Shown in pieces: positions 1 through 64,000 of a stretch of 64,000 nt of DNA (positions within the stretch are counted from its first letter, which is position 1; every line of letters starts with the position of its first letter). Source of the DNA: Methanobrevibacter gottschalkii DSM 11977 (lineage in GTDB: Archaea > Methanobacteriota > Methanobacteria > Methanobacteriales > Methanobacteriaceae); contig NZ_RKRG01000002.1 of assembly GCF_003814835.1 (NCBI RefSeq), positions 496,001-560,000 on the forward strand, given 5' to 3'. The notes beneath the pieces are model-generated. The model saw only the letters and a list, made by a program, of their open reading frames with translations. It was not told the origin of the DNA and did no database searches. The translations under genes and the position numbers were made by a program.

Positions 1-465
1 TTTTAATAAATCTGATTTGTCGTGAAAACTAAATCCAATTTCACGTGCAATGCCATTTTCTTTCATTTTTTTAACATATTCAAAGGTATCTGCATTTTTT
101 GCATTTTTAAGCCATGGTCCGTTGATATTGTGTATGAAAAATACATCAAAATAATCAATTCCAAGTCTTTCAAGCATTTCATTAACAAATTTTTCGTTGT
201 CTTCACTGTTAGTTAATGCCCAAGTAGGCATTTTATCGCAAATCTTGAATGTTTCACGGGGATATCTTTCGACTAGTGCTTTTCTGATAGCTACTTCGCT
301 TTTACCATTATGATAAGCGTAAGATGTATCGAAGTAGTTATATCCTTTTTCCATGTAAATATCAACCATTTTATTAAATAAATCCTGGTCGATTGATGAT
401 GGATCGTTTTCATCGGTTGTTGGAAGTCTCATACATCCAAAACCAAATTTAGATTTAAAATTCAT
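1..465 (-). CDS. Aldo/keto reductase, 3' end cut off by the window
   Basis: The reading frame opens at an ATG at 465 behind a good AGGAGAT ribosome binding site and stays open for 155 codons to the window edge, so the C-terminal part is missing. The N-terminus (MNFKSKFGFGCMRLP) is the first strand of the aldo/keto reductase TIM barrel. The stretch YFDTSYAYHNGKSE carries the family's active-site Asp and Tyr, and a GxSFHD-type strand follows near residue 147. Members reduce aldehydes or ketones with NAD(P)H, or with F420H2 or ferredoxin partners in methanogens. Many archaeal relatives carry a C-terminal ferredoxin domain, which would lie outside the window. Substrate cannot be told. It is divergent from hypA, with about 180 bp of AT-rich DNA between them. 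Confidence 0.85.
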   Translation of the reverse strand, partial: MNFKSKFGFGCMRLPTTDENDPSSIDQDLFNKMVDIYMEKGYNYFDTSYAYHNGKSEVAIRKALVERYPRETFKICDKMPTWALTNSEDNEKFVNEMLERLGIDYFDVFFIHNINGPWLKNAKNADTFEYVKKMKENGIAREIGFSFHDKSDLLK

Positions 466-592
466 AATACTATCTCCTATTAATTATTACTTATTTTTTG
501 ATTATTTATATATAAATGTTGTTAAACTCAACATTAATTTAAATAATTTTAAATTTAAGTATTACTCGAATATTCTCTGGATATTAAATACT

Positions 593-638
593 TTTATAAA
601 TTAACAAAACTATAATTAGTATATTAATGTTTAAGGAG
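593..638 (+). promoter_or_regulatory. Promoter and ribosome binding site of hypAB
   Basis: TTTATAAA at 593-600 fits an archaeal TATA box. Transcription would then begin near 622-626, leaving a leader of about 20 nt. AAGGAG at 633-638 sits 7 nt before the hypA ATG. Called by eye; no transcript data. Confidence 0.55.
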
Positions 639-645
639 TAGTAAA

Positions 646-1023
646 ATGCATGAATTATCTATGGCTCAAGGTATTATAAATGCAGTGTTAGATACTGCAA
701 AAGAAAATAATGCTACTGAAGTTAACAAAGTTACAATTGAAGTTGGGAGATTAGCTATGATTAATCCGGAACAACTGCAATTTATCTTAGGTGTTTTAAT
801 TGAAAACACCATAATGGAGGATGCAGAAATTAATTTTGAGGAAGTTCCCGTTGAAATGAAATGTTTTGATTGTGATTTCCACGGTAATGCTGTACTTGAT
901 GATAGTGATCACTATGCACCACTTGTTAAATGTCCTAAATGCAATAGTCTTAAAATTGATATATTGAATGGAAAAGATATCATTGTTAAAAATATTGTTA
1001 TTGAAAAACCTGATGATGCTTAA
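646..1023 (+). CDS. hypA: Hydrogenase nickel metallochaperone HypA
   Basis: HypA binds nickel and, with HypB, delivers it to the large subunit of [NiFe] hydrogenases. The protein begins MHELSMAQ; the N-terminal Met-His-Glu is the nickel site of the family. Two CxxC pairs (Cys73/Cys76 and Cys96/Cys99) form the structural zinc site. At 125 residues it is somewhat longer than bacterial HypA (about 115) and normal for archaea, where a short insert lies between the CxxC pairs. hypB follows 18 nt downstream with its own strong ribosome binding site, so the two are an operon. A methanogen growing on hydrogen needs this for its F420-reducing, Mvh and Eha/Ehb hydrogenases. Confidence 0.96.
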   Translation: MHELSMAQGIINAVLDTAKENNATEVNKVTIEVGRLAMINPEQLQFILGVLIENTIMEDAEINFEEVPVEMKCFDCDFHGNAVLDDSDHYAPLVKCPKCNSLKIDILNGKDIIVKNIVIEKPDDA

Positions 1024-1041
1024 ATTTAAGGAGGTAATAAT

Positions 1042-1692
1042 ATGCACCAAGTTGCTGATGTAGAAGTTGCAAAAAATATTATGGATGCTAATAAAAGATT
1101 AGCTGATAAAAACTTAAAAAATTTAGAAGATAAAAACATATTCTGTGTTGATTTTGTCGGAGCAATTGGTTCTGGTAAAACAACTCTTGTGGAAGATATT
1201 ATTGATAATACTGATTATAAGATTGGCGTTCTTGCAGGAGATGTTATCTCAAAATTTGATGCAGGACGTATAGAAAAACACAATGTACCTGTAGTTGGAT
1301 TAAACACTGGTAAAGAATGTCATTTGGATGCACATTTGGTAGGTCACGGACTTGCAGATTTGCCGTTAGATGATTTGGATATGGTTATTATTGAAAATGT
1401 GGGTAATTTGATTTGTCCTGTTGACTTTGAATTAGGTTCCCATTTAAGAATTGTTGTTGTTAGTGTTACTGAAGGTGACGATACTGTAGAAAAACATCCA
1501 ATTATTTTCCAAACTTCAGATGTTGTTGTTATCAATAAAATTGATTTAGCGGATGCAGTTGGTGCTGATGCTGATAAAATGGTTGCTGATGCTCAAAAAT
1601 TGAATCCTAAAATTAAAATAATCAAATCTAGCTTAAAAGAAGGTAAAGGATTAGACGAAATCATTTCAACTATTGAAGAAGCTATGAACTAA
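1042..1692 (+). CDS. hypB: Hydrogenase nickel incorporation GTPase HypB
   Basis: HypB is the GTPase partner of HypA in nickel insertion. The P-loop GAIGSGKT is at residues 40-47, the guanine-specificity motif NKID lies near residue 155, and the metal-binding segment GKECHLDAH, containing the conserved Cys-His at the dimer interface, is present. The 216-residue length matches archaeal HypB, which lacks the histidine-rich N-terminal stretch of many bacterial forms. The start ATG follows AAGGAGGT. It is co-transcribed with hypA, and the DUF354 gene begins 15 nt after its stop. Confidence 0.96.
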   Translation: MHQVADVEVAKNIMDANKRLADKNLKNLEDKNIFCVDFVGAIGSGKTTLVEDIIDNTDYKIGVLAGDVISKFDAGRIEKHNVPVVGLNTGKECHLDAHLVGHGLADLPLDDLDMVIIENVGNLICPVDFELGSHLRIVVVSVTEGDDTVEKHPIIFQTSDVVVINKIDLADAVGADADKMVADAQKLNPKIKIIKSSLKEGKGLDEIISTIEEAMN

Positions 1693-1707
1693 ATCCATGG
1701 TGATTTT

Positions 1708-2739
1708 ATGAAAGTATGGATAGATATTTCAAATGCACCTCATGTTAGGTTTTTTAAGAATGTTATTAAGTATCTAGAAGCTGAAGGTGAGGATGTAATC
1801 GTTACAGCAAGGCAATTTGGTGATATCCATAAATTAATGGAAATGTATGATATTGATTTCATTTCTGTTGGTAAACATGGTGTAAGCTTATATGATAAGC
1901 TTAAAGAAAGCACTTCAAGAGTTTATAATCTTGTTGATGTGATTCATGATGAAAATGTGGATGTTGCACTTAGCAAGCATTCAATTGAACTTCCAAGAAT
2001 CAGTTTTGGTTTAGGAATTCCAAGTTTATATGTGCTTGATAATGAACATGCTTTAGCTGCTAATAAATTAACTCTTCCTTTGTGTGATAGAATTATTACA
2101 CCAAAAATTATTGACATGTGGAAATTAATGAAATTTGGTGCGGATCCAAACACCATTATTTCTTATGACGGAACTTCTGAACTAATGCATTTTAAAGATT
2201 TTAAGTATAATGATAATATATTCGATGATTTAAATCTAAATTTAACTCATCCTAAAACTATTTTGATGAGGCCAGAACCTTCCCTTGCATCCTATTTGGA
2301 TGCTGATTGTAGAAAATCAGTTTTATCTCCAATAGTTGATGAACTGAAAAATGTAGCAAATATTTTAATTCTTCCAAGATTTAAAGAACAAGCTGAAATT
2401 TTTGAAGGAATTGAAGGGGTTTCTATTTTAAAACCTCCTGTCGACACTTCAAATATCATTAAAAAATGTGATTTGGTTATTGGTGCTGGAGGTACAATGA
2501 ATAGGGAAGCTGCAATATTGCAAACTCCGGTTATTTCCTGTTATCCCGGTAAAACATTATCTGTTGACCAATATTACATTAATAAAGGTTTAATGTATAG
2601 ATCTCAGGATACTGATGAAGTTATCCATAAAGCTTTGGAATTTATCGTTAATCCTCATGAAAGGATTGATGTTAAAACTGATGATTTATTCCAAATTATT
2701 ATAGATAACTTATATGATTTAGCTAAAAATGGTAAATAG
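1708..2739 (+). CDS. DUF354 family protein, GT-B glycosyltransferase-like
   Basis: This 343-residue soluble protein has the features of DUF354, an archaeal family related to UDP-GlcNAc 2-epimerases and MurG-type GT-B transferases. It opens with MKVWIDISNAPHVRFF, the signature start of the family, and later has a glycine-rich GAGGTMNREAA segment (about residue 259) resembling the nucleotide-sugar binding loop of GT-B folds. No signal peptide or membrane helix is visible. It starts 15 nt after hypB behind GGTGAT, so it may be read with hypAB, though nothing links its chemistry to hydrogenase maturation. Biochemical function is not established; a role in cell-surface sugar chemistry is inference. 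Confidence 0.8.
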   Translation: MKVWIDISNAPHVRFFKNVIKYLEAEGEDVIVTARQFGDIHKLMEMYDIDFISVGKHGVSLYDKLKESTSRVYNLVDVIHDENVDVALSKHSIELPRISFGLGIPSLYVLDNEHALAANKLTLPLCDRIITPKIIDMWKLMKFGADPNTIISYDGTSELMHFKDFKYNDNIFDDLNLNLTHPKTILMRPEPSLASYLDADCRKSVLSPIVDELKNVANILILPRFKEQAEIFEGIEGVSILKPPVDTSNIIKKCDLVIGAGGTMNREAAILQTPVISCYPGKTLSVDQYYINKGLMYRSQDTDEVIHKALEFIVNPHERIDVKTDDLFQIIIDNLYDLAKNGK

Positions 2740-2766
2740 TTATTTATAATACAAATTTTAAATACT

Positions 2767-2774
2767 TTATATAA
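2767..2774 (+). promoter_or_regulatory. TATA box of the tRNA-Ala gene
   Basis: TTTATATA at 2767-2774 is centred about 25 bp before the first base of the tRNA at 2795, the usual archaeal TATA-to-start distance. Confidence 0.6.
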
Positions 2775-2794
2775 TATTTAATTTATTTATTTTT

Positions 2795-2867
<73 letters not shown>

Positions 2868-2905
2868 TTTAATTTTAAAAAATAAAAGAGAATTGTGATT
2901 ATAAT

Positions 2906-3988
2906 ATGTTGTTGATTGCTCAAAACCATTTACAATTAATTTTAGAAGTTGGATTAATGTTGTTTGTAACATTAGTCTTTTGTCTTAACTTGATTCCATT
3001 GTCACTTAGTATTGTAACCTTCTTATCATTATTCATAATGGGAGGATTAACACTTCTTTTTGGTGCGGATATTGCACTTCTTGTGTTATTTTCAAGTCAA
3101 GCGGAATTTACTCACCCATTTGGACCAATTGCATTACTTGGTGCTGTAACTGCACTTGCTTCGTTAAAAGTAATGTCGGAATCTGGTGTTGATATTAGAC
3201 CACTTAGAAGATTTGTAATTTTATTCTTAGCTGGAATTACAGTATTCGGTGGATTAATGCACAGATCTTTCTTAATTTTATGGTTACTTGGTTTATTCTT
3301 AGGATACTTAATGATTTCCAAATCTTTCAGAGAAAAATCTGTATTTACATTAAAGAGAATCATGATGTTTTTCGGTGCAGCTGGAGCAGGTTTTATTTTT
3401 TTAGAAGTTCTTGCTCGTGTATCTGGCATGACAATTTTCTCTCCACTTTTAAGATTAGGTAGAATTGAACAATACTCTTTATCAAGTATTAAAATGGTAT
3501 TAAACAACATTCAATTAATAGGGCATAATGCAAATGCTTCTTATTGGGGAGCAGATGGAACAGCATTTGCTGAAGGATATATTACTTTGCCAATGCAATT
3601 AATTTTATTTTTTGGATTGCCTTTCCCACTATTCTTTGGTGTGCTTGTAAACCAAAAAGATACAATTGATTATATGCTTCCAGGTATATTTGGATGGGGA
3701 TTCGACTTTGGAATATTGGGTCTCATTGGTCTGATGATATTTGTACTTGGAACAATCATCATTGGATTTAAAGTATTAAATATGTACAGAGAAAAAAGAG
3801 AGAAAAATAATAAAAAATACTTGGGAAGGGAAGTATTATTAACAGGTGCATTAGCAGCATTCTGTGCACAATCATTAATTGGATTATTTATATTTAACAG
3901 ATCCATCAATGGTATGGCATTGTTAACATTCTTATTTGTAGGTGCATTAATTTTAGCTAATGTAGTCTCGTTAAAATCAAGATCATAA
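2906..3988 (+). CDS. Polytopic membrane protein of unknown function
   Basis: The 360-residue protein is almost wholly hydrophobic, with roughly nine predicted membrane helices and a charged loop near residue 300 (REKREKNNKKY). I do not recognise a domain. It lies between tRNA-Ala and a DUF1890/DUF1894/methionine synthase set, and the DUF1890 gene follows after 14 nt, so it probably belongs to the same transcript. A start at 2906 is supported by a weak GTGAT upstream. A loop near residue 210 (NANASYWGADGTAFAEGY) is rich in small and aromatic residues and could face the outside. Transport or cell-envelope function is possible but unproven. Confidence 0.7.
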   Translation: MLLIAQNHLQLILEVGLMLFVTLVFCLNLIPLSLSIVTFLSLFIMGGLTLLFGADIALLVLFSSQAEFTHPFGPIALLGAVTALASLKVMSESGVDIRPLRRFVILFLAGITVFGGLMHRSFLILWLLGLFLGYLMISKSFREKSVFTLKRIMMFFGAAGAGFIFLEVLARVSGMTIFSPLLRLGRIEQYSLSSIKMVLNNIQLIGHNANASYWGADGTAFAEGYITLPMQLILFFGLPFPLFFGVLVNQKDTIDYMLPGIFGWGFDFGILGLIGLMIFVLGTIIIGFKVLNMYREKREKNNKKYLGREVLLTGALAAFCAQSLIGLFIFNRSINGMALLTFLFVGALILANVVSLKSRS

Positions 3989-4002
3989 TTAGAGGTAATT
4001 AA

Positions 4003-4461
4003 ATGAAAGCTTTAATATTGCTTGGATGTCCAGAAACTCCTGCACAAACCCCAATGGCAGTTTATGTATTTAATAAGTTAACTAAAATGGGTTATGATAC
4101 TACAATTGCAGCTAATCCTGCAGCATCCAAATTAGTAAAAATATCTGACCCTGAAGGATTATATAATCTTAATTTAATTGATTTGGAAAGAACATTAGGT
4201 GAAATTAACGAAGGAGATTATGATTTACTTGTTGGATTTGTACATAAAGATGCGGCAGCTTCCTTTTTTGTAACATTTGATCAAATTTTAAATACCAAAT
4301 CCATTGCGTTAGTATTTTCAAGAGATGCTGATGAAGTGGCAGAATTTGTTAATATGATTGAAGAAAGTGGAAGCAAGGCTTTAATTTCTGCTGTTCGAGC
4401 ATTCCATAATCCTTCACCGATTAAAGTTAAATTTGATAAAGCTATTAAGGAGTTTGAATAA
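4003..4461 (+). CDS. DUF1890 family protein
   Basis: A 152-residue cytoplasmic protein beginning MKALILLGCPETPAQTP, typical of DUF1890, a family confined to methanogens. The N-terminal glycine/cysteine-containing strand-loop and the alternating strand-helix pattern suggest a Rossmann-like or CobW/B12-binding-like fold, but this is by eye. Its last base overlaps the ATG of the DUF1894 gene, which in turn overlaps the methionine synthase gene. This order (DUF1890, DUF1894, methionine synthase) is, from memory, conserved in Methanothermobacter (around MTH773-775). A role in delivering or handling the methyl donor for methionine synthesis is therefore an attractive inference. Confidence 0.78.
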   Translation: MKALILLGCPETPAQTPMAVYVFNKLTKMGYDTTIAANPAASKLVKISDPEGLYNLNLIDLERTLGEINEGDYDLLVGFVHKDAAASFFVTFDQILNTKSIALVFSRDADEVAEFVNMIEESGSKALISAVRAFHNPSPIKVKFDKAIKEFE

Positions 4462-4775
4462 TGTCATTCTGTTTAGATACTTACCTTCAACAATCTGATG
4501 ATTATGAAATTCATGCTTCAAAAGCTGGTTTTAAAGATTGTGCCATGATTATCAGATTCAAAGCTGATGATTTAGTGTATGTTAAGCCGGGAGATGAAGT
4601 TTTAGGTGTTAGAGTAATTGGTATTCCTCCAATTCCAATTGGATTTGACCATAATAAAGGAACTGTATTCATTCCATATACCAAACCTTGTCATGGAACT
4701 TCTGTTGTCGAACTTCCGATAAATGAAGAAGAAATTGAAAAAATCAGAAAACTTGATACTGGTAATAAAAAATGA
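4461..4775 (+). CDS. DUF1894 family protein
   Basis: A 104-residue protein that fits DUF1894, another methanogen-restricted family of unknown function. It has three cysteines (SFC, DCA, PCHG); the Cys-His pair in KPCHGTS could bind metal. It is translationally coupled at both ends: its ATG overlaps the last base of the upstream DUF1890 gene and its own stop (TGA) overlaps the ATG of the methionine synthase gene. That tight packing argues that the three proteins act together. No membrane segment or signal peptide. Confidence 0.76.
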   Translation: MSFCLDTYLQQSDDYEIHASKAGFKDCAMIIRFKADDLVYVKPGDEVLGVRVIGIPPIPIGFDHNKGTVFIPYTKPCHGTSVVELPINEEEIEKIRKLDTGNKK

Positions 4776-5716
4776 AATCAACTGTTGTAGGCAGTTTTCC
4801 AGCTAAGGAAAGCTCCCCATCTAATTTTAAAGATAAAATATTAAATACTTTAGGATTATATGATCCTTTTAGAGAGGCAATCAGAAGTAGTGTAATTGCT
4901 CAGCTTGATGCTGGAGTAGATATAATTTCCGACGGTCAAGTTAGGGGAGATATGGTTTCTATTTTTACAAAATATATTCCAGGAATGAAAATTGAGGATG
5001 GAAATACAGTAATCGTTTCTAAAATAAGAAATCCAATTAAGGAAATCTCTATTAAAGATATGCAATATGCAAAAAAGGTCATGAAAGAGTATTATAATGG
5101 CAACATTCCGGATGGTAAAGGAATTAAAGGAATTATTACCGGACCAAATACTATAGTCCACTCTTCAAGAATTGAATCTTTTTATAAAAACAAAGAAGAT
5201 GCAATCATTGATTTAGCACATAGTCTAAAATTTGAAGTAGATTCAATAGCTAAAAAAGTAGAACCTGTTTATATTCAGATAGATGAACCATTTTTATCCA
5301 CTGGAATGGTGGATATGAATACAGCTCGTGAAGCTATTGATATAATTCATGATGGTTTGGATATACCTTTGGGAATGCATGTATGCGGTATTTTATCTAA
5401 TGCATTCAAAGACCTTGCAAAATTTAACATTGATATTTTAGATATGGAATTCGCAGGAAATAACATAAATCTTGGGGTTTTAGAGAAAAATGCATCATTG
5501 CTTACTAATAAAAAAGTGGGATTTGGATGTATTGATTCATCGGTGCATACTGTTGATGATATTGGTGACATTGACATGTTAGTAAGTAGAGCTATTGAAA
5601 TTGTTGGGAAGGACAATTTGCTTTTAGATCCGGATTGCGGTCTTAGAAGGTCACCAAAAGATGTTGCTTTTGAAAAATTAAAGTTGATGAATGAAATTAA
5701 AGATAAATATGCATAG
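4772..5716 (+). CDS. Archaeal core methionine synthase (MetE C-terminal type, MesA-like)
   Basis: This 314-residue protein corresponds to only the catalytic C-terminal barrel of cobalamin-independent methionine synthase. It transfers a methyl group to homocysteine-thiolate bound at zinc. The zinc ligands of the family are all visible: His203 and Cys205 (MHVCG), Glu226 (MEFAGN) and Cys289 (DPDCG). The start VGSFP is the usual barrel opening. Short forms such as MTH775 of Methanothermobacter use methylcobalamin in vitro and have been called MesA; the natural donor is thought to be a methyl-corrinoid protein rather than a folate. It overlaps the DUF1894 gene by 4 nt. Confidence 0.9.
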   Translation: MKSTVVGSFPAKESSPSNFKDKILNTLGLYDPFREAIRSSVIAQLDAGVDIISDGQVRGDMVSIFTKYIPGMKIEDGNTVIVSKIRNPIKEISIKDMQYAKKVMKEYYNGNIPDGKGIKGIITGPNTIVHSSRIESFYKNKEDAIIDLAHSLKFEVDSIAKKVEPVYIQIDEPFLSTGMVDMNTAREAIDIIHDGLDIPLGMHVCGILSNAFKDLAKFNIDILDMEFAGNNINLGVLEKNASLLTNKKVGFGCIDSSVHTVDDIGDIDMLVSRAIEIVGKDNLLLDPDCGLRRSPKDVAFEKLKLMNEIKDKYA

Positions 5717-5721
5717 GTAAA

Positions 5722-6153
5722 ATGTATTTCGGATTTTCATTTATCGGATTACTATTTTTAATAATGTTGTTTATTCCAAATGTGTTGTGGAATAAATTTC
5801 AACCAACGGATTATGAAAAGTACTCTAAAAGAGAAAATATCATTCTATTGGCTTTTGAACGTGTTGGACAAGTATTGGTATGCATATTTTCTTTATTTTG
5901 CGGTGTTAATTTTAATTTGTCTATTTGTGTTGCAATTCCTTTTATTATATTGATATTATATGAATTTTATTGGATTAAATATTTTAAAAGCAATAAGACA
6001 ATGGGAGATATGTATAGTGACTTTTTAAAAATTCCACTCCCCGGTGCTACATTGCCTGTTTTGGCATTTGTCTTTTTAGGGATTTGTTCAGATAATATAC
6101 TTTTAATATTTTCCACTATAATTTGGGAACTGGTCATATTGGTATTCATTTAG
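5722..6153 (+). CDS. Small membrane protein, four helices, unknown function
   Basis: The 143-residue protein has about four hydrophobic spans (residues 3-20, 47-66, 68-88 and 105-142, the last long enough for two) and a charged cytoplasmic loop after the first helix (KFQPTDYEKYSKRE). I know similar unnamed proteins in archaea and Clostridia but no function. It begins 6 nt after the methionine synthase gene, with a weak GGTAA before the ATG, so it may be the last gene of that transcript. The 284 nt that follow hold no convincing gene. Confidence 0.65.
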   Translation: MYFGFSFIGLLFLIMLFIPNVLWNKFQPTDYEKYSKRENIILLAFERVGQVLVCIFSLFCGVNFNLSICVAIPFIILILYEFYWIKYFKSNKTMGDMYSDFLKIPLPGATLPVLAFVFLGICSDNILLIFSTIIWELVILVFI

Positions 6154-6437
6154 CTCATAAAAAAGAAATTAATTGATGAACATTACTTCGGTAGTTATAT
6201 ATTCTTAATTGTTATAAAAATTATAATTAATATGTGAAGTTTATTAAATTAATGCATTATTTGAAAGAAGATTATTTTTATGATGTAGGGATGCAGTTGA
6301 AAATATTGTTCTAATCATTCAAAACATCTTATTTAAGAAATACTGATTGTTCTATGAAATATTTAGAATATGTTGTTGAAGAAGATTTTGATAAAAAATT
6401 TTAAATTTAAAATAATTATTCCAGATTAGGTGGTTAA
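6154..6437. other. Intergenic stretch with a possible gene-tail remnant
   Basis: AT-rich. Near 6354-6404 one plus-strand frame reads MKYLEYVVEEDFDKKF then stop, which resembles the charged end of a real protein, but frames around it are broken. I see no promoter or RNA structure I would defend. Confidence 0.3.
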
Positions 6438-7169
6438 ATGAAATTTTTAGTTATTAATGGATCTCCTAGAAAACAGAATACTTATAATGTTATTAAACAA
6501 GCAAAAGTTAATTTAAATGGTGATTTTGAAGAAATAAATTTAATTAAGGAAAATATCCCCATGTGTAACGGATGTTTTAAGTGTATTCTTGAAAGTGAGA
6601 CAGAATGCCCTCATTATGATAAAATCGATCCAATAATCGAGAAGTTGCACGAATGTGATGGTTTAATTATTGGTTCGCCAGTCTATGCGATGAATGTTAC
6701 AGGACTTTTGAAAAACTTCTTTGATCATACTGCTTATTTGTATCATAGGCCTGAATTTTTTACTAAAAAAGCATTGGTTGTTGTTACAACTGCTGGTGCA
6801 GGTCATAAAAAAGTAGCTAAGTACATTGATGAAACATTAAGGCATTGGGGAGTAAATAAAGTTTATAAAATATCATTTGCTTGTGGTGGGAATGATTCAT
6901 TGGATAATGATAAAGTTAATAAAGTGTCTCAAAAATTTGCATTTGATTTAATATCGAACAAATTACATTCTCCTAAGTTTACAGATATTATATTTTATAA
7001 TGTATGGAGAGCTATGGCATTATCAAAAGATCCTATAAAGGCAGATAAGGAATATTGGTTTAATACTGGTTTAGTTAATCATGATTTTTCACCGGAAGTC
7101 AAATTGAATATTCCAAAAATTGTATTTGCAAAAATTGTATTTAATGTTTTAAAAAAAGCAATTAAATAA
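6438..7169 (+). CDS. Iron-sulfur flavoprotein-like NADPH-dependent FMN reductase
   Basis: A 243-residue protein of the flavodoxin-like NADPH-dependent FMN reductase superfamily. It opens MKFLVINGSPRKQNTYN, the phosphate-binding loop for FMN. It then carries Cys-X2-Cys-X2-Cys-X7-Cys (CNGCFKC then ECPHY), matching the compact cluster motif of methanogen iron-sulfur flavoprotein (Isf), followed by GSPVYAMNVTG, the second flavin loop. Isf proteins shuttle electrons between ferredoxin and an acceptor, perhaps oxygen or peroxide. The C-terminal 70 residues are an extension beyond the flavodoxin core. Ribosome binding site AGGTGG. Stands alone; cluster ligation is inferred from the motif only. Confidence 0.82.
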   Translation: MKFLVINGSPRKQNTYNVIKQAKVNLNGDFEEINLIKENIPMCNGCFKCILESETECPHYDKIDPIIEKLHECDGLIIGSPVYAMNVTGLLKNFFDHTAYLYHRPEFFTKKALVVVTTAGAGHKKVAKYIDETLRHWGVNKVYKISFACGGNDSLDNDKVNKVSQKFAFDLISNKLHSPKFTDIIFYNVWRAMALSKDPIKADKEYWFNTGLVNHDFSPEVKLNIPKIVFAKIVFNVLKKAIK

Positions 7170-7244
7170 TAATATGGATTTTAAAGTAATGTTATATATC
7201 TGAAATGATAAATTTATTGTACTGATTAATTAATTGGGATTATA

Positions 7245-8273
7245 ATGGTTTTAAGGGAAAACAGAATTTTTTATTTAGATGAATTAAGAGCTATTGCAAT
7301 TTTATGCGTAATATTTGCTCATACAATTCAAAATTTTCCCACTAATATGGATTATTTAACATCTCCCACTCTTCTTTCTTATCTTACAGTTGCTAGAATG
7401 GGTGTTATTCTTTTTTTCATGATTAGTGGGGCATTGCTGATTGGCAGGGAATATAATTTATCTGATTTTTTAAAAAGAAGATTTGCCAGAGTATTAATTC
7501 CAACAATTTTTTGGCAGATTATTGGATATTTATCAGTTCTAATTTTTATAGGTTTTACTTATGATAATTTAGTTCAAGCAAGTGTTCAAGTTGGTTTTCC
7601 ATGGTTTGTATGTGCAATTTTAGGGATTTATTTTGTTATTCCCATATTTAATTCCTTTATTAAAGAATATGGGATTAAAGGTGCAGAATATTTCTTGATT
7701 ATATGGGTATTTTTAGTTATATTAACAAATATGCAGCTAAATGAAACTTATTATATTGATTTCATATTCAACAATGTAGGAATATATATTGGATATGCAG
7801 TTTTAGGTTATTATTTAGCAAATAAAGAGTTTAATATATACTCTTTTCCTATGGTTGTAATATGCAGTGTTCTTTTTATTATTTCTCTTGCTTTAAATAG
7901 TTATTATGCATTTAATTTTAGTCATGTATTTTACATAGAGTCCTATTCAATTATTGTTCAATGTGCTTTGTTATTTTTGATTTTAAGGTATATGAGTAAA
8001 TTAGCTAAATTTAGACCAAAGTTTGTTTTATCAAAACTACATTCATTTGTTCAAAATTCATTTATTGGTAGCTTTATTTACTATTTAAGTATTTTTAGTT
8101 TTACGATTTACTTAATGCACGGTTTTATTGTAAATGCAATTATTAAATACATGCCAGTTACTCAATTTAGTATGATTCCAGCAATATTTCTATTAATAGC
8201 TGTAATTTCTATTGTTATTGCTGCAGTTTTGTCTAAAATGCCTATTATCAGCAAGTTGTGCGGTATTTATTGA
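7245..8273 (+). CDS. Acyltransferase 3 family membrane protein
   Basis: The 342-residue protein has about ten membrane helices and the N-terminal signature of acyltransferase family 3: FYLDELRAIAILCVIFAH, in which Arg and His are the conserved catalytic-region residues. Such enzymes (OafA, WecH, NodX types) move acetyl or other acyl groups from the cytoplasm to sugars on the outer face of the membrane, so a role in modifying pseudomurein, exopolysaccharide or glycoprotein glycans is likely. It has its own transcript: 75 nt upstream are AT-rich and no neighbour on the same strand is close. Converges on the cobalt-precorrin gene. Confidence 0.88.
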   Translation: MVLRENRIFYLDELRAIAILCVIFAHTIQNFPTNMDYLTSPTLLSYLTVARMGVILFFMISGALLIGREYNLSDFLKRRFARVLIPTIFWQIIGYLSVLIFIGFTYDNLVQASVQVGFPWFVCAILGIYFVIPIFNSFIKEYGIKGAEYFLIIWVFLVILTNMQLNETYYIDFIFNNVGIYIGYAVLGYYLANKEFNIYSFPMVVICSVLFIISLALNSYYAFNFSHVFYIESYSIIVQCALLFLILRYMSKLAKFRPKFVLSKLHSFVQNSFIGSFIYYLSIFSFTIYLMHGFIVNAIIKYMPVTQFSMIPAIFLLIAVISIVIAAVLSKMPIISKLCGIY

Positions 8274-8306
8274 GAAAAATAGAATAAAAAAGTATGAATA
8301 TGAAAT

Positions 8307-9059
8307 TTATCTATATTCATGTTTAAAGTTTTTGTCATATAGCTTAGATGCATTAAAATCTCCAGGGTCTAAAACATCTCCAACTATAATCATTGCAGTC
8401 TTTGTTATATTGGCATCTTTTACTTTTTGTGCAATATCCTCGAGGGTTCCTTTGATTATTTGTTGGTCTGGCCAAGTTGCTTTTTTAACAACAGCAATAG
8501 GTGTAGTTTTTTCATAACCTACAAGTAATTCATCAACCACTTTATCAATCATACCAATACCTAAAAAAATGCACATTGTTGCATGATGTTTGGAAAAACT
8601 TGCTAAACTTTCACCATCTGGTTTTGGAGTCCTACCTTCTGGACGGGTAATAATTACACTTTGTGAAATTTCCGGTAAGGTTAATTCTGCTTCGAGTACA
8701 CTTGCAGTACCAAATAATGAACTTACTCCAGGAATAATTTCATATTCGATATCATGTTTTTTAAGTTCACGGATCTGTTCAGCAATTGCTCCATAAATTG
8801 ATGGATCGCCTGTATGAACACGAGCGACTAGTTTTCCTTCATCAACTGCTTTTGTAATGATTGCATCTGTTTCATCTAAATTTAAATAGGCACTATTATG
8901 AATCTCACAGTCTTCACGAGCAGGAGATAAAACATCAGGATTTACAAGTGAACCTGCATAAATAATTACATCAGCTTTTTCTATGACATTCCTTCCTTTA
9001 ACAGTTATTAATTCAGGATCTCCAGGACCCGCACCAATGAATATAACTTTTCCTTTCAT
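8307..9059 (-). CDS. cbiF: Cobalt-precorrin-4 C11-methyltransferase
   Basis: This SAM-dependent tetrapyrrole methylase adds the C11 methyl in the anaerobic cobalamin pathway, supplying the corrinoid for Mtr and MesA-type reactions. The N-terminus VIFIGAGPGDPELITVKG is the family signature. Also visible are YAGSLVNPD, the HTGDPSIYGA SAM-binding loop and VPGVSS, all diagnostic of CbiF/CobM. At 250 residues it is of normal length. The gene is monocistronic, convergent with the acyltransferase gene and divergent from the pilin-like gene set. No ribosome binding site is seen before the ATG at 9059, so the transcript may be leaderless. Confidence 0.95.
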   Translation of the reverse strand: MKGKVIFIGAGPGDPELITVKGRNVIEKADVIIYAGSLVNPDVLSPAREDCEIHNSAYLNLDETDAIITKAVDEGKLVARVHTGDPSIYGAIAEQIRELKKHDIEYEIIPGVSSLFGTASVLEAELTLPEISQSVIITRPEGRTPKPDGESLASFSKHHATMCIFLGIGMIDKVVDELLVGYEKTTPIAVVKKATWPDQQIIKGTLEDIAQKVKDANITKTAMIIVGDVLDPGDFNASKLYDKNFKHEYR

Positions 9060-9157
9060 ATTTTAATTTTTTATTTCAAGTATTATTTAATTATTATGTA
9101 TCAAAATTGAATTTTAATCTGAGCAAACTTTATTAATATTTAAATTAATTAGAAAAT

Positions 9158-9553
9158 ATGAATGATAGAGGTTTTGTTTCAGTTGAATACATTTTTACAT
9201 TATTTATACTCTTTACAATTGGATGTGGTTTATTGTTTTATTCCTCATCACTTATTAACTCAAGTATTAATATTGAAGATTCTGTATCTCATAGAATCAT
9301 TTTAAATGATGTTTCTTGTGTAATTAGCCAAGTTAATTCAAATGGTGTTGGTTATTCAAAATACATTAAACTGCCATCGGATAAAGGTTATTTTGAAATT
9401 ACTGTTGATAAATCCAAACTGACAATAGAATATGATAATAAGAAAGGTGAAACTATGCTTCCTCTTTTGAATATGGATTCTAAATATAAATTAATCAGCG
9501 GGAGAGGATATTATATTTCAAAATCTGATGATGGAAAAATTGTGATAACATGA
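9158..9553 (+). CDS. Pilin-like protein with N-terminal hydrophobic segment
   Basis: A 131-residue protein with a short positively charged head (MNDRG), then FVSVEYIFTLFILFTIG, a hydrophobic stretch with a glutamate at position +5 after Gly. This is the layout of type IV pilin/archaellin precursors cut by a prepilin peptidase after Gly5. The remainder is soluble and strand-rich. No conserved domain is recognised. The next gene overlaps by 4 nt and has an even clearer class III signal peptide, so the two are probably minor pilins or surface fibre subunits. No ribosome binding site is visible; an AT-rich TATA-like segment lies about 25 nt upstream, suggesting a leaderless transcript. Confidence 0.65.
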   Translation: MNDRGFVSVEYIFTLFILFTIGCGLLFYSSSLINSSINIEDSVSHRIILNDVSCVISQVNSNGVGYSKYIKLPSDKGYFEITVDKSKLTIEYDNKKGETMLPLLNMDSKYKLISGRGYYISKSDDGKIVIT

Positions 9554-10047
9554 CAGGTGACAATGGACAGATTTCAGCAGAGTTATTATTTCTGTTTGGA
9601 ACACTAATAATCGTTTTAATGATTTCTATTGTGTTTATTTCAGATGAAAATGAACTAAATATTGCAATGGCAGCAGCACACAGCGGTGTTATAGAAGGGC
9701 TTGCTACATCATCAAGCGGAATTTATCCTGCAGATGCTTACAGTGATTATTCAAATTCTAAAATGAATGTATTGGAACCATATTCTGTTGAGATAGTTAA
9801 TATTTCATATACTGAGCTTGGAGGAGATAATAATTATGATAAAAAACAAATCCAGTTTAAAGTTTATGCAAAAACATCTGACAGATTCAATAATAAAGAA
9901 TTAACTTCAATTGGGGATAGGATAAATTATAACTTAAGAAAATCCATTGCAGTTAGTTTTAATTCAATAAATGCCACCAATAAACTTTATAATCCAGTTT
10001 TTTCACCTCATTATGTTTACACGACCGCTAATGTTAAATGGGTATAA
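9550..10047 (+). CDS. Class III signal peptide (pilin-type) protein
   Basis: A 165-residue protein whose N-terminus, MTGDNGQISAELLFLFGTL, contains QxSxE directly after Gly, the motif defined for archaeal class III signal peptides (cut by EppA-type prepilin peptidase between Gly6 and Gln7). A 20-residue hydrophobic helix follows, then a soluble, serine/asparagine-rich region probably displayed outside. It overlaps the pilin-like gene upstream by 4 nt and the next gene by 10 nt. Likely a pilus or surface-filament subunit, or a pseudopilin; which structure it builds cannot be told because no ATPase, platform or peptidase gene is adjacent. Confidence 0.72.
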   Translation: MTGDNGQISAELLFLFGTLIIVLMISIVFISDENELNIAMAAAHSGVIEGLATSSSGIYPADAYSDYSNSKMNVLEPYSVEIVNISYTELGGDNNYDKKQIQFKVYAKTSDRFNNKELTSIGDRINYNLRKSIAVSFNSINATNKLYNPVFSPHYVYTTANVKWV

Positions 10048-10433
10048 ATACATATATTGATTTCATGTATAGTGAAGATGAAAAAAAGCAGTTGATGGAA
10101 GATTTAAAAGAAATGGAAACTTTTAAAGTGGATACTGGGGATGAAGGTAAAATATTGCAGAACGATTTGGAGGAATATTTCATCAATGGAAATGGGGATA
10201 GGGAAGATTTAACTTTCAGAATTGAATTATACTTCTATGCTTTTAAAATATTCTGTAGAAAACCAGTTGTTATTGATAGAAACCAATTCACAATATTTTT
10301 CAATGATTCATTGCTTGATTGGAATTTAATAAAACTGATTATGGATGATTTATCAGACTTTGAACTTGAAATTGAAGCAGTTAAAGAAGAAAGAGATGTG
10401 CTTATTAATTTAAATTTCACACTTCATTACTAA
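10038..10433 (+). CDS. Hypothetical acidic protein encoded with pilin-like genes
   Basis: A 131-residue soluble, acidic protein without a signal peptide or membrane segment; I do not recognise the family. Its start codon lies inside the end of the class III signal peptide gene (10-nt overlap in another frame), which implies translational coupling. A cytoplasmic accessory role for the two pilin-like proteins is inference from position only. It converges with tatD: the last 4 nt of the two genes overlap (10430-10433). Confidence 0.6.
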   Translation: MGINTYIDFMYSEDEKKQLMEDLKEMETFKVDTGDEGKILQNDLEEYFINGNGDREDLTFRIELYFYAFKIFCRKPVVIDRNQFTIFFNDSLLDWNLIKLIMDDLSDFELEIEAVKEERDVLINLNFTLHY

Positions 10434-11191
10434 ATTTTGAAAATATTACAAGCGTTGCTTGTGGTAATTTCATCAACTGTGCCGATATCCATATTCTTAA
10501 TTTCAGCTATTTTATAAACTGCATTTACAACATTTGCAGGTTCATTTCTCTCTTCTTTTGTCATTGCCAAATAAGGACTGTCCGTTTCAGTTAAAATATA
10601 GTCCAAGTCTATTTTTTCAATCAAATCCTGGTGCTGTTTAGAATAGCAGAGCATAGTAGAAAAGCTCATATATGCATTGTCCATATTCATTATTCTTTTT
10701 GCAGTTTTTAAGCTACCACCATAGCAATGAAAAACAAAATAAGGAATATCTTCATATTCATAGATGATATTAACAGCTTTTTTTTCACAATCCCTTACAT
10801 GCATTACAATTGGTTTTTTGTATTCATTAGCTAATTCTAAAAAACCGGTGAATATTTTCTGCTGTCTTTTGCGTAATGAGTTATCGGTTACATAAAAGTA
10901 GTCCATTCCAACTTCACCAATGGCTACAATGTCATCTAAATGTTCAACAATGTTTTCATGAGCAGTTTTTATTTCATCATCAGTTGCATTTTGTGAACTT
11001 ACAGGGTGAAAACCGAAAGTTGGATAAATAAAACCTTCATAATCTTTTGAAAGTTTCAAAACGTCCATATTGCTGTCATTACTGTACCCTGAAACAATTA
11101 CATTATCTAATTTATCTTTGGCTCTTTTGATAACTTCATCCCTATCATCATCAAAATCTTCAAAATCAATATGGCAATGTGTATCAATCAT
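10430..11191 (-). CDS. TatD family metal-dependent hydrolase
   Basis: TatD-type enzymes are amidohydrolase-fold nucleases or hydrolases that act in the cytoplasm with two metal ions. The start MIDTHCHID contains the HxH metal pair. GEVGMDY carries the bridging Glu, VMHVRD and FHCYGG the later histidines, and TETDSPYL the catalytic Asp: a full set. I chose ATG 11191 rather than the upstream TTG at 11203, because GGTG sits 6 nt before it and the true family N-terminus is reached at once. The ATG lies just past the end of uppS, whose stop codon overlaps the ribosome binding region; the two are coupled. Confidence 0.92.
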   Translation of the reverse strand: MIDTHCHIDFEDFDDDRDEVIKRAKDKLDNVIVSGYSNDSNMDVLKLSKDYEGFIYPTFGFHPVSSQNATDDEIKTAHENIVEHLDDIVAIGEVGMDYFYVTDNSLRKRQQKIFTGFLELANEYKKPIVMHVRDCEKKAVNIIYEYEDIPYFVFHCYGGSLKTAKRIMNMDNAYMSFSTMLCYSKQHQDLIEKIDLDYILTETDSPYLAMTKEERNEPANVVNAVYKIAEIKNMDIGTVDEITTSNACNIFKI

Positions 11192-11192
11192 A

Positions 11193-11957
11193 TTATGCAC
11201 CAAACCTTCTTTCTCTTGCCTGATATGATCTGATTGCCCTTATAAAATCAACTTTTCTAAGTTCCGGCCATAAAGTTTCACAGAAATATAATTCTGAGTA
11301 TGAAGATTGCCAAAGTAAAAATCCACTTAAACGTTCCTCCCCGCTGGTTCTAATGATTAGATTAGGATCATCAAGTCCTGCTGTATAAAGATTTTTACTT
11401 ACAAGTTCTTCATCCACATCATCAATAGATATTTTTCCATCTTGCACATCTTTAATAATCTTTTTAAACGAATCAATAATTTCTAAACGTCCATCGTATC
11501 CAATAGCTAAGTTGAGGAATCTTTTATTATATTGTGCTGTTGCATCTTCTGCTTCTTTTATTGCTTCTTTCACATTATCCGGAAGTAATTCAGTTCTGCC
11601 TACTACTTTAACTTTTACTTCATATTTATGTATTTTCGGATTGTCCACTAATCTTTTGAAGTTAATGACAAATAAGTTCATTAATCCATCTATTTCATGT
11701 TTTGATCTATTGAAATTTTCTGTTGAGAAAGCATAAGCAGTAATAATCTCTATTCCAAGTTCAATACTCCAATCCATTACTTTTTCTAAAATATTCACAC
11801 CCATTTCATGTCCTTTAACAACATCAATGTTTCCTTGTAATTTTGAGTATCTTCTGTTGCCGTCCATAATAAAAGCAACATGTTTTGGCATTTTTTCAGG
11901 AACTAAATTCCTTGAGATGTACCATTCATATAATCTGTAAAGTATATTTTCTGCCAT
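11193..11957 (-). CDS. uppS: Polyprenyl diphosphate synthase, cis-type (UppS family)
   Basis: Adds isopentenyl units in cis to an allylic primer to make the long polyprenyl phosphate that carries sugars for pseudomurein and N-glycan assembly. The protein has [14 protein letters not shown], the signature Asp-Gly-Asn-Arg active site, then [12 protein letters not shown] and the C-terminal [20 protein letters not shown] motif. Archaeal enzymes use geranylgeranyl diphosphate to form tritrans,polycis products. At 254 residues it is normal in length. It precedes tatD in the same direction with overlapping translation signals; the Alg7/AglH-type gene at 37.8 kb would use its product. Confidence 0.95.
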
Positions 11958-11974
11958 GTTATCCCTTTTTTTAT

Positions 11975-12691
11975 TTAAAAGTTATCTAGAGTATTTGCTA
12001 ATATTAAACTACGAACATACCCTTCAATACTTTGATCTCTGCTTGTATCAATGTATATTTTATCCATTCCAAAGGTTATTGCACCATAACTTGGCCAGGA
12101 ATTAAGTAAAACTAATGTCCTAAATATGATATTTCCCACTCTTCCGTTTGGGGCAACAATAATATTGCAATCATCTTTAATTGCTTTTTCAACTAGAATA
12201 TAATAGTTTTTAACTTCTTCTCCAGTAGTTTCTTGGATAAGTTTTGTTAGTTTCTCGCTGTCTGTAATAGATTTTGACACTTCTTCGCCTCTTCCAAAAT
12301 CATCTTTTCTTCCTTCTGCAAGAACTGCTATTTTTGGAGTTTTTCCAAGTCTTTTATAAAAAGCAATGCAGTTTTTGACAATATTTAATTTATCTTCTAC
12401 ACTGTTGCCTTCATCGATTCCAACAGGTGTTAATAGAAATTCATATTCGTCTCCATTAACATAAGTTGCTCGGGTAATCTCTGGGTAGATTTCCTTTAAT
12501 TCCCTCATAATATTAGAAGCTGGAAGTGACCCGCGAACCACACCATGTATTTTATTATCTAAAACTGCACGCACTAAGTCTTCATCACGATATATTAGTT
12601 TTAAATCCGTTTTTGGGTGTTTTTCTTTAAAAATATGACAAGCTTGTATTATATTTTCATTTTTTCCAACACCAATAGCTATTGTTTTCAT
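11975..12691 (-). CDS. mtxX: Methanogenesis marker protein 4 (MtxX)
   Basis: A 238-residue protein matching MtxX/methanogenesis marker 4, a family found in methanogens and related to the phosphate acetyl/butyryltransferase fold; early annotation called it a methyltransferase-related protein. Features include [11 protein letters not shown] at the start, [17 protein letters not shown] (about residue 51), and [16 protein letters not shown], a PTA-like substrate loop. Its biochemical role is not known to me. No ribosome binding site precedes the ATG. A TATA box, TTTATATAAG on this strand (12713-12722), lies about 27 nt before the start, so the mRNA is probably leaderless. Confidence 0.85.
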
Positions 12692-12801
12692 TAGTATAAC
12701 TTTTAGTATTATCTTATATAAATTAATTTTTCTTGAATGGTTATCTTTAATTTAAACATTATGGAACTTAAAAAAAGCAAGAGGAATATTTTATCCTCAA
12801 T

Positions 12802-14181
12802 TTATATTTGATTATCAAAATTGTCAATTGCGCTATTTACTAAATTAATGATTGTTTTTGATAAATCTGGATATGTATCATTAATTGGAATTGGAATATT
12901 GTCACAGTAAACGACATCAAGACCAGCATTTATTGCATCTTTTGTTGCAACATCAACTGCGGCAGCTTTAAGTTCACTGAGCATCACATCGGCATTATCC
13001 ATATATTTTTTCATATCTTCACGTAAAAGCGGCCTATTAGATAAATGGGATGTTGTACCAATGATTTTGCATTTGTAATTTTTCTCTAAATACTGAACTA
13101 GTTTGTCTTTAACACCTTCAGGTGCGGTAGTTGCAAATAAAACATTTTTACCAGAAATGTCCTCTAATGGTTTAGGCCTAAATACTGTTGAAATAATTGG
13201 AGCATCTGGATTAATTTCTTGTATGAATTCTTCAATTTTAGCTATTTTATCCTTTGATGCCATAGGTTCTTCACACATTGTTAAGATAATTAAATCTCCA
13301 AGTGAAATCCTGTAAGGTCCAAAGTAACCTGTTACTGTTTCAATTGGTTGATTTGCACCAACAAGTGTGATTTTTTTATCAGTTTTGATAGGGGGTATTG
13401 CAGCTCCGCTACCTTCAAAAATTGCTAATTTTGAATCAACTTCATTGGCTAACTTTGCTCCCTTTTTCATATTGGTCAAAAATACTTCGCCAGCCATTCC
13501 ACCGCCGCAACGTCTACAACCTATGGTTAATATCCTACTCATTAAAGCATCTTCCCAATGATCACTTGCTGCATGAATTCCTTTTTCAGATTGTTCTAGG
13601 AGAAATTTTGAGGTTATTTCTAATTCTTCACCATGGACTATTTCAGGTTCGCTAGGTCCGCCTCTACCCATAGCTATTACACAAGGTTCATAATTATTTT
13701 TGTCAATTAATCTAGATACAAATCCGGATACTGCAGTTTTGCCAATACGTTTGCCAGTTCCGAGAATTGTAATTGATGGTTTTTTCATAATGTCATATTG
13801 TGATACAGGTTCAAATTTAAAATCCGGACCTTCATAACTTATTCCTTCATTAAGTACACTACAAGCTATTTTAAACCGTTTAGGATAATCCAATATTGGT
13901 TCATCACTTAAATCCATGACTGTATCAATATTATATTGTCTAATCATACTGACGATAATATCATATGGAATATCTTTATCTTCTGCAAATTGAACTGGAA
14001 CTCCTAGTTTTTGTGAGTATGTTTCTTCCGAATCATCTCTAAGCTTTTCAGTTCCTCCAATAAAAACAGCACCAGCAACATCAATATGCTCCAAGTTGTT
14101 TAAAGTATCTATTGCTTGTTGTGTAACAGGTAAGTAGTGTTCACCATCAACCAAACATAGCATCTTGTTAATAGCTTTCAT
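12802..14181 (-). CDS. cpgS: Cyclic 2,3-diphosphoglycerate synthetase
   Basis: This 459-residue protein makes cyclic 2,3-diphosphoglycerate from 2,3-diphosphoglycerate and ATP, a compatible and phosphate-storage solute best known in Methanothermobacter, Methanothermus and Methanobrevibacter. A P-loop-type segment, [17 protein letters not shown], lies near residue 135, followed by [11 protein letters not shown] and [14 protein letters not shown] (about residue 257). The length agrees with the known enzyme (about 460). It is divergent from the UPF0280 gene with only 36 nt between the two ATGs, so both promoters overlap the opposite gene's start. No ribosome binding site; probably leaderless. 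Confidence 0.9.
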
Positions 14182-14217
14182 AAAAATTAATATTGATTTA
14201 ATGATATATATTATTAT

Positions 14218-14934
14218 ATGGATATTTCTGAAATTAATTTAGATGAAACGCATATCAGATTAACAACTGATCTTAGTTGTCATGATTTAAAAAGATACAT
14301 ATTTTCTATTAGAAGGGATTTAAAAAATTATATTTTTAAAAATCAGGAATTTGCATTGTCATTAGAACCGATTAAATCTGAAGATAATCTTCCATTAATT
14401 GTAAAAACAATGATTGATGCATCCAATATTGCTGATGTTGGTCCAATGGCTTGTGTTGCAGGTGCAATATCTCAATTGTCGCTTAATTATTTAATTGAAC
14501 AGGATTCTAAATATTCCATTGTGGAAAATGGTGGAGATATTGCCCTTATAAATGATTCATCATTATTGTGCGGAATTTATTCCAATAATCAAGTTCTGGG
14601 AAATGATATTGCTTTTAAAATTAAACCTAGAAAAAAACCTTTAGGGATTTGCACTTCATCAGGAAAAATTGGGCACTCCATAAGTTTTGGCAAATCAGAC
14701 AGTGTTACTGTTATTTCAAAATCATCTGCCATCTCAGATGGAATTGCAACCCGAGTTGCTAATGAAGTTAATGGTAGTAATAGTGAAGAAAAAGTTTCAA
14801 AGGGTTTGGAATGCGGGGAGGATTATAGTGAATTTTTTGACGGTCTATTAATAATTTCAGAAAATAATGTGGGAACTGTTGGCAGATTACCAAAAATTAT
14901 TGAGACTAAAGAGTTTGATGTAAAAATTGTTTAA
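14218..14934 (+). CDS. UPF0280 family protein, ApbE-like
   Basis: A 238-residue soluble protein of the UPF0280 family, widespread in methanogens and structurally related to ApbE flavin transferases. Recognisable segments are [12 protein letters not shown] (about residue 78), the ENGGDIAL motif near residue 102 that corresponds to the ApbE core, and [19 protein letters not shown], the ApbE-type substrate loop. Whether it transfers FMN is unknown. It is divergent from cpgS across 36 nt and lacks a ribosome binding site, so it probably starts at or near the 5' end of its mRNA. The 385 nt downstream lack genes. Confidence 0.85.
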
Positions 14935-15319
14935 CATTTTAACTATTTTAAATTAAAATGATTAGTTTAACAGTGTTAAAATTCTTTTTAATTTAATATT
15001 TATTTAAATTACTTTTATGGAATTATAATATTATTATTTCGTTTAAATGAAATGTTATAAAATTTATATTTATTTAATCTATTTTTGTTCAAAGTAATAA
15101 TTTTGTTTTTATTAATGTCTTTTAATTGTATAATTTGGATAAATAAGTTTGTTTATTTATTCAAAATTTTTAAATTTTACTTTAAATAATAATGAAACAT
15201 TTAGTTAATGTACTGTATTTTTGAATGCAATATTTAAATAGGAGTAATAGTATATATAATGTATAAAGATTATAGGAGTAACTTTAACTAACGGAATAGT
15301 TATCTTATGGGGAGATTCA
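14935..15319. other. AT-rich spacer with promoter and leader of the UPF0058 gene
   Basis: No gene is visible. Toward its right end, GTATATATAA (15250-15259) can serve as TATA box. A leader follows with the short hairpin TAACTA-ACGGAA-TAGTTA and a strong GGGGAG ribosome binding site just before the ATG at 15320. The 12-mer ATGTATAAAGAT occurs at 15259 and again at 15320 (the true start), 61 bp apart and in different frames. Confidence 0.5.
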
Positions 15320-15607
15320 ATGTATAAAGATGAAATGATACAATTACACCAATTTTTAGTATATGTTTTAAAATATTTAGCAGAAGATGACCAAATTACA
15401 AATGATTGTAGTGAATATATATCCCTAAAAATAAGCCCTCATCATATTCATAAAACTAAAGCAGAACATAAACATGCTATTTTTGTCCTTTGTAAAATTA
15501 TTGCGCAAGTTGTTGCAGATAAAGAGAATAATTCAATTCCAGACAATGTTCGCAACTCACTTGGAGATTTAGTAACTAGGTCTCAAGTTGAACTTAGTGC
15601 AAAATAA
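15320..15607 (+). CDS. UPF0058 family protein
   Basis: A 95-residue helical protein matching UPF0058, a small archaeal family; the start MYKDEMIQLHQFLVYVLKYL and the central HHIHKTKAEHKHAIFVLCK are characteristic. The clustered His/Glu residues suggest metal binding, in line with a structural study I recall describing the family as a metal-binding helical bundle, but function is unknown. It has an unusually developed leader for this genome with GGGGAG before the ATG, consistent with strong expression. Monocistronic. Confidence 0.85.
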   Translation: MYKDEMIQLHQFLVYVLKYLAEDDQITNDCSEYISLKISPHHIHKTKAEHKHAIFVLCKIIAQVVADKENNSIPDNVRNSLGDLVTRSQVELSAK

Positions 15608-15757
15608 TCTTCTTTTATTTTTATTTTTGTTTCTTATTCATTTGAAAGCAAAATCTTAATAATCCATATATACATATAAATATTGTAAATATATAAAAAA
15701 AATAACTATCGTTATATTATTGTTATATTAAAATTAAAGTTATTAGAGTTGATATTT

Positions 15758-16528
15758 TTGAAATCTTTTGAATTTTTATCAATAAAAAGGGAAAAAAAGC
15801 CTAGAACATCCGGTTTAACAATGGTTTTAGATAAGGGATTAGGTCTTGAAACTGCAAGCAGCTTAATGGATATTTCAGGTGAATACGTAGACTATTTAAA
15901 GTTTGGATGGGGAACATCCATTGTTCATGAACAGGACATCATTAAATCTAAAGTTGAAATGTATAAATCTCATAATATTACTCCCTATACTGGAGGAACA
16001 CTTTTTGAACTTGCTTATACAAAAGATAAACTTGAAGAATTCTTTGATGAAGCACATAATTTAGGTTTTCCAGCTATTGAAGTATCAGATGGATCAACAG
16101 ATATCCCTCATGAAAACAAATTGGAATGCATTGAAAAAGCAAAAGAATCAGGTTTTGAAGTGTTATCTGAAATTGGTAAAAAAAATCCAATTTTAGATAA
16201 GGAATTGTCTATTGACGAGAGAATTTCTAATATGGCTGATGAACTTAATGCAGGTTCCTCATTAATAATTGTAGAAGCTCGCGAGGGCGGAAAGAATATT
16301 GGAATATTTGATAGTAAAGGAAATGCTAAAGAAGATGAAATTGATACAATCCTAAACAGCATCAAAGGAGAAAAAATCCTTTGGGAAGCACCAAATAAAA
16401 ATCAGCAAGTGTTTTTCATTTTAAAACTTGGAAATACTGTTAATTTAGGAAATATTTCTAGTGATGAAATCACATCTCTTGAAACACTAAGAAGAGGTTT
16501 AAGAGGAGATACCTTCGGAAAATTATAA
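15758..16528 (+). CDS. comA: Phosphosulfolactate synthase
   Basis: ComA joins sulfite to phosphoenolpyruvate, the first step of coenzyme M synthesis in this lineage. The family features are present: KPRTSGLTMVLDKG at the N-terminus, YVDYLKFGWGTS, TPYTGGTLFELA, FPAIEVSDGS and a later EAREGGKNIGIF. I start at TTG 15758, which gives 256 residues (the family is about 250) and leaves 9 nt to the GAG at 15746-15748; the TTG at 15749 would touch that site. TTG also fits the gene downstream. comF-like begins 13 nt after the stop, opening a com/hdr operon. Confidence 0.93.
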   Translation: MKSFEFLSIKREKKPRTSGLTMVLDKGLGLETASSLMDISGEYVDYLKFGWGTSIVHEQDIIKSKVEMYKSHNITPYTGGTLFELAYTKDKLEEFFDEAHNLGFPAIEVSDGSTDIPHENKLECIEKAKESGFEVLSEIGKKNPILDKELSIDERISNMADELNAGSSLIIVEAREGGKNIGIFDSKGNAKEDEIDTILNSIKGEKILWEAPNKNQQVFFILKLGNTVNLGNISSDEITSLETLRRGLRGDTFGKL

Positions 16529-16541
16529 AAAGGTGTATCAA

Positions 16542-17795
16542 TTGAAGAATAATAGAACAATTGGTGAAATTAACGAAAAAATCACCAATGGCGAAGCGAA
16601 TATTTACACTGCAGAAGAATTTAAAAAACTCATAAAAAATGATGAAACACCAAGTTTTAATGAAGTTGATGTCGTTACATGCGGAACATGTGGTGTAATG
16701 AGTGGGACAGCAGCTATTTTAAATTTTGTAGTATCTGAACCGGGTAAATTTATAAGAGCAAATGAAGTTTATTTAAACGGAGTTCCAGCATATGCAGGCC
16801 CGTGTCCAAATGAGTGGTTAGGTTCTGTTGATGTAATTATTCATGGAACTGCACATTCCATTCATAATGAAAATTATGGTGGAGGATTCTTATTTAAAGA
16901 CATACTTGAAGGAAAAGAAATTGATGTAAGGGTTGAAAGTGCAGATGGCAAAACAATCAATAATACAATAACTAAAGAGGATATTATAAGAGCGCAAATT
17001 ATTGGAACTCGTATGGCATTTAAAAATTACACTGCTTTTACAAACCCAAATAAAGAAGATATTTCATCAATATTTGCTGCAAAACCTCTTGGAGGAAACT
17101 TGAGTGGATTAACCTTCTCAGGATGCGGTGATTTGAATCCGCTTCAGAATGATGTTCCTCAAAACGTTATAAAAGAGGGAACTAAAATTCTTATAAATGG
17201 AACACAAGGTTATGTACTTGGTAATGGAACAAGATCAAGTGCTGAAAAACCAAATTTAATGTTGACTGCAGATTTGATGCAAATGGATTCATATTATATT
17301 GGCGGTTTTAAAACAGGCCAGGGCGGGGAAGTTTATGATACAGTAGCCATTCCAATACCAGTATTAAATGAAGAAATTTATAATAATTTACTAATAACTG
17401 ATGATAAAATTAGCATTACTGTATCCGATATCAAAGGACGTCATCTGCCGCTAACTGAAACCAATTATGCTAAACTTTGGGGTGAATATAGTTTAAGACC
17501 ACAATACGACAGGGCTAATTGTTATAAATGTGATTCATGCACTGTGGAAGAGGTCTGTCCAACAAATGCATTTGCAAATGAAAGATTGGATCTCACACAT
17601 TGTTTTGGATGTGGAATGTGTGCTAATTATTGTCGCCATGATGCATTTGATATGAATATGGGAAGTGTAGATTTAACAATTGATAATGAAGATGTAAATA
17701 TTCCAATTATCTGCAGACAATCTGATAGGTTAAGGGGAAATAAATTATCCTTAAAGTTAAAAAAATTGATTCAAAATCAGGAATTTAAATTATAG
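16542..17795 (+). CDS. DUF39 protein with two C-terminal ferredoxin clusters (methanogenesis marker 16; candidate ComF)
   Basis: A DUF39 domain (about residues 10-320) is followed by a di-cluster ferredoxin: CYKCDSCTVEEVCP and CFGCGMCANYC. DUF39 proteins insert sulfur into aldehydes: the MA1821 type makes homocysteine from aspartate semialdehyde, and the form with fused ferredoxin (methanogenesis marker 16; I recall MJ1681 being proposed as ComF) converts sulfoacetaldehyde to coenzyme M. Likely catalytic cysteines are in VTCGTCG (Cys47, Cys50) and GPCPNEW (Cys88). The position directly after comA and before hdrCBA supports the ComF reading. TTG 16542 lies 6 nt after AAGGTG; GTG 16533 is the alternative. 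Confidence 0.82.
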   Translation: MKNNRTIGEINEKITNGEANIYTAEEFKKLIKNDETPSFNEVDVVTCGTCGVMSGTAAILNFVVSEPGKFIRANEVYLNGVPAYAGPCPNEWLGSVDVIIHGTAHSIHNENYGGGFLFKDILEGKEIDVRVESADGKTINNTITKEDIIRAQIIGTRMAFKNYTAFTNPNKEDISSIFAAKPLGGNLSGLTFSGCGDLNPLQNDVPQNVIKEGTKILINGTQGYVLGNGTRSSAEKPNLMLTADLMQMDSYYIGGFKTGQGGEVYDTVAIPIPVLNEEIYNNLLITDDKISITVSDIKGRHLPLTETNYAKLWGEYSLRPQYDRANCYKCDSCTVEEVCPTNAFANERLDLTHCFGCGMCANYCRHDAFDMNMGSVDLTIDNEDVNIPIICRQSDRLRGNKLSLKLKKLIQNQEFKL

Positions 17796-17805
17796 GTGTT
17801 TTAAA

Positions 17806-18414
17806 ATGCAAAAAATTACGGATTCACCGATTGATTTTGCTGAAGAGATTATTGAAGATGTAAAAAACTCTAAAGAAGAAGGTGTTTTAAAATGTGTTCA
17901 ATGTGGAATGTGTACTTCAACATGTCCTGCAGCATTACATTCTGATTATAATCCTCGTGATATTATTGAAAGAGTATTGGATGGTGATGTATCAATTATT
18001 GAAGATGATTGTATCTGGAATTGTTTTTATTGTTATACATGTCATAGTGTATGTCCTGTTGGAAATAGTGTATGTGAAGTAAATCAAATTTTAAAGCAGT
18101 TTGCAATTAAAAACGAAATTGGACATGATAAACTTTATGAATACATGGGTTTTGCAGATTCTTATTTTACTGCAGCTATTGGAGCAATTCCTGAAATATT
18201 TTTCAAAGATATTGATCGTGATGTGCCGGGATGGTGGGATTTTAGATTACATTTAGATGAAATTAGAAAAGAATTAGATTTAAATCCTCCTTTAATGCCG
18301 TCAAAAGAAGTTATTGATGAAGTAAGTAAAATTTTGACCATTACCGGTTTTAAAGATAAAATTGAAACAATAAGGTCAACACAGGAGGATAAAAATGAAA
18401 GTAATTCCAGATAG
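17806..18414 (+). CDS. hdrC: Heterodisulfide reductase-type subunit C (HdrC paralogue)
   Basis: A 202-residue soluble iron-sulfur protein. Two classical cluster motifs are intact: Cys30-X2-Cys33-X2-Cys36-X3-Cys40-Pro and Cys73-X2-Cys76-X2-Cys79-X3-Cys83-Pro. In the HdrABC complex HdrC wires FAD-bearing HdrA to the HdrB active site. The gene starts 10 nt after the DUF39 protein (AGGTG before the ATG), and its end overlaps hdrB by 20 nt. The position inside a coenzyme M gene cluster rather than beside mvh hydrogenase genes suggests a paralogue with its own role, although I cannot see whether the genome has other hdrC copies. Confidence 0.85.
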   Translation: MQKITDSPIDFAEEIIEDVKNSKEEGVLKCVQCGMCTSTCPAALHSDYNPRDIIERVLDGDVSIIEDDCIWNCFYCYTCHSVCPVGNSVCEVNQILKQFAIKNEIGHDKLYEYMGFADSYFTAAIGAIPEIFFKDIDRDVPGWWDFRLHLDEIRKELDLNPPLMPSKEVIDEVSKILTITGFKDKIETIRSTQEDKNESNSR

Positions 18415-19336
18415 TGATATTCTTTTATTTAGAAGCTGTCTTGTTAGTGTTGAATATCCAGGTATTGAATCATCAACAAAGTTTGTTTTTGATAAATTGG
18501 GAATTGATTATGCAATTTCAGAAAATCAAACCTGTTGTACTGGGCTTGGTCATTATTCTGATGTGTTTGATCAGATTGATACAACAGCTATTGGAGCACG
18601 TAATTTTAAAATAGCAGGTAATTTAGGTCGTAAAAATTTAGTTATGATGTGTGCAACATGTTATGCAATTAATAAAAAATCAGTAAAATTACTCAACAAA
18701 AAAGATGATTTGAGAAATCATATTAACAAGCTATTTGATGATAATGACTTGTCTCACTTAAAATATGAAAAAGATGATTTAAATCCAACAGAAAATATTT
18801 TTCATGTTGTGGATATTTTGTATGGTAAAAAAGATGAAATTAAAGATAATATTAAATATGATTTAAGTGATTATGCAATAGCAACACACCATGGATGTCA
18901 TTACTGTAAAGTACACTATGAGGATACTATTGGTGGTGTGAGGGATCCTAATATTCTTGATGAATTGATTGAAGCATGTGGTTGTAATACTATTGGTTGG
19001 TATGATTACAAACGTGCAACATGTGGGACTGGATTTAGGCAGAGGTATTCTAATCCTGATTTGTCATTTACAGCAACTGCTGACAAAATGAATTCAATAG
19101 ATGATGAAAATGTTGATATTTTAGTTCATCTATGTCCGAATTGCCATATTCAATTTGATAGGTATCAACATTTAATCGGAGAACGTGAAGGCAGAAAATT
19201 CAGAGCAATACATCTAAATATAGCTCAGTTTATTGCATTGGCTATGGGAGGAGATTTTGATAAGGTAATAGGTGTTAAAGCTCACACAGTACCGATAGAT
19301 TCAGTAATTAAAGAGTTAAAGGAGGTCAACAAATGA
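18395..19336 (+). CDS. hdrB: Heterodisulfide reductase-type subunit B (HdrB paralogue) with altered second CCG motif
   Basis: HdrB of HdrABC splits the CoM-S-S-CoB disulfide at two noncubane [4Fe-4S] clusters, each held by a CCG motif. The first is complete: Cys15, Cys47-Cys48 and Cys86-X2-Cys89. The second has Cys168 and Cys247-X2-Cys250, but Thr209-Cys210 replaces the Cys-Cys pair, so one expected ligand is missing; Cys171, Cys195 and Cys197 are extra cysteines nearby. The 313-residue length is usual. AGGAGG precedes the ATG inside the hdrC end, and its own stop overlaps the hdrA start (ATGA). The altered site suggests a different substrate or a changed distal cluster. Confidence 0.85.
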   Translation: MKVIPDSDILLFRSCLVSVEYPGIESSTKFVFDKLGIDYAISENQTCCTGLGHYSDVFDQIDTTAIGARNFKIAGNLGRKNLVMMCATCYAINKKSVKLLNKKDDLRNHINKLFDDNDLSHLKYEKDDLNPTENIFHVVDILYGKKDEIKDNIKYDLSDYAIATHHGCHYCKVHYEDTIGGVRDPNILDELIEACGCNTIGWYDYKRATCGTGFRQRYSNPDLSFTATADKMNSIDDENVDILVHLCPNCHIQFDRYQHLIGEREGRKFRAIHLNIAQFIALAMGGDFDKVIGVKAHTVPIDSVIKELKEVNK

Positions 19337-21642
19337 GGGATAATTTGAAAATTGGTGTGTTTTTATGTGAATGTGGGGGAAATATTGCAGATACTATTGA
19401 TTTAGATGAAGTAAGGGATGCATTGGATGTAGAATTCATCGGACAGTTTGAAAATTTATGTTCACTTAATGGACGTAAAATAATTCGTGATGCAATTTTT
19501 GACCATGATCTTGATCGTGTTGTAGTTGCAGCATGTTCGCCGATAAGCCATGAAAAAACTTTTCAGGATTATATCAAACCATTAAATCCCTATTTGATGG
19601 ATATGGCAAATATAAGAGAACAGTGTTCTTGGGTACATTCGGATAATGAAAAAGCAACTCACAAAGCTATTACTTTAATAAATGCTTCTATTGAGAAAGT
19701 TAAACAATCTGATGCAGTAGATCCGATTTATTGCCAAACTCCTGATGAAGTTGCTGTTATCGGTGGTGGAATAGCTGGAATGAATGCAACGTTATCTCTT
19801 GCCAAGCAGGGAACAAAAGTTACCTTAATTGAACAATCCCCTTCGATTGGAGGGCATATGGCTAAAATTGGTAAGGTATTTTCACCTGTTAAAATTGCAG
19901 AAGAATGTGGTATGTGTCTTTTAAATCCGATTTTAAATGAACTTGTTTGGAATGAAAATATTGAAGTTTTGACAAATACTAAGGTTATTGAAGCTGAAAG
20001 ACGTGCTGGAACTTATAATCTAATACTGGAGAGATCTCCAAGATATGTTGATACTGAAAAATGTATTGCTTGTGGTAATTGTGCGGAAGTGTGTGAAGTT
20101 GAAGTTCCAAATGATTGGAATGATAATTTATCTTTAAGAAAAGCAATTTACAGGCCTTTTGGACAATCCTATCCTGAAGCTTATGTAATTGACATGGAAA
20201 ACTGTTCTAAATGTGGAGATTGTTTTAGAGAGTGCACTATGAAAGCTATTAGACTTAAAGGAAAACCTGAAAGGATTCCGCTTCAAGTAGGTTCTGTTAT
20301 TGTAGCAACAGGCCATAAGTTATTTGACATGGAAAAAAGACCGGAATATGGATACACCCGTTATGATGATGTAATAACACAATCTGAATTAGGTCGTATT
20401 ACTGGTGTTAACGGACCAACCAAAGGTAAACTCTTAAAATCTAATGGTGAAGTTCCAAAACGTGTTGTTATGATTCAATGTGTTGGTTCAAGAGATGAAA
20501 AACCAGAAGGACATAGATATTGTTCTAAAATCTGCTGTACAATAGCACTAAAAAATGCCAATATCATTAAGCATAAATATCCGGATACTGATGTTTTAAT
20601 TTGTTATACTGATGTTAGAACTCCTGGAATGTTTGAAAAATATTATAAGCACACTCAGGAAAATGAAGTTAGGTTTATTAGAGGACGTCCTGGTGAAGTA
20701 GTTAAAAAAGGAGATAACTTCATTGTAAGAACAGAAGATACAATTAAAGGTGAATTTGTAGAAATTGAAGCTGATATGGTAGTTTTATCAACTGCAATGG
20801 AACCATCTGAGGGCACAATAGAAATTGCTGAAATTTTAAATGTTGGTACTACTGAGGATGGATTTATTAAAGAATCACACCCTAAAATCAAACCGGTAGC
20901 GACTGATGTTCAAGGAATATTTGTATGTGGAACCGCACAAGATCCGAAAGATATCACTGATTCAATTATGCAGGCAACTGCAGCAGCATCAAAAGTAAAT
21001 GAATACAATTATGGTGGAGTGGAAATTGAACCGTTCATTGCAGAAATTGACACTGAAAAATGTATAGTCTGTGGTGACTGTATAGAGAGATGTAAATATA
21101 AGTCTATGAGCATACAAAATGATGAGATTTATATCGATCCGATGAGTTGCACTGGTTGCGGAAAGTGCCTTGTTGGATGTAATCAAAGAGCAATTACAGT
21201 TAATGGTAACATTGATGAGAAAATCATGTCCACAATAAAAGGAGTATTGTCTAAAAAACAAGAGGGTCAACGTACAATATTGGTATTTTTAGATAACATT
21301 GGTTATACTGCTGCTGATAATATTGGTGTAAATAGATTGTCTTACCCTGAATCTATCCATATTATTAAAGTGATTTCAGTAAATCGTGTAAGGCCAAGAC
21401 ATATTCAATATGCTCTTGAAAATGGTGCTGATGGTGTATTTATTGGCGAATTCCCTGGAGATTTAATGTATGATGAAGTGGAACGTAAAATCCAAAGGGT
21501 AAAAGATAGAATTTATGAAATGGGTGAAAATCCGGAAAGAGTAACATTTTCGAAGGTATATATTCCATACTTCTCAGGATTAGCTCGCAAATTCGTTGAT
21601 TTCGATAAAAAAATTGAAGAATTAGATGAAGCTGAATTATGA
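19333..21642 (+). CDS. hdrA: HdrA-type flavin electron-bifurcation subunit fused to ferredoxin and cysteine-less MvhD-like domain
   Basis: The 769-residue protein has the HdrA core: an N-terminal cysteine domain (Cys12, Cys14, Cys43, Cys68, Cys98), the FAD loop GGGIAGMNA at 144-152, the segment EECGMCLLNP, a di-cluster ferredoxin (Cys244-254 and Cys291-301), and YCSKICC near 400. A second di-cluster ferredoxin (Cys577-587 and Cys606-616) and an MvhD-like domain (about 645-760) follow, as in HdrA2-type proteins. The MvhD part keeps the fold pattern (RVRPRHIQYALENGADGVFIG) but has no cysteine, so it cannot hold a [2Fe-2S] cluster. Ordinary HdrA is about 660 residues. The start overlaps hdrB by 4 nt. 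Confidence 0.9.
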   Translation: MRDNLKIGVFLCECGGNIADTIDLDEVRDALDVEFIGQFENLCSLNGRKIIRDAIFDHDLDRVVVAACSPISHEKTFQDYIKPLNPYLMDMANIREQCSWVHSDNEKATHKAITLINASIEKVKQSDAVDPIYCQTPDEVAVIGGGIAGMNATLSLAKQGTKVTLIEQSPSIGGHMAKIGKVFSPVKIAEECGMCLLNPILNELVWNENIEVLTNTKVIEAERRAGTYNLILERSPRYVDTEKCIACGNCAEVCEVEVPNDWNDNLSLRKAIYRPFGQSYPEAYVIDMENCSKCGDCFRECTMKAIRLKGKPERIPLQVGSVIVATGHKLFDMEKRPEYGYTRYDDVITQSELGRITGVNGPTKGKLLKSNGEVPKRVVMIQCVGSRDEKPEGHRYCSKICCTIALKNANIIKHKYPDTDVLICYTDVRTPGMFEKYYKHTQENEVRFIRGRPGEVVKKGDNFIVRTEDTIKGEFVEIEADMVVLSTAMEPSEGTIEIAEILNVGTTEDGFIKESHPKIKPVATDVQGIFVCGTAQDPKDITDSIMQATAAASKVNEYNYGGVEIEPFIAEIDTEKCIVCGDCIERCKYKSMSIQNDEIYIDPMSCTGCGKCLVGCNQRAITVNGNIDEKIMSTIKGVLSKKQEGQRTILVFLDNIGYTAADNIGVNRLSYPESIHIIKVISVNRVRPRHIQYALENGADGVFIGEFPGDLMYDEVERKIQRVKDRIYEMGENPERVTFSKVYIPYFSGLARKFVDFDKKIEELDEAEL

Positions 21643-21668
21643 TGAGGATAACCCTCATTATTTTTTTT
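21641..21668 (+). terminator. Hairpin terminator between hdrA and comE
   Basis: ATGAGG (21642-21647) pairs with CCTCAT (21653-21658), followed by a run of T from 21659 to 21668. It begins at the hdrA stop codon and separates the convergent hdrCBA and comDE transcripts. Confidence 0.6.
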
Positions 21669-21685
21669 AGATTTTAATTTTTAAG

Positions 21686-22222
21686 TTAAACAATATCCAT
21701 GAATCTATTTTTAATTTCTACTGGACTTAAATCAATAATTGGAGCTTTTGAGTTTCCGGGTTCTGTGTGATATACAATAAAACTTGCATCATCACTTTTT
21801 ATAAATTCCTTTAGATTAATATCTTCAAAATCATAACTATTTTTAAATCCAACTCCTCTTGCAACATCCACTAAATCAAGTTTTTGAGCATAAGTATCTT
21901 GATTACCAGTTGATCCGTATGCACCATTATCTATTACAATCCAAGTTAAGTTTTTCGGATTATTTGCAAATATGGTTACAAGTGATCCCATATTCATTAA
22001 AAGTGCTCCATCCCCATCAATTACAACAATGTTCCTGTTAGGCTGTGCTAATGCAAGACCAAGTCCAATTGAAGATGCAAGTCCCATTGATCCAATCATA
22101 TAAAAGTTTTCTTTCCTATCTTTGATATCATATAATTCTCTTGATGGAAATCCAATATTGCAAACGACTAATTCATCGTCAATACAGTTAATTATGTTTT
22201 CAATAGCTTCTCTTCTTGCCAT
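21686..22222 (-). CDS. comE: Sulfopyruvate decarboxylase beta subunit
   Basis: ComE with ComD decarboxylates sulfopyruvate to sulfoacetaldehyde using thiamine diphosphate, the step before thiol formation. This subunit carries the cofactor motif: GDGALLMNMGSLVTI, then VIDNGAYGSTGNQ, the GDG-X-N thiamine/Mg site, plus GSMGLASSIGLGLALA. I chose the ATG at 22222 (MARREAIEN), which is preceded by GGTGAT and gives 178 residues; an upstream in-frame ATG at 22255 would overlap comD by 29 nt without a ribosome binding site. comD precedes it by 4 nt. It converges on hdrA from the same pathway. Confidence 0.93.
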   Translation of the reverse strand: MARREAIENIINCIDDELVVCNIGFPSRELYDIKDRKENFYMIGSMGLASSIGLGLALAQPNRNIVVIDGDGALLMNMGSLVTIFANNPKNLTWIVIDNGAYGSTGNQDTYAQKLDLVDVARGVGFKNSYDFEDINLKEFIKSDDASFIVYHTEPGNSKAPIIDLSPVEIKNRFMDIV

Positions 22223-22226
22223 ATTA

Positions 22227-22718
22227 TCACCAATACTTAATTTCAAGTAATACACTTACAGGTTTTCCTTCTTCAACTGATAATTCCCAAGCTTCTTTTA
22301 CATCTTCATATGCTCCTTCAGGAGTTCCTGGCTTGAAGAATTTATAATTCATTGCTTCCAATATTAATGGTGTTGACTCACCCATTGGGACCTGTCCACA
22401 AATATTTTCTCCTTCAGTACCTCTATGGCTCATTACCATAAGTAAAGGAAATTCATATAGTTCTGTTAGGGATTTTAATGCATTAATTGAATTTCCAAGC
22501 CCTGAATTCTGCATTAAAATTGCTGCTTTTTTACCTCCGAGATATGCTCCGGCACATATTCCTATTCCTTCTTCTTCACGAGTAACTGGAATATGAATAA
22601 TATCCGGATCTTTATCAATCATATTTAATAATTTTGATAAGTTAACACATGGAACACTAACAATAAAGTTAATTCCTGCATCTTTAAGTCCATCAAATAT
22701 AGCTTCACTACTATCCAT
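22227..22718 (-). CDS. comD: Sulfopyruvate decarboxylase alpha subunit
   Basis: The 163-residue ComD is the pyrimidine-binding half of the thiamine-diphosphate enzyme and pairs with ComE. The conserved glutamate that activates the cofactor lies in [19 protein letters not shown] (residues 48-50). [14 protein letters not shown] and [13 protein letters not shown] are further family motifs. In some methanogens ComD and ComE are one chain; here they are separate genes 4 nt apart, as in M. jannaschii. Upstream is 157 nt of AT-rich DNA shared with the divergent cofH, presumably holding both promoters. Confidence 0.93.
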
Positions 22719-22875
22719 TGTATCACTTTGTTACTTTACTTTATGACATATTTGTTAGATTTATTATAAAAAACTATTCAATTATGAATTTTTTAAGTTT
22801 AATTAGATTATATTTTTATAAATTCTTAAAATAGAATAGTAATCTTTTTATTTAATTTAAAACTAATAATGAATC

Positions 22876-23994
22876 ATGTTTGATAGACTACCAATTTCTT
22901 CTAAAACAGAGAAGATTTTAACTAAATCTTTAGATGAACAAATAACTGTTGGGGAAGCAAATTACTTAATGAATATTAAAGGTGCTGATTTATACCCATT
23001 ACTTGCAACTGCTGACTATTTAAGGCAAAAAATCGTTGGAGATAATGTAACATTCATTAATAATTGTAATATTAACTTTACAAACATTTGTACAGTTAGA
23101 TGTGGATTTTGTGCATTTGGAAAAGATGCAGATAATCCTGATGCGTATATTCTGGATGATGAAGCAATCCTTAAAAAAGCTCAAAGCGCTATTAAAAAAG
23201 GCGCCCATGAATTCTGTGTAATGGGAGGGGTACTTCCTGATGCTGATATTGAATATTATGAACATTTAATGCACTTATTAAAAGACGAATATCCGAATGT
23301 AATGATTCATGGATTTTCACCAACTATGATTGCTGATGCATGTAAAGTATCCGGAATCAGTATTGCTGAAGGTTGTGAAAGATTAAAGGATGCTGGTCTT
23401 GATACATTACCAGGAACTGCCGCTGAAATTTTAACAGATCGTTCAAGAGCATTGATATGTCCTGAAAAAGTAAGTGTTGATGAGTGGATAAATATTATTA
23501 AAACAGCCCATGAAGTTGGAATTCCAGGTTCTGCAACTATTATGTATGGGCATGTTGAAACTTTAGAAGAAAGAGTGGAACATATTGATATTATTAGAAG
23601 GATACAAGAAGAAACCCATGGATTTACGGAATTTATTCCAATGACTTTCATGCATGAATATTCTCCAATCTTTTTAGAAGGTCAGTCAAACCTTGGAGCT
23701 AGTGGAACACAGGATTTAAAGTTATATGCTGTTTCAAGATTAATGCTTAGGGATTTAATTCCGAATATTCAAGTATCTTGGGTGAAAATGGGTTATAGAT
23801 TTGCTCAAGTAGCTTTAACTGCAGGAACTAATGATTTAGGTGGTACTTTAGGTGGAGATGAATTATCTGAAGCTTCTGGCGCACCAGATGGAGTTGAAGC
23901 ATCTATTGATACATTAAGTAGGATGGTTAAAGATTTAGGTAGAAATCCAATTGAAAGAAACTCTAAATATAGCGAGTTTTATCCAATTGAATAA
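22876..23994 (+). CDS. cofH: FO synthase subunit CofH (radical SAM)
   Basis: CofH condenses tyrosine with 5-amino-6-ribitylaminouracil on the way to FO, the deazaflavin core of F420, the main hydride carrier of the organism. The radical SAM cluster motif is Cys72-X3-Cys76-X2-Cys79 (CTVRCGFC), followed by GAHEFCVMGG and HGFSPTMI. The 372-residue length is normal, and the C-terminal LGGTLGGDELSEASGA is typical of the CofH/MqnC group. No cofG is adjacent, as often in archaea. TATTTTTATA at 22811-22820 probably belongs to its promoter. The thymidylate-kinase-like gene follows 17 nt downstream. Confidence 0.95.
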   Translation: MFDRLPISSKTEKILTKSLDEQITVGEANYLMNIKGADLYPLLATADYLRQKIVGDNVTFINNCNINFTNICTVRCGFCAFGKDADNPDAYILDDEAILKKAQSAIKKGAHEFCVMGGVLPDADIEYYEHLMHLLKDEYPNVMIHGFSPTMIADACKVSGISIAEGCERLKDAGLDTLPGTAAEILTDRSRALICPEKVSVDEWINIIKTAHEVGIPGSATIMYGHVETLEERVEHIDIIRRIQEETHGFTEFIPMTFMHEYSPIFLEGQSNLGASGTQDLKLYAVSRLMLRDLIPNIQVSWVKMGYRFAQVALTAGTNDLGGTLGGDELSEASGAPDGVEASIDTLSRMVKDLGRNPIERNSKYSEFYPIE

Positions 23995-24011
23995 TTATTT
24001 TGGTGTTTTTA

Positions 24012-24596
24012 ATGAAGAAGTTTATTGTCATTGACGGATTAGATGGATCTGGTAAAGATACGCAAGTGAAATTAATAGCCGAAATGTATGAAAAACAAGG
24101 ACGTAATGTTGTTATTAGGTCACATCCATGTTTTGACAATAGGTATGGTAGAAAATCAAAAGAAGCACTATTAAAAACAGGTAAAATTAATCATTTGCTT
24201 GCAACTGTTTATTTTGGGCTTGATGCAATCAGATCTGTTGTTAAATACACACATGATGATAATGTTGATGTATTAATATTCTCCAGATACATTTTAGCAG
24301 TGATGTATCTTCCAAACGGAATAAATACTATTGTTTATAAAATTGTGGCATTTATTCTTCCAACATCAGATTGTATGTTCTTTTTAGATGTAAGTCCAGA
24401 AGAATCTCTTAGAAGAATTGGTTCTCGAAATGAAAACACTGAAATGTTTGAGAATATTGAATGTCTGAGAAAAAACCGTCTAAAATCACAAAAATTTACA
24501 TATAACTGGAATGTAATTCCAGGCGATGATTCGGCTGAGGTAATTTCTGAAAAAATAAAAATGAAATGCATTGAAACAGACAAGTTACTTAATTAA
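24012..24596 (+). CDS. Thymidylate kinase-like P-loop protein
   Basis: A 194-residue protein of the dTMP kinase family. KKFIVIDGLDGSGKDTQ contains the P-loop, with Asp-Gly preceding it as in thymidylate kinases. SHPC at residues 37-40 is at the position of the FPR-type substrate loop but differs from it, and FSRY near residue 94 matches the DR[YF]-like motif only loosely (Ser for Asp). The changes leave open whether dTMP is the substrate. I start at ATG 24012, 9 nt after GGTG, instead of 24000. It is co-oriented with cofH and convergent with the small gene at 24.6 kb. Confidence 0.75.
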   Translation: MKKFIVIDGLDGSGKDTQVKLIAEMYEKQGRNVVIRSHPCFDNRYGRKSKEALLKTGKINHLLATVYFGLDAIRSVVKYTHDDNVDVLIFSRYILAVMYLPNGINTIVYKIVAFILPTSDCMFFLDVSPEESLRRIGSRNENTEMFENIECLRKNRLKSQKFTYNWNVIPGDDSAEVISEKIKMKCIETDKLLN

Positions 24597-24600
24597 CTTT

Positions 24601-24858
24601 TTATAATACTTCCTTTATTCCTTCATTTGTTATAATCATTAATGAATTAAGATTTTCTAGAACAAGTGAAACAATTGGATGAGTTTGAATATCTTTATGC
24701 ATGAATACTATCTCATTTTCAATTATGTCAATCCAGTTAACGTGATATACAACAACACCATTCACAATTAATCCTAAAAATTCAGGAACATATCTGTCAG
24801 GATTTATTTCTTCAAAATACTGATTATTTCTTAATATATCTCTTAAAACCTTATCCAT
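24601..24858 (-). CDS. Small hypothetical protein encoded after priS
   Basis: An 85-residue protein of no family known to me, predicted to be soluble and mixed strand/helix, with a hydrophobic strand GLIVNGVVVYHVNW in the middle. ATG 24858 has AAAGGTG 8 nt before it; this start overlaps nothing of importance, because priS ends at 24860. The gap of one nucleotide implies coupling with the primase small subunit. In other euryarchaea a GINS gene often neighbours priS, but this protein is too short and shows no GINS pattern. Function unknown. Confidence 0.6.
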   Translation of the reverse strand: MDKVLRDILRNNQYFEEINPDRYVPEFLGLIVNGVVVYHVNWIDIIENEIVFMHKDIQTHPIVSLVLENLNSLMIITNEGIKEVL

Positions 24859-24859
24859 A

Positions 24860-25837
24860 TTATACACCTTTTCTTTCATAAACAAATTTAGGGACTGCCT
24901 TGTCTAGAGGATCAAAATTTTCTCTGTTTTTAACTTCCATACATTTCATACTTACTTTTGAGTGAAGTGATGATGGGAGTCTTAAAATTCTTTTTAAATC
25001 AATTGAAACTTTTGCATCAATAGTTGATAGATTAACACGAGCCATAGCAGCAACAAGATTTTTATATCTTCTAGGGCCAATATCTCTTTTAAAATAACCC
25101 CAATTATCATTATCTAAGTGATGTCTTGATGACAGGATATCTTTCATCAATTTTGGATTAATGCCATCAATTTTCTCATTTCCAACTAAATGCTGAATAT
25201 TAAATTTCACTTTATCAGTGAATATTTTAGAGTATCCAACAGGGATTGTAAAATGCTCAAAGTTAAAACTTTTATTTGAAATTTCAGGATTAATAAATTG
25301 AGATTTCGGAACTTCTGCTCCTGCAGCATATTTTAAAACTTCAGATCTGAGTTCGCTATTAGCACTCATCATTTCTTCATCTAAAATTCTAATATGATAT
25401 CCTCTTCCTGAATAAATTAAATGAATATTTTTTAATCCTAAATCTGACTGTAATGTGTCAATTAATGAGTTAACAATTTCTAAAGCTTCACCAAGACAAA
25501 CCTCACAAACTCCATTGCATTGGCAAGTCCTAATTGGAATGTCTTTTGCATCTACATCAAAAATATATTCTGCTTTCAACCAGTCCTCCCTTCTTCTAGG
25601 ATTATTATAAAATGCTACTGAAATATATGCTGCAAATGGGGATTTGAATTTTAAAAATTTTCCTAAAGATTCGGGTCCTCTAAATACTTTGTATCTATCA
25701 TTAGGTCCTCTCCCATTATGGTCAAAACCGAATTCCCTTTTTTTTAAATCAGTAGCAATGAATTCTGGCAAGTCTTTTACTGACCATTCTTCACGATAAT
25801 ATTGTCTTCTTTCTTTAAGTGTAGCTTTAGAAAACAT
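24860..25837 (-). CDS. priS: DNA primase small (catalytic) subunit
   Basis: PriS synthesises the RNA/DNA primers for replication as the catalytic partner of PriL. The 325-residue protein has YIFDVDAKD, the Asp-X-Asp metal site (residues about 108-114), the zinc-knuckle CQCNGVCEVCL (about 120-130), and the SGRGYHIRI nucleotide-binding motif (about 155). It starts at ATG 25837, with a TATA-rich sequence but no ribosome binding site upstream, so it may be leaderless. priL lies about 600 bp away on the same strand, with an opposite-strand gene placed between them. Confidence 0.95.
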   Translation of the reverse strand: MFSKATLKERRQYYREEWSVKDLPEFIATDLKKREFGFDHNGRGPNDRYKVFRGPESLGKFLKFKSPFAAYISVAFYNNPRRREDWLKAEYIFDVDAKDIPIRTCQCNGVCEVCLGEALEIVNSLIDTLQSDLGLKNIHLIYSGRGYHIRILDEEMMSANSELRSEVLKYAAGAEVPKSQFINPEISNKSFNFEHFTIPVGYSKIFTDKVKFNIQHLVGNEKIDGINPKLMKDILSSRHHLDNDNWGYFKRDIGPRRYKNLVAAMARVNLSTIDAKVSIDLKRILRLPSSLHSKVSMKCMEVKNRENFDPLDKAVPKFVYERKGV

Positions 25838-25942
25838 GTTTATAAATTACTCTTTTAAAGTATTTATTTATTAGGTAAGTGTGCATTTGCAAAGTAATTA
25901 TTTTGCACACTTTTATTAATCAAGATAATTAAAAATAATTTT

Positions 25943-26458
25943 ATGGAAGAAGTAGTTAAAGTAATTGGGATTGAACATTTAAAAGTTATATTATCTAGCC
26001 TTACACCTGAAGATATTGTAAAACCCGCTTATGAAAATTGGCAAACAGGTATGAAAACAGGTTATACTAGACTAAACTTAGAAACTGGTGAGATTTATGG
26101 GATAGGGGTTGAATTAAATAATCTTCCACTTCCAAATAATATTTTCATTGATTTGTTTAAAATAGATTCATATGATGATCCAATTGATGAAGAGGAATTT
26201 TTCTCTTCTTCGGAATATAATGAATTCTTAGAGTTTAGCAGCAGTGAACCTAGTGAATATATTCCGGATATTATCACAGAGTTTTGTGAGCTAAAAGGTA
26301 TTGATGAGATGAAACGTAAAATAGGCCTTTTAGCATATAATTTTGAAAAAAATGAAAGATCTAATTATAATATGTGGGAATCATCCATTTTAAATAAGTA
26401 TTATGATGCAATTTATGAAGACCATAATCCATTCATGTTTTCACAAAACAGTTTGTAG
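25943..26458 (+). CDS. Hypothetical protein between priS and priL
   Basis: A 171-residue acidic soluble protein, no family recognised. It is rich in Glu, Ser and Asn with a very acidic middle (DDPIDEEEFFSSSEYNEF, residues 79-96). It is divergent from priS and converges exactly on priL: its stop at 26458 directly abuts the priL stop at 26459. TATA-like ACTTTTATTAATC lies about 25 nt before the ATG and no ribosome binding site is seen, suggesting a leaderless mRNA. Function unknown; nothing in it points to replication apart from its position. Confidence 0.6.
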   Translation: MEEVVKVIGIEHLKVILSSLTPEDIVKPAYENWQTGMKTGYTRLNLETGEIYGIGVELNNLPLPNNIFIDLFKIDSYDDPIDEEEFFSSSEYNEFLEFSSSEPSEYIPDIITEFCELKGIDEMKRKIGLLAYNFEKNERSNYNMWESSILNKYYDAIYEDHNPFMFSQNSL

Positions 26459-27784
26459 TTATTCTTTCTGTGCATTATCAAGCTGGAATTTTTTACGTCC
26501 ATAACATGACAAAGGGTTATTAATACCTTTACAGGACTTGTCTGGATGACATAGATTAGGCAGATGTATTTTTATTTTCTCGCAACTCATTGGAGTGTAC
26601 CATTTAGTTTCCCCTTCATGATTAATGTCTAGTCTATCATGCATTCCAAAACCTAATTTTGATATAATATTTATTTTTTCTTGTGGTTGATCTTCGAATA
26701 ATGGTGGTGTACAGTTATCTGCTGCATCAAAAATTAAAGGTAAAATCTCATTTTCTGTAATTGTTAAATCAGGATCCATATCTGAAACTTTAACATTTTC
26801 CTCTGATGCAAAAATTCTTGGATACAATCTAGCATAGGATGCAAATGATGTTAATAATAATACAATAGCATCATTACGACCACCTGAAGATACTCCATTA
26901 ACTGTTTCTTGAATACAAGGTGGAAAAGCATCTGGATTTAATTTTCCAGCTTGAACACTACCATAGATTCCTCCATTGCCTGCATAATATTGATTATATT
27001 TTCCAGTTTCATCGGGAATGAATTCTTTTAACTCCTCTCCAATTTTAATAATTGCAGGATGAATTTCAATTCTAGAAGACATCTCTTTAATTCTTTTAAT
27101 GTATTCTTCGGTTTTTTGCATGACTAATCTTGATAATATTTGTTCTTTAACACTATCTCCAATCAATATGCTATACATTCTATCCGGACTTCTGTCATGG
27201 AATCTATCGGCAAATCTATTTAAAAAATCGTCTTGCTGAAGAACAATATCTCCACGATCTATTAATAAATCAGTTAATTTTAGCCTTTTGCTTGCAACAA
27301 TATCTTTAAGTGATTTCCATTTAATGCTGCCATCAATTTTAACTTCATCAAGTACATCATCAATAATTTCAGCTCTTGACATTGGTGGTATTTTAGCGAG
27401 ACGTTCTAGGATGAGTGTTCCTTGTGATTGGACAAATAATCTTGTTTCACGTGAACCTGTGTTAAACTGAACAGCAATTGCCTGACATAATATATGGAAA
27501 GTTACTACATCTTGTAAGTATAACTCATCATTTGTTAAAAATTCGAATTCCGCTTGAGTGAAGTTTTTGTTATTCTTTTTTTCTATTGCCCATTGGATAC
27601 GCTTAAGAGCCAGATCATGGTATGATTTTGGAATATAATCATCTGAAAGTTTCTGATTTGCAGTATGAGTACAAATTTCAATTAAGGAATCATCCTCTTT
27701 AAAAATCTGATTTAAATCACCATAATTTCGAATGATTCCTCTTCCTTCGTTTGATAATGGGTTAATATAAGAAACTTCAGTCAT
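26459..27784 (-). CDS. priL: DNA primase large subunit
   Basis: PriL is the regulatory partner of PriS and carries a [4Fe-4S] cluster in its C-terminal domain. At 441 residues it has the archaeal length. The C-terminal cysteines are visible in CIQETVNG, in MSCEKIKIH followed by LCHPDKSC, and in LSCYGRKKF, giving the required four ligands. The N-terminal helical domain includes the usual EVSYINPLSNEGR opening. Upstream, on this strand, TTAAAATATAAAAT acts as a likely TATA region. No ribosome binding site is visible. Confidence 0.94.
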   Translation of the reverse strand: MTEVSYINPLSNEGRGIIRNYGDLNQIFKEDDSLIEICTHTANQKLSDDYIPKSYHDLALKRIQWAIEKKNNKNFTQAEFEFLTNDELYLQDVVTFHILCQAIAVQFNTGSRETRLFVQSQGTLILERLAKIPPMSRAEIIDDVLDEVKIDGSIKWKSLKDIVASKRLKLTDLLIDRGDIVLQQDDFLNRFADRFHDRSPDRMYSILIGDSVKEQILSRLVMQKTEEYIKRIKEMSSRIEIHPAIIKIGEELKEFIPDETGKYNQYYAGNGGIYGSVQAGKLNPDAFPPCIQETVNGVSSGGRNDAIVLLLTSFASYARLYPRIFASEENVKVSDMDPDLTITENEILPLIFDAADNCTPPLFEDQPQEKINIISKLGFGMHDRLDINHEGETKWYTPMSCEKIKIHLPNLCHPDKSCKGINNPLSCYGRKKFQLDNAQKE

Positions 27785-27841
27785 GCTTTTAATTTTTTAT
27801 TTTATATTTTAAATAGCTAACTCATTTTTAAAATCAATATT

Positions 27842-28012
27842 GCTATTGGGAAATTAATTAAACATAGGGAAAATTTTAATGAAATCAGATATTATGTTGA
27901 TGGTTTTTGGAAAGGTATGATTAATCGGATTTTATCTGGTAAAATCATTCATGATGAATCAAATAAAGTATTTATGATATCTGCAGGTTTCAGCATTAAA
28001 TTTAGAGTATAA
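27842..28012 (+). pseudogene. Possible C-terminal remnant of a lost gene
   Basis: One plus-strand frame is open from at least 27827 and reads GKLIKHRENFNEIRYYVDGF, then WKGMINRILSGK, ending at TAA 28012. The composition (alternating charged and aromatic residues, then a short strand-rich end) looks like the tail of a glycosyltransferase-type protein, but no start codon or upstream domain survives. I report it as a relic at low confidence. Confidence 0.35.
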
Positions 28013-28365
28013 TGCAGATTCTTTAATATAATAACTTTTGTAATTGAATTTGAATTTTATATAGTTTATCAATAGGATTGATTTTGTTGAGTATTACAAA
28101 TTTGATTAGTAATACTTTCTTTCTTTGTTTGAATAGGATATTAATCATTGAAATTTTTTATTATCGGCCTCAAATATTGTATTAAACTAAATAATACTAA
28201 TTATATATAACAATTATTATATTAAACAGAATAATAATTTCATTGATATTTTTGTTAACATTTTATAAATACAAATTATTATTATTATTACTTTTACTTA
28301 TCTTTTTCTTAAACAAATAATAACTTAAATATATATTATTATTACTATATTATATAATTCATTGC
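28013..28365. other. Long AT-rich upstream region of the CooC-like ATPase gene
   Basis: No gene is seen. The region contains repeated short inverted elements (listed separately) and, close to the gene, AACTTAAATATATATTA near 28322-28338, a likely BRE/TATA region that would start transcription about 15 nt before the ATG at 28366. Confidence 0.45.
28180..28236. promoter_or_regulatory. Two copies of a 17-bp operator-like element, 40 bp apart
   Basis: TATTAAACTAAATAATA at 28180-28196 and TATTAAACAGAATAATA at 28220-28236 agree at 15 of 17 positions. Each is an imperfect inverted repeat (TATTA...TAATA). A shorter third copy, CTTAAACAAATAATA, sits near 28308-28322 next to the presumed TATA box. The pattern is that of a multi-site regulator, identity unknown. 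Confidence 0.45.
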
Positions 28366-29169
28366 ATGTTTAATGAGCATGTTATAAAAATTAAGGAGGT
28401 TTTTAGAATACCAAAAGTTTTGATTAGTGGAAGGGGAGGTTGTGGAAAAAGCACTATCGTTTCACTTCTTGCTCGAAAACTAAAGAATAATGGAAATAGA
28501 ATTTTAGTTGTCGATTGTGATGAGTCTAATTTTGGCTTAAATAAAATTTTAGGTATAGAAAAACCAAAAAAAACATTAATGAATAATCTTGGAGGTAAAT
28601 TAGCTGTCAGGGATAAATTGCTTGAAATTGTTCAGAAAGATGAAAATCATCTTAATATTTTTGATGTAATGTCATTAGATGATTTATCTAACGATTATGT
28701 TACTTGGGATGATAATTTAGGATTTCTTGAGATTGGTAAAATTGAACATTCAATGGAAGGTTGTGCATGTCCAATGGGGGCTTTATCACGAGATTTTTTA
28801 AATCATCTCACAATCAATGAAAATGAATGGATTTTAGTTGATACTGAAGCCGGAATTGAACATTTTGGAAGGGGTGTTTTGGAAGGAGCAGATTTTATAA
28901 TTGCTATTGTTGATCCTTCTGAAGATGCAATATTGCTGGCAAATAAAGCATATAAATTATCTTTCGAAAATAATAAAAATTTCGGTGTTATTCTAAACAA
29001 AATTGATGATAATCTAGAAGAAATATTAAAAAGTAAATTAGATTCCAATATTGCTATTTTAGGAATCATTAATTATTCTTCAGATATAGCTATGTTAAAT
29101 CTTCAAGGAAATTCAGTAGAATCTGTTTCTATCGGTGTATTGGATGACATTATAACATGCATTAATTAA
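28366..29169 (+). CDS. CooC/MinD-like ATPase with CxC metal motif
   Basis: A SIMIBI-class ATPase. SGRGGCGKST (residues 21-30) is a deviant Walker A with Arg23 in the place of the signature Lys, and VVDCDESN (48-55) supplies the second acidic motif. Cys133-X-Cys135 (EGCACPMG) is the metal site seen in CooC-type nickel-insertion ATPases. Its place in nickel or other metallocentre assembly (for example CO dehydrogenase or another nickel enzyme) is inferred. The usual family start is close to the Walker A, while this frame begins 14 codons earlier; AAGGAGGT at 28393-28400 lies 7 nt before an in-frame ATA, see findings. Confidence 0.82.
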   Translation: MFNEHVIKIKEVFRIPKVLISGRGGCGKSTIVSLLARKLKNNGNRILVVDCDESNFGLNKILGIEKPKKTLMNNLGGKLAVRDKLLEIVQKDENHLNIFDVMSLDDLSNDYVTWDDNLGFLEIGKIEHSMEGCACPMGALSRDFLNHLTINENEWILVDTEAGIEHFGRGVLEGADFIIAIVDPSEDAILLANKAYKLSFENNKNFGVILNKIDDNLEEILKSKLDSNIAILGIINYSSDIAMLNLQGNSVESVSIGVLDDIITCIN

Positions 29170-29197
29170 AAGTGTATCTTTGTATGTGGGTGAATTT

Positions 29198-29827
29198 ATG
29201 AAATTAAAAAATTTTAAAAGAGAAAACATGATTCCTCTTCCTGTGACTTTAATATCTACAGCAAATAAAGAAGGAATTAGAAATATTGCTCCTTATTCAT
29301 GTGTAGTGACTATATTGAGACCAACAAATCTTGTTTGCATAGCTTCTGCAATGATGAGGGATACATATGTAAATATTGAAGAAACCGGTGAATTTGTTAT
29401 TAACATGATATCTGCAGATATGGTGGATGCAGTTATACCAACTTCATCTCATGTGTCTTTTGAGGTGGATGAGTATGAACTGGCAGGTTTGGAAGCTACT
29501 GAATCAAAAAAAGTAAGTGCACCAGGTATTAAAGGAGCTTATTCGCAAATGGAGTGTAAACTAACAAAAATTTATAAAGACAAAGATCCAATTGGAATTC
29601 CATATTTGCTAATAATAGGGGAAGTAGTTCATCTTGAAGTTGATGACGATTGCTTGGATGAGGAATATGGTGTTTTGGATTTAAATAAAGTGAAACCGTT
29701 AATGATGCTGGAATCTGATAAAGGAATGCATTTCTGTACAATTGAAGATCTTAATAAATTCGAAACTTTTGGAGCGATGTTTTCAGATGGAAAAGATCCT
29801 TTGGAATGGATGTATGAAGGAGATTAA
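29198..29827 (+). CDS. Flavin reductase-like FMN-binding protein
   Basis: A 209-residue protein of the flavin reductase-like domain (split barrel). PLPVTLISTANKEGIRNIAP is the characteristic start of the domain, followed by the FMN-binding segment FVINMISADMVDAV and the C-terminal LEVDDDCLDEEYGVLDL. Such proteins bind FMN and transfer electrons from NAD(P)H or ferredoxin-type donors; methanogen members often remain unassigned. I begin at ATG 29198 with GGGTGA 6 nt before it; the earlier ATG at 29180 lacks one. The RmlC-like gene follows immediately: the stop TAA is joined to its ATG. Confidence 0.85.
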   Translation: MKLKNFKRENMIPLPVTLISTANKEGIRNIAPYSCVVTILRPTNLVCIASAMMRDTYVNIEETGEFVINMISADMVDAVIPTSSHVSFEVDEYELAGLEATESKKVSAPGIKGAYSQMECKLTKIYKDKDPIGIPYLLIIGEVVHLEVDDDCLDEEYGVLDLNKVKPLMMLESDKGMHFCTIEDLNKFETFGAMFSDGKDPLEWMYEGD

Positions 29828-30373
29828 ATGAAAATTGAAAGTATAACTGATTTTGAAAATTTAGATAGTCCTCGTGTTCAAAGAATACCCGGATTTTATG
29901 GTGAAAAACTTATAGATGGTGTTGTTATTAGAAAACTTCCAATGTTTAGTGATGAAAGAGGATTTTTATGTGAATTTATCAGATTAAATGATGAAGAACT
30001 AAAAGCTAGCAATATAAAACAAATGATTGCTTCATATTCTTATCCAGGCATGATAAAAGGATGGCACCTTCATTCTAAACAAGAAGACCATTTATTTTGT
30101 GTAAAAGGAATGGTTAAAGTTGTTCTTTACGACTTTAGGAAAGATTCTCAAACTTATGGTATGATAAATGAAATTTTCATGGGAGATAAATCTCCTATAA
30201 TTGTATATATTCCACCGGGGATATTTCATGGAACAAAAAATATTGGAATTGATATGTCGATAGTTATTGGTATGCCTTCTTTGTTTTATGATATTGATGA
30301 TGTAGATGAAAGAAGAGTTAATCCAATCGATAATGATATTATCCCCTATGAGTGGGATTGTAAAATGGAATAA
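29828..30373 (+). CDS. RmlC-like cupin (dTDP-4-dehydrorhamnose 3,5-epimerase family)
   Basis: A 181-residue protein with the RmlC fold: DGVVIRKLPMFSDERGFLCE at the start and KGWHLHSKQEDHLFCVKG in the centre, where the histidine pair forms the active site, then YIPPGIFHG, the cupin closing strand. The family inverts C3/C5 of 4-keto sugars. No other dTDP-rhamnose gene is near, and it is coupled to a flavin reductase gene instead, so a sugar epimerase role, though favoured by sequence, is not supported by context. The following secreted FmdE protein starts 20 nt downstream and may share the transcript. Confidence 0.82.
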   Translation: MKIESITDFENLDSPRVQRIPGFYGEKLIDGVVIRKLPMFSDERGFLCEFIRLNDEELKASNIKQMIASYSYPGMIKGWHLHSKQEDHLFCVKGMVKVVLYDFRKDSQTYGMINEIFMGDKSPIIVYIPPGIFHGTKNIGIDMSIVIGMPSLFYDIDDVDERRVNPIDNDIIPYEWDCKME

Positions 30374-30393
30374 TTTAAAAAGAAGGAATCTAA

Positions 30394-33120
30394 ATGAATA
30401 AAAAACTGTTGATTATAAGTGTTTTAGTAATATTTATATTCATTAATGCGGTATCAGCTGAAAATTCGACAGATATTAATTTAGAACTCAATCATAACAA
30501 TGATGAATGCATTAAGGAAATATCTGATGAAAGTTCAACAGATATTGATTTAAAAATCAATTACGAATATGGGGATGAAATCAATCCGGAAATTTCCATA
30601 TCTCATTGCAATAATAATATGAACTATACAAAAAATATAATTCATTCAAACAATTACAGAATTACCATGAATAAATTGAATGACGGAGCAGAATGTTCTG
30701 TTTCAGTTTCAGCTCTAGGGTACATAACTCAGATTCAAAATATAACCATAAATTCCCAATCAAACAAAACTACTATTTTTAATCTAAAAGCTACGGATAT
30801 TTACAAAATGGGATATGATATGACAAAATCTGCAGATAGATTACTTAATTTTTCATCTGCTGATGATGTTCTGGTTATTACCACTGCTGGAATGACAAGG
30901 ATTAATGATATTACTACAGAAAATGCATTGGATGGAATTTATAATGCTGCTGATGGCCATATAACTTATGGAAAAGGTAATCTTTTAACATTACATGCCA
31001 TAAGAACAGATCCAACTAATTTTGCATTTTTTATTAAAAAAGGAAACAGGTTGACAATGGCATTCTATCAAAATGCTTCTACAACTCCAGTATATACTGG
31101 AATTGGAGGTGTTGGATTAACTACAAATCAATGGAAAAAATTAAAAGGATTAATAGGTGCTGATGATGCTTATACTTATGTAAGTATTGCTAATGCATGG
31201 AATGCTGGGTTATATTCAGATATTCTGACTTTAGCTTCGTATCATGGACATGTATGTACTGGTTTAATTAGTGGTCAGGCTATGGTTACTACTTTAATTA
31301 AATATTATCCGCCACGTGGTGAAACTGGCGCCCAGCCTCTTGAAAATACTGCTTATTATGTGTTGGGAGTTCCGGGTGGTTCTGATGACGATGCATTTAC
31401 ATGGACACTTGATATTACTCAGGGCAAAATGTCATACATTGGGTTTGACACTATGGAAAATAAAAATATGAATGGTTTCATTAGATGGAATTCCTCATCA
31501 AATACTGGACTTTTAATTATAATGTCTTATGATGAAGCAAAAATAAAAAATACATTTAAAAGTTTATATCCAAATATTAATCCAGACAATAGTGTTACTG
31601 AAGATTTAATATATCAAAATTGGTTGATTTCAACTTTGATGAGTAATCCTGAATCATTAGTCACAATTGAAGCAGCTTATAAAGATCTTACATTGGAACA
31701 AAAAAATCAGTTAATAGGAAATCAATTATGGAGTGCGTCGAATATTACTGCTCGGGGATTGGATTTGGATTACATTAACAGTTTAAATTTGCCAGATGCT
31801 GAAATGGAAACTGGAATCTTTAATAATGTACATTTATCTGATTCACAGTTAAAACAAATTGGTGTTGATGCTTCTTTAAAAGCTGTAGATTACTTTAAAA
31901 ATATCAATGTTACTATAGAAAAAGACATGTCTAACTTTTATGTTTTGACTGGTGCGGGATTTGTACGTATTAATGATACTGCAACATCTATGGTATTTGA
32001 TGGTATTGAAGATATTTTTGGTGCTAGATTAAGTAGAGGTAATCTATTACCAGTTCATACTGCATTGTGGAAAGATTTGATAATTGAATTTTATTGGTTG
32101 AATACTTCTGATATTTATAATTCAGTTACTTATAGTCTAAAATATAATTCAACAACTGGTCAATTATATGAATGTTCACAGCAATATAATATTCAGGATC
32201 GTAGTTTAAGGTATGACCCTCCTTATGATGCTTTAATGGGCTGGTTATTCCATAATCATGTTTGTACTGGTAGTTCTCCCGGCGTATTGTTGGCGGATAA
32301 AATATTTGATGATTTGCCTTTAGGTGAAAATGAAAGTTATGTTTTGGTTTCAACTTATACTTATTGTAAGGATGATATGTTATCCAGATTGCTTGGCGTG
32401 TCTCCGGGTATGGGTAATTATTATAACCTGGCTTATTCCAATAGTGATGTAAATGCAGGAGCATTATGGACTGCTGATTCTGATATAATTATCAGATGGA
32501 ATTCAGAGACTAATACCGGAACTGCTACAATTATTAAGTTTGGTTATCCGATCTTTAAAGATGGTGCTGATGAATATGCGGAATGGATGAGATTTGTAAA
32601 AGGCGATTATTCTTCTGAAAATATTGTCTCTTTACCAACTTTAAGTTTTGAAGTTACTAAACCAATTACCAGAGATGATTATAATAAGATTATTTCCGGC
32701 AAATCCGATGATGAAGGAATTAATGTATTAAGTTATATTAGAGCTCTGCCAGATAAAATTCCTGCTGTTCTAATTGATAACAATGGAATTTCTAATGGAA
32801 ATGATGGTAATTCCATTAATAAATATCCAAAAAAATCTAATAACAATAGTGCAAACACCAATAGTATTTTTTCATCTTCAAATAATTATAATTCCCCGAG
32901 CAAGGGATTAAATCCTAATGTTGGGGTTTCTTCCTATTCTCTTTCAGGCGATAGTGATGTTGAAGATAAAGGTGAAGCAAGTAGTAATGGAAAATCCTAT
33001 GAAGTATCCAAGACTCCTGCAACTAAATCCATTGATTCTAATAGTTTAATTTACGCATTAGTTGGTGTTTTGGCTATTGGTATTTTAATCGGTTTAGGTT
33101 TTATGAAACGTAGAAAATAA
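30394..33120 (+). CDS. Secreted, membrane-anchored protein with two FmdE-type domains
   Basis: A 908-residue surface protein. Residues 1-23 form a signal peptide ending NAVSA-EN. Two homologous halves follow, each with a His-Cys motif of the FmdE family: YHGHVCTGLISG near residue 283 and FHNHVCTGSSPG near residue 619; in each half, the repeated element VRIND/TRINDI..DG occurs about 110-130 residues before it. A Ser/Asn-rich linker (about 800-880) leads to a C-terminal helix (LIYALVGVLAIGILIGLGF) and MKRRK tail, so the protein is held outside the membrane. FmdE proteins are known from formylmethanofuran dehydrogenase operons, but an extracellular tandem form has no assigned function; metal or haem/porphyrin binding is a guess. 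Confidence 0.85.
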   Translation: MNKKLLIISVLVIFIFINAVSAENSTDINLELNHNNDECIKEISDESSTDIDLKINYEYGDEINPEISISHCNNNMNYTKNIIHSNNYRITMNKLNDGAECSVSVSALGYITQIQNITINSQSNKTTIFNLKATDIYKMGYDMTKSADRLLNFSSADDVLVITTAGMTRINDITTENALDGIYNAADGHITYGKGNLLTLHAIRTDPTNFAFFIKKGNRLTMAFYQNASTTPVYTGIGGVGLTTNQWKKLKGLIGADDAYTYVSIANAWNAGLYSDILTLASYHGHVCTGLISGQAMVTTLIKYYPPRGETGAQPLENTAYYVLGVPGGSDDDAFTWTLDITQGKMSYIGFDTMENKNMNGFIRWNSSSNTGLLIIMSYDEAKIKNTFKSLYPNINPDNSVTEDLIYQNWLISTLMSNPESLVTIEAAYKDLTLEQKNQLIGNQLWSASNITARGLDLDYINSLNLPDAEMETGIFNNVHLSDSQLKQIGVDASLKAVDYFKNINVTIEKDMSNFYVLTGAGFVRINDTATSMVFDGIEDIFGARLSRGNLLPVHTALWKDLIIEFYWLNTSDIYNSVTYSLKYNSTTGQLYECSQQYNIQDRSLRYDPPYDALMGWLFHNHVCTGSSPGVLLADKIFDDLPLGENESYVLVSTYTYCKDDMLSRLLGVSPGMGNYYNLAYSNSDVNAGALWTADSDIIIRWNSETNTGTATIIKFGYPIFKDGADEYAEWMRFVKGDYSSENIVSLPTLSFEVTKPITRDDYNKIISGKSDDEGINVLSYIRALPDKIPAVLIDNNGISNGNDGNSINKYPKKSNNNSANTNSIFSSSNNYNSPSKGLNPNVGVSSYSLSGDSDVEDKGEASSNGKSYEVSKTPATKSIDSNSLIYALVGVLAIGILIGLGFMKRRK

Positions 33121-33137
33121 TTAATTTAATAAATATT

Positions 33138-33178
33138 AATAACTCTTAGAGTTATTATTCTTTTTTTATTTTTTTTAA
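33138..33178 (+). terminator. Hairpin and T-run after the FmdE surface protein
   Basis: AATAACTC (33138-33145) pairs with GAGTTATT (33149-33156) around the loop TTA, and a T-rich tract follows to 33177. It sits 17 nt after the stop codon. Confidence 0.6.
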
Positions 33179-33705
33179 GATTGGGAAATAGTGATCTAAT
33201 TAAACCACTATGCATTTATTTAAGTAATTTTATTGTATTTTTTGTTATTGATTTAACATATGCTTATCCAGGACATGGCGAGTATATGGGAAGTCAAATC
33301 CAATAATCATGATTCAGCCGTTTTATTATTTTCATTTTACATAATAGCATGTTTGTTTAACTGAAAATTAAAATAATAGTTATGGGTGTCCGCCAAAAAT
33401 CTAAAATTAATTTTTGAAACTGATTAAAAATACTTCAATTCAAAAACAAAGAAAAATTTACATCGAAAAAATTACTTTTGGCGAACAGTCTTATATTAAA
33501 CAATAATTCTAATTTTAAGATAACTCGGCCAATAATCAATTTAATAGCTTAATATATATTTTTTCTTAAAAAATTACTATTTCTTTAATTTATAGTTTCT
33601 ATTAAAAAGATTAAATATTATAAAAATATCCTAAAAAAAGCTAATTTTATTATACATGAATAACATAATTATTTAATGTTTAAACTTAAATATGGGGATT
33701 AGAAA
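33179..33705. other. Intergenic region with an inverted-repeat element, otherwise no gene
   Basis: A 29-codon frame from ATG 33275 ending at 33364 (MASIWEVKSNNHDSAVLLF...) might be a gene remnant but has no ribosome binding site. The 101-bp inverted-repeat element is listed separately. Upstream of metG is AATGTTTAAACTTAAATATGGGG, with a TATA-like TTTAAACTTAAATA about 25 nt before the start. Confidence 0.4.
33387..33487. mobile_element. MITE-like element with 14-bp imperfect terminal inverted repeats
   Basis: TGTCCGCCAAAAAT at 33387-33400 and the inverted TGTTCGCCAAAAGT (plus strand ACTTTTGGCGAACA, 33474-33487) match at 12 of 14 positions. The 101-bp unit has no coding capacity. It looks like the ends of an insertion sequence joined with little between them. 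I see no clear target-site duplication, and no transposase in the window with such ends. Confidence 0.4.
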
Positions 33706-35694
33706 ATGTCAAAAATATTTATTTCATGTGCACTTCCTTATGCAAATGGGCCATGTCATTTAGGTCACATCCGTTCGACATATCTGCCTGCAGATATCTA
33801 TGCAAGATATAATCGTATGGCTGGAAATGATGTGCTGATGGTTTGCGCTACTGATGAACATGGAACACCTATTGCTGTTAAAGCAGATAAGGAAAATAAA
33901 AAACCAATTGAAATTTCTAAAAGATATCATGATATGATTGTTCGTGATGTTGAATCAATGAACATATCTTTGGATAATTTTTCAAGAACTACTGATGAAA
34001 AACATTATGAAATTGCTCAAAATTTCTTTAAAGAATTATATGAAAAAGGATTAATTTACAGACAGGATTTAGAGCAGCTGTACTGTCCAAATTGTAAAAA
34101 ATTCCTCCCGGACAGATATGTTGAAGGGTTATGCCCTGTTTGTGGAGCAGAAGCTCGTGGAGATCATTGTGAAAAATGCGGTAGGGCTCTAGATCCAACA
34201 GAACTTGATGAACCGCATTGCATTACCTGTGGAACTACTCCTGTTATTAAAGATACTTATCAATATGCATTCAAATTGTCCGAATTTGAAGATGAACTTA
34301 AAGAATATATTGATAATAATGAAAACCTTCCTTCTAATGTTAAGAACTATGCATCAAACTGGTTAAAAGAAGGATTGAAAGATTGGATTTTAACAAGAGA
34401 TATGGATTGGGGTATTCCAGTACCGTTGGATGAAGCAAAAGGCAAAGTGTTATATGTATGGATTGAAGCATTCTTGGGTTATATTTCTTCTGCATCACAA
34501 TGGTCAGCTCAGTCTGGCAAAAAATGGGAAGAATACTGGAATGACTTTGTAGTTCATTTCATTGGAAAAGATATTATTTATCATCATTCAATTTTCTGGC
34601 CAGGATTATTGAAGGCTGCAGGATGTAAATTACCTGATATGATTTATGCAGGCGAATTTTTATCTCTTGAAGGAGAAAAAATGTCTACAAGTAAAAATTG
34701 GGTTATTTGGATTGATGATTTTGTAAAAGAATATGATCCTGATATTCTTAGGTACTTTTTAACAATTAATGCTCCATTAAATAAAGATTCAGACTTTTCA
34801 TGGGATGACTTCCAAAAAAGAAACAATGATGAACTTGCTGATGTGATTGGAAACTTCTTACATAGAACATTCACATTCACACGTAAATTCTTTGATAATA
34901 AAATTCCGGAATATGCAAATCCATCTCGGGAAGATGAGGAATTCAGAAAATCTATTGAAAGCTTACCGAAAGTTGCTGGTGAATTTATAGCTAACTTTGA
35001 ATTTAGGGAAGGTTTACTTGAAATATTTAAAGTAGCTAAGAAAGGAAATAAATATTTCAATGATCAGGAACCCTGGAAAGCTGTAAAAGAAGACATGCAA
35101 AAAGCAGCTAACTGTTTATACTTATCTAACCAGTTAGCTAAAACATTAGCTTACACCTTAAAACCTTATCTGCCAACTAAAGCTGATGCAATAGCTAAAA
35201 TATTAAATATTGATGAGTTATCTAACTGGGCAGATGCAGCAGTATTCCTCCCGTCAGGATATGAAATCAATAAAGCAAAACCTCTATTTAAAAAGATTGA
35301 AGATGAAGAAATAGAAGCTCAAAAAGAAAAATTACAAAAAAACTTAAAAAACAATGAGGATGAGAATATGAGTGACTTAATTACTATTGATCAATTTGAT
35401 GAAGTTATAATTAAAATTGGACAGATCAAAGAAGCAGAAAAAATTGAAAAATCTGACAAATTATTAAAATTACAAGTTGAAATCGGTGAAGACAAACCCA
35501 GACAAATTGTTGCAGGTCTTGCAAAATTCTATTCTCCAGAAGAATTAATCAGCAGAAAAGTATGTGTTGTTGCAAACTTACAGTCTGCAAAATTATTCGG
35601 AACATTATCTGAAGGTATGATTCTTGCTACTGGAGAATCTGGTGCATTATTAACTCCAGATGTAAAAGCGGAAGTTGGGGAAAGAATTCAATAA
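33706..35694 (+). CDS. metG: Methionyl-tRNA synthetase with C-terminal tRNA-binding domain
   Basis: Charges initiator and elongator tRNA-Met. The HIGH-type motif is HLGH (CHLGHIRSTYLPAD, from residue 17), KMSTS is in EGEKMSTSKNW near residue 325, and four knuckle cysteine pairs (YCPNCK, LCPVCG, HCEKCG and HCITCG) form the connective-peptide zinc sites. Residues about 560-662 form an EMAP/Trbp111-like tRNA-binding OB domain (from ITIDQFDEVIIKIGQIKEAEKI). 662 residues, full length. DUF530 follows 10 nt downstream. Confidence 0.97.
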   Translation: MSKIFISCALPYANGPCHLGHIRSTYLPADIYARYNRMAGNDVLMVCATDEHGTPIAVKADKENKKPIEISKRYHDMIVRDVESMNISLDNFSRTTDEKHYEIAQNFFKELYEKGLIYRQDLEQLYCPNCKKFLPDRYVEGLCPVCGAEARGDHCEKCGRALDPTELDEPHCITCGTTPVIKDTYQYAFKLSEFEDELKEYIDNNENLPSNVKNYASNWLKEGLKDWILTRDMDWGIPVPLDEAKGKVLYVWIEAFLGYISSASQWSAQSGKKWEEYWNDFVVHFIGKDIIYHHSIFWPGLLKAAGCKLPDMIYAGEFLSLEGEKMSTSKNWVIWIDDFVKEYDPDILRYFLTINAPLNKDSDFSWDDFQKRNNDELADVIGNFLHRTFTFTRKFFDNKIPEYANPSREDEEFRKSIESLPKVAGEFIANFEFREGLLEIFKVAKKGNKYFNDQEPWKAVKEDMQKAANCLYLSNQLAKTLAYTLKPYLPTKADAIAKILNIDELSNWADAAVFLPSGYEINKAKPLFKKIEDEEIEAQKEKLQKNLKNNEDENMSDLITIDQFDEVIIKIGQIKEAEKIEKSDKLLKLQVEIGEDKPRQIVAGLAKFYSPEELISRKVCVVANLQSAKLFGTLSEGMILATGESGALLTPDVKAEVGERIQ

Positions 35695-35704
35695 ATAGAT
35701 TAAA

Positions 35705-37282
35705 ATGCCTGAATCTGTCCTAGTAAACAAAGCCGAAAACTACTTAAAAGCAATAGCAAATGATGCTATTAGTCTTGATAATATCGAAGATTTCGAGTAT
35801 TTCAAAGACCTGTACTTTAAACTAGATGACAGATTAAACTTTTTACAAGAATTAAAAGAGGATATGGATGCACAAGGTTACACTACACCTTTTACATCCC
35901 TAAATAAATATGGATCAAAAGCAGTAGCTGATATTGATGTTGAAGAAATGGGTGAAAACAGCCGACACAACAAAATATTTAGAATGAAAGCCAATGCTAA
36001 GAAAAACATTCTGGATAGAGTTAAATCAGCTATTGATTCACATAAAATTGCAATTGGTAACTTGGAACAATTTGGATATGTGAAATGTGATTCATGCTAT
36101 AAAAAATATTCTATGAGCGAATATAAGCAAATAGAAGGTAAATGCAGTTGTGGATGCACTATTTTTTCATTTAAAATCCGAAAAGATGCAACCCATAGAA
36201 TAGAAATAATTCCCTACTTGCCATTGTCTGGCAATTATATGGTTTTGCGAAACCAGCTTAATACATTTGGTCGTGAATCTCTTAAACAAGTTTTAAACAT
36301 ACTTAAACAGGAACGTAGAGGTGTTGTTAAAACAATAGCTCTCGTTATACGTTTTAGAGATAAAAACAATCGTTTAGTTAGAAAAAACATCACTTTAGAT
36401 TCTGAATATATTAATAACTATGAAGAAGAAGTGAGAAGAATATATGGTAAACGTGTAAGAATTGAAGCATTAAGATTTCATAGAACAAAACCTGCCATTA
36501 TCGATGATAAACATGCCAGAACTGCCCTGGCTATTGGTTATGTCAGATATAGCGAGCAAATAATCGATGATATTAAGGATGAAATATTAAAAAGAAAACT
36601 ATCTGATTTTAAAAGAATTAATACTTATGATGAAATCTTTGCTGAATATGAAAATAAAACTCCCAACTTCATTGACAAATATGATTTGGAAGCAATTGAT
36701 AAATGGAGAAAATCTCAGATTAAAGAGAATTTCAAACATTTGGGTTTTTATGATAAATATGGGAATATAAATAGGTCTCTTAGCCGTGATTTAAAGAAAA
36801 GGGAAAATATTTATAAAAACATTCTTAGAAACATAGCATCTGCATTGATTATTTGGGATATCTTCAGGTATTATATTACAACATCAAATAATTCACGTAA
36901 AATTGACATCAGCCCATTTCCCTATATCAGAGTGGAACTTGACCGTGAACAAAGAAAAGTATTCCAAACAACCCACAAAAAAGTAATCGAAACTTTAAAT
37001 ACCTATACGAATATTAAAATTATTCCTGTTTGTGAAATGGATTTGTTGTTGCATGATAAATTTAAATTTGAAAAGCAAATCAAAAATTCCAATATTAAAT
37101 TCAATCATGTTGCATTGGGGGCTGCTTTAATTCATGAGAATTCAGACATTGAACTTGAAGACATTAGTAATGCGTTAAATATTAATGAATCTAAAATTAA
37201 AAAAGAAATTAAAAATATTGAAAATATTAAAAATCCAAAAAGTGACAAGTCAAAGAAATTCTTAGATTTAATTAAAAAATAG
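35705..37282 (+). CDS. DUF530 family protein with zinc-ribbon segment
   Basis: A 525-residue protein of DUF530, restricted to methanogens and relatives. The N-terminus is helical; a zinc-ribbon-like CDSCYKKYS/GKCSCGC segment lies around residues 124-145; then a basic region (RRIYGKRVRIEALRFHRTKP, about 245) and a C-terminal helix-turn-helix-like part (ISNALNINESKIKKEI) follow. The basic and zinc-binding character suggests nucleic acid contact. It is co-transcribed with metG upstream and the DUF1699 gene 7 nt downstream. I recall the same neighbourhood in Methanothermobacter. Function unknown; a role in translation or RNA metabolism is inference from operon context. Confidence 0.8.
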   Translation: MPESVLVNKAENYLKAIANDAISLDNIEDFEYFKDLYFKLDDRLNFLQELKEDMDAQGYTTPFTSLNKYGSKAVADIDVEEMGENSRHNKIFRMKANAKKNILDRVKSAIDSHKIAIGNLEQFGYVKCDSCYKKYSMSEYKQIEGKCSCGCTIFSFKIRKDATHRIEIIPYLPLSGNYMVLRNQLNTFGRESLKQVLNILKQERRGVVKTIALVIRFRDKNNRLVRKNITLDSEYINNYEEEVRRIYGKRVRIEALRFHRTKPAIIDDKHARTALAIGYVRYSEQIIDDIKDEILKRKLSDFKRINTYDEIFAEYENKTPNFIDKYDLEAIDKWRKSQIKENFKHLGFYDKYGNINRSLSRDLKKRENIYKNILRNIASALIIWDIFRYYITTSNNSRKIDISPFPYIRVELDREQRKVFQTTHKKVIETLNTYTNIKIIPVCEMDLLLHDKFKFEKQIKNSNIKFNHVALGAALIHENSDIELEDISNALNINESKIKKEIKNIENIKNPKSDKSKKFLDLIKK

Positions 37283-37289
37283 TGATTAT

Positions 37290-37754
37290 ATGGATGAAGA
37301 TGTAAAAACAGTTCATATAACAAAAGCCTTAAGTTCTGCAGTTATTGTGAATCTGATTGAAAATTATCCCAATCTTGAAGTAATTACTTGTTCTCCTAGT
37401 GTGTATGATAGAACTTCAAGCAAATATATTGACGCACTTTCCCAGCTTGATATTGAAGTTAAAAAAAAATATAATTGGGGAGCTAAAAGCCAAACTAATG
37501 GTGCTGAGTTTGAAGTTTTAGAATTATCAGATAACGGTTTAAAACCAAAAGAAATAGCTCAAAAATTAGATTTAAAACTTAATCGCGTATATTATCTTTT
37601 AAAAAAAAGTAATGCAAAATATGACAATAGAAAAAGGAAACATGATCATGAAGAGATTAAAGAACTTAAAAATGAGGGATTATCTGCAAAAGAAATTTCC
37701 CAAAAATTAAATATTCCATTAAGGAGTGTTTATTATATTCTAAATAAAAAATAA
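37290..37754 (+). CDS. DUF1699-like protein with two helix-turn-helix repeats
   Basis: A 154-residue protein. The first 75 residues (MDEDVKTVHITKALSSAVIV...) resemble DUF1699, an archaeal family of unknown function. Two tandem helix-turn-helix units follow: LKPKEIAQKLDLKLNRVYYL and LSAKEISQKLNIPLRSVYYI, clearly duplicates of each other with a basic linker (NRKRKHDHEE) between. DNA binding is therefore likely. It starts 7 nt after DUF530 and ends 36 nt before the transferase gene, with GTGATT before its ATG, so it belongs to the metG transcript. Confidence 0.72.
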   Translation: MDEDVKTVHITKALSSAVIVNLIENYPNLEVITCSPSVYDRTSSKYIDALSQLDIEVKKKYNWGAKSQTNGAEFEVLELSDNGLKPKEIAQKLDLKLNRVYYLLKKSNAKYDNRKRKHDHEEIKELKNEGLSAKEISQKLNIPLRSVYYILNKK

Positions 37755-37790
37755 TTACTTTTTTTAATAATGAATTTTATATAGTTTATT

Positions 37791-38804
37791 ATGATGATTT
37801 TACCACAAATTCCTTTGTATGGAATAGCCATAATCTGTGGATTACTATCTTTTTTTGTAAGCAGATTAACTATGCCGAGGATTATAAGAAAACTTGAAGC
37901 GGCTGATATTGTTGGGAAAGATATTCATAAATCCTGGAAACCCGTTGTTGCTGAGATGGGTGGATTCGGTATTCTTTTTGGATTTATTATAGGAATATTT
38001 TCCGGAATATATATGCATGACATTCTTACATTTAATTTAGTTGTTGTTCTTGTAGTAATATTGCTTGTTGGAATAATTGGTATTGTGGATGATTTACTTG
38101 CCTTATCTTCAAAGGAAAAGTTCTTTTTACTTTTCCTTGCAGGTCTTCCTTTAATCTGGGTGGCACCTCCCAATGTAGGATTATTATATCTGATTACAAT
38201 TCCTATTGCATTATCTGTCGGATCTAATCTAACAAACATGCTTGCAGGTTTAAATGGAATTGAATCCGGTCTGGGCATTATTTCAATGGCATCACTTACA
38301 ATAGCCTGTATTATTTTAGGCAAATATGATGTAACAATTATTTCCATGAGTATGCTTGGTGCATTAATTGCATTTTTATATTATAACAGATATCCCGCTA
38401 AAATTTTCCCTGGAGACACCGGTACATTAATTATCGGTGCTGCAATTGTTTGCATTGCATTCATTGGCCGTGTGAAATTAATTGCATTTATTGTATTAAT
38501 GCCCAATATTATTGATGCAGCTTTAAAATTCTATTCTGCAGGTTTTATGAATCGTCAGCAGCAAAAACCAACACAATTAAACGATGAAGGTAAATTGGTA
38601 AGGCCTGATGTTGGTTTTAAATCATTGATCAGATTAATTTTAAGAAAACCGATTGCAGAAAAAGATGCCGTTAGATTAATCTGGGCTATTGGCTTTGTAT
38701 TTGGCATATTGGGTATTGCTGTGGCTCTAACAATGCCGGGGGTACTTGAAAGCAAAACATTAATGAACTTCTTACAAATCAAGGAAATGTTGTATCATAT
38801 TTAG
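37791..38804 (+). CDS. Alg7/AglH-type sugar-phosphate transferase (glycosyltransferase 4 family)
   Basis: A 337-residue membrane protein with about ten helices. It belongs to the MraY/WecA/Alg7 family, which moves a HexNAc-1-phosphate from UDP-sugar to polyprenyl/dolichyl phosphate, the first step of N-glycan or pseudomurein precursor assembly. Motifs: IVDDLLAL (Mg-binding Asp-Asp), NMLAGLNGIESGLGI, resembling the eukaryotic/archaeal Alg7 type, and PAKIFPGDTGTL near 205. It follows the DUF1699 gene and is followed after 9 nt by the riboflavin-pathway reductase gene. Substrate sugar unproven. Confidence 0.9.
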   Translation: MMILPQIPLYGIAIICGLLSFFVSRLTMPRIIRKLEAADIVGKDIHKSWKPVVAEMGGFGILFGFIIGIFSGIYMHDILTFNLVVVLVVILLVGIIGIVDDLLALSSKEKFFLLFLAGLPLIWVAPPNVGLLYLITIPIALSVGSNLTNMLAGLNGIESGLGIISMASLTIACIILGKYDVTIISMSMLGALIAFLYYNRYPAKIFPGDTGTLIIGAAIVCIAFIGRVKLIAFIVLMPNIIDAALKFYSAGFMNRQQQKPTQLNDEGKLVRPDVGFKSLIRLILRKPIAEKDAVRLIWAIGFVFGILGIAVALTMPGVLESKTLMNFLQIKEMLYHI

Positions 38805-38813
38805 GTGAATTAA

Positions 38814-39482
38814 ATGATGCCCTATGTAATTTTAAGTGCAGCTATGACATTGGATGGTAAAATCGCAACAAAAACCGGAAGCTCAAATATTTCAGGAAAA
38901 AAAGATCTTTTAAGAGTTCATGAGCTTAGAAAAGAATGTGATGCGATTATGGTTGGAATCGGAACTGTAATTGCTGATGATCCGAGATTGACTGTTCACA
39001 AAGTTGATGCAAAACCGGATGATAATCCTGTACGTGTGGTTGTTGATAGTAAATTTAGAACCCCTGCTGATGCTAGAATTACAAATTCTGATGCTGAAAC
39101 AATTATTGCCTGTGCAAGAGAATATAAAGATGAATTGATTGCATCTGATAAATACGAAACATTTAAAAAAAGAGGAGTTAAATTTTTCTACTCCGGAAGT
39201 AAAAGAGTGGATTTAAAGTCATTGATGAGTTACCTTCATGAAGAGGGGATTGATAAGCTAATGCTTGAAGGCGGTTCTACTTTAAACTTTTCCATGATAA
39301 AAGCAGGCCTTATTGATGAGATAAGAATTTGTGTTGCCCCAATGATAGTTGGTGGCTGTGATTCTAAAACATTTTTTGATGGTGAAGGTTTTGATCTGAT
39401 GGGTGAAGCAGTTAAGCTTGAGTTAACTGACTCATATCAATTAGATAAGGATCTGATTCTAACTTATAAAGTTTTAAAATAA
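38814..39482 (+). CDS. arfC: 2,5-diamino-6-(ribosylamino)-4(3H)-pyrimidinone 5'-phosphate reductase
   Basis: ArfC reduces the ribose of the first pyrimidine intermediate in archaeal riboflavin (and F420 side-chain) synthesis. The 222-residue protein is RibD-C-like, starting PYVILSAAMTLDGKIATKTG. The substrate loop VGIGTVIADDPRLTV and the NADPH-binding segment MLEGGSTLNFSMIKAGLIDEI are characteristic. ATG 38814 has AGGTGA 6 nt upstream. It is co-directional with the transferase gene; its last 9 nt overlap the end of the minus-strand DUF2115 gene. Confidence 0.93.
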   Translation: MMPYVILSAAMTLDGKIATKTGSSNISGKKDLLRVHELRKECDAIMVGIGTVIADDPRLTVHKVDAKPDDNPVRVVVDSKFRTPADARITNSDAETIIACAREYKDELIASDKYETFKKRGVKFFYSGSKRVDLKSLMSYLHEEGIDKLMLEGGSTLNFSMIKAGLIDEIRICVAPMIVGGCDSKTFFDGEGFDLMGEAVKLELTDSYQLDKDLILTYKVLK

Positions 39483-39938
39483 ATCCATGAATCCGACATT
39501 TTTGCAGACACAGTATCTGCACAATGATTTTTCATCATGAATATATTTTATGCGGCCTCTGCAGTAGTAAGAGCCATTTGAATAGTAGACTTCATCTTTT
39601 TTATTTTCACCATAGGGATGAAGTGGCTTTTTAGCTATTAGTGCCAGGTAGAGTGAAATGTTCTCAGCAAATATCTTATGTTCATCTTCACCTCCGCCAT
39701 ACTTATCAAAATAAAATGCAATGTCTTCCCTTATTTTTTTAACTACCTTATCATTTATATCAAAATCATCTATTATGACTGTCTCATATATATCATCATA
39801 TGCATTTGAGTTATATTCAGCAAGCTTTTTAGTTAAAGGATCTTTGTACCTATCATCGGCTACTTTATTTTTCAAATATTCAATGGGATAATACCTAATA
39901 TTTTCCTTTATAGCCTCTAAAAGTTCAGATGCCTTCAT
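39474..39938 (-). CDS. DUF2115 (UPF0305) family protein
   Basis: A 154-residue protein of DUF2115/UPF0305, known only in methanogens. The C-terminus has a tight cysteine group (YYCRGR then LCRYCVCKN) that could bind a metal or Fe-S cluster; the N-terminal half is helical and charged. The start ATG at 39938 overlaps the PHP gene stop by 4 nt (39935-39938), so the two are translationally coupled. It converges with arfC with a 9-nt overlap. Function unknown. Confidence 0.8.
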
Positions 39939-40600
39939 AATATTCCTTTACTTTTAAGTAATCTGCGGGGATTGTCAACAATGGCTTTCATTGCATCGTC
40001 ATGGTTTAAACCTGCACCTAATGCAATTTCATATGATTTTTCAAAGGTAATGATGTCATCAGGTGCATGGGTATCGGTATCAACAAGCAGTTTATTTCCA
40101 ACTTCACAGGCAATGTTTGCTACATGACCATTTCCGAGGCAGTGTCCTTTACGAGCTGAAATTTCAAGATAAATATCATTTTTAAGGGCAATTTCCGCTT
40201 CCTTTTTAGTGATTAATCCGGGATGTCCTAAAATATCAACATGTTTTGATTCAACAGCGGCACGGTTTGTTCCGGGAGTTACAGGTTCATTTAATGTTTC
40301 GCCATGGACAACAACAATTTCGGCTCCTAACTCTTTTGCCCTTTCAGCTATTCCGTCAATGGATTCTACTGGTGCATGTGTTACTTCAGCTCCAAGTACA
40401 ACAGTTATGTCCCAGTTAGCATTAATGTCGTCAATTGCATCCTGGATTGTTGGTATTGCTTCAACATTTGACCAGTCAACATGGTCAGTAATAGCTATTG
40501 CTTCATGGTTTAATTTCAAAGCTCTTCTTGCAAGTTCGGAAGGTAATAATTCCCCATCACTAAATAAGCTGTGCATATGTAAATCGATTCTTTTGTTCAA
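39935..40600 (-). CDS. PHP-domain phosphoesterase
   Basis: A 221-residue protein of the PHP superfamily, whose members hydrolyse phosphoesters with a tri-metal site. [17 protein letters not shown] contains the first histidine group, ITDHVDW the second, EVTHAP, VVHGETL and ILGHPGLI further metal ligands, and DTDTHAPDD the last. This form is often annotated as histidinol-phosphatase-like, but size and lone context do not identify the substrate. It precedes and overlaps DUF2115. Divergent from fprA across about 90 bp holding both promoters. Confidence 0.87.
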
Positions 40601-40632
40601 AATATGACCTCATTTATTAAATATAATATTAG

Positions 40633-40682
40633 TTTATATAATACCTACAATATAAATATTATATGAATTAAATTTTAGAGGT
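40633..40682 (+). promoter_or_regulatory. Promoter and ribosome binding site of fprA
   Basis: TTTATATA at 40633-40640 is a strong TATA box. Transcription would start about 40663-40667. AGAGGT at 40677-40682 is 7 nt before the ATG at 40690. Confidence 0.55.
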
Positions 40683-40689
40683 TATATAA

Positions 40690-41913
40690 ATGAAAGCAAA
40701 AGCATTTAAAATAGCTGACGGTGTTTACTGGGTTGGTGTAATCCATTGGAATAGTAGAACTTTCCATGGTTATGGAATTCCCGGTACCACTTACAATGCA
40801 TATTTGGTATTTGGTGAGGAAAAAAATGTATTGATTGATAATGTTTACAGGGGATTATTCGATCAGTTTGATGCAAGAGTAAAAGACGCATTCGAACAAG
40901 AAGGAAAAGAATTCAAAATCGATGTATTCGTTCAAAATCATTCAGAAATGGATCATTCAACATTTTTAAGAGATACAATCGCTAAATATAATCCAGATGC
41001 GGAAATTTATGCATCACAAAATTGTATTAACTTCTTGGAAGCTCAATATCATAACTTCTCTGATTTAGAACTCAATGCTGTAAATACTGGTGACGAGTTA
41101 GATATTGGTGGTAGAACTCTAAAATTCATATCTGCACCAATGCTTCACTGGCCTGACAGTATGTTTACTTTTTTAGCTGAAGATGGAATATTATTCTCAA
41201 ATGATGCATTCGGCCAGCATTTATGTCATTCAAAAAGATTTGACAGGGATTATCCGTTGGAATATGTTTTAGGGGAAGCACAAAAATACTATGCTAATCT
41301 TGTAACTTTAGGCTCTCCAATGTTCAGAATGAAATTGCAAGAGTTAACTGACAATGGTATTTTAGATGAAATTAAAATGATTGCTCCATGCCATGGTCAG
41401 ATCTGGACTAATCCGGCACCGATTGTGGAAAAATACTCTGAATGGGCATCCGGTGTATGTAAAGATAAGATTACTGTTATATATGATACCATGCATCACT
41501 CAACTGAGAAATTAGCATTCCAAATTGCTGAAGGTATTATGAGTGAAGGTGTCGAAGTCAAAATGTACTTTATGCAAGAAGATGGTCCTGATGATGTAAT
41601 TACAGACATTTTAGACTCTAAAGCTATTGCAATCGGCGCTCCTACAATGATGAACAAACCATTCCCGAGAATCGGAAACATGATGTACTGGTTAGATTGT
41701 GTTAACTTCAAAGGAACTGGTAGTGAAAAAAATGCATTGATCTTCTCATCTAAAGGATGGGGTGGAGGAGCTGTAGATAAACTTCAAAAAGATTTGGAAA
41801 GTGCAGGATTTAATGTAACTGACACAATGGATATTTTATTTGTACCTGATGAAGATATGCTTGCTGAAGCATTCGAAAAAGGTGCAGAACTTGCTCGCTC
41901 TATTAAAGAATAA
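40690..41913 (+). CDS. fprA: F420H2 oxidase (type A flavodiiron protein)
   Basis: FprA reduces oxygen to water with F420H2, protecting the strict anaerobe. The N-terminal half is a metallo-beta-lactamase-like diiron domain with HSEMDH (His84, Glu86, Asp88, His89), then APMLHWPDS and an AFGQH segment. The C-terminal half (from VIYDTMHHSTEKLA, about 263) is a flavodoxin domain, ending with GWGGGAVDKLQ, where FMN binds. 407 residues, full length. It stands alone after a strong promoter, with T-rich terminator DNA from 41914 to 41938. Confidence 0.95.
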   Translation: MKAKAFKIADGVYWVGVIHWNSRTFHGYGIPGTTYNAYLVFGEEKNVLIDNVYRGLFDQFDARVKDAFEQEGKEFKIDVFVQNHSEMDHSTFLRDTIAKYNPDAEIYASQNCINFLEAQYHNFSDLELNAVNTGDELDIGGRTLKFISAPMLHWPDSMFTFLAEDGILFSNDAFGQHLCHSKRFDRDYPLEYVLGEAQKYYANLVTLGSPMFRMKLQELTDNGILDEIKMIAPCHGQIWTNPAPIVEKYSEWASGVCKDKITVIYDTMHHSTEKLAFQIAEGIMSEGVEVKMYFMQEDGPDDVITDILDSKAIAIGAPTMMNKPFPRIGNMMYWLDCVNFKGTGSEKNALIFSSKGWGGGAVDKLQKDLESAGFNVTDTMDILFVPDEDMLAEAFEKGAELARSIKE

Positions 41914-42013
41914 TTTTTAATTATTCTTTTCTTTTTTTATCACTCGATTAATTGTTGCGATTAACAACATTAAAATAGTATGCTTTATAAAAAATAAAAT
42001 AAAAGATTTAAAC

Positions 42014-42520
42014 ATGTCCGATTTAATTATTTATTTTTCAAGAGATGGTGAAAATTACTTCAGTGGAGAAATTAAAAGCATTGAAAAAGGAAACACCGAA
42101 GTAATTGCCGAGTATATTCAAGAGTTTACTGGTGCTGATATATTTAAAGTAATTCCAAAAAAGGATTATCCTAGCGATTACATGAAATGCATTGACATTG
42201 CTAAAAAGGAATTGAAAGCAAATGCAAGACCTGAAATTAAAGAAGAATTGAGTGACATTTCAGATTATGATATTATATACATTGGATTTCCGAACTGGTG
42301 GGGAACGCTTCCAATGCCTATGTGGACCCAGTTAGAAAAGCTAGATTTTACAGGAAAAGTCATAAAACCATTTGTTACCCATGAAGGATCAAGATTCGGT
42401 AAAAGCGGTAAGGATTTGAAGAGACTATGCAAAGATGCCATAATCAAAAAAGGTTTATCAATAAGCGGCAGTGATGTTTATGATTTAGCAGATATTGTAA
42501 AAATCTGGCTAGAGGAATAA
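42014..42520 (+). CDS. Flavodoxin
   Basis: A 168-residue flavodoxin-type protein. The start DLIIYFSRDGENYF is the phosphate loop, YIGFPNWWGTLPMPMW the second flavin loop with tandem Trp, and FVTHEGSRFGKS the third. The insertion EKGNTEVIAEYIQEFTGAD is usual for the short-chain, multidomain-free flavodoxins of anaerobes. Electron donor and acceptor are not evident. The TATA box TTTATAAA (41984-41991) lies only 23 nt before the ATG, and no ribosome binding site is seen, so the mRNA is probably leaderless. It may serve oxidative-stress defence with fprA, by position only. Confidence 0.88.
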   Translation: MSDLIIYFSRDGENYFSGEIKSIEKGNTEVIAEYIQEFTGADIFKVIPKKDYPSDYMKCIDIAKKELKANARPEIKEELSDISDYDIIYIGFPNWWGTLPMPMWTQLEKLDFTGKVIKPFVTHEGSRFGKSGKDLKRLCKDAIIKKGLSISGSDVYDLADIVKIWLEE

Positions 42521-43024
42521 TTCTAATTCAAACCAACTTTTTTTTAAAATATTCCATTTTATTCTGTTTTATGGTATTGGTCTTTTTTAAACTTATTTTA
42601 GCTTAAATAATATATTCTCAAATTGAACATTAAAATATATCCTTTTAAACACAAACAAAGAATTTAAGCATCAAAATTGAATTATTTATTTTACTTTTTA
42701 TGCTATTATTCAGGTTAATATCAAAGAAAAAATGGAAATTATATATTACAGAGATTAATTAAATAAATCAATCTCATCTCCAATGCTTCTGTTCATTTAA
42801 GAGAATTTAAACAGCTTATAATTTTTTAAAAAAATCTTTAAGAAATCAATGAAAAAATTAAATTAAGAAATGAACCGAATACTAAAAAACACGGTCAAAA
42901 TTATAATATTTATATGTAATAAAAATCAAAATTATATATGCAAAATAATAATACTATATTATTAGTTTGTTTAGAAAAGTTAAATCTTTTCTTAAAATCA
43001 ATTATAAAGGAGGTGAAAAAGAAG
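42521..43024. other. Gene-free AT-rich region before the adhesin-like gene
   Basis: A T-run at 42537-42545 probably ends the flavodoxin transcript. The rest has no convincing ORF, tRNA or repeat array. An in-frame ATG at 42938 would add 29 residues to the next gene, but it lacks a ribosome binding site; the strong site GGAGGTG (43009-43015) points to the ATG at 43025. Confidence 0.55.
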
Positions 43025-46000
43025 ATGAAGATTAAAAGTATATATAAAATATTGATATTTTCAATAGTTTTACTTATTTCATTGTCTGCAGTTGCAGCCG
43101 AAGAGAGTATGGATAATACCACATCAAATGATGATGTTCTAACTTCAGATTCACATGATGATGTTTTAACTCTGAATTCAAATGATGATATTTTGACTTC
43201 TAGTGAAAAAACATGGTATGTTGGAAAAAATACGACTGTTGGAGGTAGCGGAACACAAGAAGACCCATTTAATAATATTGAATTGGCTTTAAATCATTCA
43301 TCAAGTAATGATACAATATATATTAATCCGGGTGTTTATGATGGTCCGCATAATACTAATTTAAAAATTGATATTGATAATCTAACTATTAAAGCAAAAC
43401 CAAATTCCGTATTATTAAATGCAAATATTAATAATACAAGAGTTTTTGAGGTTACTGGTAATGATGTTTCAATTTCAGGTTTAAACTTCTCCAATGTGTA
43501 TATGGAATATGGTGGTGTTATTAAATGGGATGGTAATGGAGGATCATTAACTGATTCCACTATTAAAAATTCCAAGTCCCGTGTTGGTTCTATTCGTTGG
43601 GAAGGCAATAATGCAATAATTAATAACATAACTATTCTCAATTCTACTTCCGAAAATGGTATACTTGTCATATCAGGTACTTCTTCCAATATAACAAATT
43701 CCACTATTAGAGATACTAAAGGTTATTATGGTGCAGTTATGTTTGGTGGTAAATTCAATATAATTGATAACTGTACTTTTATAAACAACACTGCATGGAT
43801 GAATGGTGGTGGAGTTTATGATTGGGGTGCAAATAACACTGTAAGTAATTCTTTATTTATAGCTAACAATGGAACTCGTGGTGGAGCAATTCTGACTTAT
43901 GAAAATCAGCCAAATAGGATGAACATAATCAACAATACTTTTATTAACAATATTGGTGGACAAGCAGGTGCAATTGTAGTAAGAAGAGCAGGTGCAAACA
44001 TTGATAACTGTACTTTTATCAATAATTCAGCCGGATCTGCTGGAGCTGTTTTAATATTGTCTGAAGCAAATATCACCAATTCCATTTTTGAGAATAACAG
44101 TGCTTCAACTGTTGGTGGTGCTGTATATATTACAGGTGATGGTTCCACTATTGATAATTCAATATTTATTAACAATACTGCAAATAACGATGGTGGTGCA
44201 ATTTACTGGAGTGGTGAAAACGGTACTGTTACCAATACAATTTTCATTAATAACACAGTAAATAATGGGACTGGTGAAGCAATTGGTTATATTAATAATG
44301 TTACTTTAAATAATGTTACTTTGGTAAATAATAATATTGAACAAGTAATTGTTAACGAATCAACACCAACATTTGAATATGTGTTTAAACTTACTGAAGG
44401 ATACAGTAATGTTAAATTAACTGATAATTATACTGCATTTTGTACTGAAAAGACTAAATGGTCCTCAAGTCCTAGAACTCCATTAATACCTCATAATGAT
44501 TTATCCATATTAAAAAATCATATAACTGGTGAATCAGTAGCGGAGTATTTGAAAATACTGATATACAAATATCTGAAAGATCCAGACAGAATAAGAAATT
44601 TACAACAAAAAATCTGGATATTCACTGATGACAATTATATTGATAGTACTGATTCTATAATCAAAGAGGTTATTTCTGATTATAATTCTGGTTTCCGTAT
44701 TCCTAATCAGGGATTTTCTGAAATTATAAATGATACAACCGTACTTAGAATTGATTTTAAATCATATAATATTACTAAACAAATCCAAAACATGATAGGA
44801 TTTAAAAGTAGTATTGAAAATATTACTTATAATATGAGTGTTGTTAAAAATACATTAACTCCAGCTGTTATTTTAGGTAATCAAACAACTTTTGAAATCA
44901 AAGTTACTAATACTGGTAGTTACTATTTGACTAATGTTAGTGTTATTGAAGATGGCTATGATGGTTTAATCTACAACAGTTTTTCAGATCCTAGCGGAAA
45001 ATGGATATTTTCAAGAAATAGTGATGGAAAACCAATGTGGACATATAATGGTACTCTTTATGTTGGTATTTCATATAGTTTTAATGTAACATTCAATACT
45101 ACAAAAACTGGTAATTTCACTAATTTTGTAGTTGTCACATCTAATGAAACTGACAATAAAACCACTAACAATACTACTAAGGTTTATAAGCCGGATATGA
45201 CTGTTGAGAAGCTTTCTTTGAATAGGACTGTTTATGTTGGTAATCAGACTGTCTTTACTATTGTTGTCCGTAATACTGGTGATTGTGATTTAGGTGATGT
45301 CTTTGTTGTTGAAAAAGCTCCAGAAGGACTTGTTTACAACTCATTTAAAGGCACCGACTGGTCATACAACAATGGCAAATTTACTTATGGTAAAGTTTTA
45401 AAAGTCAATGAGTCTGTTAGTTTTGAGATTGTATTCGATGCTGTTAGTCCTGGTAATTGGACTAATGTTGTTGTTGCAGGTTCCAATGAAACTGATAACA
45501 AAACAGGTAATAATACTACTAAAGTTTATAAGCCGGACATGACTGTTGAGAAGCTTTCTTTGAATAGGACTGTTTATGTTGGTAATCAGACTGTCTTTAC
45601 TATTGTTGTTCGCAATACTGGTGATTGTGATTTAGGTGAGGTTTTCGTTGTTGAAAAAGCTCCGGAAGGACTTGTTTACAACTCATTTAAAGGCACAGAC
45701 TGGTCATATGATGGCAATAAATTCATGTATGGTAAAACCTTAAAGGTTGGTGAGTCTGCTAGCTTTGATATAGTATTTGATACAATTAGTCCTGGTAATT
45801 GGACTAATGTTGTTGTTGCAGGTTCCAATGTAACCGATAACAAAACAGGTAATAATACTACTAAAGTTTATAAGCCGGATATGACTGTTGAGAAGCTTTC
45901 TTTGAATAGGACTGTTTATGTTGGTAATCAGACTGTCTTTACTATTGTTGTCCGTAATACTGGTGATTGTGATTTAGGTGAGGTTTTCATTGTTGAAAAA

Positions 46001-47071
46001 GCTCCAGAAGGACTTGTTTACAACTCATTTAAAGGCACAGACTGGTCATATGATGGCAATAAATTCACATATGCTAAGGTTTTAAAAGTCAATGAGTCTG
46101 TTAGTTTTGAGATTGTATTCGATGCTGTTAGTCCTGGTAATTGGACTAATGTTGTTGTTGCAGGTTCCAATGAAACTGATAACAAAACAGGTAATAATAC
46201 TACTAAAGTTTATAAGCCGGATATGACTGTTGAGAAGCTTTCTTTGAATAGGACTGTTTATGTTGGTAATCAGACTGTCTTTACTATTGTTGTTCGCAAT
46301 ACTGGTGATTGTGATTTAGGTGAGGTTTTCATTGTTGAAAAAGCTCCAGAAGGACTTGTTTACAACTCATTTAAAGGCACAGACTGGTCATATGATGGCA
46401 ATAAATTCACATATGCTAAGGTTTTAAAAGTCAATGAGTCTGTTAGTTTTGAGATTGTATTCGATGCTGTTAGTCCTGGTAATTGGACTAATGTTGTTGT
46501 TGCAGGTTCAAATTTAACAGGTAATAAGACTGGTAATAATACTACTAAGGTTTATAATCCTGGTTTGAAGGTTGAAAAAATCACTTTGGATCCTGTTGTG
46601 TCTGTTGGTGAGATTACATCTTTTGAGATTGTTGTCCGTAATACTGGTGATTGTAAACTTGGTGATGTTTTTGTTCATGAAGATAGTTATGAAGGTTTAA
46701 GGTTCCATAGTTTCAGGGGTGATATGTGGAAACAGAAAGGTGATACTTTCTATTATCAGGGTGTTTTAAATCCTGGTGAGTCAGTGTCATTTGTAATTTT
46801 ATTTACTACTTTAAAACCTGGAAATTTCACTAATATTGTTACTGCTGGTTCCAATGTTACTAACAATACTACTACTGAAAACAAAACCAAAGTAATAGAA
46901 AATCACACTAACAACAATACTAATGGTACTAATAAAACAGTTAATAATGAAACCAAAGAGGTTAATGTTCATAAGGTTGATACTTCAAGAGCAACTGGTA
47001 ATCCGTTACTCGCATTACTCATGGTTCTTTTAATGATTAGTGTGACTTCTGTTAGAAAATTCAAAAAATAA
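43025..47071 (+). CDS. Adhesin-like surface protein with beta-helix and DUF11-type repeats
   Basis: A 1348-residue cell-surface protein. A signal peptide (about 1-25, ending SAVAAEES) is followed by acidic repeats (DDVLTSDSHDDVLTLNS). Residues about 60-450 are a right-handed beta-helix region, with runs such as IDNCTFINN and NSIFINN typical of Pmp/pectate-lyase-type adhesins. Residues about 610-1270 are DUF11-type beta-sandwich repeats including four 114-residue copies. The C-terminus has an Asn/Thr linker, a helix (GNPLLALLMVLLMISVTSV) and RKFKK. GGAGGTG lies 9 nt before ATG 43025. Such proteins are abundant in gut methanogens and thought to mediate attachment to bacteria, protozoa or host glycans. 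Confidence 0.9.
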   Translation: MKIKSIYKILIFSIVLLISLSAVAAEESMDNTTSNDDVLTSDSHDDVLTLNSNDDILTSSEKTWYVGKNTTVGGSGTQEDPFNNIELALNHSSSNDTIYINPGVYDGPHNTNLKIDIDNLTIKAKPNSVLLNANINNTRVFEVTGNDVSISGLNFSNVYMEYGGVIKWDGNGGSLTDSTIKNSKSRVGSIRWEGNNAIINNITILNSTSENGILVISGTSSNITNSTIRDTKGYYGAVMFGGKFNIIDNCTFINNTAWMNGGGVYDWGANNTVSNSLFIANNGTRGGAILTYENQPNRMNIINNTFINNIGGQAGAIVVRRAGANIDNCTFINNSAGSAGAVLILSEANITNSIFENNSASTVGGAVYITGDGSTIDNSIFINNTANNDGGAIYWSGENGTVTNTIFINNTVNNGTGEAIGYINNVTLNNVTLVNNNIEQVIVNESTPTFEYVFKLTEGYSNVKLTDNYTAFCTEKTKWSSSPRTPLIPHNDLSILKNHITGESVAEYLKILIYKYLKDPDRIRNLQQKIWIFTDDNYIDSTDSIIKEVISDYNSGFRIPNQGFSEIINDTTVLRIDFKSYNITKQIQNMIGFKSSIENITYNMSVVKNTLTPAVILGNQTTFEIKVTNTGSYYLTNVSVIEDGYDGLIYNSFSDPSGKWIFSRNSDGKPMWTYNGTLYVGISYSFNVTFNTTKTGNFTNFVVVTSNETDNKTTNNTTKVYKPDMTVEKLSLNRTVYVGNQTVFTIVVRNTGDCDLGDVFVVEKAPEGLVYNSFKGTDWSYNNGKFTYGKVLKVNESVSFEIVFDAVSPGNWTNVVVAGSNETDNKTGNNTTKVYKPDMTVEKLSLNRTVYVGNQTVFTIVVRNTGDCDLGEVFVVEKAPEGLVYNSFKGTDWSYDGNKFMYGKTLKVGESASFDIVFDTISPGNWTNVVVAGSNVTDNKTGNNTTKVYKPDMTVEKLSLNRTVYVGNQTVFTIVVRNTGDCDLGEVFIVEKAPEGLVYNSFKGTDWSYDGNKFTYAKVLKVNESVSFEIVFDAVSPGNWTNVVVAGSNETDNKTGNNTTKVYKPDMTVEKLSLNRTVYVGNQTVFTIVVRNTGDCDLGEVFIVEKAPEGLVYNSFKGTDWSYDGNKFTYAKVLKVNESVSFEIVFDAVSPGNWTNVVVAGSNLTGNKTGNNTTKVYNPGLKVEKITLDPVVSVGEITSFEIVVRNTGDCKLGDVFVHEDSYEGLRFHSFRGDMWKQKGDTFYYQGVLNPGESVSFVILFTTLKPGNFTNIVTAGSNVTNNTTTENKTKVIENHTNNNTNGTNKTVNNETKEVNVHKVDTSRATGNPLLALLMVLLMISVTSVRKFKK
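45182..46549 (+). repeat. Four 342-bp direct repeats in the adhesin-like gene
   Basis: The marker GTTTATAAGCCGGA recurs at 45182, 45524, 45866 and 46208, and a diverged copy starts at 46550: exact steps of 342 bp (114 codons). Copies differ at scattered positions, the last two being nearly identical. An earlier, more diverged DUF11 unit precedes them. In-frame multiples make length change by recombination possible. Confidence 0.92.
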
Positions 47072-47075
47072 ATAT

Positions 47076-47128
47076 AAAAATTAAGGATTCATTATTATAA
47101 AACTCCTTAATTTTTTTCTTCTTTTTTT
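47076..47128 (+). terminator. Hairpin terminator of the adhesin-like gene
   Basis: AAAAATTAAGGA (47076-47087) pairs with TCCTTAATTTTT (47104-47115) around a 16-nt loop, followed by TTCTTCTTTTTTT to 47128. Confidence 0.65.
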
Positions 47129-47164
47129 AGCAAAATTTAGATTAGATATTCAATTTAAGAGGTT

Positions 47165-47864
47165 ATTTAAACCATGTTATCAAATCGACAATGATTTTAT
47201 TAGTCAAAGCAGATATTTCACGAATTATAAAAAAGAAATTGAGAAATTTGCTAATGTGTTTTGGTGAAGTTGATCTGCCTGATATTAAAAGCATTAATTG
47301 GAAAATATGCTTCGAGAGAAACAATCAAATGCTTGTAAACATTTGTTATTGGTGATTAATGGCTTATTACACTCTGAAACTGGTGGTCTTAAATTAATGA
47401 ATCTTAATGAAGAAAGGTTAAACATGCTGTATGAAAGGTTTCTTTTAAATTACTTTAAAAAAGAACATCCTTGCATTTTAACTCATGCTCCTCAGATTAA
47501 ATTGATGAGGAATATGATGAATTGCTTCCGATGATGAACATTGTAATATGAAAATAAGATTCTGATTTTTGCTAAGTTTTACAAACACAATACTTCTGAA
47601 AATTATGGAAGGAATATACATCGCAACAATAAATTATATCAGATTTTCACTTATGTTTAAAATAAAGAGATTGAACTTAAAGAAAACGATGTTTAAATAT
47701 CAGGAATGTTACTTTATTCAAGGACAAATGAAAATATTCAACAGGATAGTGACTATATAATGGGTGGAAATAAGATCAGCATGAAAATCCCGGATCAGAA
47801 TCATGATTTTGAAATGATTAAACAGCAATTTGATAAAATTGCGACAGATTTCACTAACCACTAA
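47165..47864 (+). pseudogene. mcrC: Degraded mcrC (McrBC 5-methylcytosine restriction) pseudogene
   Basis: Fragments in different plus-strand frames line up with the order of McrC. KKKLRNLLMCFGEVDLPDIK and CFERNNQM are in one frame; LLLVINGLLHSETGGLKLMN and LYERFLLNYFKKEHP in the next; then a frame with RNIHRNNKLYQIFTYV, an in-frame stop, and the tail GNKISMKIPDQNHDFEMIK to TAA 47864. Internal stops and at least two frame changes show it is dead, and I see no mcrB nearby. McrC is the endonuclease partner of the GTPase McrB, which cuts modified DNA. The decayed state suggests an accessory locus that was gained and lost. Confidence 0.7.
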
Positions 47865-47914
47865 TTATATATCTCTTCCCAACATACTATATCCTAAGTA
47901 ATAAGAGGGAAATT

Positions 47915-48703
47915 ATGGATAATAGGAAAGTGATTATAATTGCACTAATAGCAGTTATTGTTGTTTTAGGAGGTTTAATTGCATATTCACTTTTTACTCA
48001 AAACCAAGTCCAATATCAGACAATAGCTGTTAGCAATGCAACAACAATGGAAGTGCCGGTCTCTAAAAATTCAACATTTTTCAATGACGCACTAGGAATC
48101 AAATACTATCAGGATGACAAAAGCGGCGTTCAGGTGATTAGCTGGAACGGCCAGGAACAAGCATCAGCTAAAGGAGCAGTCAATATTGCCTCTCAATTTG
48201 AAAAACAAAAGGCAGGAACAACACAGTCAATTGAAAACGGAGTGCCAGTTTATGAAAATAAAAAATTGCGTTGCTTTATAATTGAAGTTAAAAATGCAAC
48301 AACAAATGACAACATTATAATCGTTGCAAAAGATAAGAACGTGGCTTTGCACATGCTTAAAAGCATCAAATTCGGCGTAAGCAACATTACAAATGCAGCT
48401 CAAGTCGAACCTTATGCTGAATCTGGTGGAAACCATTTAAATGACAATAATGACACTGTCTTTGTCTTTTATCCATGGTATGTATATGATGAAGGTGATT
48501 ATGATGCATATGATGACTATTCTTCAAGGGATTCAGAATATGCAGATGACAGTTATTATGACTATTCTTCAAGTGATTCAGAATATGCAGATGACAGTTA
48601 TTATGACTATTCTTCAAGTGATTCAGAATATGCAGATGACAGTTATGATGAGGAATATGACGAGTCAGATGAAGATTATGAAAGTTCAGAGGACTTTAAT
48701 TAA
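47915..48703 (+). CDS. Membrane-anchored protein with acidic Tyr/Asp/Ser repeat tail
   Basis: A 262-residue protein with one N-terminal membrane helix (KVIIIALIAVIVVLGGLIAYSLF, residues 4-26, given in parts: KVIIIALIAVI then VVLGGLIAYSLF) that acts as an uncleaved anchor or signal. Residues about 35-165 form a strand-rich domain of a type often seen in methanobacterial hypothetical proteins (ISWNGQEQASAKGAV...). The last 90 residues are very acidic, with three copies of a 15-residue unit of Asp, Ser and Tyr. The tail probably lies outside, perhaps binding cations such as calcium. Ribosome binding site AAGAGGG. No function known. Confidence 0.68.
   Translation: MDNRKVIIIALIAVIVVLGGLIAYSLFTQNQVQYQTIAVSNATTMEVPVSKNSTFFNDALGIKYYQDDKSGVQVISWNGQEQASAKGAVNIASQFEKQKAGTTQSIENGVPVYENKKLRCFIIEVKNATTNDNIIIVAKDKNVALHMLKSIKFGVSNITNAAQVEPYAESGGNHLNDNNDTVFVFYPWYVYDEGDYDAYDDYSSRDSEYADDSYYDYSSSDSEYADDSYYDYSSSDSEYADDSYDEEYDESDEDYESSEDFN
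48515..48649 (+). repeat. Three tandem 45-bp repeats encoding an acidic tail
   Basis: Starting points 48515, 48560 and 48605 are exactly 45 bp apart; each unit encodes DYSSSDSEYADDSYY with one Arg variant in the first and a divergent end in the last. The DNA is nearly identical between units. Confidence 0.88.
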
Positions 48704-48890
48704 AGTAATCTGAATGGCTTTTTTTGGTTGGTTTGACAGGTTATGACCTATTAAACCCTCAGTATGTTGAGTATAAAAAATAAATATTGGTACACAGCAA
48801 GGAGTGCAACTTCTGGATAAATATCTTTTTTAGAAATAAGTAAATATTCATAAATAGATATAATATTGTATTTAATATTGGTGTTATCTT

Positions 48891-49205
48891 ATGGATGAAT
48901 TAAAATCTGAAATTATTAAATTTCAAAAAGAAAGGGATTGGAAAAAGTTTCACACACCTGAAAACTTGGCAAAATCAATATCAATCGAAGCAGCTGAACT
49001 TCTAGAACATTTCCAATGGGGCAAAGATTACAGCATAAATGAGGTTGCCGATGAACTTGCAGATGTATTGAATTATTGTATTTTAATGGCTGATGCACTT
49101 GATTTAGATATTAAAGAAATTGTTTTAAATAAAATGAAAAAGAATGCTGTTAAATATCCTGTTGATAAAGCCCGAGGCAATGCAGCAAAGTATACGGAGT
49201 TATAG
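48891..49205 (+). CDS. MazG-like nucleotide pyrophosphohydrolase
   Basis: A 104-residue all-helical protein of the MazG superfamily, which hydrolyses nucleoside triphosphates to monophosphates. The metal site is visible: Glu33-X2-Glu36 (IEAAELLEHFQWG) and Glu55-X2-Asp58 (DELADVLNYC). It resembles the short, single-domain form (dCTPase/RS21-C6-like). It ends one nucleotide before the ATG of a nuclease-helicase gene (49207), so they are translationally linked. The pairing suggests a common task such as nucleotide-level defence or stress response, by inference. Preceded by about 190 nt without a gene. Confidence 0.85.
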   Translation: MDELKSEIIKFQKERDWKKFHTPENLAKSISIEAAELLEHFQWGKDYSINEVADELADVLNYCILMADALDLDIKEIVLNKMKKNAVKYPVDKARGNAAKYTEL

Positions 49206-49206
49206 T

Positions 49207-51075
49207 ATGATTGTTTATGAAGCAACCAAAGCAGAATTCATTGACTCTGTATTTTCCGGTTCGATTACAGATGAAATTTATGAAATTTATCAACAGAAAA
49301 TAGGAAAATCTGGAAAATCACAGATCATGTCCTGGGAAAACTCAATGCAATATATGTACAGGGTGTTAGAAGATCCGGAAATTCCTGATGATTCAGGTGT
49401 TGCTATCGAGTTTACAATTCCAACAACATCAAAAAGAATTGATTTCATATTAACAGGTCTTAATCAGTTTCATGAGGATTCTGTTGTTATTATTGAACTT
49501 AAGCAGTGGATGGAAGCTCAGAAAGTTGAAGGCAAGGATGGTGTTGTAAAAACCATTCTTGGAGGAGGACTTCGAGAAACAACTCACCCATCTTATCAGG
49601 TTTGGTCATATGCATCATTAATTAAGAACTTTAATCAAACAGTTGATGAAGATGAAATTGGACTTTATCCATGTGCATATCTGCATAACTATGATTTTAC
49701 AGATGCTGATGATCTTAGCGATGAAATTTATAAACCATACTATGATAAAGCTCCATTATATGGAAAAAGAGATGCGTTAAAACTTAGAAATTTCATTAAA
49801 AAATACATAAGGCATGGAGATAATTCAGATATTCTGTATCGCATTGATAATGGAAAAATCAGGCCTTCCAGGAAACTTCAGGATTCACTTTCAAGCATGC
49901 TTGAAGGCAACAAGGAATTTGTCATGATTGATGAACAGAAAATAGCATATGAAATGGCTATTAAAATGGCTCGTGAATCATATTTAGATGATAAAAAACG
50001 AGTTTTAATCATTGAAGGAGGACCGGGGACTGGTAAATCGGTAGTGGCTATTAATTTGCTAGTTGATATTATTGCCGATGATATGCTATCTTTATACGTT
50101 ACAAAAAACTCCGCTCCAAGAAATGTATTTTTTGAAAAGTTGCGAGGAGACAAATACTCTTTAAGCTATTTAAAAAATTTATTTAAAGGTTCCGGATCCT
50201 TTACAAAATCTAAATCAAATGAATTCGATGCAATTATTGTTGATGAGGCACACAGACTGAATGAAAAGTCAGGACTATTTGGCAATTTAGGTGAAAACCA
50301 GGTAAAAGAAATAATGAATGCATCTAAATTTTCAGCATTTTTTATAGATAAACATCAAAAGATTTCATTAAAAGATTATGGCAGTGTTGAAGCTATAAGG
50401 AAATTTGCCCAAGAATTTGATGCTGAAGTTGAGCAAATTAAATTAACTTCCCAATTTAGATGCAATGGGTCAGATGGATACTTATCATGGCTTAATAATG
50501 TCTTGGAGATTGAAGAAACTGCAAATTTTGATGGATTTGACTTTGACTATGATTTTAGAGTTGTAGATTCTCCCAATGAACTGAAAAATCTGATTTTTGA
50601 AAAAAACAAAGAAAACAATAATGCACGCCTGCTTGCAGGATACTGCTGGAACTGGATAAAAGAAGGAAAAAACAATTCAGATGTACATGATATTGAAATT
50701 GATGACTTTTCAATGAGCTGGAACTTGGGAAACTCAGATACATGGGCAATTGATGATAATTCAGTAAATGAAGTGGGATGTATCCACACATCACAAGGTC
50801 TTGAATTTGATTATGTTGGTGTAATCATTGGAAATGATATGAGATTCGATGGTGAACACATCATAACTGATTTTAATCAACGTGCAAAGACAGATAAATC
50901 TTTATTTGGAATAAAAAAGAAACATAAAGAAAATCCAGATGAAGCCTTAAAAGTTGCAGATGAAATAATTAAAAATACTTATCGCACACTGATGACACGT
51001 GGAATGAAAGGATGTTATATTTACTGTGAGGATATGCTGCTTCAAGCTTATTTTAAAGAAAGATTTGGTAATTAA
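49207..51075 (+). CDS. Putative nuclease-helicase, DUF2075 (SF1-like) with PD-(D/E)XK-like N-terminus
   Basis: A 622-residue protein. The N-terminal part has a PD-(D/E)XK pattern: RIDFILTG (Asp79) and then VVIIELKQW (Glu97-X-Lys99). The DUF2075 helicase core follows: Walker A GGPGTGKS near 272, Walker B IIVDEAHRL near 345, TSQFRCNGSD (about 417) and HTSQGLEFDYVGVIIG (about 530), ending TRGMKGCYIY, the SF1 motif VI region. The chosen ATG at 49207 follows mazG by 1 nt; the upstream in-frame codon at 49144 lies inside mazG. Members are often found near defence genes; the exact action is unknown. Confidence 0.82.
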   Translation: MIVYEATKAEFIDSVFSGSITDEIYEIYQQKIGKSGKSQIMSWENSMQYMYRVLEDPEIPDDSGVAIEFTIPTTSKRIDFILTGLNQFHEDSVVIIELKQWMEAQKVEGKDGVVKTILGGGLRETTHPSYQVWSYASLIKNFNQTVDEDEIGLYPCAYLHNYDFTDADDLSDEIYKPYYDKAPLYGKRDALKLRNFIKKYIRHGDNSDILYRIDNGKIRPSRKLQDSLSSMLEGNKEFVMIDEQKIAYEMAIKMARESYLDDKKRVLIIEGGPGTGKSVVAINLLVDIIADDMLSLYVTKNSAPRNVFFEKLRGDKYSLSYLKNLFKGSGSFTKSKSNEFDAIIVDEAHRLNEKSGLFGNLGENQVKEIMNASKFSAFFIDKHQKISLKDYGSVEAIRKFAQEFDAEVEQIKLTSQFRCNGSDGYLSWLNNVLEIEETANFDGFDFDYDFRVVDSPNELKNLIFEKNKENNNARLLAGYCWNWIKEGKNNSDVHDIEIDDFSMSWNLGNSDTWAIDDNSVNEVGCIHTSQGLEFDYVGVIIGNDMRFDGEHIITDFNQRAKTDKSLFGIKKKHKENPDEALKVADEIIKNTYRTLMTRGMKGCYIYCEDMLLQAYFKERFGN

Positions 51076-51175
51076 TTTTTAGATTCAATATATTTAATCA
51101 TTCCAAAGCCCATAAAAGTAATTCCAATAAGATAATGATTTTGACTTATTCATATTTATTTTATTACATGTGCAT

Positions 51176-51276
51176 ATTATCGATTGTATTCGGCAATTGC
51201 ATTAATCTTAATAATATTATCGATTGTACTTGACAATTATATTAAAATTATCATTTTGTCAATTATACTGGACAAA
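51176..51276. promoter_or_regulatory. Three operator-like repeats spaced 40 bp, upstream of the DUF4143 ATPase
   Basis: ATTGTATTCGGCAAT (51183-51197), ATTGTACTTGACAAT (51223-51237) and ATTATACTGGACAAA (51262-51276) are near-palindromic and repeat at 40 and 39 bp. The second contains a perfect ATTGT-N5-ACAAT, and the third sits in TTTTGTC-N10-GACAAAA. The last copy abuts the TATA-like ACTTATATATTTTA (51277-51290), so a bound protein would block transcription start. The first two share 25 of 30 bp over their whole flanks. Confidence 0.6.
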
Positions 51277-51333
51277 ACTTATATATTTTAAAATACAAAA
51301 TTCCACATAACAAGCATTATCTGGGGAATAGCA

Positions 51334-52542
51334 ATGATTAAAAGGAAATTGTACTTAAACCAAATTGAAAGGTTAATGGATAAAGAACCTATCAAAATTA
51401 TAACTGGAGTTAGAAGAAGTGGTAAAACATATTTATTAAAAAGCATTCAAGAAGAACTAAAAAACAGGGGAATAAACGAAGAGAACATATTCATAATTTC
51501 ATTTGAATCCATGAAATACAACAAAATAGAAAACTTCAGAGAGCTTGATGAATGCATCATCAACCTGACCAGAAATACAAAAGGCAAAATCTACTTATTA
51601 TTTGACGAAATACAAAATGTAAAAAACTGGGAAAAAAGCATAAATGCATGCAGAGTAGACCTCGACTGCGACATATACATCACAGGATCCAACTCAGAAC
51701 TGCTATCCGGTGAAATGGCAACACTGATATCTGGAAGATACTATCAAATAAATATTTACCCATTTTCATTTTCAGAATTCATACAATACAAAAAGGAAAT
51801 AGAAAAAACAGATATTGATGACTTGGAAGAACTATTTAAAGAGTATGTGGAATATGGTGGAATGCCTCCAATACAACAGGTAGCAACAGAAGACAAGTAT
51901 TCCTATCTGGGAGACATATACAATACAATACTTCTAAAAGACATTATTGCACGGCACAACATCAGAAACACAGACATGTTAAACCGTATACTTGACTATG
52001 TAATAATGAACCTTGGAAAAAACTTCTCAGCAACCAATATTGTCAAATACATGAAATACGAGAGAAGAAAGATATCAAAAGATACTATACTCGATTACAT
52101 ACTATACTCCAAAAATGCATGCTTCATACATCAAGCACCAAGGGAGGACATAAAAGGAAAGAAAGTACTGAAGCACAATGAGAAATATTTCCTGGTCGAT
52201 CACGGATTCTACCAAGCAAAATACGGCGAAATTGAAAATATGGGTTCCATCCTTGAAAACATAGTCTACATAGAACTACTTAGAAGAGGATACGATGTAA
52301 AAGTGGGAATAATCAATAAAAAAGAAATAGATTTCGTCTGCACTAAAGATAAAAAAAGAATATATATTCAGGTAACATATAAATTGGAAAATGATGAAAC
52401 AATTGAAAGGGAATTTTCAGGGCTTGTAAAAATCAACGACAACTTTGACAAATACGTTTTAAGCATGGATAAACTAGATTTCTCCGGAAGCGGATTAAAG
52501 CACAGAAACATCATAGACTTTTTAACATCAGACTATATTTAA
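51334..52542 (+). CDS. DUF4143-family ATPase
   Basis: A 402-residue AAA-type ATPase of the AAA_14/DUF4143 group. GVRRSGKTYLLKSI is the Walker A loop, LLFDEIQNVKNWEKSI the Walker B, TGSNSELLSGE the sensor region, followed by ISGRYYQI and GGMP. The C-terminal DUF4143 portion has a nuclease-like fold in related proteins, with IDFVCTKDK here. These ATPases are common and often variable in Methanobrevibacter; some are tied to toxin-like or defence roles, but no function is established. Codon use differs from neighbours: many isoleucines are ATA and there are more C-ending codons, as seen by eye, hinting at horizontal gain. Confidence 0.86.
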   Translation: MIKRKLYLNQIERLMDKEPIKIITGVRRSGKTYLLKSIQEELKNRGINEENIFIISFESMKYNKIENFRELDECIINLTRNTKGKIYLLFDEIQNVKNWEKSINACRVDLDCDIYITGSNSELLSGEMATLISGRYYQINIYPFSFSEFIQYKKEIEKTDIDDLEELFKEYVEYGGMPPIQQVATEDKYSYLGDIYNTILLKDIIARHNIRNTDMLNRILDYVIMNLGKNFSATNIVKYMKYERRKISKDTILDYILYSKNACFIHQAPREDIKGKKVLKHNEKYFLVDHGFYQAKYGEIENMGSILENIVYIELLRRGYDVKVGIINKKEIDFVCTKDKKRIYIQVTYKLENDETIEREFSGLVKINDNFDKYVLSMDKLDFSGSGLKHRNIIDFLTSDYI

Positions 52543-52705
52543 TGAATGTAAAATAGCATTTTTTACTGTATGGAAATATCCTGCATTTTCATTTAATGCT
52601 ATTGCGAATATAATAGAAGTGCTTGATAATAAATAAATATCCAATTAACATAATTTAAATAATTTAGATACAATATTGTTATACATAAACAATTAAGGTA
52701 ATCAT

Positions 52706-55651
52706 ATGGAGTTCAATGAAAACCAAAAAAGAGTAATTGCACATGAAAAAGGTCCTCTTCTTGTTGAGGCGGGTCCGGGTTCTGGAAAAACTACTGTTAT
52801 TGTTGAAAGAATTAAATATCTACTTAACAATTTAAACATTGCCCCTGAGTCTATTTTGGTCATTACTTTTACAAGAAAGGCCACTGAAAATCTGAGAAAT
52901 AGATTGAACGACTATATTTCAAAAGATGATTTGTCCAAAATGCATATTTCCACTATTCATTCCTTTTGTCTTGAATATTTAAAGTCAAAAGAGGGGTTTT
53001 TAAAGCTTTTAGATGATGATAATTCAGAAAAAAAGGAGTTATTTATTCAAAAACATAAAAGAGCATTGGGATTTGTTGGTTCTGCAACTTTATTTGATTA
53101 TCAAATTCCAGCTATTATCGATAAATTTGGTGAATACACTTCATTTAATGTGAATACAGATAAATTAATCAATTATATTAAAGAGACAAAACCAATTTCT
53201 AAGGATTATTTGGATTTCATTGAATCTGAAATCTATTTTTCTAAAAAGAGAATTGAAGATAATGACTTTAAGGATGATTGGTATAATGCAAGATATCTGC
53301 AAACTCCAAAGGCATATCTTAAATACCTTGAAGTTTTAGATAACAACAGTTATGTTGATTATGATACTTTGCAGCTTAAAACTCTAAAACACTTAACAAG
53401 AGATCCGAAAACACAATTCAATGCTGTTTTGATTGATGAGTTTCAAGACACTGACCCTTTGCAAATTAGAATTTTTGAGATTCTCTTAAAGCAAAGCGAT
53501 TATTTTACAGCTGTGGGGGATGTTGATCAACATATTTACGCTTTTAGAAGTTCATTTAGAGATTATTTTAAAGACATGAAAGAAAGATTTGATGCTGAGA
53601 TTATAAGTTTGGATGTAAACTACAGGTCAACCGCCAATATAGTTCGTGTTACTGATTCATTTATCAAGCATCAGAGAAGTGATTACACCCAAAAACATCT
53701 GGTCAGTAATAATGACAATTATGATAATGATACGTTCTTAATTGAAAGTGAAGATTCACAAGATGAAGCTAGTAAAATTTTCAACATCATCGCAGAGTTA
53801 AAAAGACTAAATAAGATAGAGGATTATGGTGAAGTTGCGGTTTTATATAGAAAACATAATACAAGGACTATTGCTAATTTAATTGAACTTTTAGATGAGA
53901 ACAATATTGAATTTGTAATTCGTGGGCAAAATGATTTGGCAGATCAAAACGAAATCAGATCCATCCTTTTGTTGTTGTGGTATCTTACTAGAAACATGGA
54001 TGAAGGCCATGTTTTATCTGGTGATGAATTAGATGAATTGAACCTAAAAGCATTTTGTGGAGAGTACTTTGAACCTACATTCTGGTCACTTGAAGATGAA
54101 ACTAAAACATACCTTACAACTCTTCAAGATTTATTCTATGAGAATATACTAAAAGTTGAAAATGAAATTAGATCTCTTCAAGGAAAACGTCCAGTCAAAT
54201 CATATAAACGTGTAAGGGTTAATGAAAGCTATGAAAACTTAATTAGGATATTTAATAAGGTAACTCCACCGGTTATTGACTTAAGACATGTTCACGAGGC
54301 AGATAGGGAATTCTTCAATAATCTTAATAATTTAAGAAAAAGAATTTTAAATAATGAATTAACAATATTGGATGTTTATTATGAATTGATATCCCTTAAT
54401 TTCAATAAATTAAGTCAGGATAAAGTTAGAAATCTTTCCATGTTAACTCGAACTATTTATAATTATGAGTCTTTTATCTCACAGACTGATGTTAAGGGCC
54501 TATTTTACTTTTTAAATAGGATAATCAAAAATTATGGTTCAAATTATTCATCACAAAATGGTGTTCAGCTAATGACTGTTCATGCAGCAAAAGGATTGGA
54601 GTTTCCAGTAGCAATTGTTGCATCACTTGAAAAAGACAAGTTTCCAATGAAAATAAAAGATCCTAAAAGAGAAAAAAGAACAATATTTATGAAAGACACT
54701 TTCTACACTCCAAATGAGTTTTTAAAATATAAAGAAGTGACACTTGATGAGGAAAATGAACTAGACAGACAAGAAGAAGAGCGAATCATTTATGTTGCAA
54801 TGACACGGGCTGCAGATTTATTAATATTATCTTGTGTTGGAAAAACTCCTGATGTGATAAATAACATCAAAAATTATCTAAAAAAACCTAATTTAAATAA
54901 TGTGATAATCAATAGGCATTTTACAAATAATGATACAGAAAAACTCAAATTAAACTATTCAAGTTTTTCAACATATAATTTATGCCCATATATGTATGAT
55001 TTAGTTTATAATTATGGTTTTAAAGTTTCAAGTGAAAAAGTAACAAATTTTGGAACAGTATTCCACGAAGTAATGGAGACAGTAAACTTAAAACTTAAAG
55101 ATGGTGAAAAAATATCAAAAGAAGAACTGATTTTGATTACTCAAGATATTTATAAGTCAATGTTTGATATTAAAGAGACAGAAGATGAATTTAACATGCT
55201 GATAGATTCCATTTTAAATTATTATAACACATATTCACTTAATCAAGAAGTAGTGGAATGTGAACTTCCTTTTGAGTTAGAACATGAAAATTATATTTTA
55301 AATGGTGAAATTGATTTAATATATAAAATTAAAGATTCTGAAATTGCAATTTTGGATTATAAAAATGCAGAGCATGATGATAATAAAATAGCCCACTATG
55401 AAAAACAGTTGTATATTTATGCTTCAGCTTTAAAAGAAATGACTGAATTTGATAAATATGAAATCAAAAAAGGAATAACACATTTTGTTAAAACGGATTA
55501 CCGTCATGAAGTTGATATAACAGATGAAAAGATCAATAAGCAGTTATATAAATTAAATGAAGTAGCTTTAAAAATACAAAATAACGAGTATCCTAAAAGA
55601 GAAAGCGGATTCTGTAATGTTTGTAAGTTTCAGGTTATTTGTCAAAATTAA
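52706..55651 (+). CDS. UvrD/Rep-type helicase fused to a C-terminal Fe-S nuclease domain
   Basis: A 981-residue SF1A helicase-nuclease similar to the AddA/AddB or PcrA-nuclease type. The helicase has AGPGSGKTT (22-30), LIDEFQDTDPLQ (about 242), the GDVDQHIYAFR motif, MTVHAAKGLEFPVA (about 623) and RIIYVAMTRAADLL. The C-terminal PD-(D/E)XK domain contains LNGEIDLIYKI and AILDYKNAE, flanked by FSTYNLCPY and CNVCKFQVIC, four cysteines that fit the [4Fe-4S] nuclease clamp. Likely in double-strand break processing, plasmid/phage DNA degradation or defence. No partner AddA/B gene is visible next to it. Well isolated by 160 nt on either side. Confidence 0.88.
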   Translation: MEFNENQKRVIAHEKGPLLVEAGPGSGKTTVIVERIKYLLNNLNIAPESILVITFTRKATENLRNRLNDYISKDDLSKMHISTIHSFCLEYLKSKEGFLKLLDDDNSEKKELFIQKHKRALGFVGSATLFDYQIPAIIDKFGEYTSFNVNTDKLINYIKETKPISKDYLDFIESEIYFSKKRIEDNDFKDDWYNARYLQTPKAYLKYLEVLDNNSYVDYDTLQLKTLKHLTRDPKTQFNAVLIDEFQDTDPLQIRIFEILLKQSDYFTAVGDVDQHIYAFRSSFRDYFKDMKERFDAEIISLDVNYRSTANIVRVTDSFIKHQRSDYTQKHLVSNNDNYDNDTFLIESEDSQDEASKIFNIIAELKRLNKIEDYGEVAVLYRKHNTRTIANLIELLDENNIEFVIRGQNDLADQNEIRSILLLLWYLTRNMDEGHVLSGDELDELNLKAFCGEYFEPTFWSLEDETKTYLTTLQDLFYENILKVENEIRSLQGKRPVKSYKRVRVNESYENLIRIFNKVTPPVIDLRHVHEADREFFNNLNNLRKRILNNELTILDVYYELISLNFNKLSQDKVRNLSMLTRTIYNYESFISQTDVKGLFYFLNRIIKNYGSNYSSQNGVQLMTVHAAKGLEFPVAIVASLEKDKFPMKIKDPKREKRTIFMKDTFYTPNEFLKYKEVTLDEENELDRQEEERIIYVAMTRAADLLILSCVGKTPDVINNIKNYLKKPNLNNVIINRHFTNNDTEKLKLNYSSFSTYNLCPYMYDLVYNYGFKVSSEKVTNFGTVFHEVMETVNLKLKDGEKISKEELILITQDIYKSMFDIKETEDEFNMLIDSILNYYNTYSLNQEVVECELPFELEHENYILNGEIDLIYKIKDSEIAILDYKNAEHDDNKIAHYEKQLYIYASALKEMTEFDKYEIKKGITHFVKTDYRHEVDITDEKINKQLYKLNEVALKIQNNEYPKRESGFCNVCKFQVICQN

Positions 55652-55803
55652 AGTATTAATAGTATGGATTTATCATTACAATTATTCAAAATGACTATAA
55701 ATTTATTAAATCACTTCAATTTTAAAATAAGCTTTTTTCAACTCTTTATTTTTAGAAATATTTAAATATATCAAGTTTCATAACTAACTTTGGTGATAAT
55801 AAT

Positions 55804-56310
55804 ATGAATACCACAAAAAACCAATCCATTGTATATGATGAAAAAACAATATTTAAAGTTAAAGAAATGATAGTGGCAGGATTAAATAAACTTAAACTGT
55901 TTAAATGCAAAAAATCAGGGAATTTAGACTTTTACAATGATTTAAAAGAAACGTTTACTGAAATTGCATTAAATCTAAAAGAACTGAAATTGTGGAATGA
56001 ATTAGATTATTTTCTTTCAATTTCACTTTATATTGAATATATTGTCTATAAAAATTCCATTGACTCCTCTTTTGGGCACTGCTCTTTTGCAATTGAGTTG
56101 TTAAATTTTTACATTAATCTAATTAAAACTAGTTCTGATTATTATCTAAATTTAACCGAAATGTCCATAAAAGATTTTGGAATATATCAAAATGAAACAA
56201 AAACTAGATACAGGCAATATAGGCGCAAATTTCATACTGATGTTTATGTGTTAAGTGGAAATTTCACTGAAGATCAAATGTATGAAATTCATGCAAGTTT
56301 AAGGGAGTGA
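55804..56310 (+). CDS. Hypothetical protein, partner of the PIN-like gene
   Basis: A 168-residue soluble, mainly helical protein, family unknown. It has several Cys and Tyr residues and a basic patch (ETKTRYRQYRRKFH, residues 135-148). The PIN-like protein begins 5 nt after its stop and its ribosome binding site (AAGGGAG) lies inside this gene's last codons, so both are made together. In toxin/antitoxin pairs the antitoxin is often upstream of a PIN toxin; this protein could be one, but it is longer than most antitoxins and has no clear DNA-binding domain. Confidence 0.55.
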   Translation: MNTTKNQSIVYDEKTIFKVKEMIVAGLNKLKLFKCKKSGNLDFYNDLKETFTEIALNLKELKLWNELDYFLSISLYIEYIVYKNSIDSSFGHCSFAIELLNFYINLIKTSSDYYLNLTEMSIKDFGIYQNETKTRYRQYRRKFHTDVYVLSGNFTEDQMYEIHASLRE

Positions 56311-56314
56311 TTTA

Positions 56315-56980
56315 GTGTATTTCTTGGATACAAATGTGCCTATTGGATATACAATTATCCATGATAGATGGCATGAAAACTCAAAAAATTTCATTGACAA
56401 TAATAAAAATTCTATCTTCTGGTCTAATTTTGTTAAAAGTGAGTATTATAATAAATTAGATAATATACTTGATTATATTGTAAAATTTTTAAAATCAATT
56501 GTCTGTATTTTAAAAGTTAATGAAATGGATTTTTATAGTTATAATAGTTTTGAAGAGCATATATTGAACGAAACTAGATTTTGCAAACTAGATTATTTTA
56601 AAAAACAAAAGATTTTGGAAAATTTTTGGAATGAATATGACTTTATTGTTGGTATTTCCACTAAGCTATATGATTGTTTTTATAATTATGCTTTTGATTT
56701 TGTAAATAATTATAATAATAGAGATTTAAGATTAAATGAAATCATGAGATTGCATGACTGTGGTTTAGATAACTATTTAAAATACTATGATTATGCTTTA
56801 AAATTATATAAAAATGGAATTCACCCTCCTGATTGTAAAATTATCATTGATGCACATGACTGTGGTTTAACTCATGATGATTTAAAATTCATTTCAAATG
56901 ATAATAAATTAATTGATGCTTTATCTAAAATAGATACTTCTAATTTAAGAATTATTGAGTTTGGATTATGTAATTCATGA
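56315..56980 (+). CDS. PIN-like domain protein
   Basis: A 221-residue protein with PIN nuclease features: YFLDTNVPIG (Asp5) at the very start, and a C-terminal KIIIDAHDCGLTHDDLKFIS then NDNKLI, where Asp residues match the third and fourth acidic sites of a PIN domain. The middle is longer than usual and rich in Asn, Lys and Tyr. The start is GTG 56315, preceded by AAGGGAGTGA. PIN proteins are RNA-cleaving enzymes, often toxins of VapBC systems. Here the catalytic residue near position 60 (Glu/Asp) is not certain, so activity is inferred. Confidence 0.62.
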   Translation: MYFLDTNVPIGYTIIHDRWHENSKNFIDNNKNSIFWSNFVKSEYYNKLDNILDYIVKFLKSIVCILKVNEMDFYSYNSFEEHILNETRFCKLDYFKKQKILENFWNEYDFIVGISTKLYDCFYNYAFDFVNNYNNRDLRLNEIMRLHDCGLDNYLKYYDYALKLYKNGIHPPDCKIIIDAHDCGLTHDDLKFISNDNKLIDALSKIDTSNLRIIEFGLCNS

Positions 56981-57068
56981 CCAAAAATTTTATTAATTAC
57001 ATTATACCAATGATTTATACATACTATTAATAAATTGTGTATACTTTGGTATTTATGGAAGTGATAAA

Positions 57069-58076
57069 ATGTCAGTAAAGGAATTATTAAAGGAATGTGG
57101 TTTTTTATATTTCAAGGAAGACTATAAAAATTTACTTATAAAATGTGAAGAAGTGTTAAAAATAGATGAAAAAAATCCCATTGCCTTAAACTATAAAGCA
57201 ATTGCTTTTTACTACTTTGATATGGATGATATAGCTTTAAAAATACTAAATGATACTCAAAAACTATATCCTAAAAACTACTACACACTAAGCATTAAAT
57301 CATTAGTATATATTGCATTAAAAGAATACAGAAAAGCTCTTGATTGTTGTAATGAAGGTTTAAAAATTAAAAATTTCGATTTGCTTGAAATAAATAAAAT
57401 TAAAGCATTAATTTATCTAGATAAAATTGATGATGCATACAATTTCTATAATACTATTGAATGTCCTAACTTTAAATTCGAAGAAATATTGATAGAATGT
57501 GAAAAGTACAGTGAAGCTTTAAATTCTTACAATAGCAAGTTAAAAGAAAATTCACAAGATTTGGAGTTAATTGATAATGTCAAAACATTAATGGTGAAAT
57601 ATGACCTAAATGTCAAGCCAAACTGGGATGAAGAGTTTTATATTTCATGGATATATCACATCAAACATAATGACAACAAAAATTGTCCTAAATGTGGATC
57701 TAAATTAATTCCAATTGTTTATGGTTATCCACTTGAAGAGGCATTAAAACAAGAAAAAAACGGTGAAATAATACTTGGAGGATGTTGCATCAATGATGAA
57801 ATGGGTAACCTCCATTGTCCAAATTGTAAAAATGATTTTTACATAGATGCACTGCATATTGATGCAAAAGGCCCATTATATGATTATATTGTCTTAAAAA
57901 TCAATAATCTGGATGAATTGTTATTCGATGAGATATGCTGTTCCATTTACAAAATAAGAGAGGATATTGAATACTTTGATGATGATGAGTTTAAAGCGTT
58001 CATAAATCATTTAATATCGATTGGCTACCTATATGAGCCTGTTAAAGGTTATATTAAGCTGGTTGATATTCATTAA
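57069..58076 (+). CDS. TPR protein with zinc-ribbon segment
   Basis: A 335-residue protein. Residues about 5-185 are helical tetratricopeptide-type repeats (YNALNYKAIAFYYFDMDDIA-like units: for example ALNYKAIAFYYFDMDDIA and YTLSIKSLVYIALKEYRKAL). Two CxxC pairs (CPKCGSKL and, 38 residues on, CPNCKNDF) flank a GGCC sequence, a zinc-ribbon. No enzymatic motif. TPR domains bind peptides, so it may be an adaptor protein. The ATG at 57069 follows GGAAGTGA. The next gene, a DinG/XPD-type helicase, also carries a C-terminal TPR-like tail. Own transcript unit between the PIN pair and the helicase. Confidence 0.7.
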   Translation: MSVKELLKECGFLYFKEDYKNLLIKCEEVLKIDEKNPIALNYKAIAFYYFDMDDIALKILNDTQKLYPKNYYTLSIKSLVYIALKEYRKALDCCNEGLKIKNFDLLEINKIKALIYLDKIDDAYNFYNTIECPNFKFEEILIECEKYSEALNSYNSKLKENSQDLELIDNVKTLMVKYDLNVKPNWDEEFYISWIYHIKHNDNKNCPKCGSKLIPIVYGYPLEEALKQEKNGEIILGGCCINDEMGNLHCPNCKNDFYIDALHIDAKGPLYDYIVLKINNLDELLFDEICCSIYKIREDIEYFDDDEFKAFINHLISIGYLYEPVKGYIKLVDIH

Positions 58077-58240
58077 ATATGATTTATTCAAATACACGGC
58101 TTATCCTTAAATAGCCATATTTCCAATTGCATGCTACAGAAAATCAGCTAAATGCATGATGCGATTGAATTCATCAATATTACTTTTCAAATGCTCTTGG
58201 ATTAATTGATTTAATTATTAGATTTAAATACCTAACTATA

Positions 58241-60136
58241 ATGATGGACTGGCAATATAGTGATTACTCAAAAATTAACCCTAATGCAAAAAAGCATTTT
58301 CCCTTTGACAATCCTCGTGATAATCAATTAGAAACTGTTTCTGAGATTGCTGATGCTATTAATCATGGTTATAAATATATTGTACTTGAAGCCGGAACTG
58401 GTACGGGCAAATCAGCAATTGCAGCTACACTATCCAATATGTCAGACTCATCATACATTTTAACCATCACCAAACAACTCCAGGACCAGTATTTAAGAGA
58501 TTTTAAAGATTTCAAAGTAGTTAAAGGAAGATCAAACTTCAGATGTCAAAATTATATTAATAAATCTTGCAGTGAAGGCAAATGCCTTACTGAAGGTTTT
58601 GAATGCAGATTCTCTTTGAAAAATAGGGAAAATGAAATTAGGAAGGACAATACCTGCCCGTATTATTATCAGAAATATTTGGCTTTACATGCAAAAACTG
58701 TTGTTTCTAATTATTATTACATGTTTTTGGAGCTTAATTATGTTAAGGACTTTCAAAAAAGGGATTTATTAATTTTTGATGAAGCCCATAACTTAGAGTC
58801 GACTTTAATGGATGAGTTAACCCTAGAATTTTCTAAAAGTGATCTTGAAGAATACCTTGATTATAATTTAAGATGTGAAAAGATTGAAGAATTAAACAGT
58901 AATAATTATTTAAATTGGATTGAATTTATCAATGAGATTAAGGAAGGTTACTTGGAGGAGCTGAATAAACTTGAAAGATTAGACAAATTGGAACTTGCTG
59001 AGAAAATAGCTTTCATCAAACATCAAATTAACGATTGCAGCCGTTTTATTGAACATTTAACTCATGATCCGAAAATTTGGATTTTTGATTGGGATGATGA
59101 TTATCAAACAGCCCAATTTAAACCTCTAAAAGTTGATAATTATGCTAAAAATACATTGTTTGATTATGCTGATGTTTGTATATTCATGAGTGCAACAATC
59201 CTTGACTGGAAATTGTTTTCTAAATGGTTAGGAATACCGGAAGATGAAATATATGCAATAAGACATAAAAGTCCATTCGATATTAATAATAATCCAATAA
59301 CTGCATATGATGAATATAATTTATCAAGGAAATTCATTAAAGTTAATGCGCAAAAAAGCATTGGTTCAATAAATGAGATCTTAGATAAACATAAAAATGA
59401 AAAAGGAATAATTCATACAGTAAGCGGAAAATGCAGAGATTTTTTAATTGACAATATTGCCGATGAAAGATTGATTGCTCATGACAGACATAACAGATCA
59501 GAAATGCTTGAGGAATTCATCTCCTCAGATGAACCGTTAGTTTTGATTTCACCATCTATGAGTGAAGGTGTTGATCTTCCGGGGGATTTATGTCGTTTTC
59601 AAGTAATATACAAGTTACCATTTCCAGACTGGGGTGATAAGCAGATAAATCAAAGAGCAGGTATTGATAGGGAATGGTATGATTATAGAACATGCCTCAA
59701 CCTTGTTCAAACACACGGGCGGGGTGTGAGATACGATGGGGATTACTGCCATACTTACGTTATTGACAGCCGTTTTAGATCATATATCCGAGAAGCGTTT
59801 CCATCTAAATTTTTACCGGATACATTTAAAGAGTCAATTGAAGGCAGGGAGTTTGATTTAAAAGAAAAGAAAAGGTTAATGGAAATTGGTGATTTTCATA
59901 TTGAAAATAATGATTATGAATCTGCAATTATATTCTTTAAGGAGTTGTTGAATAATGAATTATTCAAAAATGATATATATCCCTACCTTAAATTATCAAA
60001 TCTTTATCATGAAACTGGGTTGTTTGAATGCGAGGTTCAAGTTATCATGCGATTTTTAAGTTCTGGTGCTGAATATAATCACTTTGAAAAACGACTAAAG
60101 GAGCTTGCAGATATGGGTTATTTTGATTTTAATTAA
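58241..60136 (+). CDS. DinG/XPD-type helicase with Fe-S cluster and C-terminal TPR-like tail
   Basis: A 631-residue SF2 helicase of the DinG/XPD/Rad3 group, which unwinds DNA 5' to 3'. Walker A is AGTGTGKS (51-58). An iron-sulfur domain with cysteines (FRCQNYINKSC, GKCLTEGFECRF, NTCPYYYQKY) lies at about 105-145, then the DEAH box LIFDEAHNLE. The second half has SPSMSEGVDLPG and HGRGVRY, the motif VI equivalent. After about residue 545 a helical part resembles TPR repeats (MEIGDFHIENNDYESAIIFF). The start is at ATG 58241; the next codon is also ATG. Either DNA repair or defence; no lineage marker decides. Confidence 0.87.
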   Translation: MMDWQYSDYSKINPNAKKHFPFDNPRDNQLETVSEIADAINHGYKYIVLEAGTGTGKSAIAATLSNMSDSSYILTITKQLQDQYLRDFKDFKVVKGRSNFRCQNYINKSCSEGKCLTEGFECRFSLKNRENEIRKDNTCPYYYQKYLALHAKTVVSNYYYMFLELNYVKDFQKRDLLIFDEAHNLESTLMDELTLEFSKSDLEEYLDYNLRCEKIEELNSNNYLNWIEFINEIKEGYLEELNKLERLDKLELAEKIAFIKHQINDCSRFIEHLTHDPKIWIFDWDDDYQTAQFKPLKVDNYAKNTLFDYADVCIFMSATILDWKLFSKWLGIPEDEIYAIRHKSPFDINNNPITAYDEYNLSRKFIKVNAQKSIGSINEILDKHKNEKGIIHTVSGKCRDFLIDNIADERLIAHDRHNRSEMLEEFISSDEPLVLISPSMSEGVDLPGDLCRFQVIYKLPFPDWGDKQINQRAGIDREWYDYRTCLNLVQTHGRGVRYDGDYCHTYVIDSRFRSYIREAFPSKFLPDTFKESIEGREFDLKEKKRLMEIGDFHIENNDYESAIIFFKELLNNELFKNDIYPYLKLSNLYHETGLFECEVQVIMRFLSSGAEYNHFEKRLKELADMGYFDFN

Positions 60137-60237
60137 AATATTTCCAGAATAAAAATCTTAGAATGTTATTTAACACAACTTATATTAACTTTTTAGACAT
60201 ATAATTATATTATTAAAAAATAAATAGGTATTTTTCT

Positions 60238-61689
60238 ATGTTGGAGTGGAATATTTGTAAAAATTGTGGTGCAATTCTGGATAATTCTCAAAATACTTGC
60301 CTGAATTGCCAAGGGGATGTTGAAAAAGTAAACATTGATTATTTAAAAAAATATTTGGATAATTTAAACTTTGTTGTTAAAACGCTGAACATCTTCACCC
60401 CATATTGTACGTTAACAAAAGATATGGGCAATATTGCTTTGGAAAGTCTGATAATGGATGATTTATTTAAGTATTTCTCATATCTTGGCCTTGGAGATAA
60501 CGAAATTACTGACAATGAGGTTGAATTTATCAATTCACTTCTCGATACCAATTTTTCAAAAGAAGACATTCAAACCCTAACAGATGCCGAACTTGACAAA
60601 TCACTTCCAGCATCATTTAAATGCCTGCAGGAAATAGACGAATATGGTCAAAACTTTGATATGTATCAGTTAAACTCCTGCAGCGAATTATTCAACTGTT
60701 TTAAATTATTCGGAAAATTTTTTATCACTGCTGACAATGAACTTGATGGCGATGTCCTGAAGATATATTCACAATACATCAATTATCTGGAAAGTTCTCT
60801 TAAAAGTAAAAACACTGCTCTAAAACCGATTGATCATCTGAATTATAAACCATCAAAAAAGGAAGAAACACATTCACTTGATGAATATTTAAATGAATTA
60901 AATAAACTTGTCGGTCTTGAAAAAGTCAAAAAAGACGTTAATTCACTTATTAATCTTGTACAGATTAGAAAACTAAGAGAAAAAAGAGGCATAAAGCAGC
61001 CTCCAATGAGCCTTCATTTAGTTTTCTCAGGCAATCCCGGAACTGGCAAAACTACAGTTGCAAGATTGCTATCGAAAATTTATCATGAAATTGGGTTGTT
61101 ATCAGAAGGGCATTTAATTGAAACTGACAGATCGGGTCTTGTTGGCGGTTATGTTGGTCAAACTGCAATCAAGACCCAGGAAGTAATACAATCTGCCCTC
61201 GGTGGAATATTGTTTATTGATGAAGCATATTCACTGACATCCAAAAGTGAAAATGACTATGGTCTGGAAGCTGTTGACACATTACTTAAGGCAATGGAGG
61301 ATCATCGGGACAATCTGATTGTTATTGTTGCCGGTTATCCTGCATTAATGGAAAAATTTTTATACTCAAATCCAGGTTTGGAGTCAAGGTTTAATAAGTT
61401 CATATACTTTGAAGATTATAATGAGGAGGAATTATATAATATATTCTGGTTAATGTGTGAGGAGTCAAATCTCACATTGGATGAGGCGGGAGATAATTAT
61501 ATAAAAGAATATTTCAAAAGAATATATGACAACAGGTCAAATAATTTTGCTAATGGAAGAGCTGTTAGGAATCTGTTTGAAGAAGTAATAACTAATCAGG
61601 CAAACCGTTTAGCTCCAAAAAAAGAAATAAGTGATGTGGAATTGAATACATTAACATACCAGGATTTTTTAGTTGATGAAAATGAGTGA
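60238..61689 (+). CDS. CbbX/SpoVK-type AAA+ ATPase with N-terminal zinc ribbon
   Basis: A 483-residue protein. Residues 7-24 form a zinc ribbon (CKNC and CLNC pairs, 10 residues apart). A helical region follows, then an AAA+ module of the CbbX/CfqX type: Walker A GNPGTGKTT (about 264-272), ETDRSGLVGGYVGQTA, ILFIDEAYSL (about 322) and SRFNKFIYF, then RAVRNLFEEV, the sensor 2 region. CbbX-like ATPases remodel protein complexes (Rubisco, ESX secretion, sporulation). The client is unknown. The following zinc-ribbon membrane protein starts within its last codons, so both probably act together at the membrane. Confidence 0.85.
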   Translation: MLEWNICKNCGAILDNSQNTCLNCQGDVEKVNIDYLKKYLDNLNFVVKTLNIFTPYCTLTKDMGNIALESLIMDDLFKYFSYLGLGDNEITDNEVEFINSLLDTNFSKEDIQTLTDAELDKSLPASFKCLQEIDEYGQNFDMYQLNSCSELFNCFKLFGKFFITADNELDGDVLKIYSQYINYLESSLKSKNTALKPIDHLNYKPSKKEETHSLDEYLNELNKLVGLEKVKKDVNSLINLVQIRKLREKRGIKQPPMSLHLVFSGNPGTGKTTVARLLSKIYHEIGLLSEGHLIETDRSGLVGGYVGQTAIKTQEVIQSALGGILFIDEAYSLTSKSENDYGLEAVDTLLKAMEDHRDNLIVIVAGYPALMEKFLYSNPGLESRFNKFIYFEDYNEEELYNIFWLMCEESNLTLDEAGDNYIKEYFKRIYDNRSNNFANGRAVRNLFEEVITNQANRLAPKKEISDVELNTLTYQDFLVDENE

Positions 61690-62740
61690 GAAAATCTGTA
61701 GTAACTGTGGAAATAAAGTGGATGGCAGTGCAAACTTCTGTCCAAAGTGCAAATCACAATCATTTAGAAATATTAATGAGGTTGCAAAACCTAAAAGTGG
61801 TGTTGTTCATAAGTTATTTTATAAATATCAGGGAGGTTACTTTGCAGTATCCAAGTCAAAGATAGCTGCAATCACTACATTTATTTTATTTGCTTCATTA
61901 GGCTTTGAATCCCCAAACCTAATCATATCCTCAGTGATAATTGCATTTTTGGTTTATATTATAGGATTTGCTATAAGAAGGATCAATATTATTAACCAAA
62001 ATTCAAAAATGTTTTTTAGGAATAATAATTTAGGTTTAATCACCGATCTGATGCATCTGTTTGCTTTTTGGCAGGACAGGGAAACCGGTAAATTTGCATT
62101 GTCAAAAACAAAACTAATTTCCATTTTAATATTTTTTGTTTTTGCAACATCCGGACTTTCACTGCCTAATGCTACACCTATTTTAGCAGCAGTATTTGGT
62201 TTGATATTTGCCCTGCCTGTATTTGTAGTCGGATATGGAATTCACAGACTTACAACTTCAAGACCTGTTAAAAAGATAGTCAAACAAGCTGAACCAGATA
62301 CCGGAAAAAAACATGATGATGCCAGCAATGCAAAAAAAGACATTCATATACATGAATTTGACAAGTATAGGGCAAAATTAAATGAATTAAAAGTAAGGTA
62401 TGAGATTAAGGAAAAAAATGCCCGTAATCTGATTGCAAAACGTTTTACTCCGCCCCAATTGACTTATGATAAGTTTATTGCATCTGTTGACAAGTCCACT
62501 ATGATGTTTAACAGTCATGCTGAGGTAATTTCAAATATTCTTGATTTGGCTTCCCAGGACAGCAAGAAGATTGATGATGAACTCAATGACCGATTCGATA
62601 TTCTGGAAGCTCTTGTTGAGAAAATTGATGAGTTGATTGATGAGCTAGTATTAAGCTTAAACGATGATGAAAAAGAGGGAAATCCCTCAAATCTATTAAA
62701 TGACTTAGATGATTTAATTGATTCTGTAAAAAATTACTGA
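61682..62740 (+). CDS. Zinc-ribbon membrane protein with an internally duplicated two-helix unit and coiled tail
   Basis: A 352-residue protein. The N-terminus has a zinc ribbon (ICSNCGNKVDGSANFCPKC). Two similar membrane units follow, at about 50-100 and 135-195: GYFAVSKSKIAAITTFILFA and GKFALSKTKLISILIFFVFA, each continuing with a Pro-Asn turn, a second helix and GFAIRRI or GYGIHRL. After residue about 215 the chain is charged and helical (FDKYRAKLNELKVRYEI), likely a cytoplasmic coiled coil. ATG 61682 overlaps the AAA gene by 8 nt; TTG 61673 and ATG 61676 are alternatives. Function unknown; the zinc ribbon and AAA partner suggest a membrane-bound assembly factor. Confidence 0.68.
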   Translation: MSEKICSNCGNKVDGSANFCPKCKSQSFRNINEVAKPKSGVVHKLFYKYQGGYFAVSKSKIAAITTFILFASLGFESPNLIISSVIIAFLVYIIGFAIRRINIINQNSKMFFRNNNLGLITDLMHLFAFWQDRETGKFALSKTKLISILIFFVFATSGLSLPNATPILAAVFGLIFALPVFVVGYGIHRLTTSRPVKKIVKQAEPDTGKKHDDASNAKKDIHIHEFDKYRAKLNELKVRYEIKEKNARNLIAKRFTPPQLTYDKFIASVDKSTMMFNSHAEVISNILDLASQDSKKIDDELNDRFDILEALVEKIDELIDELVLSLNDDEKEGNPSNLLNDLDDLIDSVKNY

Positions 62741-62746
62741 TGATTT

Positions 62747-63310
62747 ATGTTTAAAAAAATTCTGATTATATCACTTTCCATATTCATATTAATGAATGGT
62801 GCTGGTGCTATTGACTCTGCTAATTGGACTAGTGCTGATGTAGGTTATGAAACATTTAAAATACCTCCCCAATATGAAAATCCATACAGCAGTGACTTTG
62901 ACATGTATGAATTTGATGAAGACATTGATGTTTTTACAATCAGATATGTAAATCCGAATCTGATGGATTTATATGGTCATTTTCTAAATGAATACCATGG
63001 AAAAAAGGTTAATGTTGCAGGCCATGATGCTGTACACTTCACATATTATGATAGGCATGACAAGACCAACAATTCAGTATTATGGTTTTCAGCAGGTGAG
63101 GAATTCTATTATATCAATTGGATTGGCAGCAATATTACACCGGCAATTAAGGAAGTTGTTAAAAGTTCCTTAAAATCAAACTACACTCATAAGGAGTTTT
63201 ACAGTATATTAAATGATAATATAAAAATTACAATACTGTCAATTCCATTGAATCTCAAAGGTTTGATTATCCTACTGAGTTCTACTCATACAACTTCAGA
63301 AATGGTTTAA
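62747..63310 (+). CDS. Secreted hypothetical protein
   Basis: A 187-residue protein with a signal peptide (MFKKILIISLSIFILMNGAG then AIDS; cleavage likely after GAGA) and a soluble, acidic strand-rich middle; the C-terminus has a further hydrophobic stretch (ILSIPLNLKGLIILLSS). The middle part (TFKIPPQYENPYSSDFDMYE) resembles short unnamed proteins of Methanobrevibacter that follow a PsaA/PsbP-like pattern, without assigned function. It begins 6 nt after the zinc-ribbon membrane gene, with TGATTT before the ATG, so it is probably cotranscribed. The C-terminal end may be altered by mutation, because it loses similarity to the usual pattern. Confidence 0.55.
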   Translation: MFKKILIISLSIFILMNGAGAIDSANWTSADVGYETFKIPPQYENPYSSDFDMYEFDEDIDVFTIRYVNPNLMDLYGHFLNEYHGKKVNVAGHDAVHFTYYDRHDKTNNSVLWFSAGEEFYYINWIGSNITPAIKEVVKSSLKSNYTHKEFYSILNDNIKITILSIPLNLKGLIILLSSTHTTSEMV

Positions 63311-63442
63311 GTATTGGAAAGATATATTGAAACCCGTGAATAGTCCGGCTATGGGATAATCAAATGTTCATTAAAGAAAATATTAGGAAGCTCTGAGCTT
63401 TAGTGGATAAATATTATAAGAACAATCAACAAAATACAAGTA

Positions 63443-64000
63443 ATGACTAATCACAAACACCTGCGCACTGTTATTGAAGATATATATTCGAATGGAAATA
63501 AGCTAACTGAAGAACTCACTGCCCGCCTAATACATGAATTCAGATACTCCAATTTGTATATTCCCTCTAAAAAAGAGGACAATAAGCTGAATTTTATTAT
63601 TTATGAGGATGATGATTCCAAACTTACTCCATTATTTACTGATTTGGATGAATTTAGAAAATTCTATAAGGATGAGGATGTTCGGGCATTGCAAAATCCA
63701 TTTGAATTGTATCAGAATGTCTTAAAGACAACGGATATTGAAGGTTACATCTTAAATCCTGCTTCTGAAAAGTATTTGTTTAAAAAAGAATTTATTTTAG
63801 CTATTAACAATATTCCAAAGACTGATTTTTACACTACCAATCCCTACTCGGAAGAGGAATTATTAAATATGAAAAGGTCAGTTGATAATAAAAATTTGGA
63901 AAGATTTATTGAAAATAGAGCAAATATTGGGGATTTTGAGGGTTTATTTGAACAGATGGCAAATTCACAGTTATTTGCTTTAATGTTGTCTGATTTAAAA
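63443..64000 (+). CDS. SseB-like protein, 3' end cut off by the window
   Basis: An open frame of 186 codons from ATG 63443 to the last base. It reads MTNHKHLRTVIEDIYSNGNK, then LNFIIYEDDDSKLTPLFTDL, then a central YILNPASEKYLFKKEFI. The pattern (a strand with PLFTD.DEF and a late ILNP.S) matches the SseB N-terminal domain family, enhancer-of-serine-sensitivity type proteins whose function is unclear. No ribosome binding site is obvious; an A-rich segment precedes it. The protein continues past the window. Confidence 0.65.
   Translation, partial: MTNHKHLRTVIEDIYSNGNKLTEELTARLIHEFRYSNLYIPSKKEDNKLNFIIYEDDDSKLTPLFTDLDEFRKFYKDEDVRALQNPFELYQNVLKTTDIEGYILNPASEKYLFKKEFILAINNIPKTDFYTTNPYSEEELLNMKRSVDNKNLERFIENRANIGDFEGLFEQMANSQLFALMLSDLK

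Follow-up and report, generated by a model that had tools for sequence, protein, structure and literature searches.

An HdrA1B1C1-type gene set in the coenzyme M operon of Methanobrevibacter gottschalkii and its possible link to the last step of coenzyme M synthesis

The com-hdr operon

We analyzed a window of 64 000 nt from the genome of Methanobrevibacter gottschalkii DSM 11977 (NZ_RKRG01000002.1, positions 496,001 to 560,000). From the sequence and from profile matches we observed that comA, mmp16 and hdrC-hdrB-hdrA form a single tight operon, which converges on comE-comD (Table 1). Coenzyme M (CoM) is the methyl carrier of methane formation; the genes for ComA, ComD and ComE lie inside the window and the ComB gene is found elsewhere in the source genome (G000:C1:159872). 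The layout described in the first-pass annotation (gaps of 13 nt between comA and mmp16 and of 10 nt between mmp16 and hdrC, overlaps of 20 nt between hdrC and hdrB and of 4 nt between hdrB and hdrA) was confirmed by the sequence and by NCBIfam, as all seven genes of the locus passed a curated cut-off at the positions listed. For mmp16 we chose the TTG start over the GTG at 16533, where the mechanical reading frame begins. The comE frame begins mechanically at 22255, and judging from a GGTGAT site and a distance of 4 nt to comD its start is most likely the ATG at 22222.

Table 1. Genes and features of the com-hdr locus, in window positions
Feature	Position	Strand	Evidence	Start, ribosome site
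UPF0280 family gene	14218..14934	+	PRK04334 family match	
comA, (2R)-phosphosulfolactate synthase, first CoM-specific step	15758..16528	+	TIGR03849 330.7 bits (cut-off 280)	TTG
mmp16/comF, COG1900 (DUF39)-ferredoxin coenzyme M synthase	16542..17795	+	TIGR03287 532.9 bits (cut-off 364); function: PMC12068725	TTG, GGTG upstream
hdrC1, electron-transfer subunit, two [4Fe-4S]	17806..18414	+	NF041890 319.2 bits (cut-off 270)	ATG, GGTG
hdrB1, CCG-domain catalytic subunit, altered distal site	18395..19336	+	NF041780 542.8 bits (cut-off 450)	ATG, GGAGG
hdrA1, FAD/Fe-S subunit	19333..21642	+	NF041891 1404.3 bits (cut-off 1300)	ATG
Terminator-like hairpin and T run between the convergent operons	about 21640..21668		read from sequence	
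comE, sulfopyruvate decarboxylase beta subunit	21686..22222	-	TIGR03846 241.5 bits (cut-off 221.5)	
comD, sulfopyruvate decarboxylase alpha subunit	22227..22718	-	TIGR03845 222.5 bits (cut-off 148)	

The DUF39-ferredoxin gene encodes a full-length member of TIGR03287 (methanogenesis marker 16, MMP16), a COG1900 domain with an inserted ferredoxin domain, and ferredoxin-type matches cover residues 320-376. It had been proposed to catalyze the last step of CoM synthesis, and PMC12068725 indeed identifies MMP16 as coenzyme M synthase. Its published frequent neighbours are an ATPase, a Ni-binding GTPase and a COG2000 Fe-S protein of unknown role; hdr genes are not mentioned as neighbours in the article text examined.

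Family identity and altered residues of the Hdr subunits

The source genome also encodes a canonical hdrA and a canonical hdrCB away from the window, and we therefore rejected the possibility that the window set is the methanogenic Hdr; the first-pass annotation had asked for this second copy. Canonical HdrB was found in 94 of 96 genomes; of the genomes of our set without HdrB1, only the Methanothermobacter-like G149 lacks it. Instead, the Methanobrevibacter hdrCBA set has its ortholog in HdrA1B1C1 of Methanosarcina acetivorans (hdrA1C1B1, MA3126-3128), which is poorly understood. HdrA groups with Methanosarcina HdrA1 and separately from both HdrA2 and canonical HdrA (support 100/100), in a tree for which the program issued a warning about one long canonical branch. 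HdrB exceeds the NF041780 cut-off in both organisms, and the M. acetivorans set differs in that the Methanobrevibacter genes are ordered C-B-A and lie inside a com operon. We searched the literature for a biochemical characterization of HdrA1B1C1 and found none.

Compared with the canonical HdrABC of hydrogenotrophic methanogens (PDB 5ODC, 8RVU), the window set is homologous over the full length, on which we based the residue mapping to the solved Hdr chains, and retains all HdrA cluster cysteines. However, HdrA is only 39% identical to the canonical copy of the same genome, and the window set stays below the TIGR03288 cut-off. As judged from these alignments, three features of bifurcating Hdr are missing throughout the clade, the M. 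acetivorans set included, which is new here. First, Glu356, which positions the flavin-contacting Lys, is replaced by Gly or Ala in 84 of 85 rows (Gly354 in the window protein), the single Glu row being attributed to the source genome's own canonical HdrA; Lys409 is kept in 85/85. Second, HdrA1 carries a fused C-terminal MvhD-like domain (PF02662, residues 649-764), in which we found no cluster cysteines in any member of the clade, i.e. no [2Fe-2S] MvhD entry point. The cysteines of this domain are the route by which mid-potential electrons would enter. HdrA2 of Methanosarcina HdrA2B2C2 has such a C-terminal domain as well, but there the cysteines and Glu356 are retained, and HdrA2 falls into a clade of its own; an HdrA2-type assignment based on the MvhD-like tail was rejected by the tree and by the cut-off (NF040770, 755 of 1100 bits), the cysteines being absent. 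Third, in the alignment to solved HdrB and the residue table, Thr209-Cys210 replaces the Cys-Cys of the distal CCG motif of HdrB1. The first Cys is changed to Thr, His or Ser in 109 of 110 rows and is present only in the canonical copy. HdrB1 of Methanobrevibacter has an additional Cys171 near the distal site, which is absent in Methanosarcinia. The ligands of the proximal cluster with their CCG motif are intact, and all eight cluster cysteines of HdrC1 are invariant in 108 alignment rows. The term 'electron-bifurcating' used in the first-pass annotation finds no support, given the loss of Glu356 and of the MvhD-like-domain cysteines: from its sequence, Hdr1 probably works without bifurcation.

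Neighbourhoods and co-occurrence with MMP16

Next to the M. gottschalkii locus we compared the neighbourhoods in relatives. The gene order is retained in the untruncated Methanobrevibacter loci. In 56 of the 57 same-genus genomes having both genes, hdrB follows mmp16 on the same strand at a distance of 568-629 nt, and because spacing and strand are kept in this way the adjacency is not due to chance. The hdr1 set is joined to com genes in other orders in further genera and in one Methanosarcinia genome, i.e. in two phyla. We found hdrABC, UPF0280 and comED with mmp16 nearby (L066), hdrCBA-comD-x-comE (L067), hdrCB divergent from mmp16 (L182) and an additional hdrC-hdrB pair without hdrA directly before mmp16 (L062, L063). 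In the Methanosarcinaceae genome (L171), cysteate synthase-comDE-mmp16 is divergent from hdrA1-hdrC1-hdrB1. The suggested tie between HdrABC and CoM synthesis is strengthened by these arrangements. Conservation in relatives held up only in part: com linkage is kept in the genus and recurs in other orders, but in six Methanobacteriaceae genera (g4, g11, g12 Methanosphaera, g13, g15, g16) the hdr1 set lies away from any com gene, and mmp16 occurs without the set in Methanothermobacter-like genomes and M. jannaschii.

Other neighbours were more diverse. The UPF0280 gene adjoins hdrA in L066 and comA in L112-L114, L139 and L200 and lies near comE in L067; it is thus a recurrent com/hdr1 neighbour in other genera and a possible accessory gene. 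In some genera the hdr1 set has apparent mvhDGAB and sufCB genes beside it; ThiF/MoeB-like, ThiI and SufCB genes adjoin mmp16 or hdr1 genes in several genera. No single functional signal emerged from the hdr1 neighbours in Methanosphaera (UvrD-like helicase, cPGS) and in g7, g8 and g11 (sufCB, mvh). An hdrB1 neighbour in Methanosarcinia, considered as the homoaconitase of coenzyme B synthesis, is LeuC/HacA-like but narrowly missed the cut-off (533.7/550) and was not used as evidence.

A plain presence/absence table listed seven same-genus genomes lacking both genes. We set this count aside, as several absences, among them some of hdrB alone, turned out to be assembly gaps or N runs (G062, G105, G064, G016, G079, G101), and for this reason we relied on genomes that are at least 90% complete. 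Among such Methanobacteriaceae genomes, 71 have both HdrB1 and MMP16, 1 has HdrB1 only, 3 have MMP16 only and 8 have neither, the last class still including G062, whose absence reflects an assembly gap or N run. Every one of the 39 Methanosarcinia genomes in which HdrB1 exceeds the cut-off also has MMP16. Loss of comA-mmp16-hdrCBA with comDE kept was observed in at least two genera (G063 and G104 in g1, G013 in g6). We dropped such co-loss as proof of function and kept it as weak support; one deletion removes the whole block in linked genera.

Possible function of the hdrCBA set

Published mutant data bear on the role of the set. Deletion of hdrA1B1C1 in M. acetivorans lowered total CoM from 28.2 to 16.7 nmol/mg, raised the reduced CoM fraction and left CoB not measurable (PMC12713407), and growth was slowed by 19% with sulfide but by 81% when cysteine was the only source of sulfur (PMC9963511). 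According to PMC12068725, an mmp16 deletion is likewise masked by sulfide and hdrABC is upregulated in the mmp16 deletion mutant; its authors call unclear both the sulfur species used by ComF and the number of electrons it needs, two or four depending on the sulfur donor. An M. acetivorans hdrABC mutant shows no CoM auxotrophy, is rescued by CoM plus acetate and not by CoM alone, and its growth is not restored by com overexpression. The deletion data are consistent with a role in thiol-cofactor synthesis, and the mutants of the Methanosarcina ortholog point to CoM/CoB homeostasis.

We favour, with moderate confidence, the reading that hdrCBA is a ferredoxin-dependent, probably non-bifurcating Hdr variant supplying reductant for the ComF step instead of serving energy metabolism. 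In this reading the set is the HdrA1B1C1 of Methanobacteriaceae, a soluble type of Hdr distinct from the methanogenic HdrABC, and CoM-S-S-CoB is probably not its main substrate. We infer that electrons probably pass from reduced ferredoxin to the ferredoxin domains and FAD of HdrA1, and then through HdrC1 to HdrB1. There they would serve thiol-cofactor synthesis by reducing either the sulfur donor or the thio-intermediate in the conversion of sulfoacetaldehyde to CoM by MMP16/ComF. Several points speak against this reading, among them the lack of CoM auxotrophy, of rescue by CoM alone and of growth recovery on com overexpression in the M. acetivorans hdrABC mutant. The hdr1 set is not obligatory for MMP16, because MMP16 occurs without it and M. 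jannaschii MMP16 reportedly functions in E. coli (a result cited in PMC12068725). It lies away from com genes in several genera, and where the genes are linked, a single deletion of the block may account for their co-loss. MMP16, having its own ferredoxin domain, might be served by any ferredoxin.

Two questions meet at this locus, namely the electron source of coenzyme M synthase and the role of the non-essential HdrA1B1C1 in methanogens. If the favoured reading is true, an enzyme of gut and rumen methanogens presumed to be a heterodisulfide reductase needs renaming, the unusual behaviour of the M. acetivorans mutant with regard to CoM/CoB and sulfide finds its explanation, and the electron source for a methanogen-specific cofactor can be tested with existing mutants. 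More tentatively, HdrA1B1C1 could across methanogens be not an Hdr of energy metabolism but a reductase dedicated to the aldehyde-to-thiol step of CoM and CoB synthesis, driven by ferredoxin and non-bifurcating; coenzyme M synthase would thereby gain its missing source of electrons.

It is somewhat unlikely that HdrABC1 instead keeps newly made CoM reduced, as a ferredoxin-dependent reductase of CoM-S-S-CoB, CoM-S-S-CoM or mixed disulfides, with com linkage reflecting control of a shared CoM-SH pool. The curated families NF041780, NF041891 and NF041890 are named ferredoxin:CoB-CoM heterodisulfide reductase, the M. acetivorans authors read HdrA1B1C1 as such, and the proximal HdrB cluster ligands are intact. 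However, the distal ligand set is altered throughout, and a lost disulfide reductase does not fit the mutant, since its total CoM drops and CoB is unmeasurable while a larger fraction of CoM is reduced, the opposite of what is expected. The near-restriction of hdr1 to ComF-bearing genomes would also be left unexplained.

A redox-balance enzyme of energy metabolism, confurcating ferredoxin electrons or handing them on to heterodisulfide and F420, with com linkage being secondary, appears unlikely to us. Such a role was proposed for methylotrophic growth of M. acetivorans in PMC6019823, which itself calls for validation, and would suit the apparent mvhDGAB and sufCB genes beside hdr1 in some genera; yet Glu356 and the MvhD cysteines, expected for mid-potential exchange, are lost, and Methanobrevibacter has the canonical complex. 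Still less probable is that HdrABC1 reduces a persulfide or thiocarboxylate carrier and provides local sulfide for several pathways including CoM and CoB, with no direct contact to ComF. The adjoining ThiF/MoeB-like, ThiI and SufCB genes, the mutant defect being greatest with cysteine as the only sulfur source and the disappearance of CoB agree with it, but mmp16 itself is the tightest and most conserved linkage partner and some genera have an extra hdrCB pair beside mmp16. Inheritance of a fused operon whose parts have no functional link would match the missing linkage in about half of the genera having both genes and a single deletion behind co-loss in linked genera, but it is very improbable given hdr1 joined to different com genes in different orders and two phyla, the loss of comA-mmp16-hdrCBA with comDE retained, and the phenotypes of Methanosarcina mutants although the genes are unlinked there.

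The com–hdr operon and its distribution

We observed that comA, the DUF39-ferredoxin gene (methanogenesis marker 16, mmp16, encoding the coenzyme M synthase ComF; PMC12068725), hdrC, hdrB and hdrA follow each other on the plus strand, the first two junctions being gaps (13 and 10 nt) and the last two overlaps (20 and 4 nt), which confirms the layout in the first-pass annotation. GGTG or GGAGG ribosome sites precede the starts of mmp16, hdrC and hdrB, and comE and comD lie on the opposite strand, converging with hdrA at a T-rich hairpin. All of these genes scored above the curated NCBIfam cut-offs; ComB is encoded elsewhere in the genome, outside the window. That the operon's hdr set might be the methanogenic one was ruled out: within the genome (1.88 Mb, 6 contigs), which has its closest named relatives in Methanobrevibacter, we found a canonical HdrB (TIGR03288, 483.8 bits) with an HdrC-like frame immediately upstream, and a canonical HdrA with 39% identity to the window HdrA, so the operon's set is a paralogue.

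Coordinates of features in the window and in compared genomes and loci
Feature	Genome or locus	Position
UPF0280 family gene, neighbour of com/hdr1 genes	window	14218-14934
Canonical HdrB	genome of the window	C2:173186
Canonical HdrA	genome of the window	C1:446575
comA / mmp16 / hdrB / comE	G046	85079 / 83790 / 82263 / 79394
Tandem mmp16-hdrB	G059	C30:24765-34317
Partial canonical HdrB match	G128	C1:1159345-1160004
UPF0280 gene	L066	4108-4848
UPF0280 gene	L067	6795-7535
ThiF/MoeB-like gene	L063	11491-12243
com and hdr1 genes	L171	4115-14256

In Methanobrevibacter (g1), hdrB lies 568-629 nt downstream of mmp16 in 56 of the 57 genomes having both genes, and the order comA-mmp16-hdrCBA is likewise found in genera g3, g6 and g9. 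One Methanobrevibacter genome (G059) has two mmp16-hdrB pairs in tandem on a single contig with nearly equal spacing, which looks like a block duplication. Outside these four genera the gene order varies, yet the association persists: locus L066 has hdrABC, UPF0280 and comED on the same strand, followed farther out by a ThiF-like gene and mmp16, L067 reads hdrCBA-comD-x-comE, L062 and L063 carry a second hdrC-hdrB pair without hdrA directly before mmp16, mmp16 is preceded by hdrC alone in L183, and hdrCB is divergent from mmp16 in L182. In L171, from another phylum, cysteate synthase-comDE-mmp16 is divergent from hdrA1-hdrC1-hdrB1. No com gene was found near the hdr set in six Methanobacteriaceae genera (g4, g11, g12, g13, g15 and g16), and the two sets are also apart in almost every Methanosarcinia genome. 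The link to com genes proposed earlier is supported by several gene orders in two phyla, and those six genera make the picture mixed.

In Methanobacteriaceae genomes of 90% completeness or more, HdrB1 and MMP16 occur together in 71, HdrB1 alone in 1, MMP16 alone in 3 and neither in 8, one of these last (G062) being an assembly break; canonical HdrB is present in all 8. Three genomes (G063, G104 and G013; loci L201, L204 and L202) have lost comA, mmp16 and hdrCBA and retained comDE, which is diverged in the first two (64-73% identity to the window); they may be young CoM auxotrophs. Four g9 genomes (G023, G024, G028 and G034) have none of comA, mmp16, hdrCBA and comDE. For Methanosarcinia, every one of the 39 genomes whose HdrB1 passed the cut-off also has MMP16, which a further 89 genomes have without HdrB1. 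From these counts we can infer that the Hdr set is almost confined to ComF genomes and that ComF does not depend on it; Fisher tests on the tables carry little weight, as they ignore shared ancestry and physical linkage.

G046, which has the same operon, is probably M. smithii PS, G024 probably M. ruminantium M1, G128 probably Methanosphaera stadtmanae and G149 probably Methanothermobacter thermautotrophicus. If so, human-gut M. smithii carries this operon and the CoM auxotroph M1 has none of it. Independently, PMC4987999 reports M1 to be missing the genes for CoM synthesis as well as the additional hdrABC of M. millerae, and does not connect the two losses. The canonical HdrB match in G128 spans positions 71-290 only, inside a reported 5563-aa open frame, perhaps a masked run of N.

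Hdr type and three lost features

The window HdrB belongs to the same family as HdrB1 of M. acetivorans (NF041780). A maximum-likelihood tree places the window HdrA in one clade (100/100) with all Methanobacteriaceae orthologs and with HdrA1 of Methanosarcinia; HdrA2 and the canonical copy lie outside it, the latter a single row that the program flags for its long branch. In M. thermolithotrophicus HdrA, Glu356 positions the flavin-contacting Lys409, and its presence was proposed as a mark of bifurcating enzymes (PMC12054007). With this numbering placed on the canonical structure 5ODC through the alignment, the Glu356 position is Gly or Ala across the whole HdrA1 clade, where Lys409 is retained; HdrA2 and canonical HdrA keep Glu356. 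The C-terminal domain of HdrA1 is homologous to MvhD (PF02662), and the MvhD cluster cysteines, retained in HdrA2, number zero in every HdrA1 examined. HdrA1 has been described as lacking the MvhD extension (PMC6019823), whereas we observed that the domain is present and only its cluster ligands are missing. In HdrB, 109 of 110 aligned proteins have Thr, His or Ser where the first Cys of the distal Cys-Cys pair would stand; only the canonical HdrB of this genome keeps it. Proteins from Methanobacteriaceae have instead a Cys three residues past the first Cys of the distal motif. Since the remaining cluster ligands hardly vary, if at all, decay of the hdr1 genes was ruled out.

Judged from the alignments, the three losses together suggest a ferredoxin-linked, probably non-bifurcating enzyme, and a catalytic site unlike that of heterodisulfide reductase. 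The first-pass annotation had proposed an electron-bifurcating complex, which is not supported, since Glu356 and the MvhD cysteines are missing throughout the clade. The parts of the system are already known, and a role of HdrA1B1C1 in methylotrophic redox balance is a proposal said to need validation (PMC6019823). In the literature searched, accessible in part and including few subscription journals, we found no biochemical characterisation of HdrA1B1C1, no link to ComF by gene context and no report of the three lost features; earlier mention of the latter two is possible.

A possible role in coenzyme M synthesis

When hdrA1B1C1 was deleted in M. acetivorans, total CoM dropped from 28.2 to 16.7 nmol/mg, CoB became unmeasurable and the share of CoM that is reduced went up from 82% to 93% (PMC12713407); growth was 19% slower at 0.025-0.4 mM sulfide and 81% slower when cysteine was the only source of sulfur (PMC9963511). 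Mutants of MMP16 need added CoM when sulfide is absent, an auxotrophy that sulfide masks, and upregulate hdrABC and comDE (PMC12068725). In our reading a biosynthetic role fits the hdrA1B1C1 figures better than the authors' explanation, slowed heterodisulfide reduction: without a disulfide reductase the oxidised fraction should rise, and it fell. Against the biosynthetic role, supplying only CoM fails to rescue the hdrA1B1C1 mutant, and overexpressing com genes does not bring back its growth; simultaneous loss of CoB could explain the missing rescue by CoM.

ComF converts an aldehyde to a thiol with two or four electrons depending on the sulfur donor (PMC12068725). For a biosynthetic role, electrons would pass from reduced ferredoxin to HdrA1 (ferredoxin domains, FAD), HdrC1 and HdrB1, which would hand them to the sulfur donor or to an intermediate on MMP16; in genera without the hdr set MMP16 would take them directly from ferredoxin. 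Because an hdrCB pair without hdrA adjoins mmp16 in some genera, HdrBC is suggested as the part contacting MMP16.

Neighbouring genes

UPF0280 genes lie beside comA, comDE or hdrA1 in several genera and in differing gene orders (the window, L066, L067, L112-L114, L139, L198 and L200) and may be accessory to the com/hdr1 system. In L171 (G290, a genome of Methanosarcinaceae) the neighbours of cysteate synthase, comDE and mmp16 are an MreA-type regulator and hdrA1-hdrC1-hdrB1, with a LeuC/HacA-type aconitase gene next in line; such a gene, which narrowly misses the homoaconitase cut-off and could belong to the coenzyme B pathway, directly follows hdrB1 in L146-L148, L151, L173, L174 and L212. 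A 250-aa ThiF/MoeB-like adenylyltransferase gene is close to mmp16 in g5, g8 and g10 (L062, L063, L066, L183, L185 and L186), and thiI follows mmp16 in L181, L184, L187-L189 and L192, which suggests a persulfide or thiocarboxylate as sulfur donor of CoM synthesis. In insect-gut relatives, complete hdrCBA sets were observed near sufCB in g8 and g11 (L060, L061, L064, L065 and L068) and, in g7 (L059) and g8, close to what gene sizes and one MvhD-like match suggest is an mvhDGAB hydrogenase operon.

Follow-up and report, generated by a model that had tools for sequence, protein, structure and literature searches.

The 908-residue product of one gene in the window, which is the whole 64,000-nt stretch of contig NZ_RKRG01000002.1 from Methanobrevibacter gottschalkii DSM 11977 (G000, the own genome below) that was analysed, is an exported, membrane-anchored protein with two FmdE domains. 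We consider the chances about even that this protein traps a divalent metal, with Ni2+ as the likeliest candidate and Co2+ as a possible one, and passes it to a membrane importer. FmdE proteins are normally cytoplasmic, and the FmdE-repeat protein is assembled from known parts. The original prediction proposed an extracellular role in binding a metal or cofactor, and this gains support from the genes found next to members of the family, which include CbiM, a trio of DUF2162 (PF09930), MotA/ExbB (PF01618) and DUF2149 (PF09919) genes, an exported CobN and a CooC-like ATPase. This context gives good support to a role in metal uptake, with nickel or cobalt as the best guess for the metal.

The open reading frame, the two FmdE stretches, the N-terminal hydrophobic segment and the C-terminal anchor were confirmed by Pfam and hydropathy analysis. 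The whole protein scored 59.3 bits against Pfam FmdE (PF02663; cut-off 22.9) over two stretches, and both places exceeded the cut-off separately in the genome profile search (34.4 and 28.5 bits). The HVCTG motif lies at residues 286-290 (as HGHVC) and 622-626 (as HNHVC). Residues 5-23 and 885-903 were the top hydropathy windows (means 2.48 and 2.57; next best 1.09), so that the hydrophobic N-terminus needed for the predicted export is present, and A22 at the presumed cleavage site was invariant in a 25-sequence alignment. By a simple threshold, 48 of the 53 two-motif proteins have a hydrophobic N-terminus and all 53 have a C-terminal hydrophobic segment. The full-length monomer model had a pLDDT of 72.9 and a pTM of 0.74. 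Searches with the whole protein gave no match in the PDB by sequence or in NCBIfam, a search of phage sequences for the family gave no match, and an exported tandem-FmdE protein was named in no title found in the openly licensed literature. The features of the gene and its cluster are collected in Table 1.

Table 1. Features of the FmdE-repeat gene and its cluster (positions in the window; residues are those of the 908-residue protein).
Feature	Position	Strand	Basis
Inverted repeat ATAATAA-N16-TATTACT with AT-rich TATA-like core; presumed operator heading the four-gene cluster	28317..28346 (G000:C2:524317-524346)	+	Pattern search
CooC-like P-loop ATPase with CxC motif	28366..29169	+	CooC 3kje E 2.1e-16, CxC aligned; CbiA/MinD P-loop
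Flavin-reductase-like (FMN-binding split barrel) protein	29180..29827	+	PF01613 81.2 bits; 1eje E 8.3e-19
RmlC-like cupin	29828..30373	+	PF00908 62.1 bits
Exported, membrane-anchored FmdE-repeat protein, 908 aa, ATG start	30394..33120	+	ORF, Pfam, hydropathy, model
Presumed signal peptide, residues 1-22	30394..30459	+	By eye and hydropathy
CnaB/transthyretin-like beta-sandwich, residues 44-134	30523..30795	+	8qox_B Z 8.4; 2nsm Z 8.3
Probable degenerate FmdE-like core 1 (module N1) without metal loop, residues about 135-272	30796..31209	+	Structure of 131-276 folded alone
Intact FmdE core 1 (F1), residues 273-447; H284/H286/C288 at 31243-31257, Ser330 replaces the fourth Cys	31210..31734	+	Pfam, structure match
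Probable degenerate FmdE-like core 2 (module N2), residues about 480-606	31831..32211	+	hhalign to N1
Intact FmdE core 2 (F2), residues 607-772; H620/H622/C624 at 32251-32265, C658 at 32365-32367; complete HHCC	32212..32709	+	Pfam, hhalign
Low-complexity Asn/Ser-rich stalk, residues 792-868	32767..32997	+	pLDDT under 50
C-terminal transmembrane anchor, residues 885-903, behind conserved YE pair 869-870	33046..33102	+	Hydropathy, alignment
HPGHG partner gene remnant: hydrophobic stretch, AYPGHGEY, stop	33181..33306	+	Comparison with intact partners

The putative metal ligands are conserved in the full-length members of the family. H284, H286, C288, D333, H620, H622, C624, C658 and D661 were each present in 53 of 53 full-length members in the fetched loci, so the Cys/His ligands on which the predicted role depends are retained in orthologues, and position 330 was Ser in all 53. 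Because C658 is kept and position 330 is always Ser, site 2 has a complete HHCC set and site 1 is one thiolate short, with one of its four classical ligands replaced by Ser throughout. According to the FmdE structure paper, Zn is bound at the His-x-His-x-Cys plus Cys site by two of the three FmdE proteins of known structure, one of which also binds Ni, the solved proteins are dimers with a cleft that in one of them is formed by both subunits, and most PF02663 genes adjoin metal-ion transporter genes (PMC2954224). Since the solved proteins are dimeric, the cores of a single chain may pair, and such pairing would create two unequal sites, HHCC at core 2 and HHC(S) at core 1. The window protein shares with these FmdE proteins (2glz, 2gvi, 3d00) the fold of the intact cores, the HxHxC loop, the fourth Cys in core 2 and the Asp three residues further on. 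It differs in having export signals, an anchor, probably four cores of which two are loop-less, and Ser as the fourth ligand of core 1, and Pfam reports no C-terminal zinc finger in it.

The conservation of the ligands also bears on whether the protein is instead a structural or adhesin-like wall protein in which the FmdE cores act as a scaffold without metal chemistry. The stalk and anchor would suit such a protein, and of the 18 tallied relatives that lack the metal motif, 7 still lie within 8 kb of a trio gene. However, all seven His/Cys positions are unchanged across the 53 long members, the promoter repeat described below is absent at one mismatch or fewer from the 16 motif-less relatives that were scored, and the neighbours of the family are metal genes, which together make a purely structural role improbable.

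Two intact and two degenerate FmdE-like cores are probably present in the chain, which makes four in all. The earlier count of two FmdE domains holds for those detected by Pfam, but is probably too low, as a motif-less core appears to precede each intact one. When residues 273-447 of the full-length model were compared with solved FmdE proteins, F1 matched 2glz_B (Z 10.2), 3d00 (Z 9.5) and 2gvi (Z 8.7). F2 matched a profile of four cytosolic FmdE proteins with an hhalign probability of 92.4 (E 5.3e-7), with C658 falling on their conserved Cys, the counterpart of the fourth metal ligand, while F1 reached a probability of only 62.5 against the same four. The protein consists of two halves: hhalign pairs N1 with N2 at a probability of 98.6 and F1 with F2 at 98.9, and H555 of N2 is conserved in 53 of 53 full-length members. 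N1 folded alone (residues 131-276) gave a pLDDT of 89, and the top Foldseek match of this model was 2gvi (probability 1.00, E 0.013). In VIA-align the first match was 2glz_B, with a Z of 7.9 and an rmsd of 2.3 over 96 residues, followed by 2gvi at Z 7.1, and the alignment to 2glz begins at 2glz residue 16, inside the metal loop. Next in the ranking for N1 came structural matches that included fragments of serine dehydratase as well as 3-phosphoglycerate dehydrogenase, at Z scores from 6.5 down to 5.7. According to the structure paper, the metal ligands of 2glz are residues 15, 17 and 19, and these same outsiders were found for the FmdE core (PMC2954224). In hhalign profiles, neither N1 nor N2 matched the four cytosolic FmdE proteins; a two-sequence FmdE profile missed even F1 and F2 and so carries no evidence on N1 or N2, and in the whole-chain structure search the FmdE structures aligned to residues 273-447, so that N1 was hardly probed. 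Because its Z scores lie below 8 and profile confirmation is lacking, N1 is graded as a likely FmdE core, and N2, through its resemblance to N1, is likely to be related to FmdE as well.

The genes that surround family members point towards metal import. Recurrent partners identified by Pfam were CbiM (PF01891), the trio and exported CobN (PF02514), and they were joined by two small exported proteins, HPGHG and CbiN-like, for which the Pfam search gave no convincing match. In Ni/Co importers, CbiM is the substrate subunit. HPGHG lay within 8 kb of 36 of the 52 two-motif genes, CbiM of 30, any trio gene of 24, CobN of 6 and CooC of 3, in a tally that covers the fetched stretches and the window, some ending at contig ends, and in which neighbourhoods from the same genus are not independent. 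None of the labelled partners lay near 7 of the 52 (5 of 9 in g19, 1 of 2 in g18 and 1 of 30 in g1). For comparison, the own genome has four DUF2149 genes, and from the genome length about 3 in 100 random genes are estimated to have one within 8 kb. In the HPGHG proteins a His directly follows a signal-peptidase-like site, after Ala in 32 of 34 and after Ser in 2 of 34; in the 28 CbiN-like proteins the His follows Ala in 21, Ser in 4 and Gly in 2, and the motif is missing in one. The own genome has three paralogues, of which L043 has CbiM, CbiN-like, HPGHG and trio genes nearby, L042 has HPGHG alone, and within 8 kb of the window gene neither CbiM nor a trio gene nor CobN was labelled. Like the Nik/CbiMNQO ECF importers under NikR, the family has CbiM beside many of its genes and an inverted repeat close in length to NikR signals, but Pfam finds no convincing match for its CbiN-like partner. 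Excerpts of two papers that were searched for FmdE do not mention it (PMC10617489, PMC2667541).

The presence of CobN raises the alternative that the system salvages tetrapyrroles, with the surface protein, the exported CobN-type chelatase and the trio removing metal from a corrinoid, F430 or haem. A CobN-type gene accompanies the family gene in L134, L136, L137, L161 (g19), L145 and L151, and also in L146, which was dropped from the tally because its family gene was labelled CobN via the anchor; the neighbours of that gene are HPGHG, CbiM, CbiN-like, DUF2162, ExbB and a CobN. Long alignments underlie the CobN labels. In the own genome, an exported 1713-aa CobN-type gene is followed directly by DUF2162, ExbB and DUF2149 in one row (L109:5083-11970, contig C3), an archaeal hmuSTUV-like arrangement with DUF2162 as the counterpart of HmuT. 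In Bacteroidota haem operons, as described in excerpts of two papers, HmuU is of the ExbB type and HmuV of the DUF2149 type, and both adjoin the CobN-like HmuS (PMC13227078, PMC10434189); a further excerpt involves HmuS in taking iron out of haem, which counts in favour of salvage (PMC10100974). The family resembles the Bacteroidota hmuYRSTUV system in pairing ExbB and DUF2149 genes with an exported metal-handling protein and, in some genera, a CobN-type partner, but adds the FmdE-repeat protein and CbiM, and the window copy lacks the trio. Against salvage as the general function, only 6 of the 52 two-motif genes have CobN as a neighbour, the metal-ion importer subunit CbiM is far commoner, and CobN in L137 and L161 reads as separate ORFs. 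Tetrapyrrole salvage is rather unlikely on this evidence, and no more than a part of the family could act with CobN in dechelation. A second row of DUF2162, ExbB and DUF2149 in the own genome stands without a family member (L110:7002-8703, contig C3), and a 437-aa gene beside it adjoins a family member in the relatives L064-L066.

FmdE was named after the molybdenum formylmethanofuran dehydrogenase operon, and the name would match a role in handling molybdate or tungstate. The relatives in L139, L141, L142 and L149 do adjoin ABC transporters that resemble Mo/W importers (by eye and Pfam), and in L142 (G143, 6830-12453) a divergent motif-less relative of 860 aa adjoins genes that by eye resemble fmdECB together with a molybdate-type ABC transporter. 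However, the HxHxCxG motif is missing in three of these four relatives, most of the tallied family members, among them the window copy, have no such transporter nearby, and His/Cys ligands suit Ni, Co or Zn better than oxyanions. A Mo/W role for the family is decidedly improbable, though these neighbours suggest that the metal bound by subfamilies may differ. A 'TupC/ModC' label in L153 was rejected as Mo/W evidence, since the ABC protein looks by eye like AtwA. The window gene does not lie beside fmdB or fmdC; its neighbours are the CooC-like, flavin reductase, cupin and MetRS genes.

Capture and delivery of nickel or cobalt, the reading that we prefer, would proceed as follows. Metal would be caught between the membrane and the cell wall by the paired cores and then handed to the importer, with CbiM, the trio, the two small exported proteins with a predicted N-terminal His after cleavage and, in some genera, CobN as the partners in paralogues and orthologues. 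The ExbB-like part would provide energy, and the exported CobN-type chelatase, where present, might strip metal from a tetrapyrrole. These parts could even be combined in a surface machine driven by an ion gradient, whose ExbB-like motor would work with tandem FmdE pseudo-dimers, joined in some genera by the exported chelatase, to pull Ni or Co off external ligands or tetrapyrroles and feed CbiM. We regard this elaboration as tentative and probably not correct in full, but if true it would mean that cells which have no outer membrane use an energised uptake with a TonB-like logic.

The setting of the window copy differs from that of most relatives. The FmdE-repeat gene is the last of four close-set genes headed by the CooC-like ATPase, whose true start may lie about 17 codons downstream, as suggested by a 250-aa orthologue. 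The same four genes occur in G055 (L044), and the ATPase, flavin reductase and FmdE genes occur in G100 (L153). The first gene of the window cluster, a P-loop ATPase with CxC, resembles the nickel-insertion ATPase CooC in these features, and metal taken up from outside might here end in a CooC-type insertion inside the cell. The HPGHG remnant downstream indicates that the window copy probably once had an HPGHG partner.

Many family genes share an inverted repeat in their upstream regions. When 54 family upstreams were searched for GTAATA-Ns-TATTAC, the spacer was 16 in 18, 17 in 7 and 19 in 4, while every other spacer from 0 to 40 occurred at most once; random sequences of similar dinucleotide content gave an average of 0.035 of 54 at spacer 16. 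With a looser score (one mismatch or fewer), 30 of 71 family upstreams and 5 of 903 others matched, the consensus having been derived from the same family upstreams that are scored here. The five non-family matches were two CooC cluster heads (the window and L044), two CbiM genes and an 864-aa surface protein in L109. The repeat at the L044 cluster head had no mismatch, and that at L153 was weaker, with two. The own genome has no exact GTAATA-N16-TATTAC site and no AGTAATA-N15/16-TATTACT site; the latter pattern has sites in 5 of 10 genomes, at 6 distinct places of which 4 match family genes by coordinates. The relaxed pattern RTAATAA-N15/16-TATTACT gave five places in the own genome, and the pattern read backwards gave one forward and one reverse. 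Four of these five places lie upstream of L043, L042, the window cluster and a gene for an exported C39-peptidase-like protein, and the fifth separates two divergent genes of other types. All three family copies of the own genome are therefore headed by the repeat, the window copy via its cluster. The repeat before the C39-peptidase-like gene (L176, G000:C3:324818-325982) is identical over 29 bp to that of L043, and this gene possibly belongs to the same regulon.

The repeat is 28 or 29 bp long, and two own-genome sites, the window's included, have the 29-bp form. Excerpts of the NikR literature describe NikR signals as inverted repeats of 27-28 bp (PMC545781) and the E. coli site as GTATGA-N16-TCATAC (PMC7055735). 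The 29-bp form is one longer than the published range, and the half-site departs from the consensus sequences published for NikR. The repeat, whose geometry is roughly that of a NikR operator, may serve as one. Autoregulation of nikR was rejected as proof of NikR control, the repeat being hardly conserved before nikR: among 30 parsed nikR upstreams from 31 loci, 2 matched with one mismatch and 5 with two or fewer, compared with 0 and 7 among 102 control upstreams.

The gene is not an oddity of one genome but belongs to a family spread over the order. In the genus, 34 of 60 genomes matched, motif-less relatives counted in. In the order, strong matches (best E <= 1e-180) were found in 51 of 150 genomes, a figure used in place of a looser count of 112 of 150 because the latter also counts genomes in which CobN-sized frames match through their C-terminal anchor alone. 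Family members were present in records named Methanobrevibacter, Methanosphaera and Methanobacteriaceae, and also in G150, the single genome examined from the phylum outside the order. With its metal ligands and common promoter repeat, this conserved surface family offers a concrete, testable candidate, and it occurs also in gut and rumen archaea. The motif-less relatives, mostly of 480-640 aa, include L053, L059, L064-L075, L079, L080 and others. The own genome has two more FmdE genes, of 189 and 192 aa and without a visible signal peptide (L062:7697-8266 and L063:7864-8442); by eye, one follows a BtuFCD-like ABC transporter and the other has formate dehydrogenase and FdhD-like genes in its vicinity. 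A typical family gene was also found in L104, a record titled 'Bacillales', which is perhaps a mis-binned contig.
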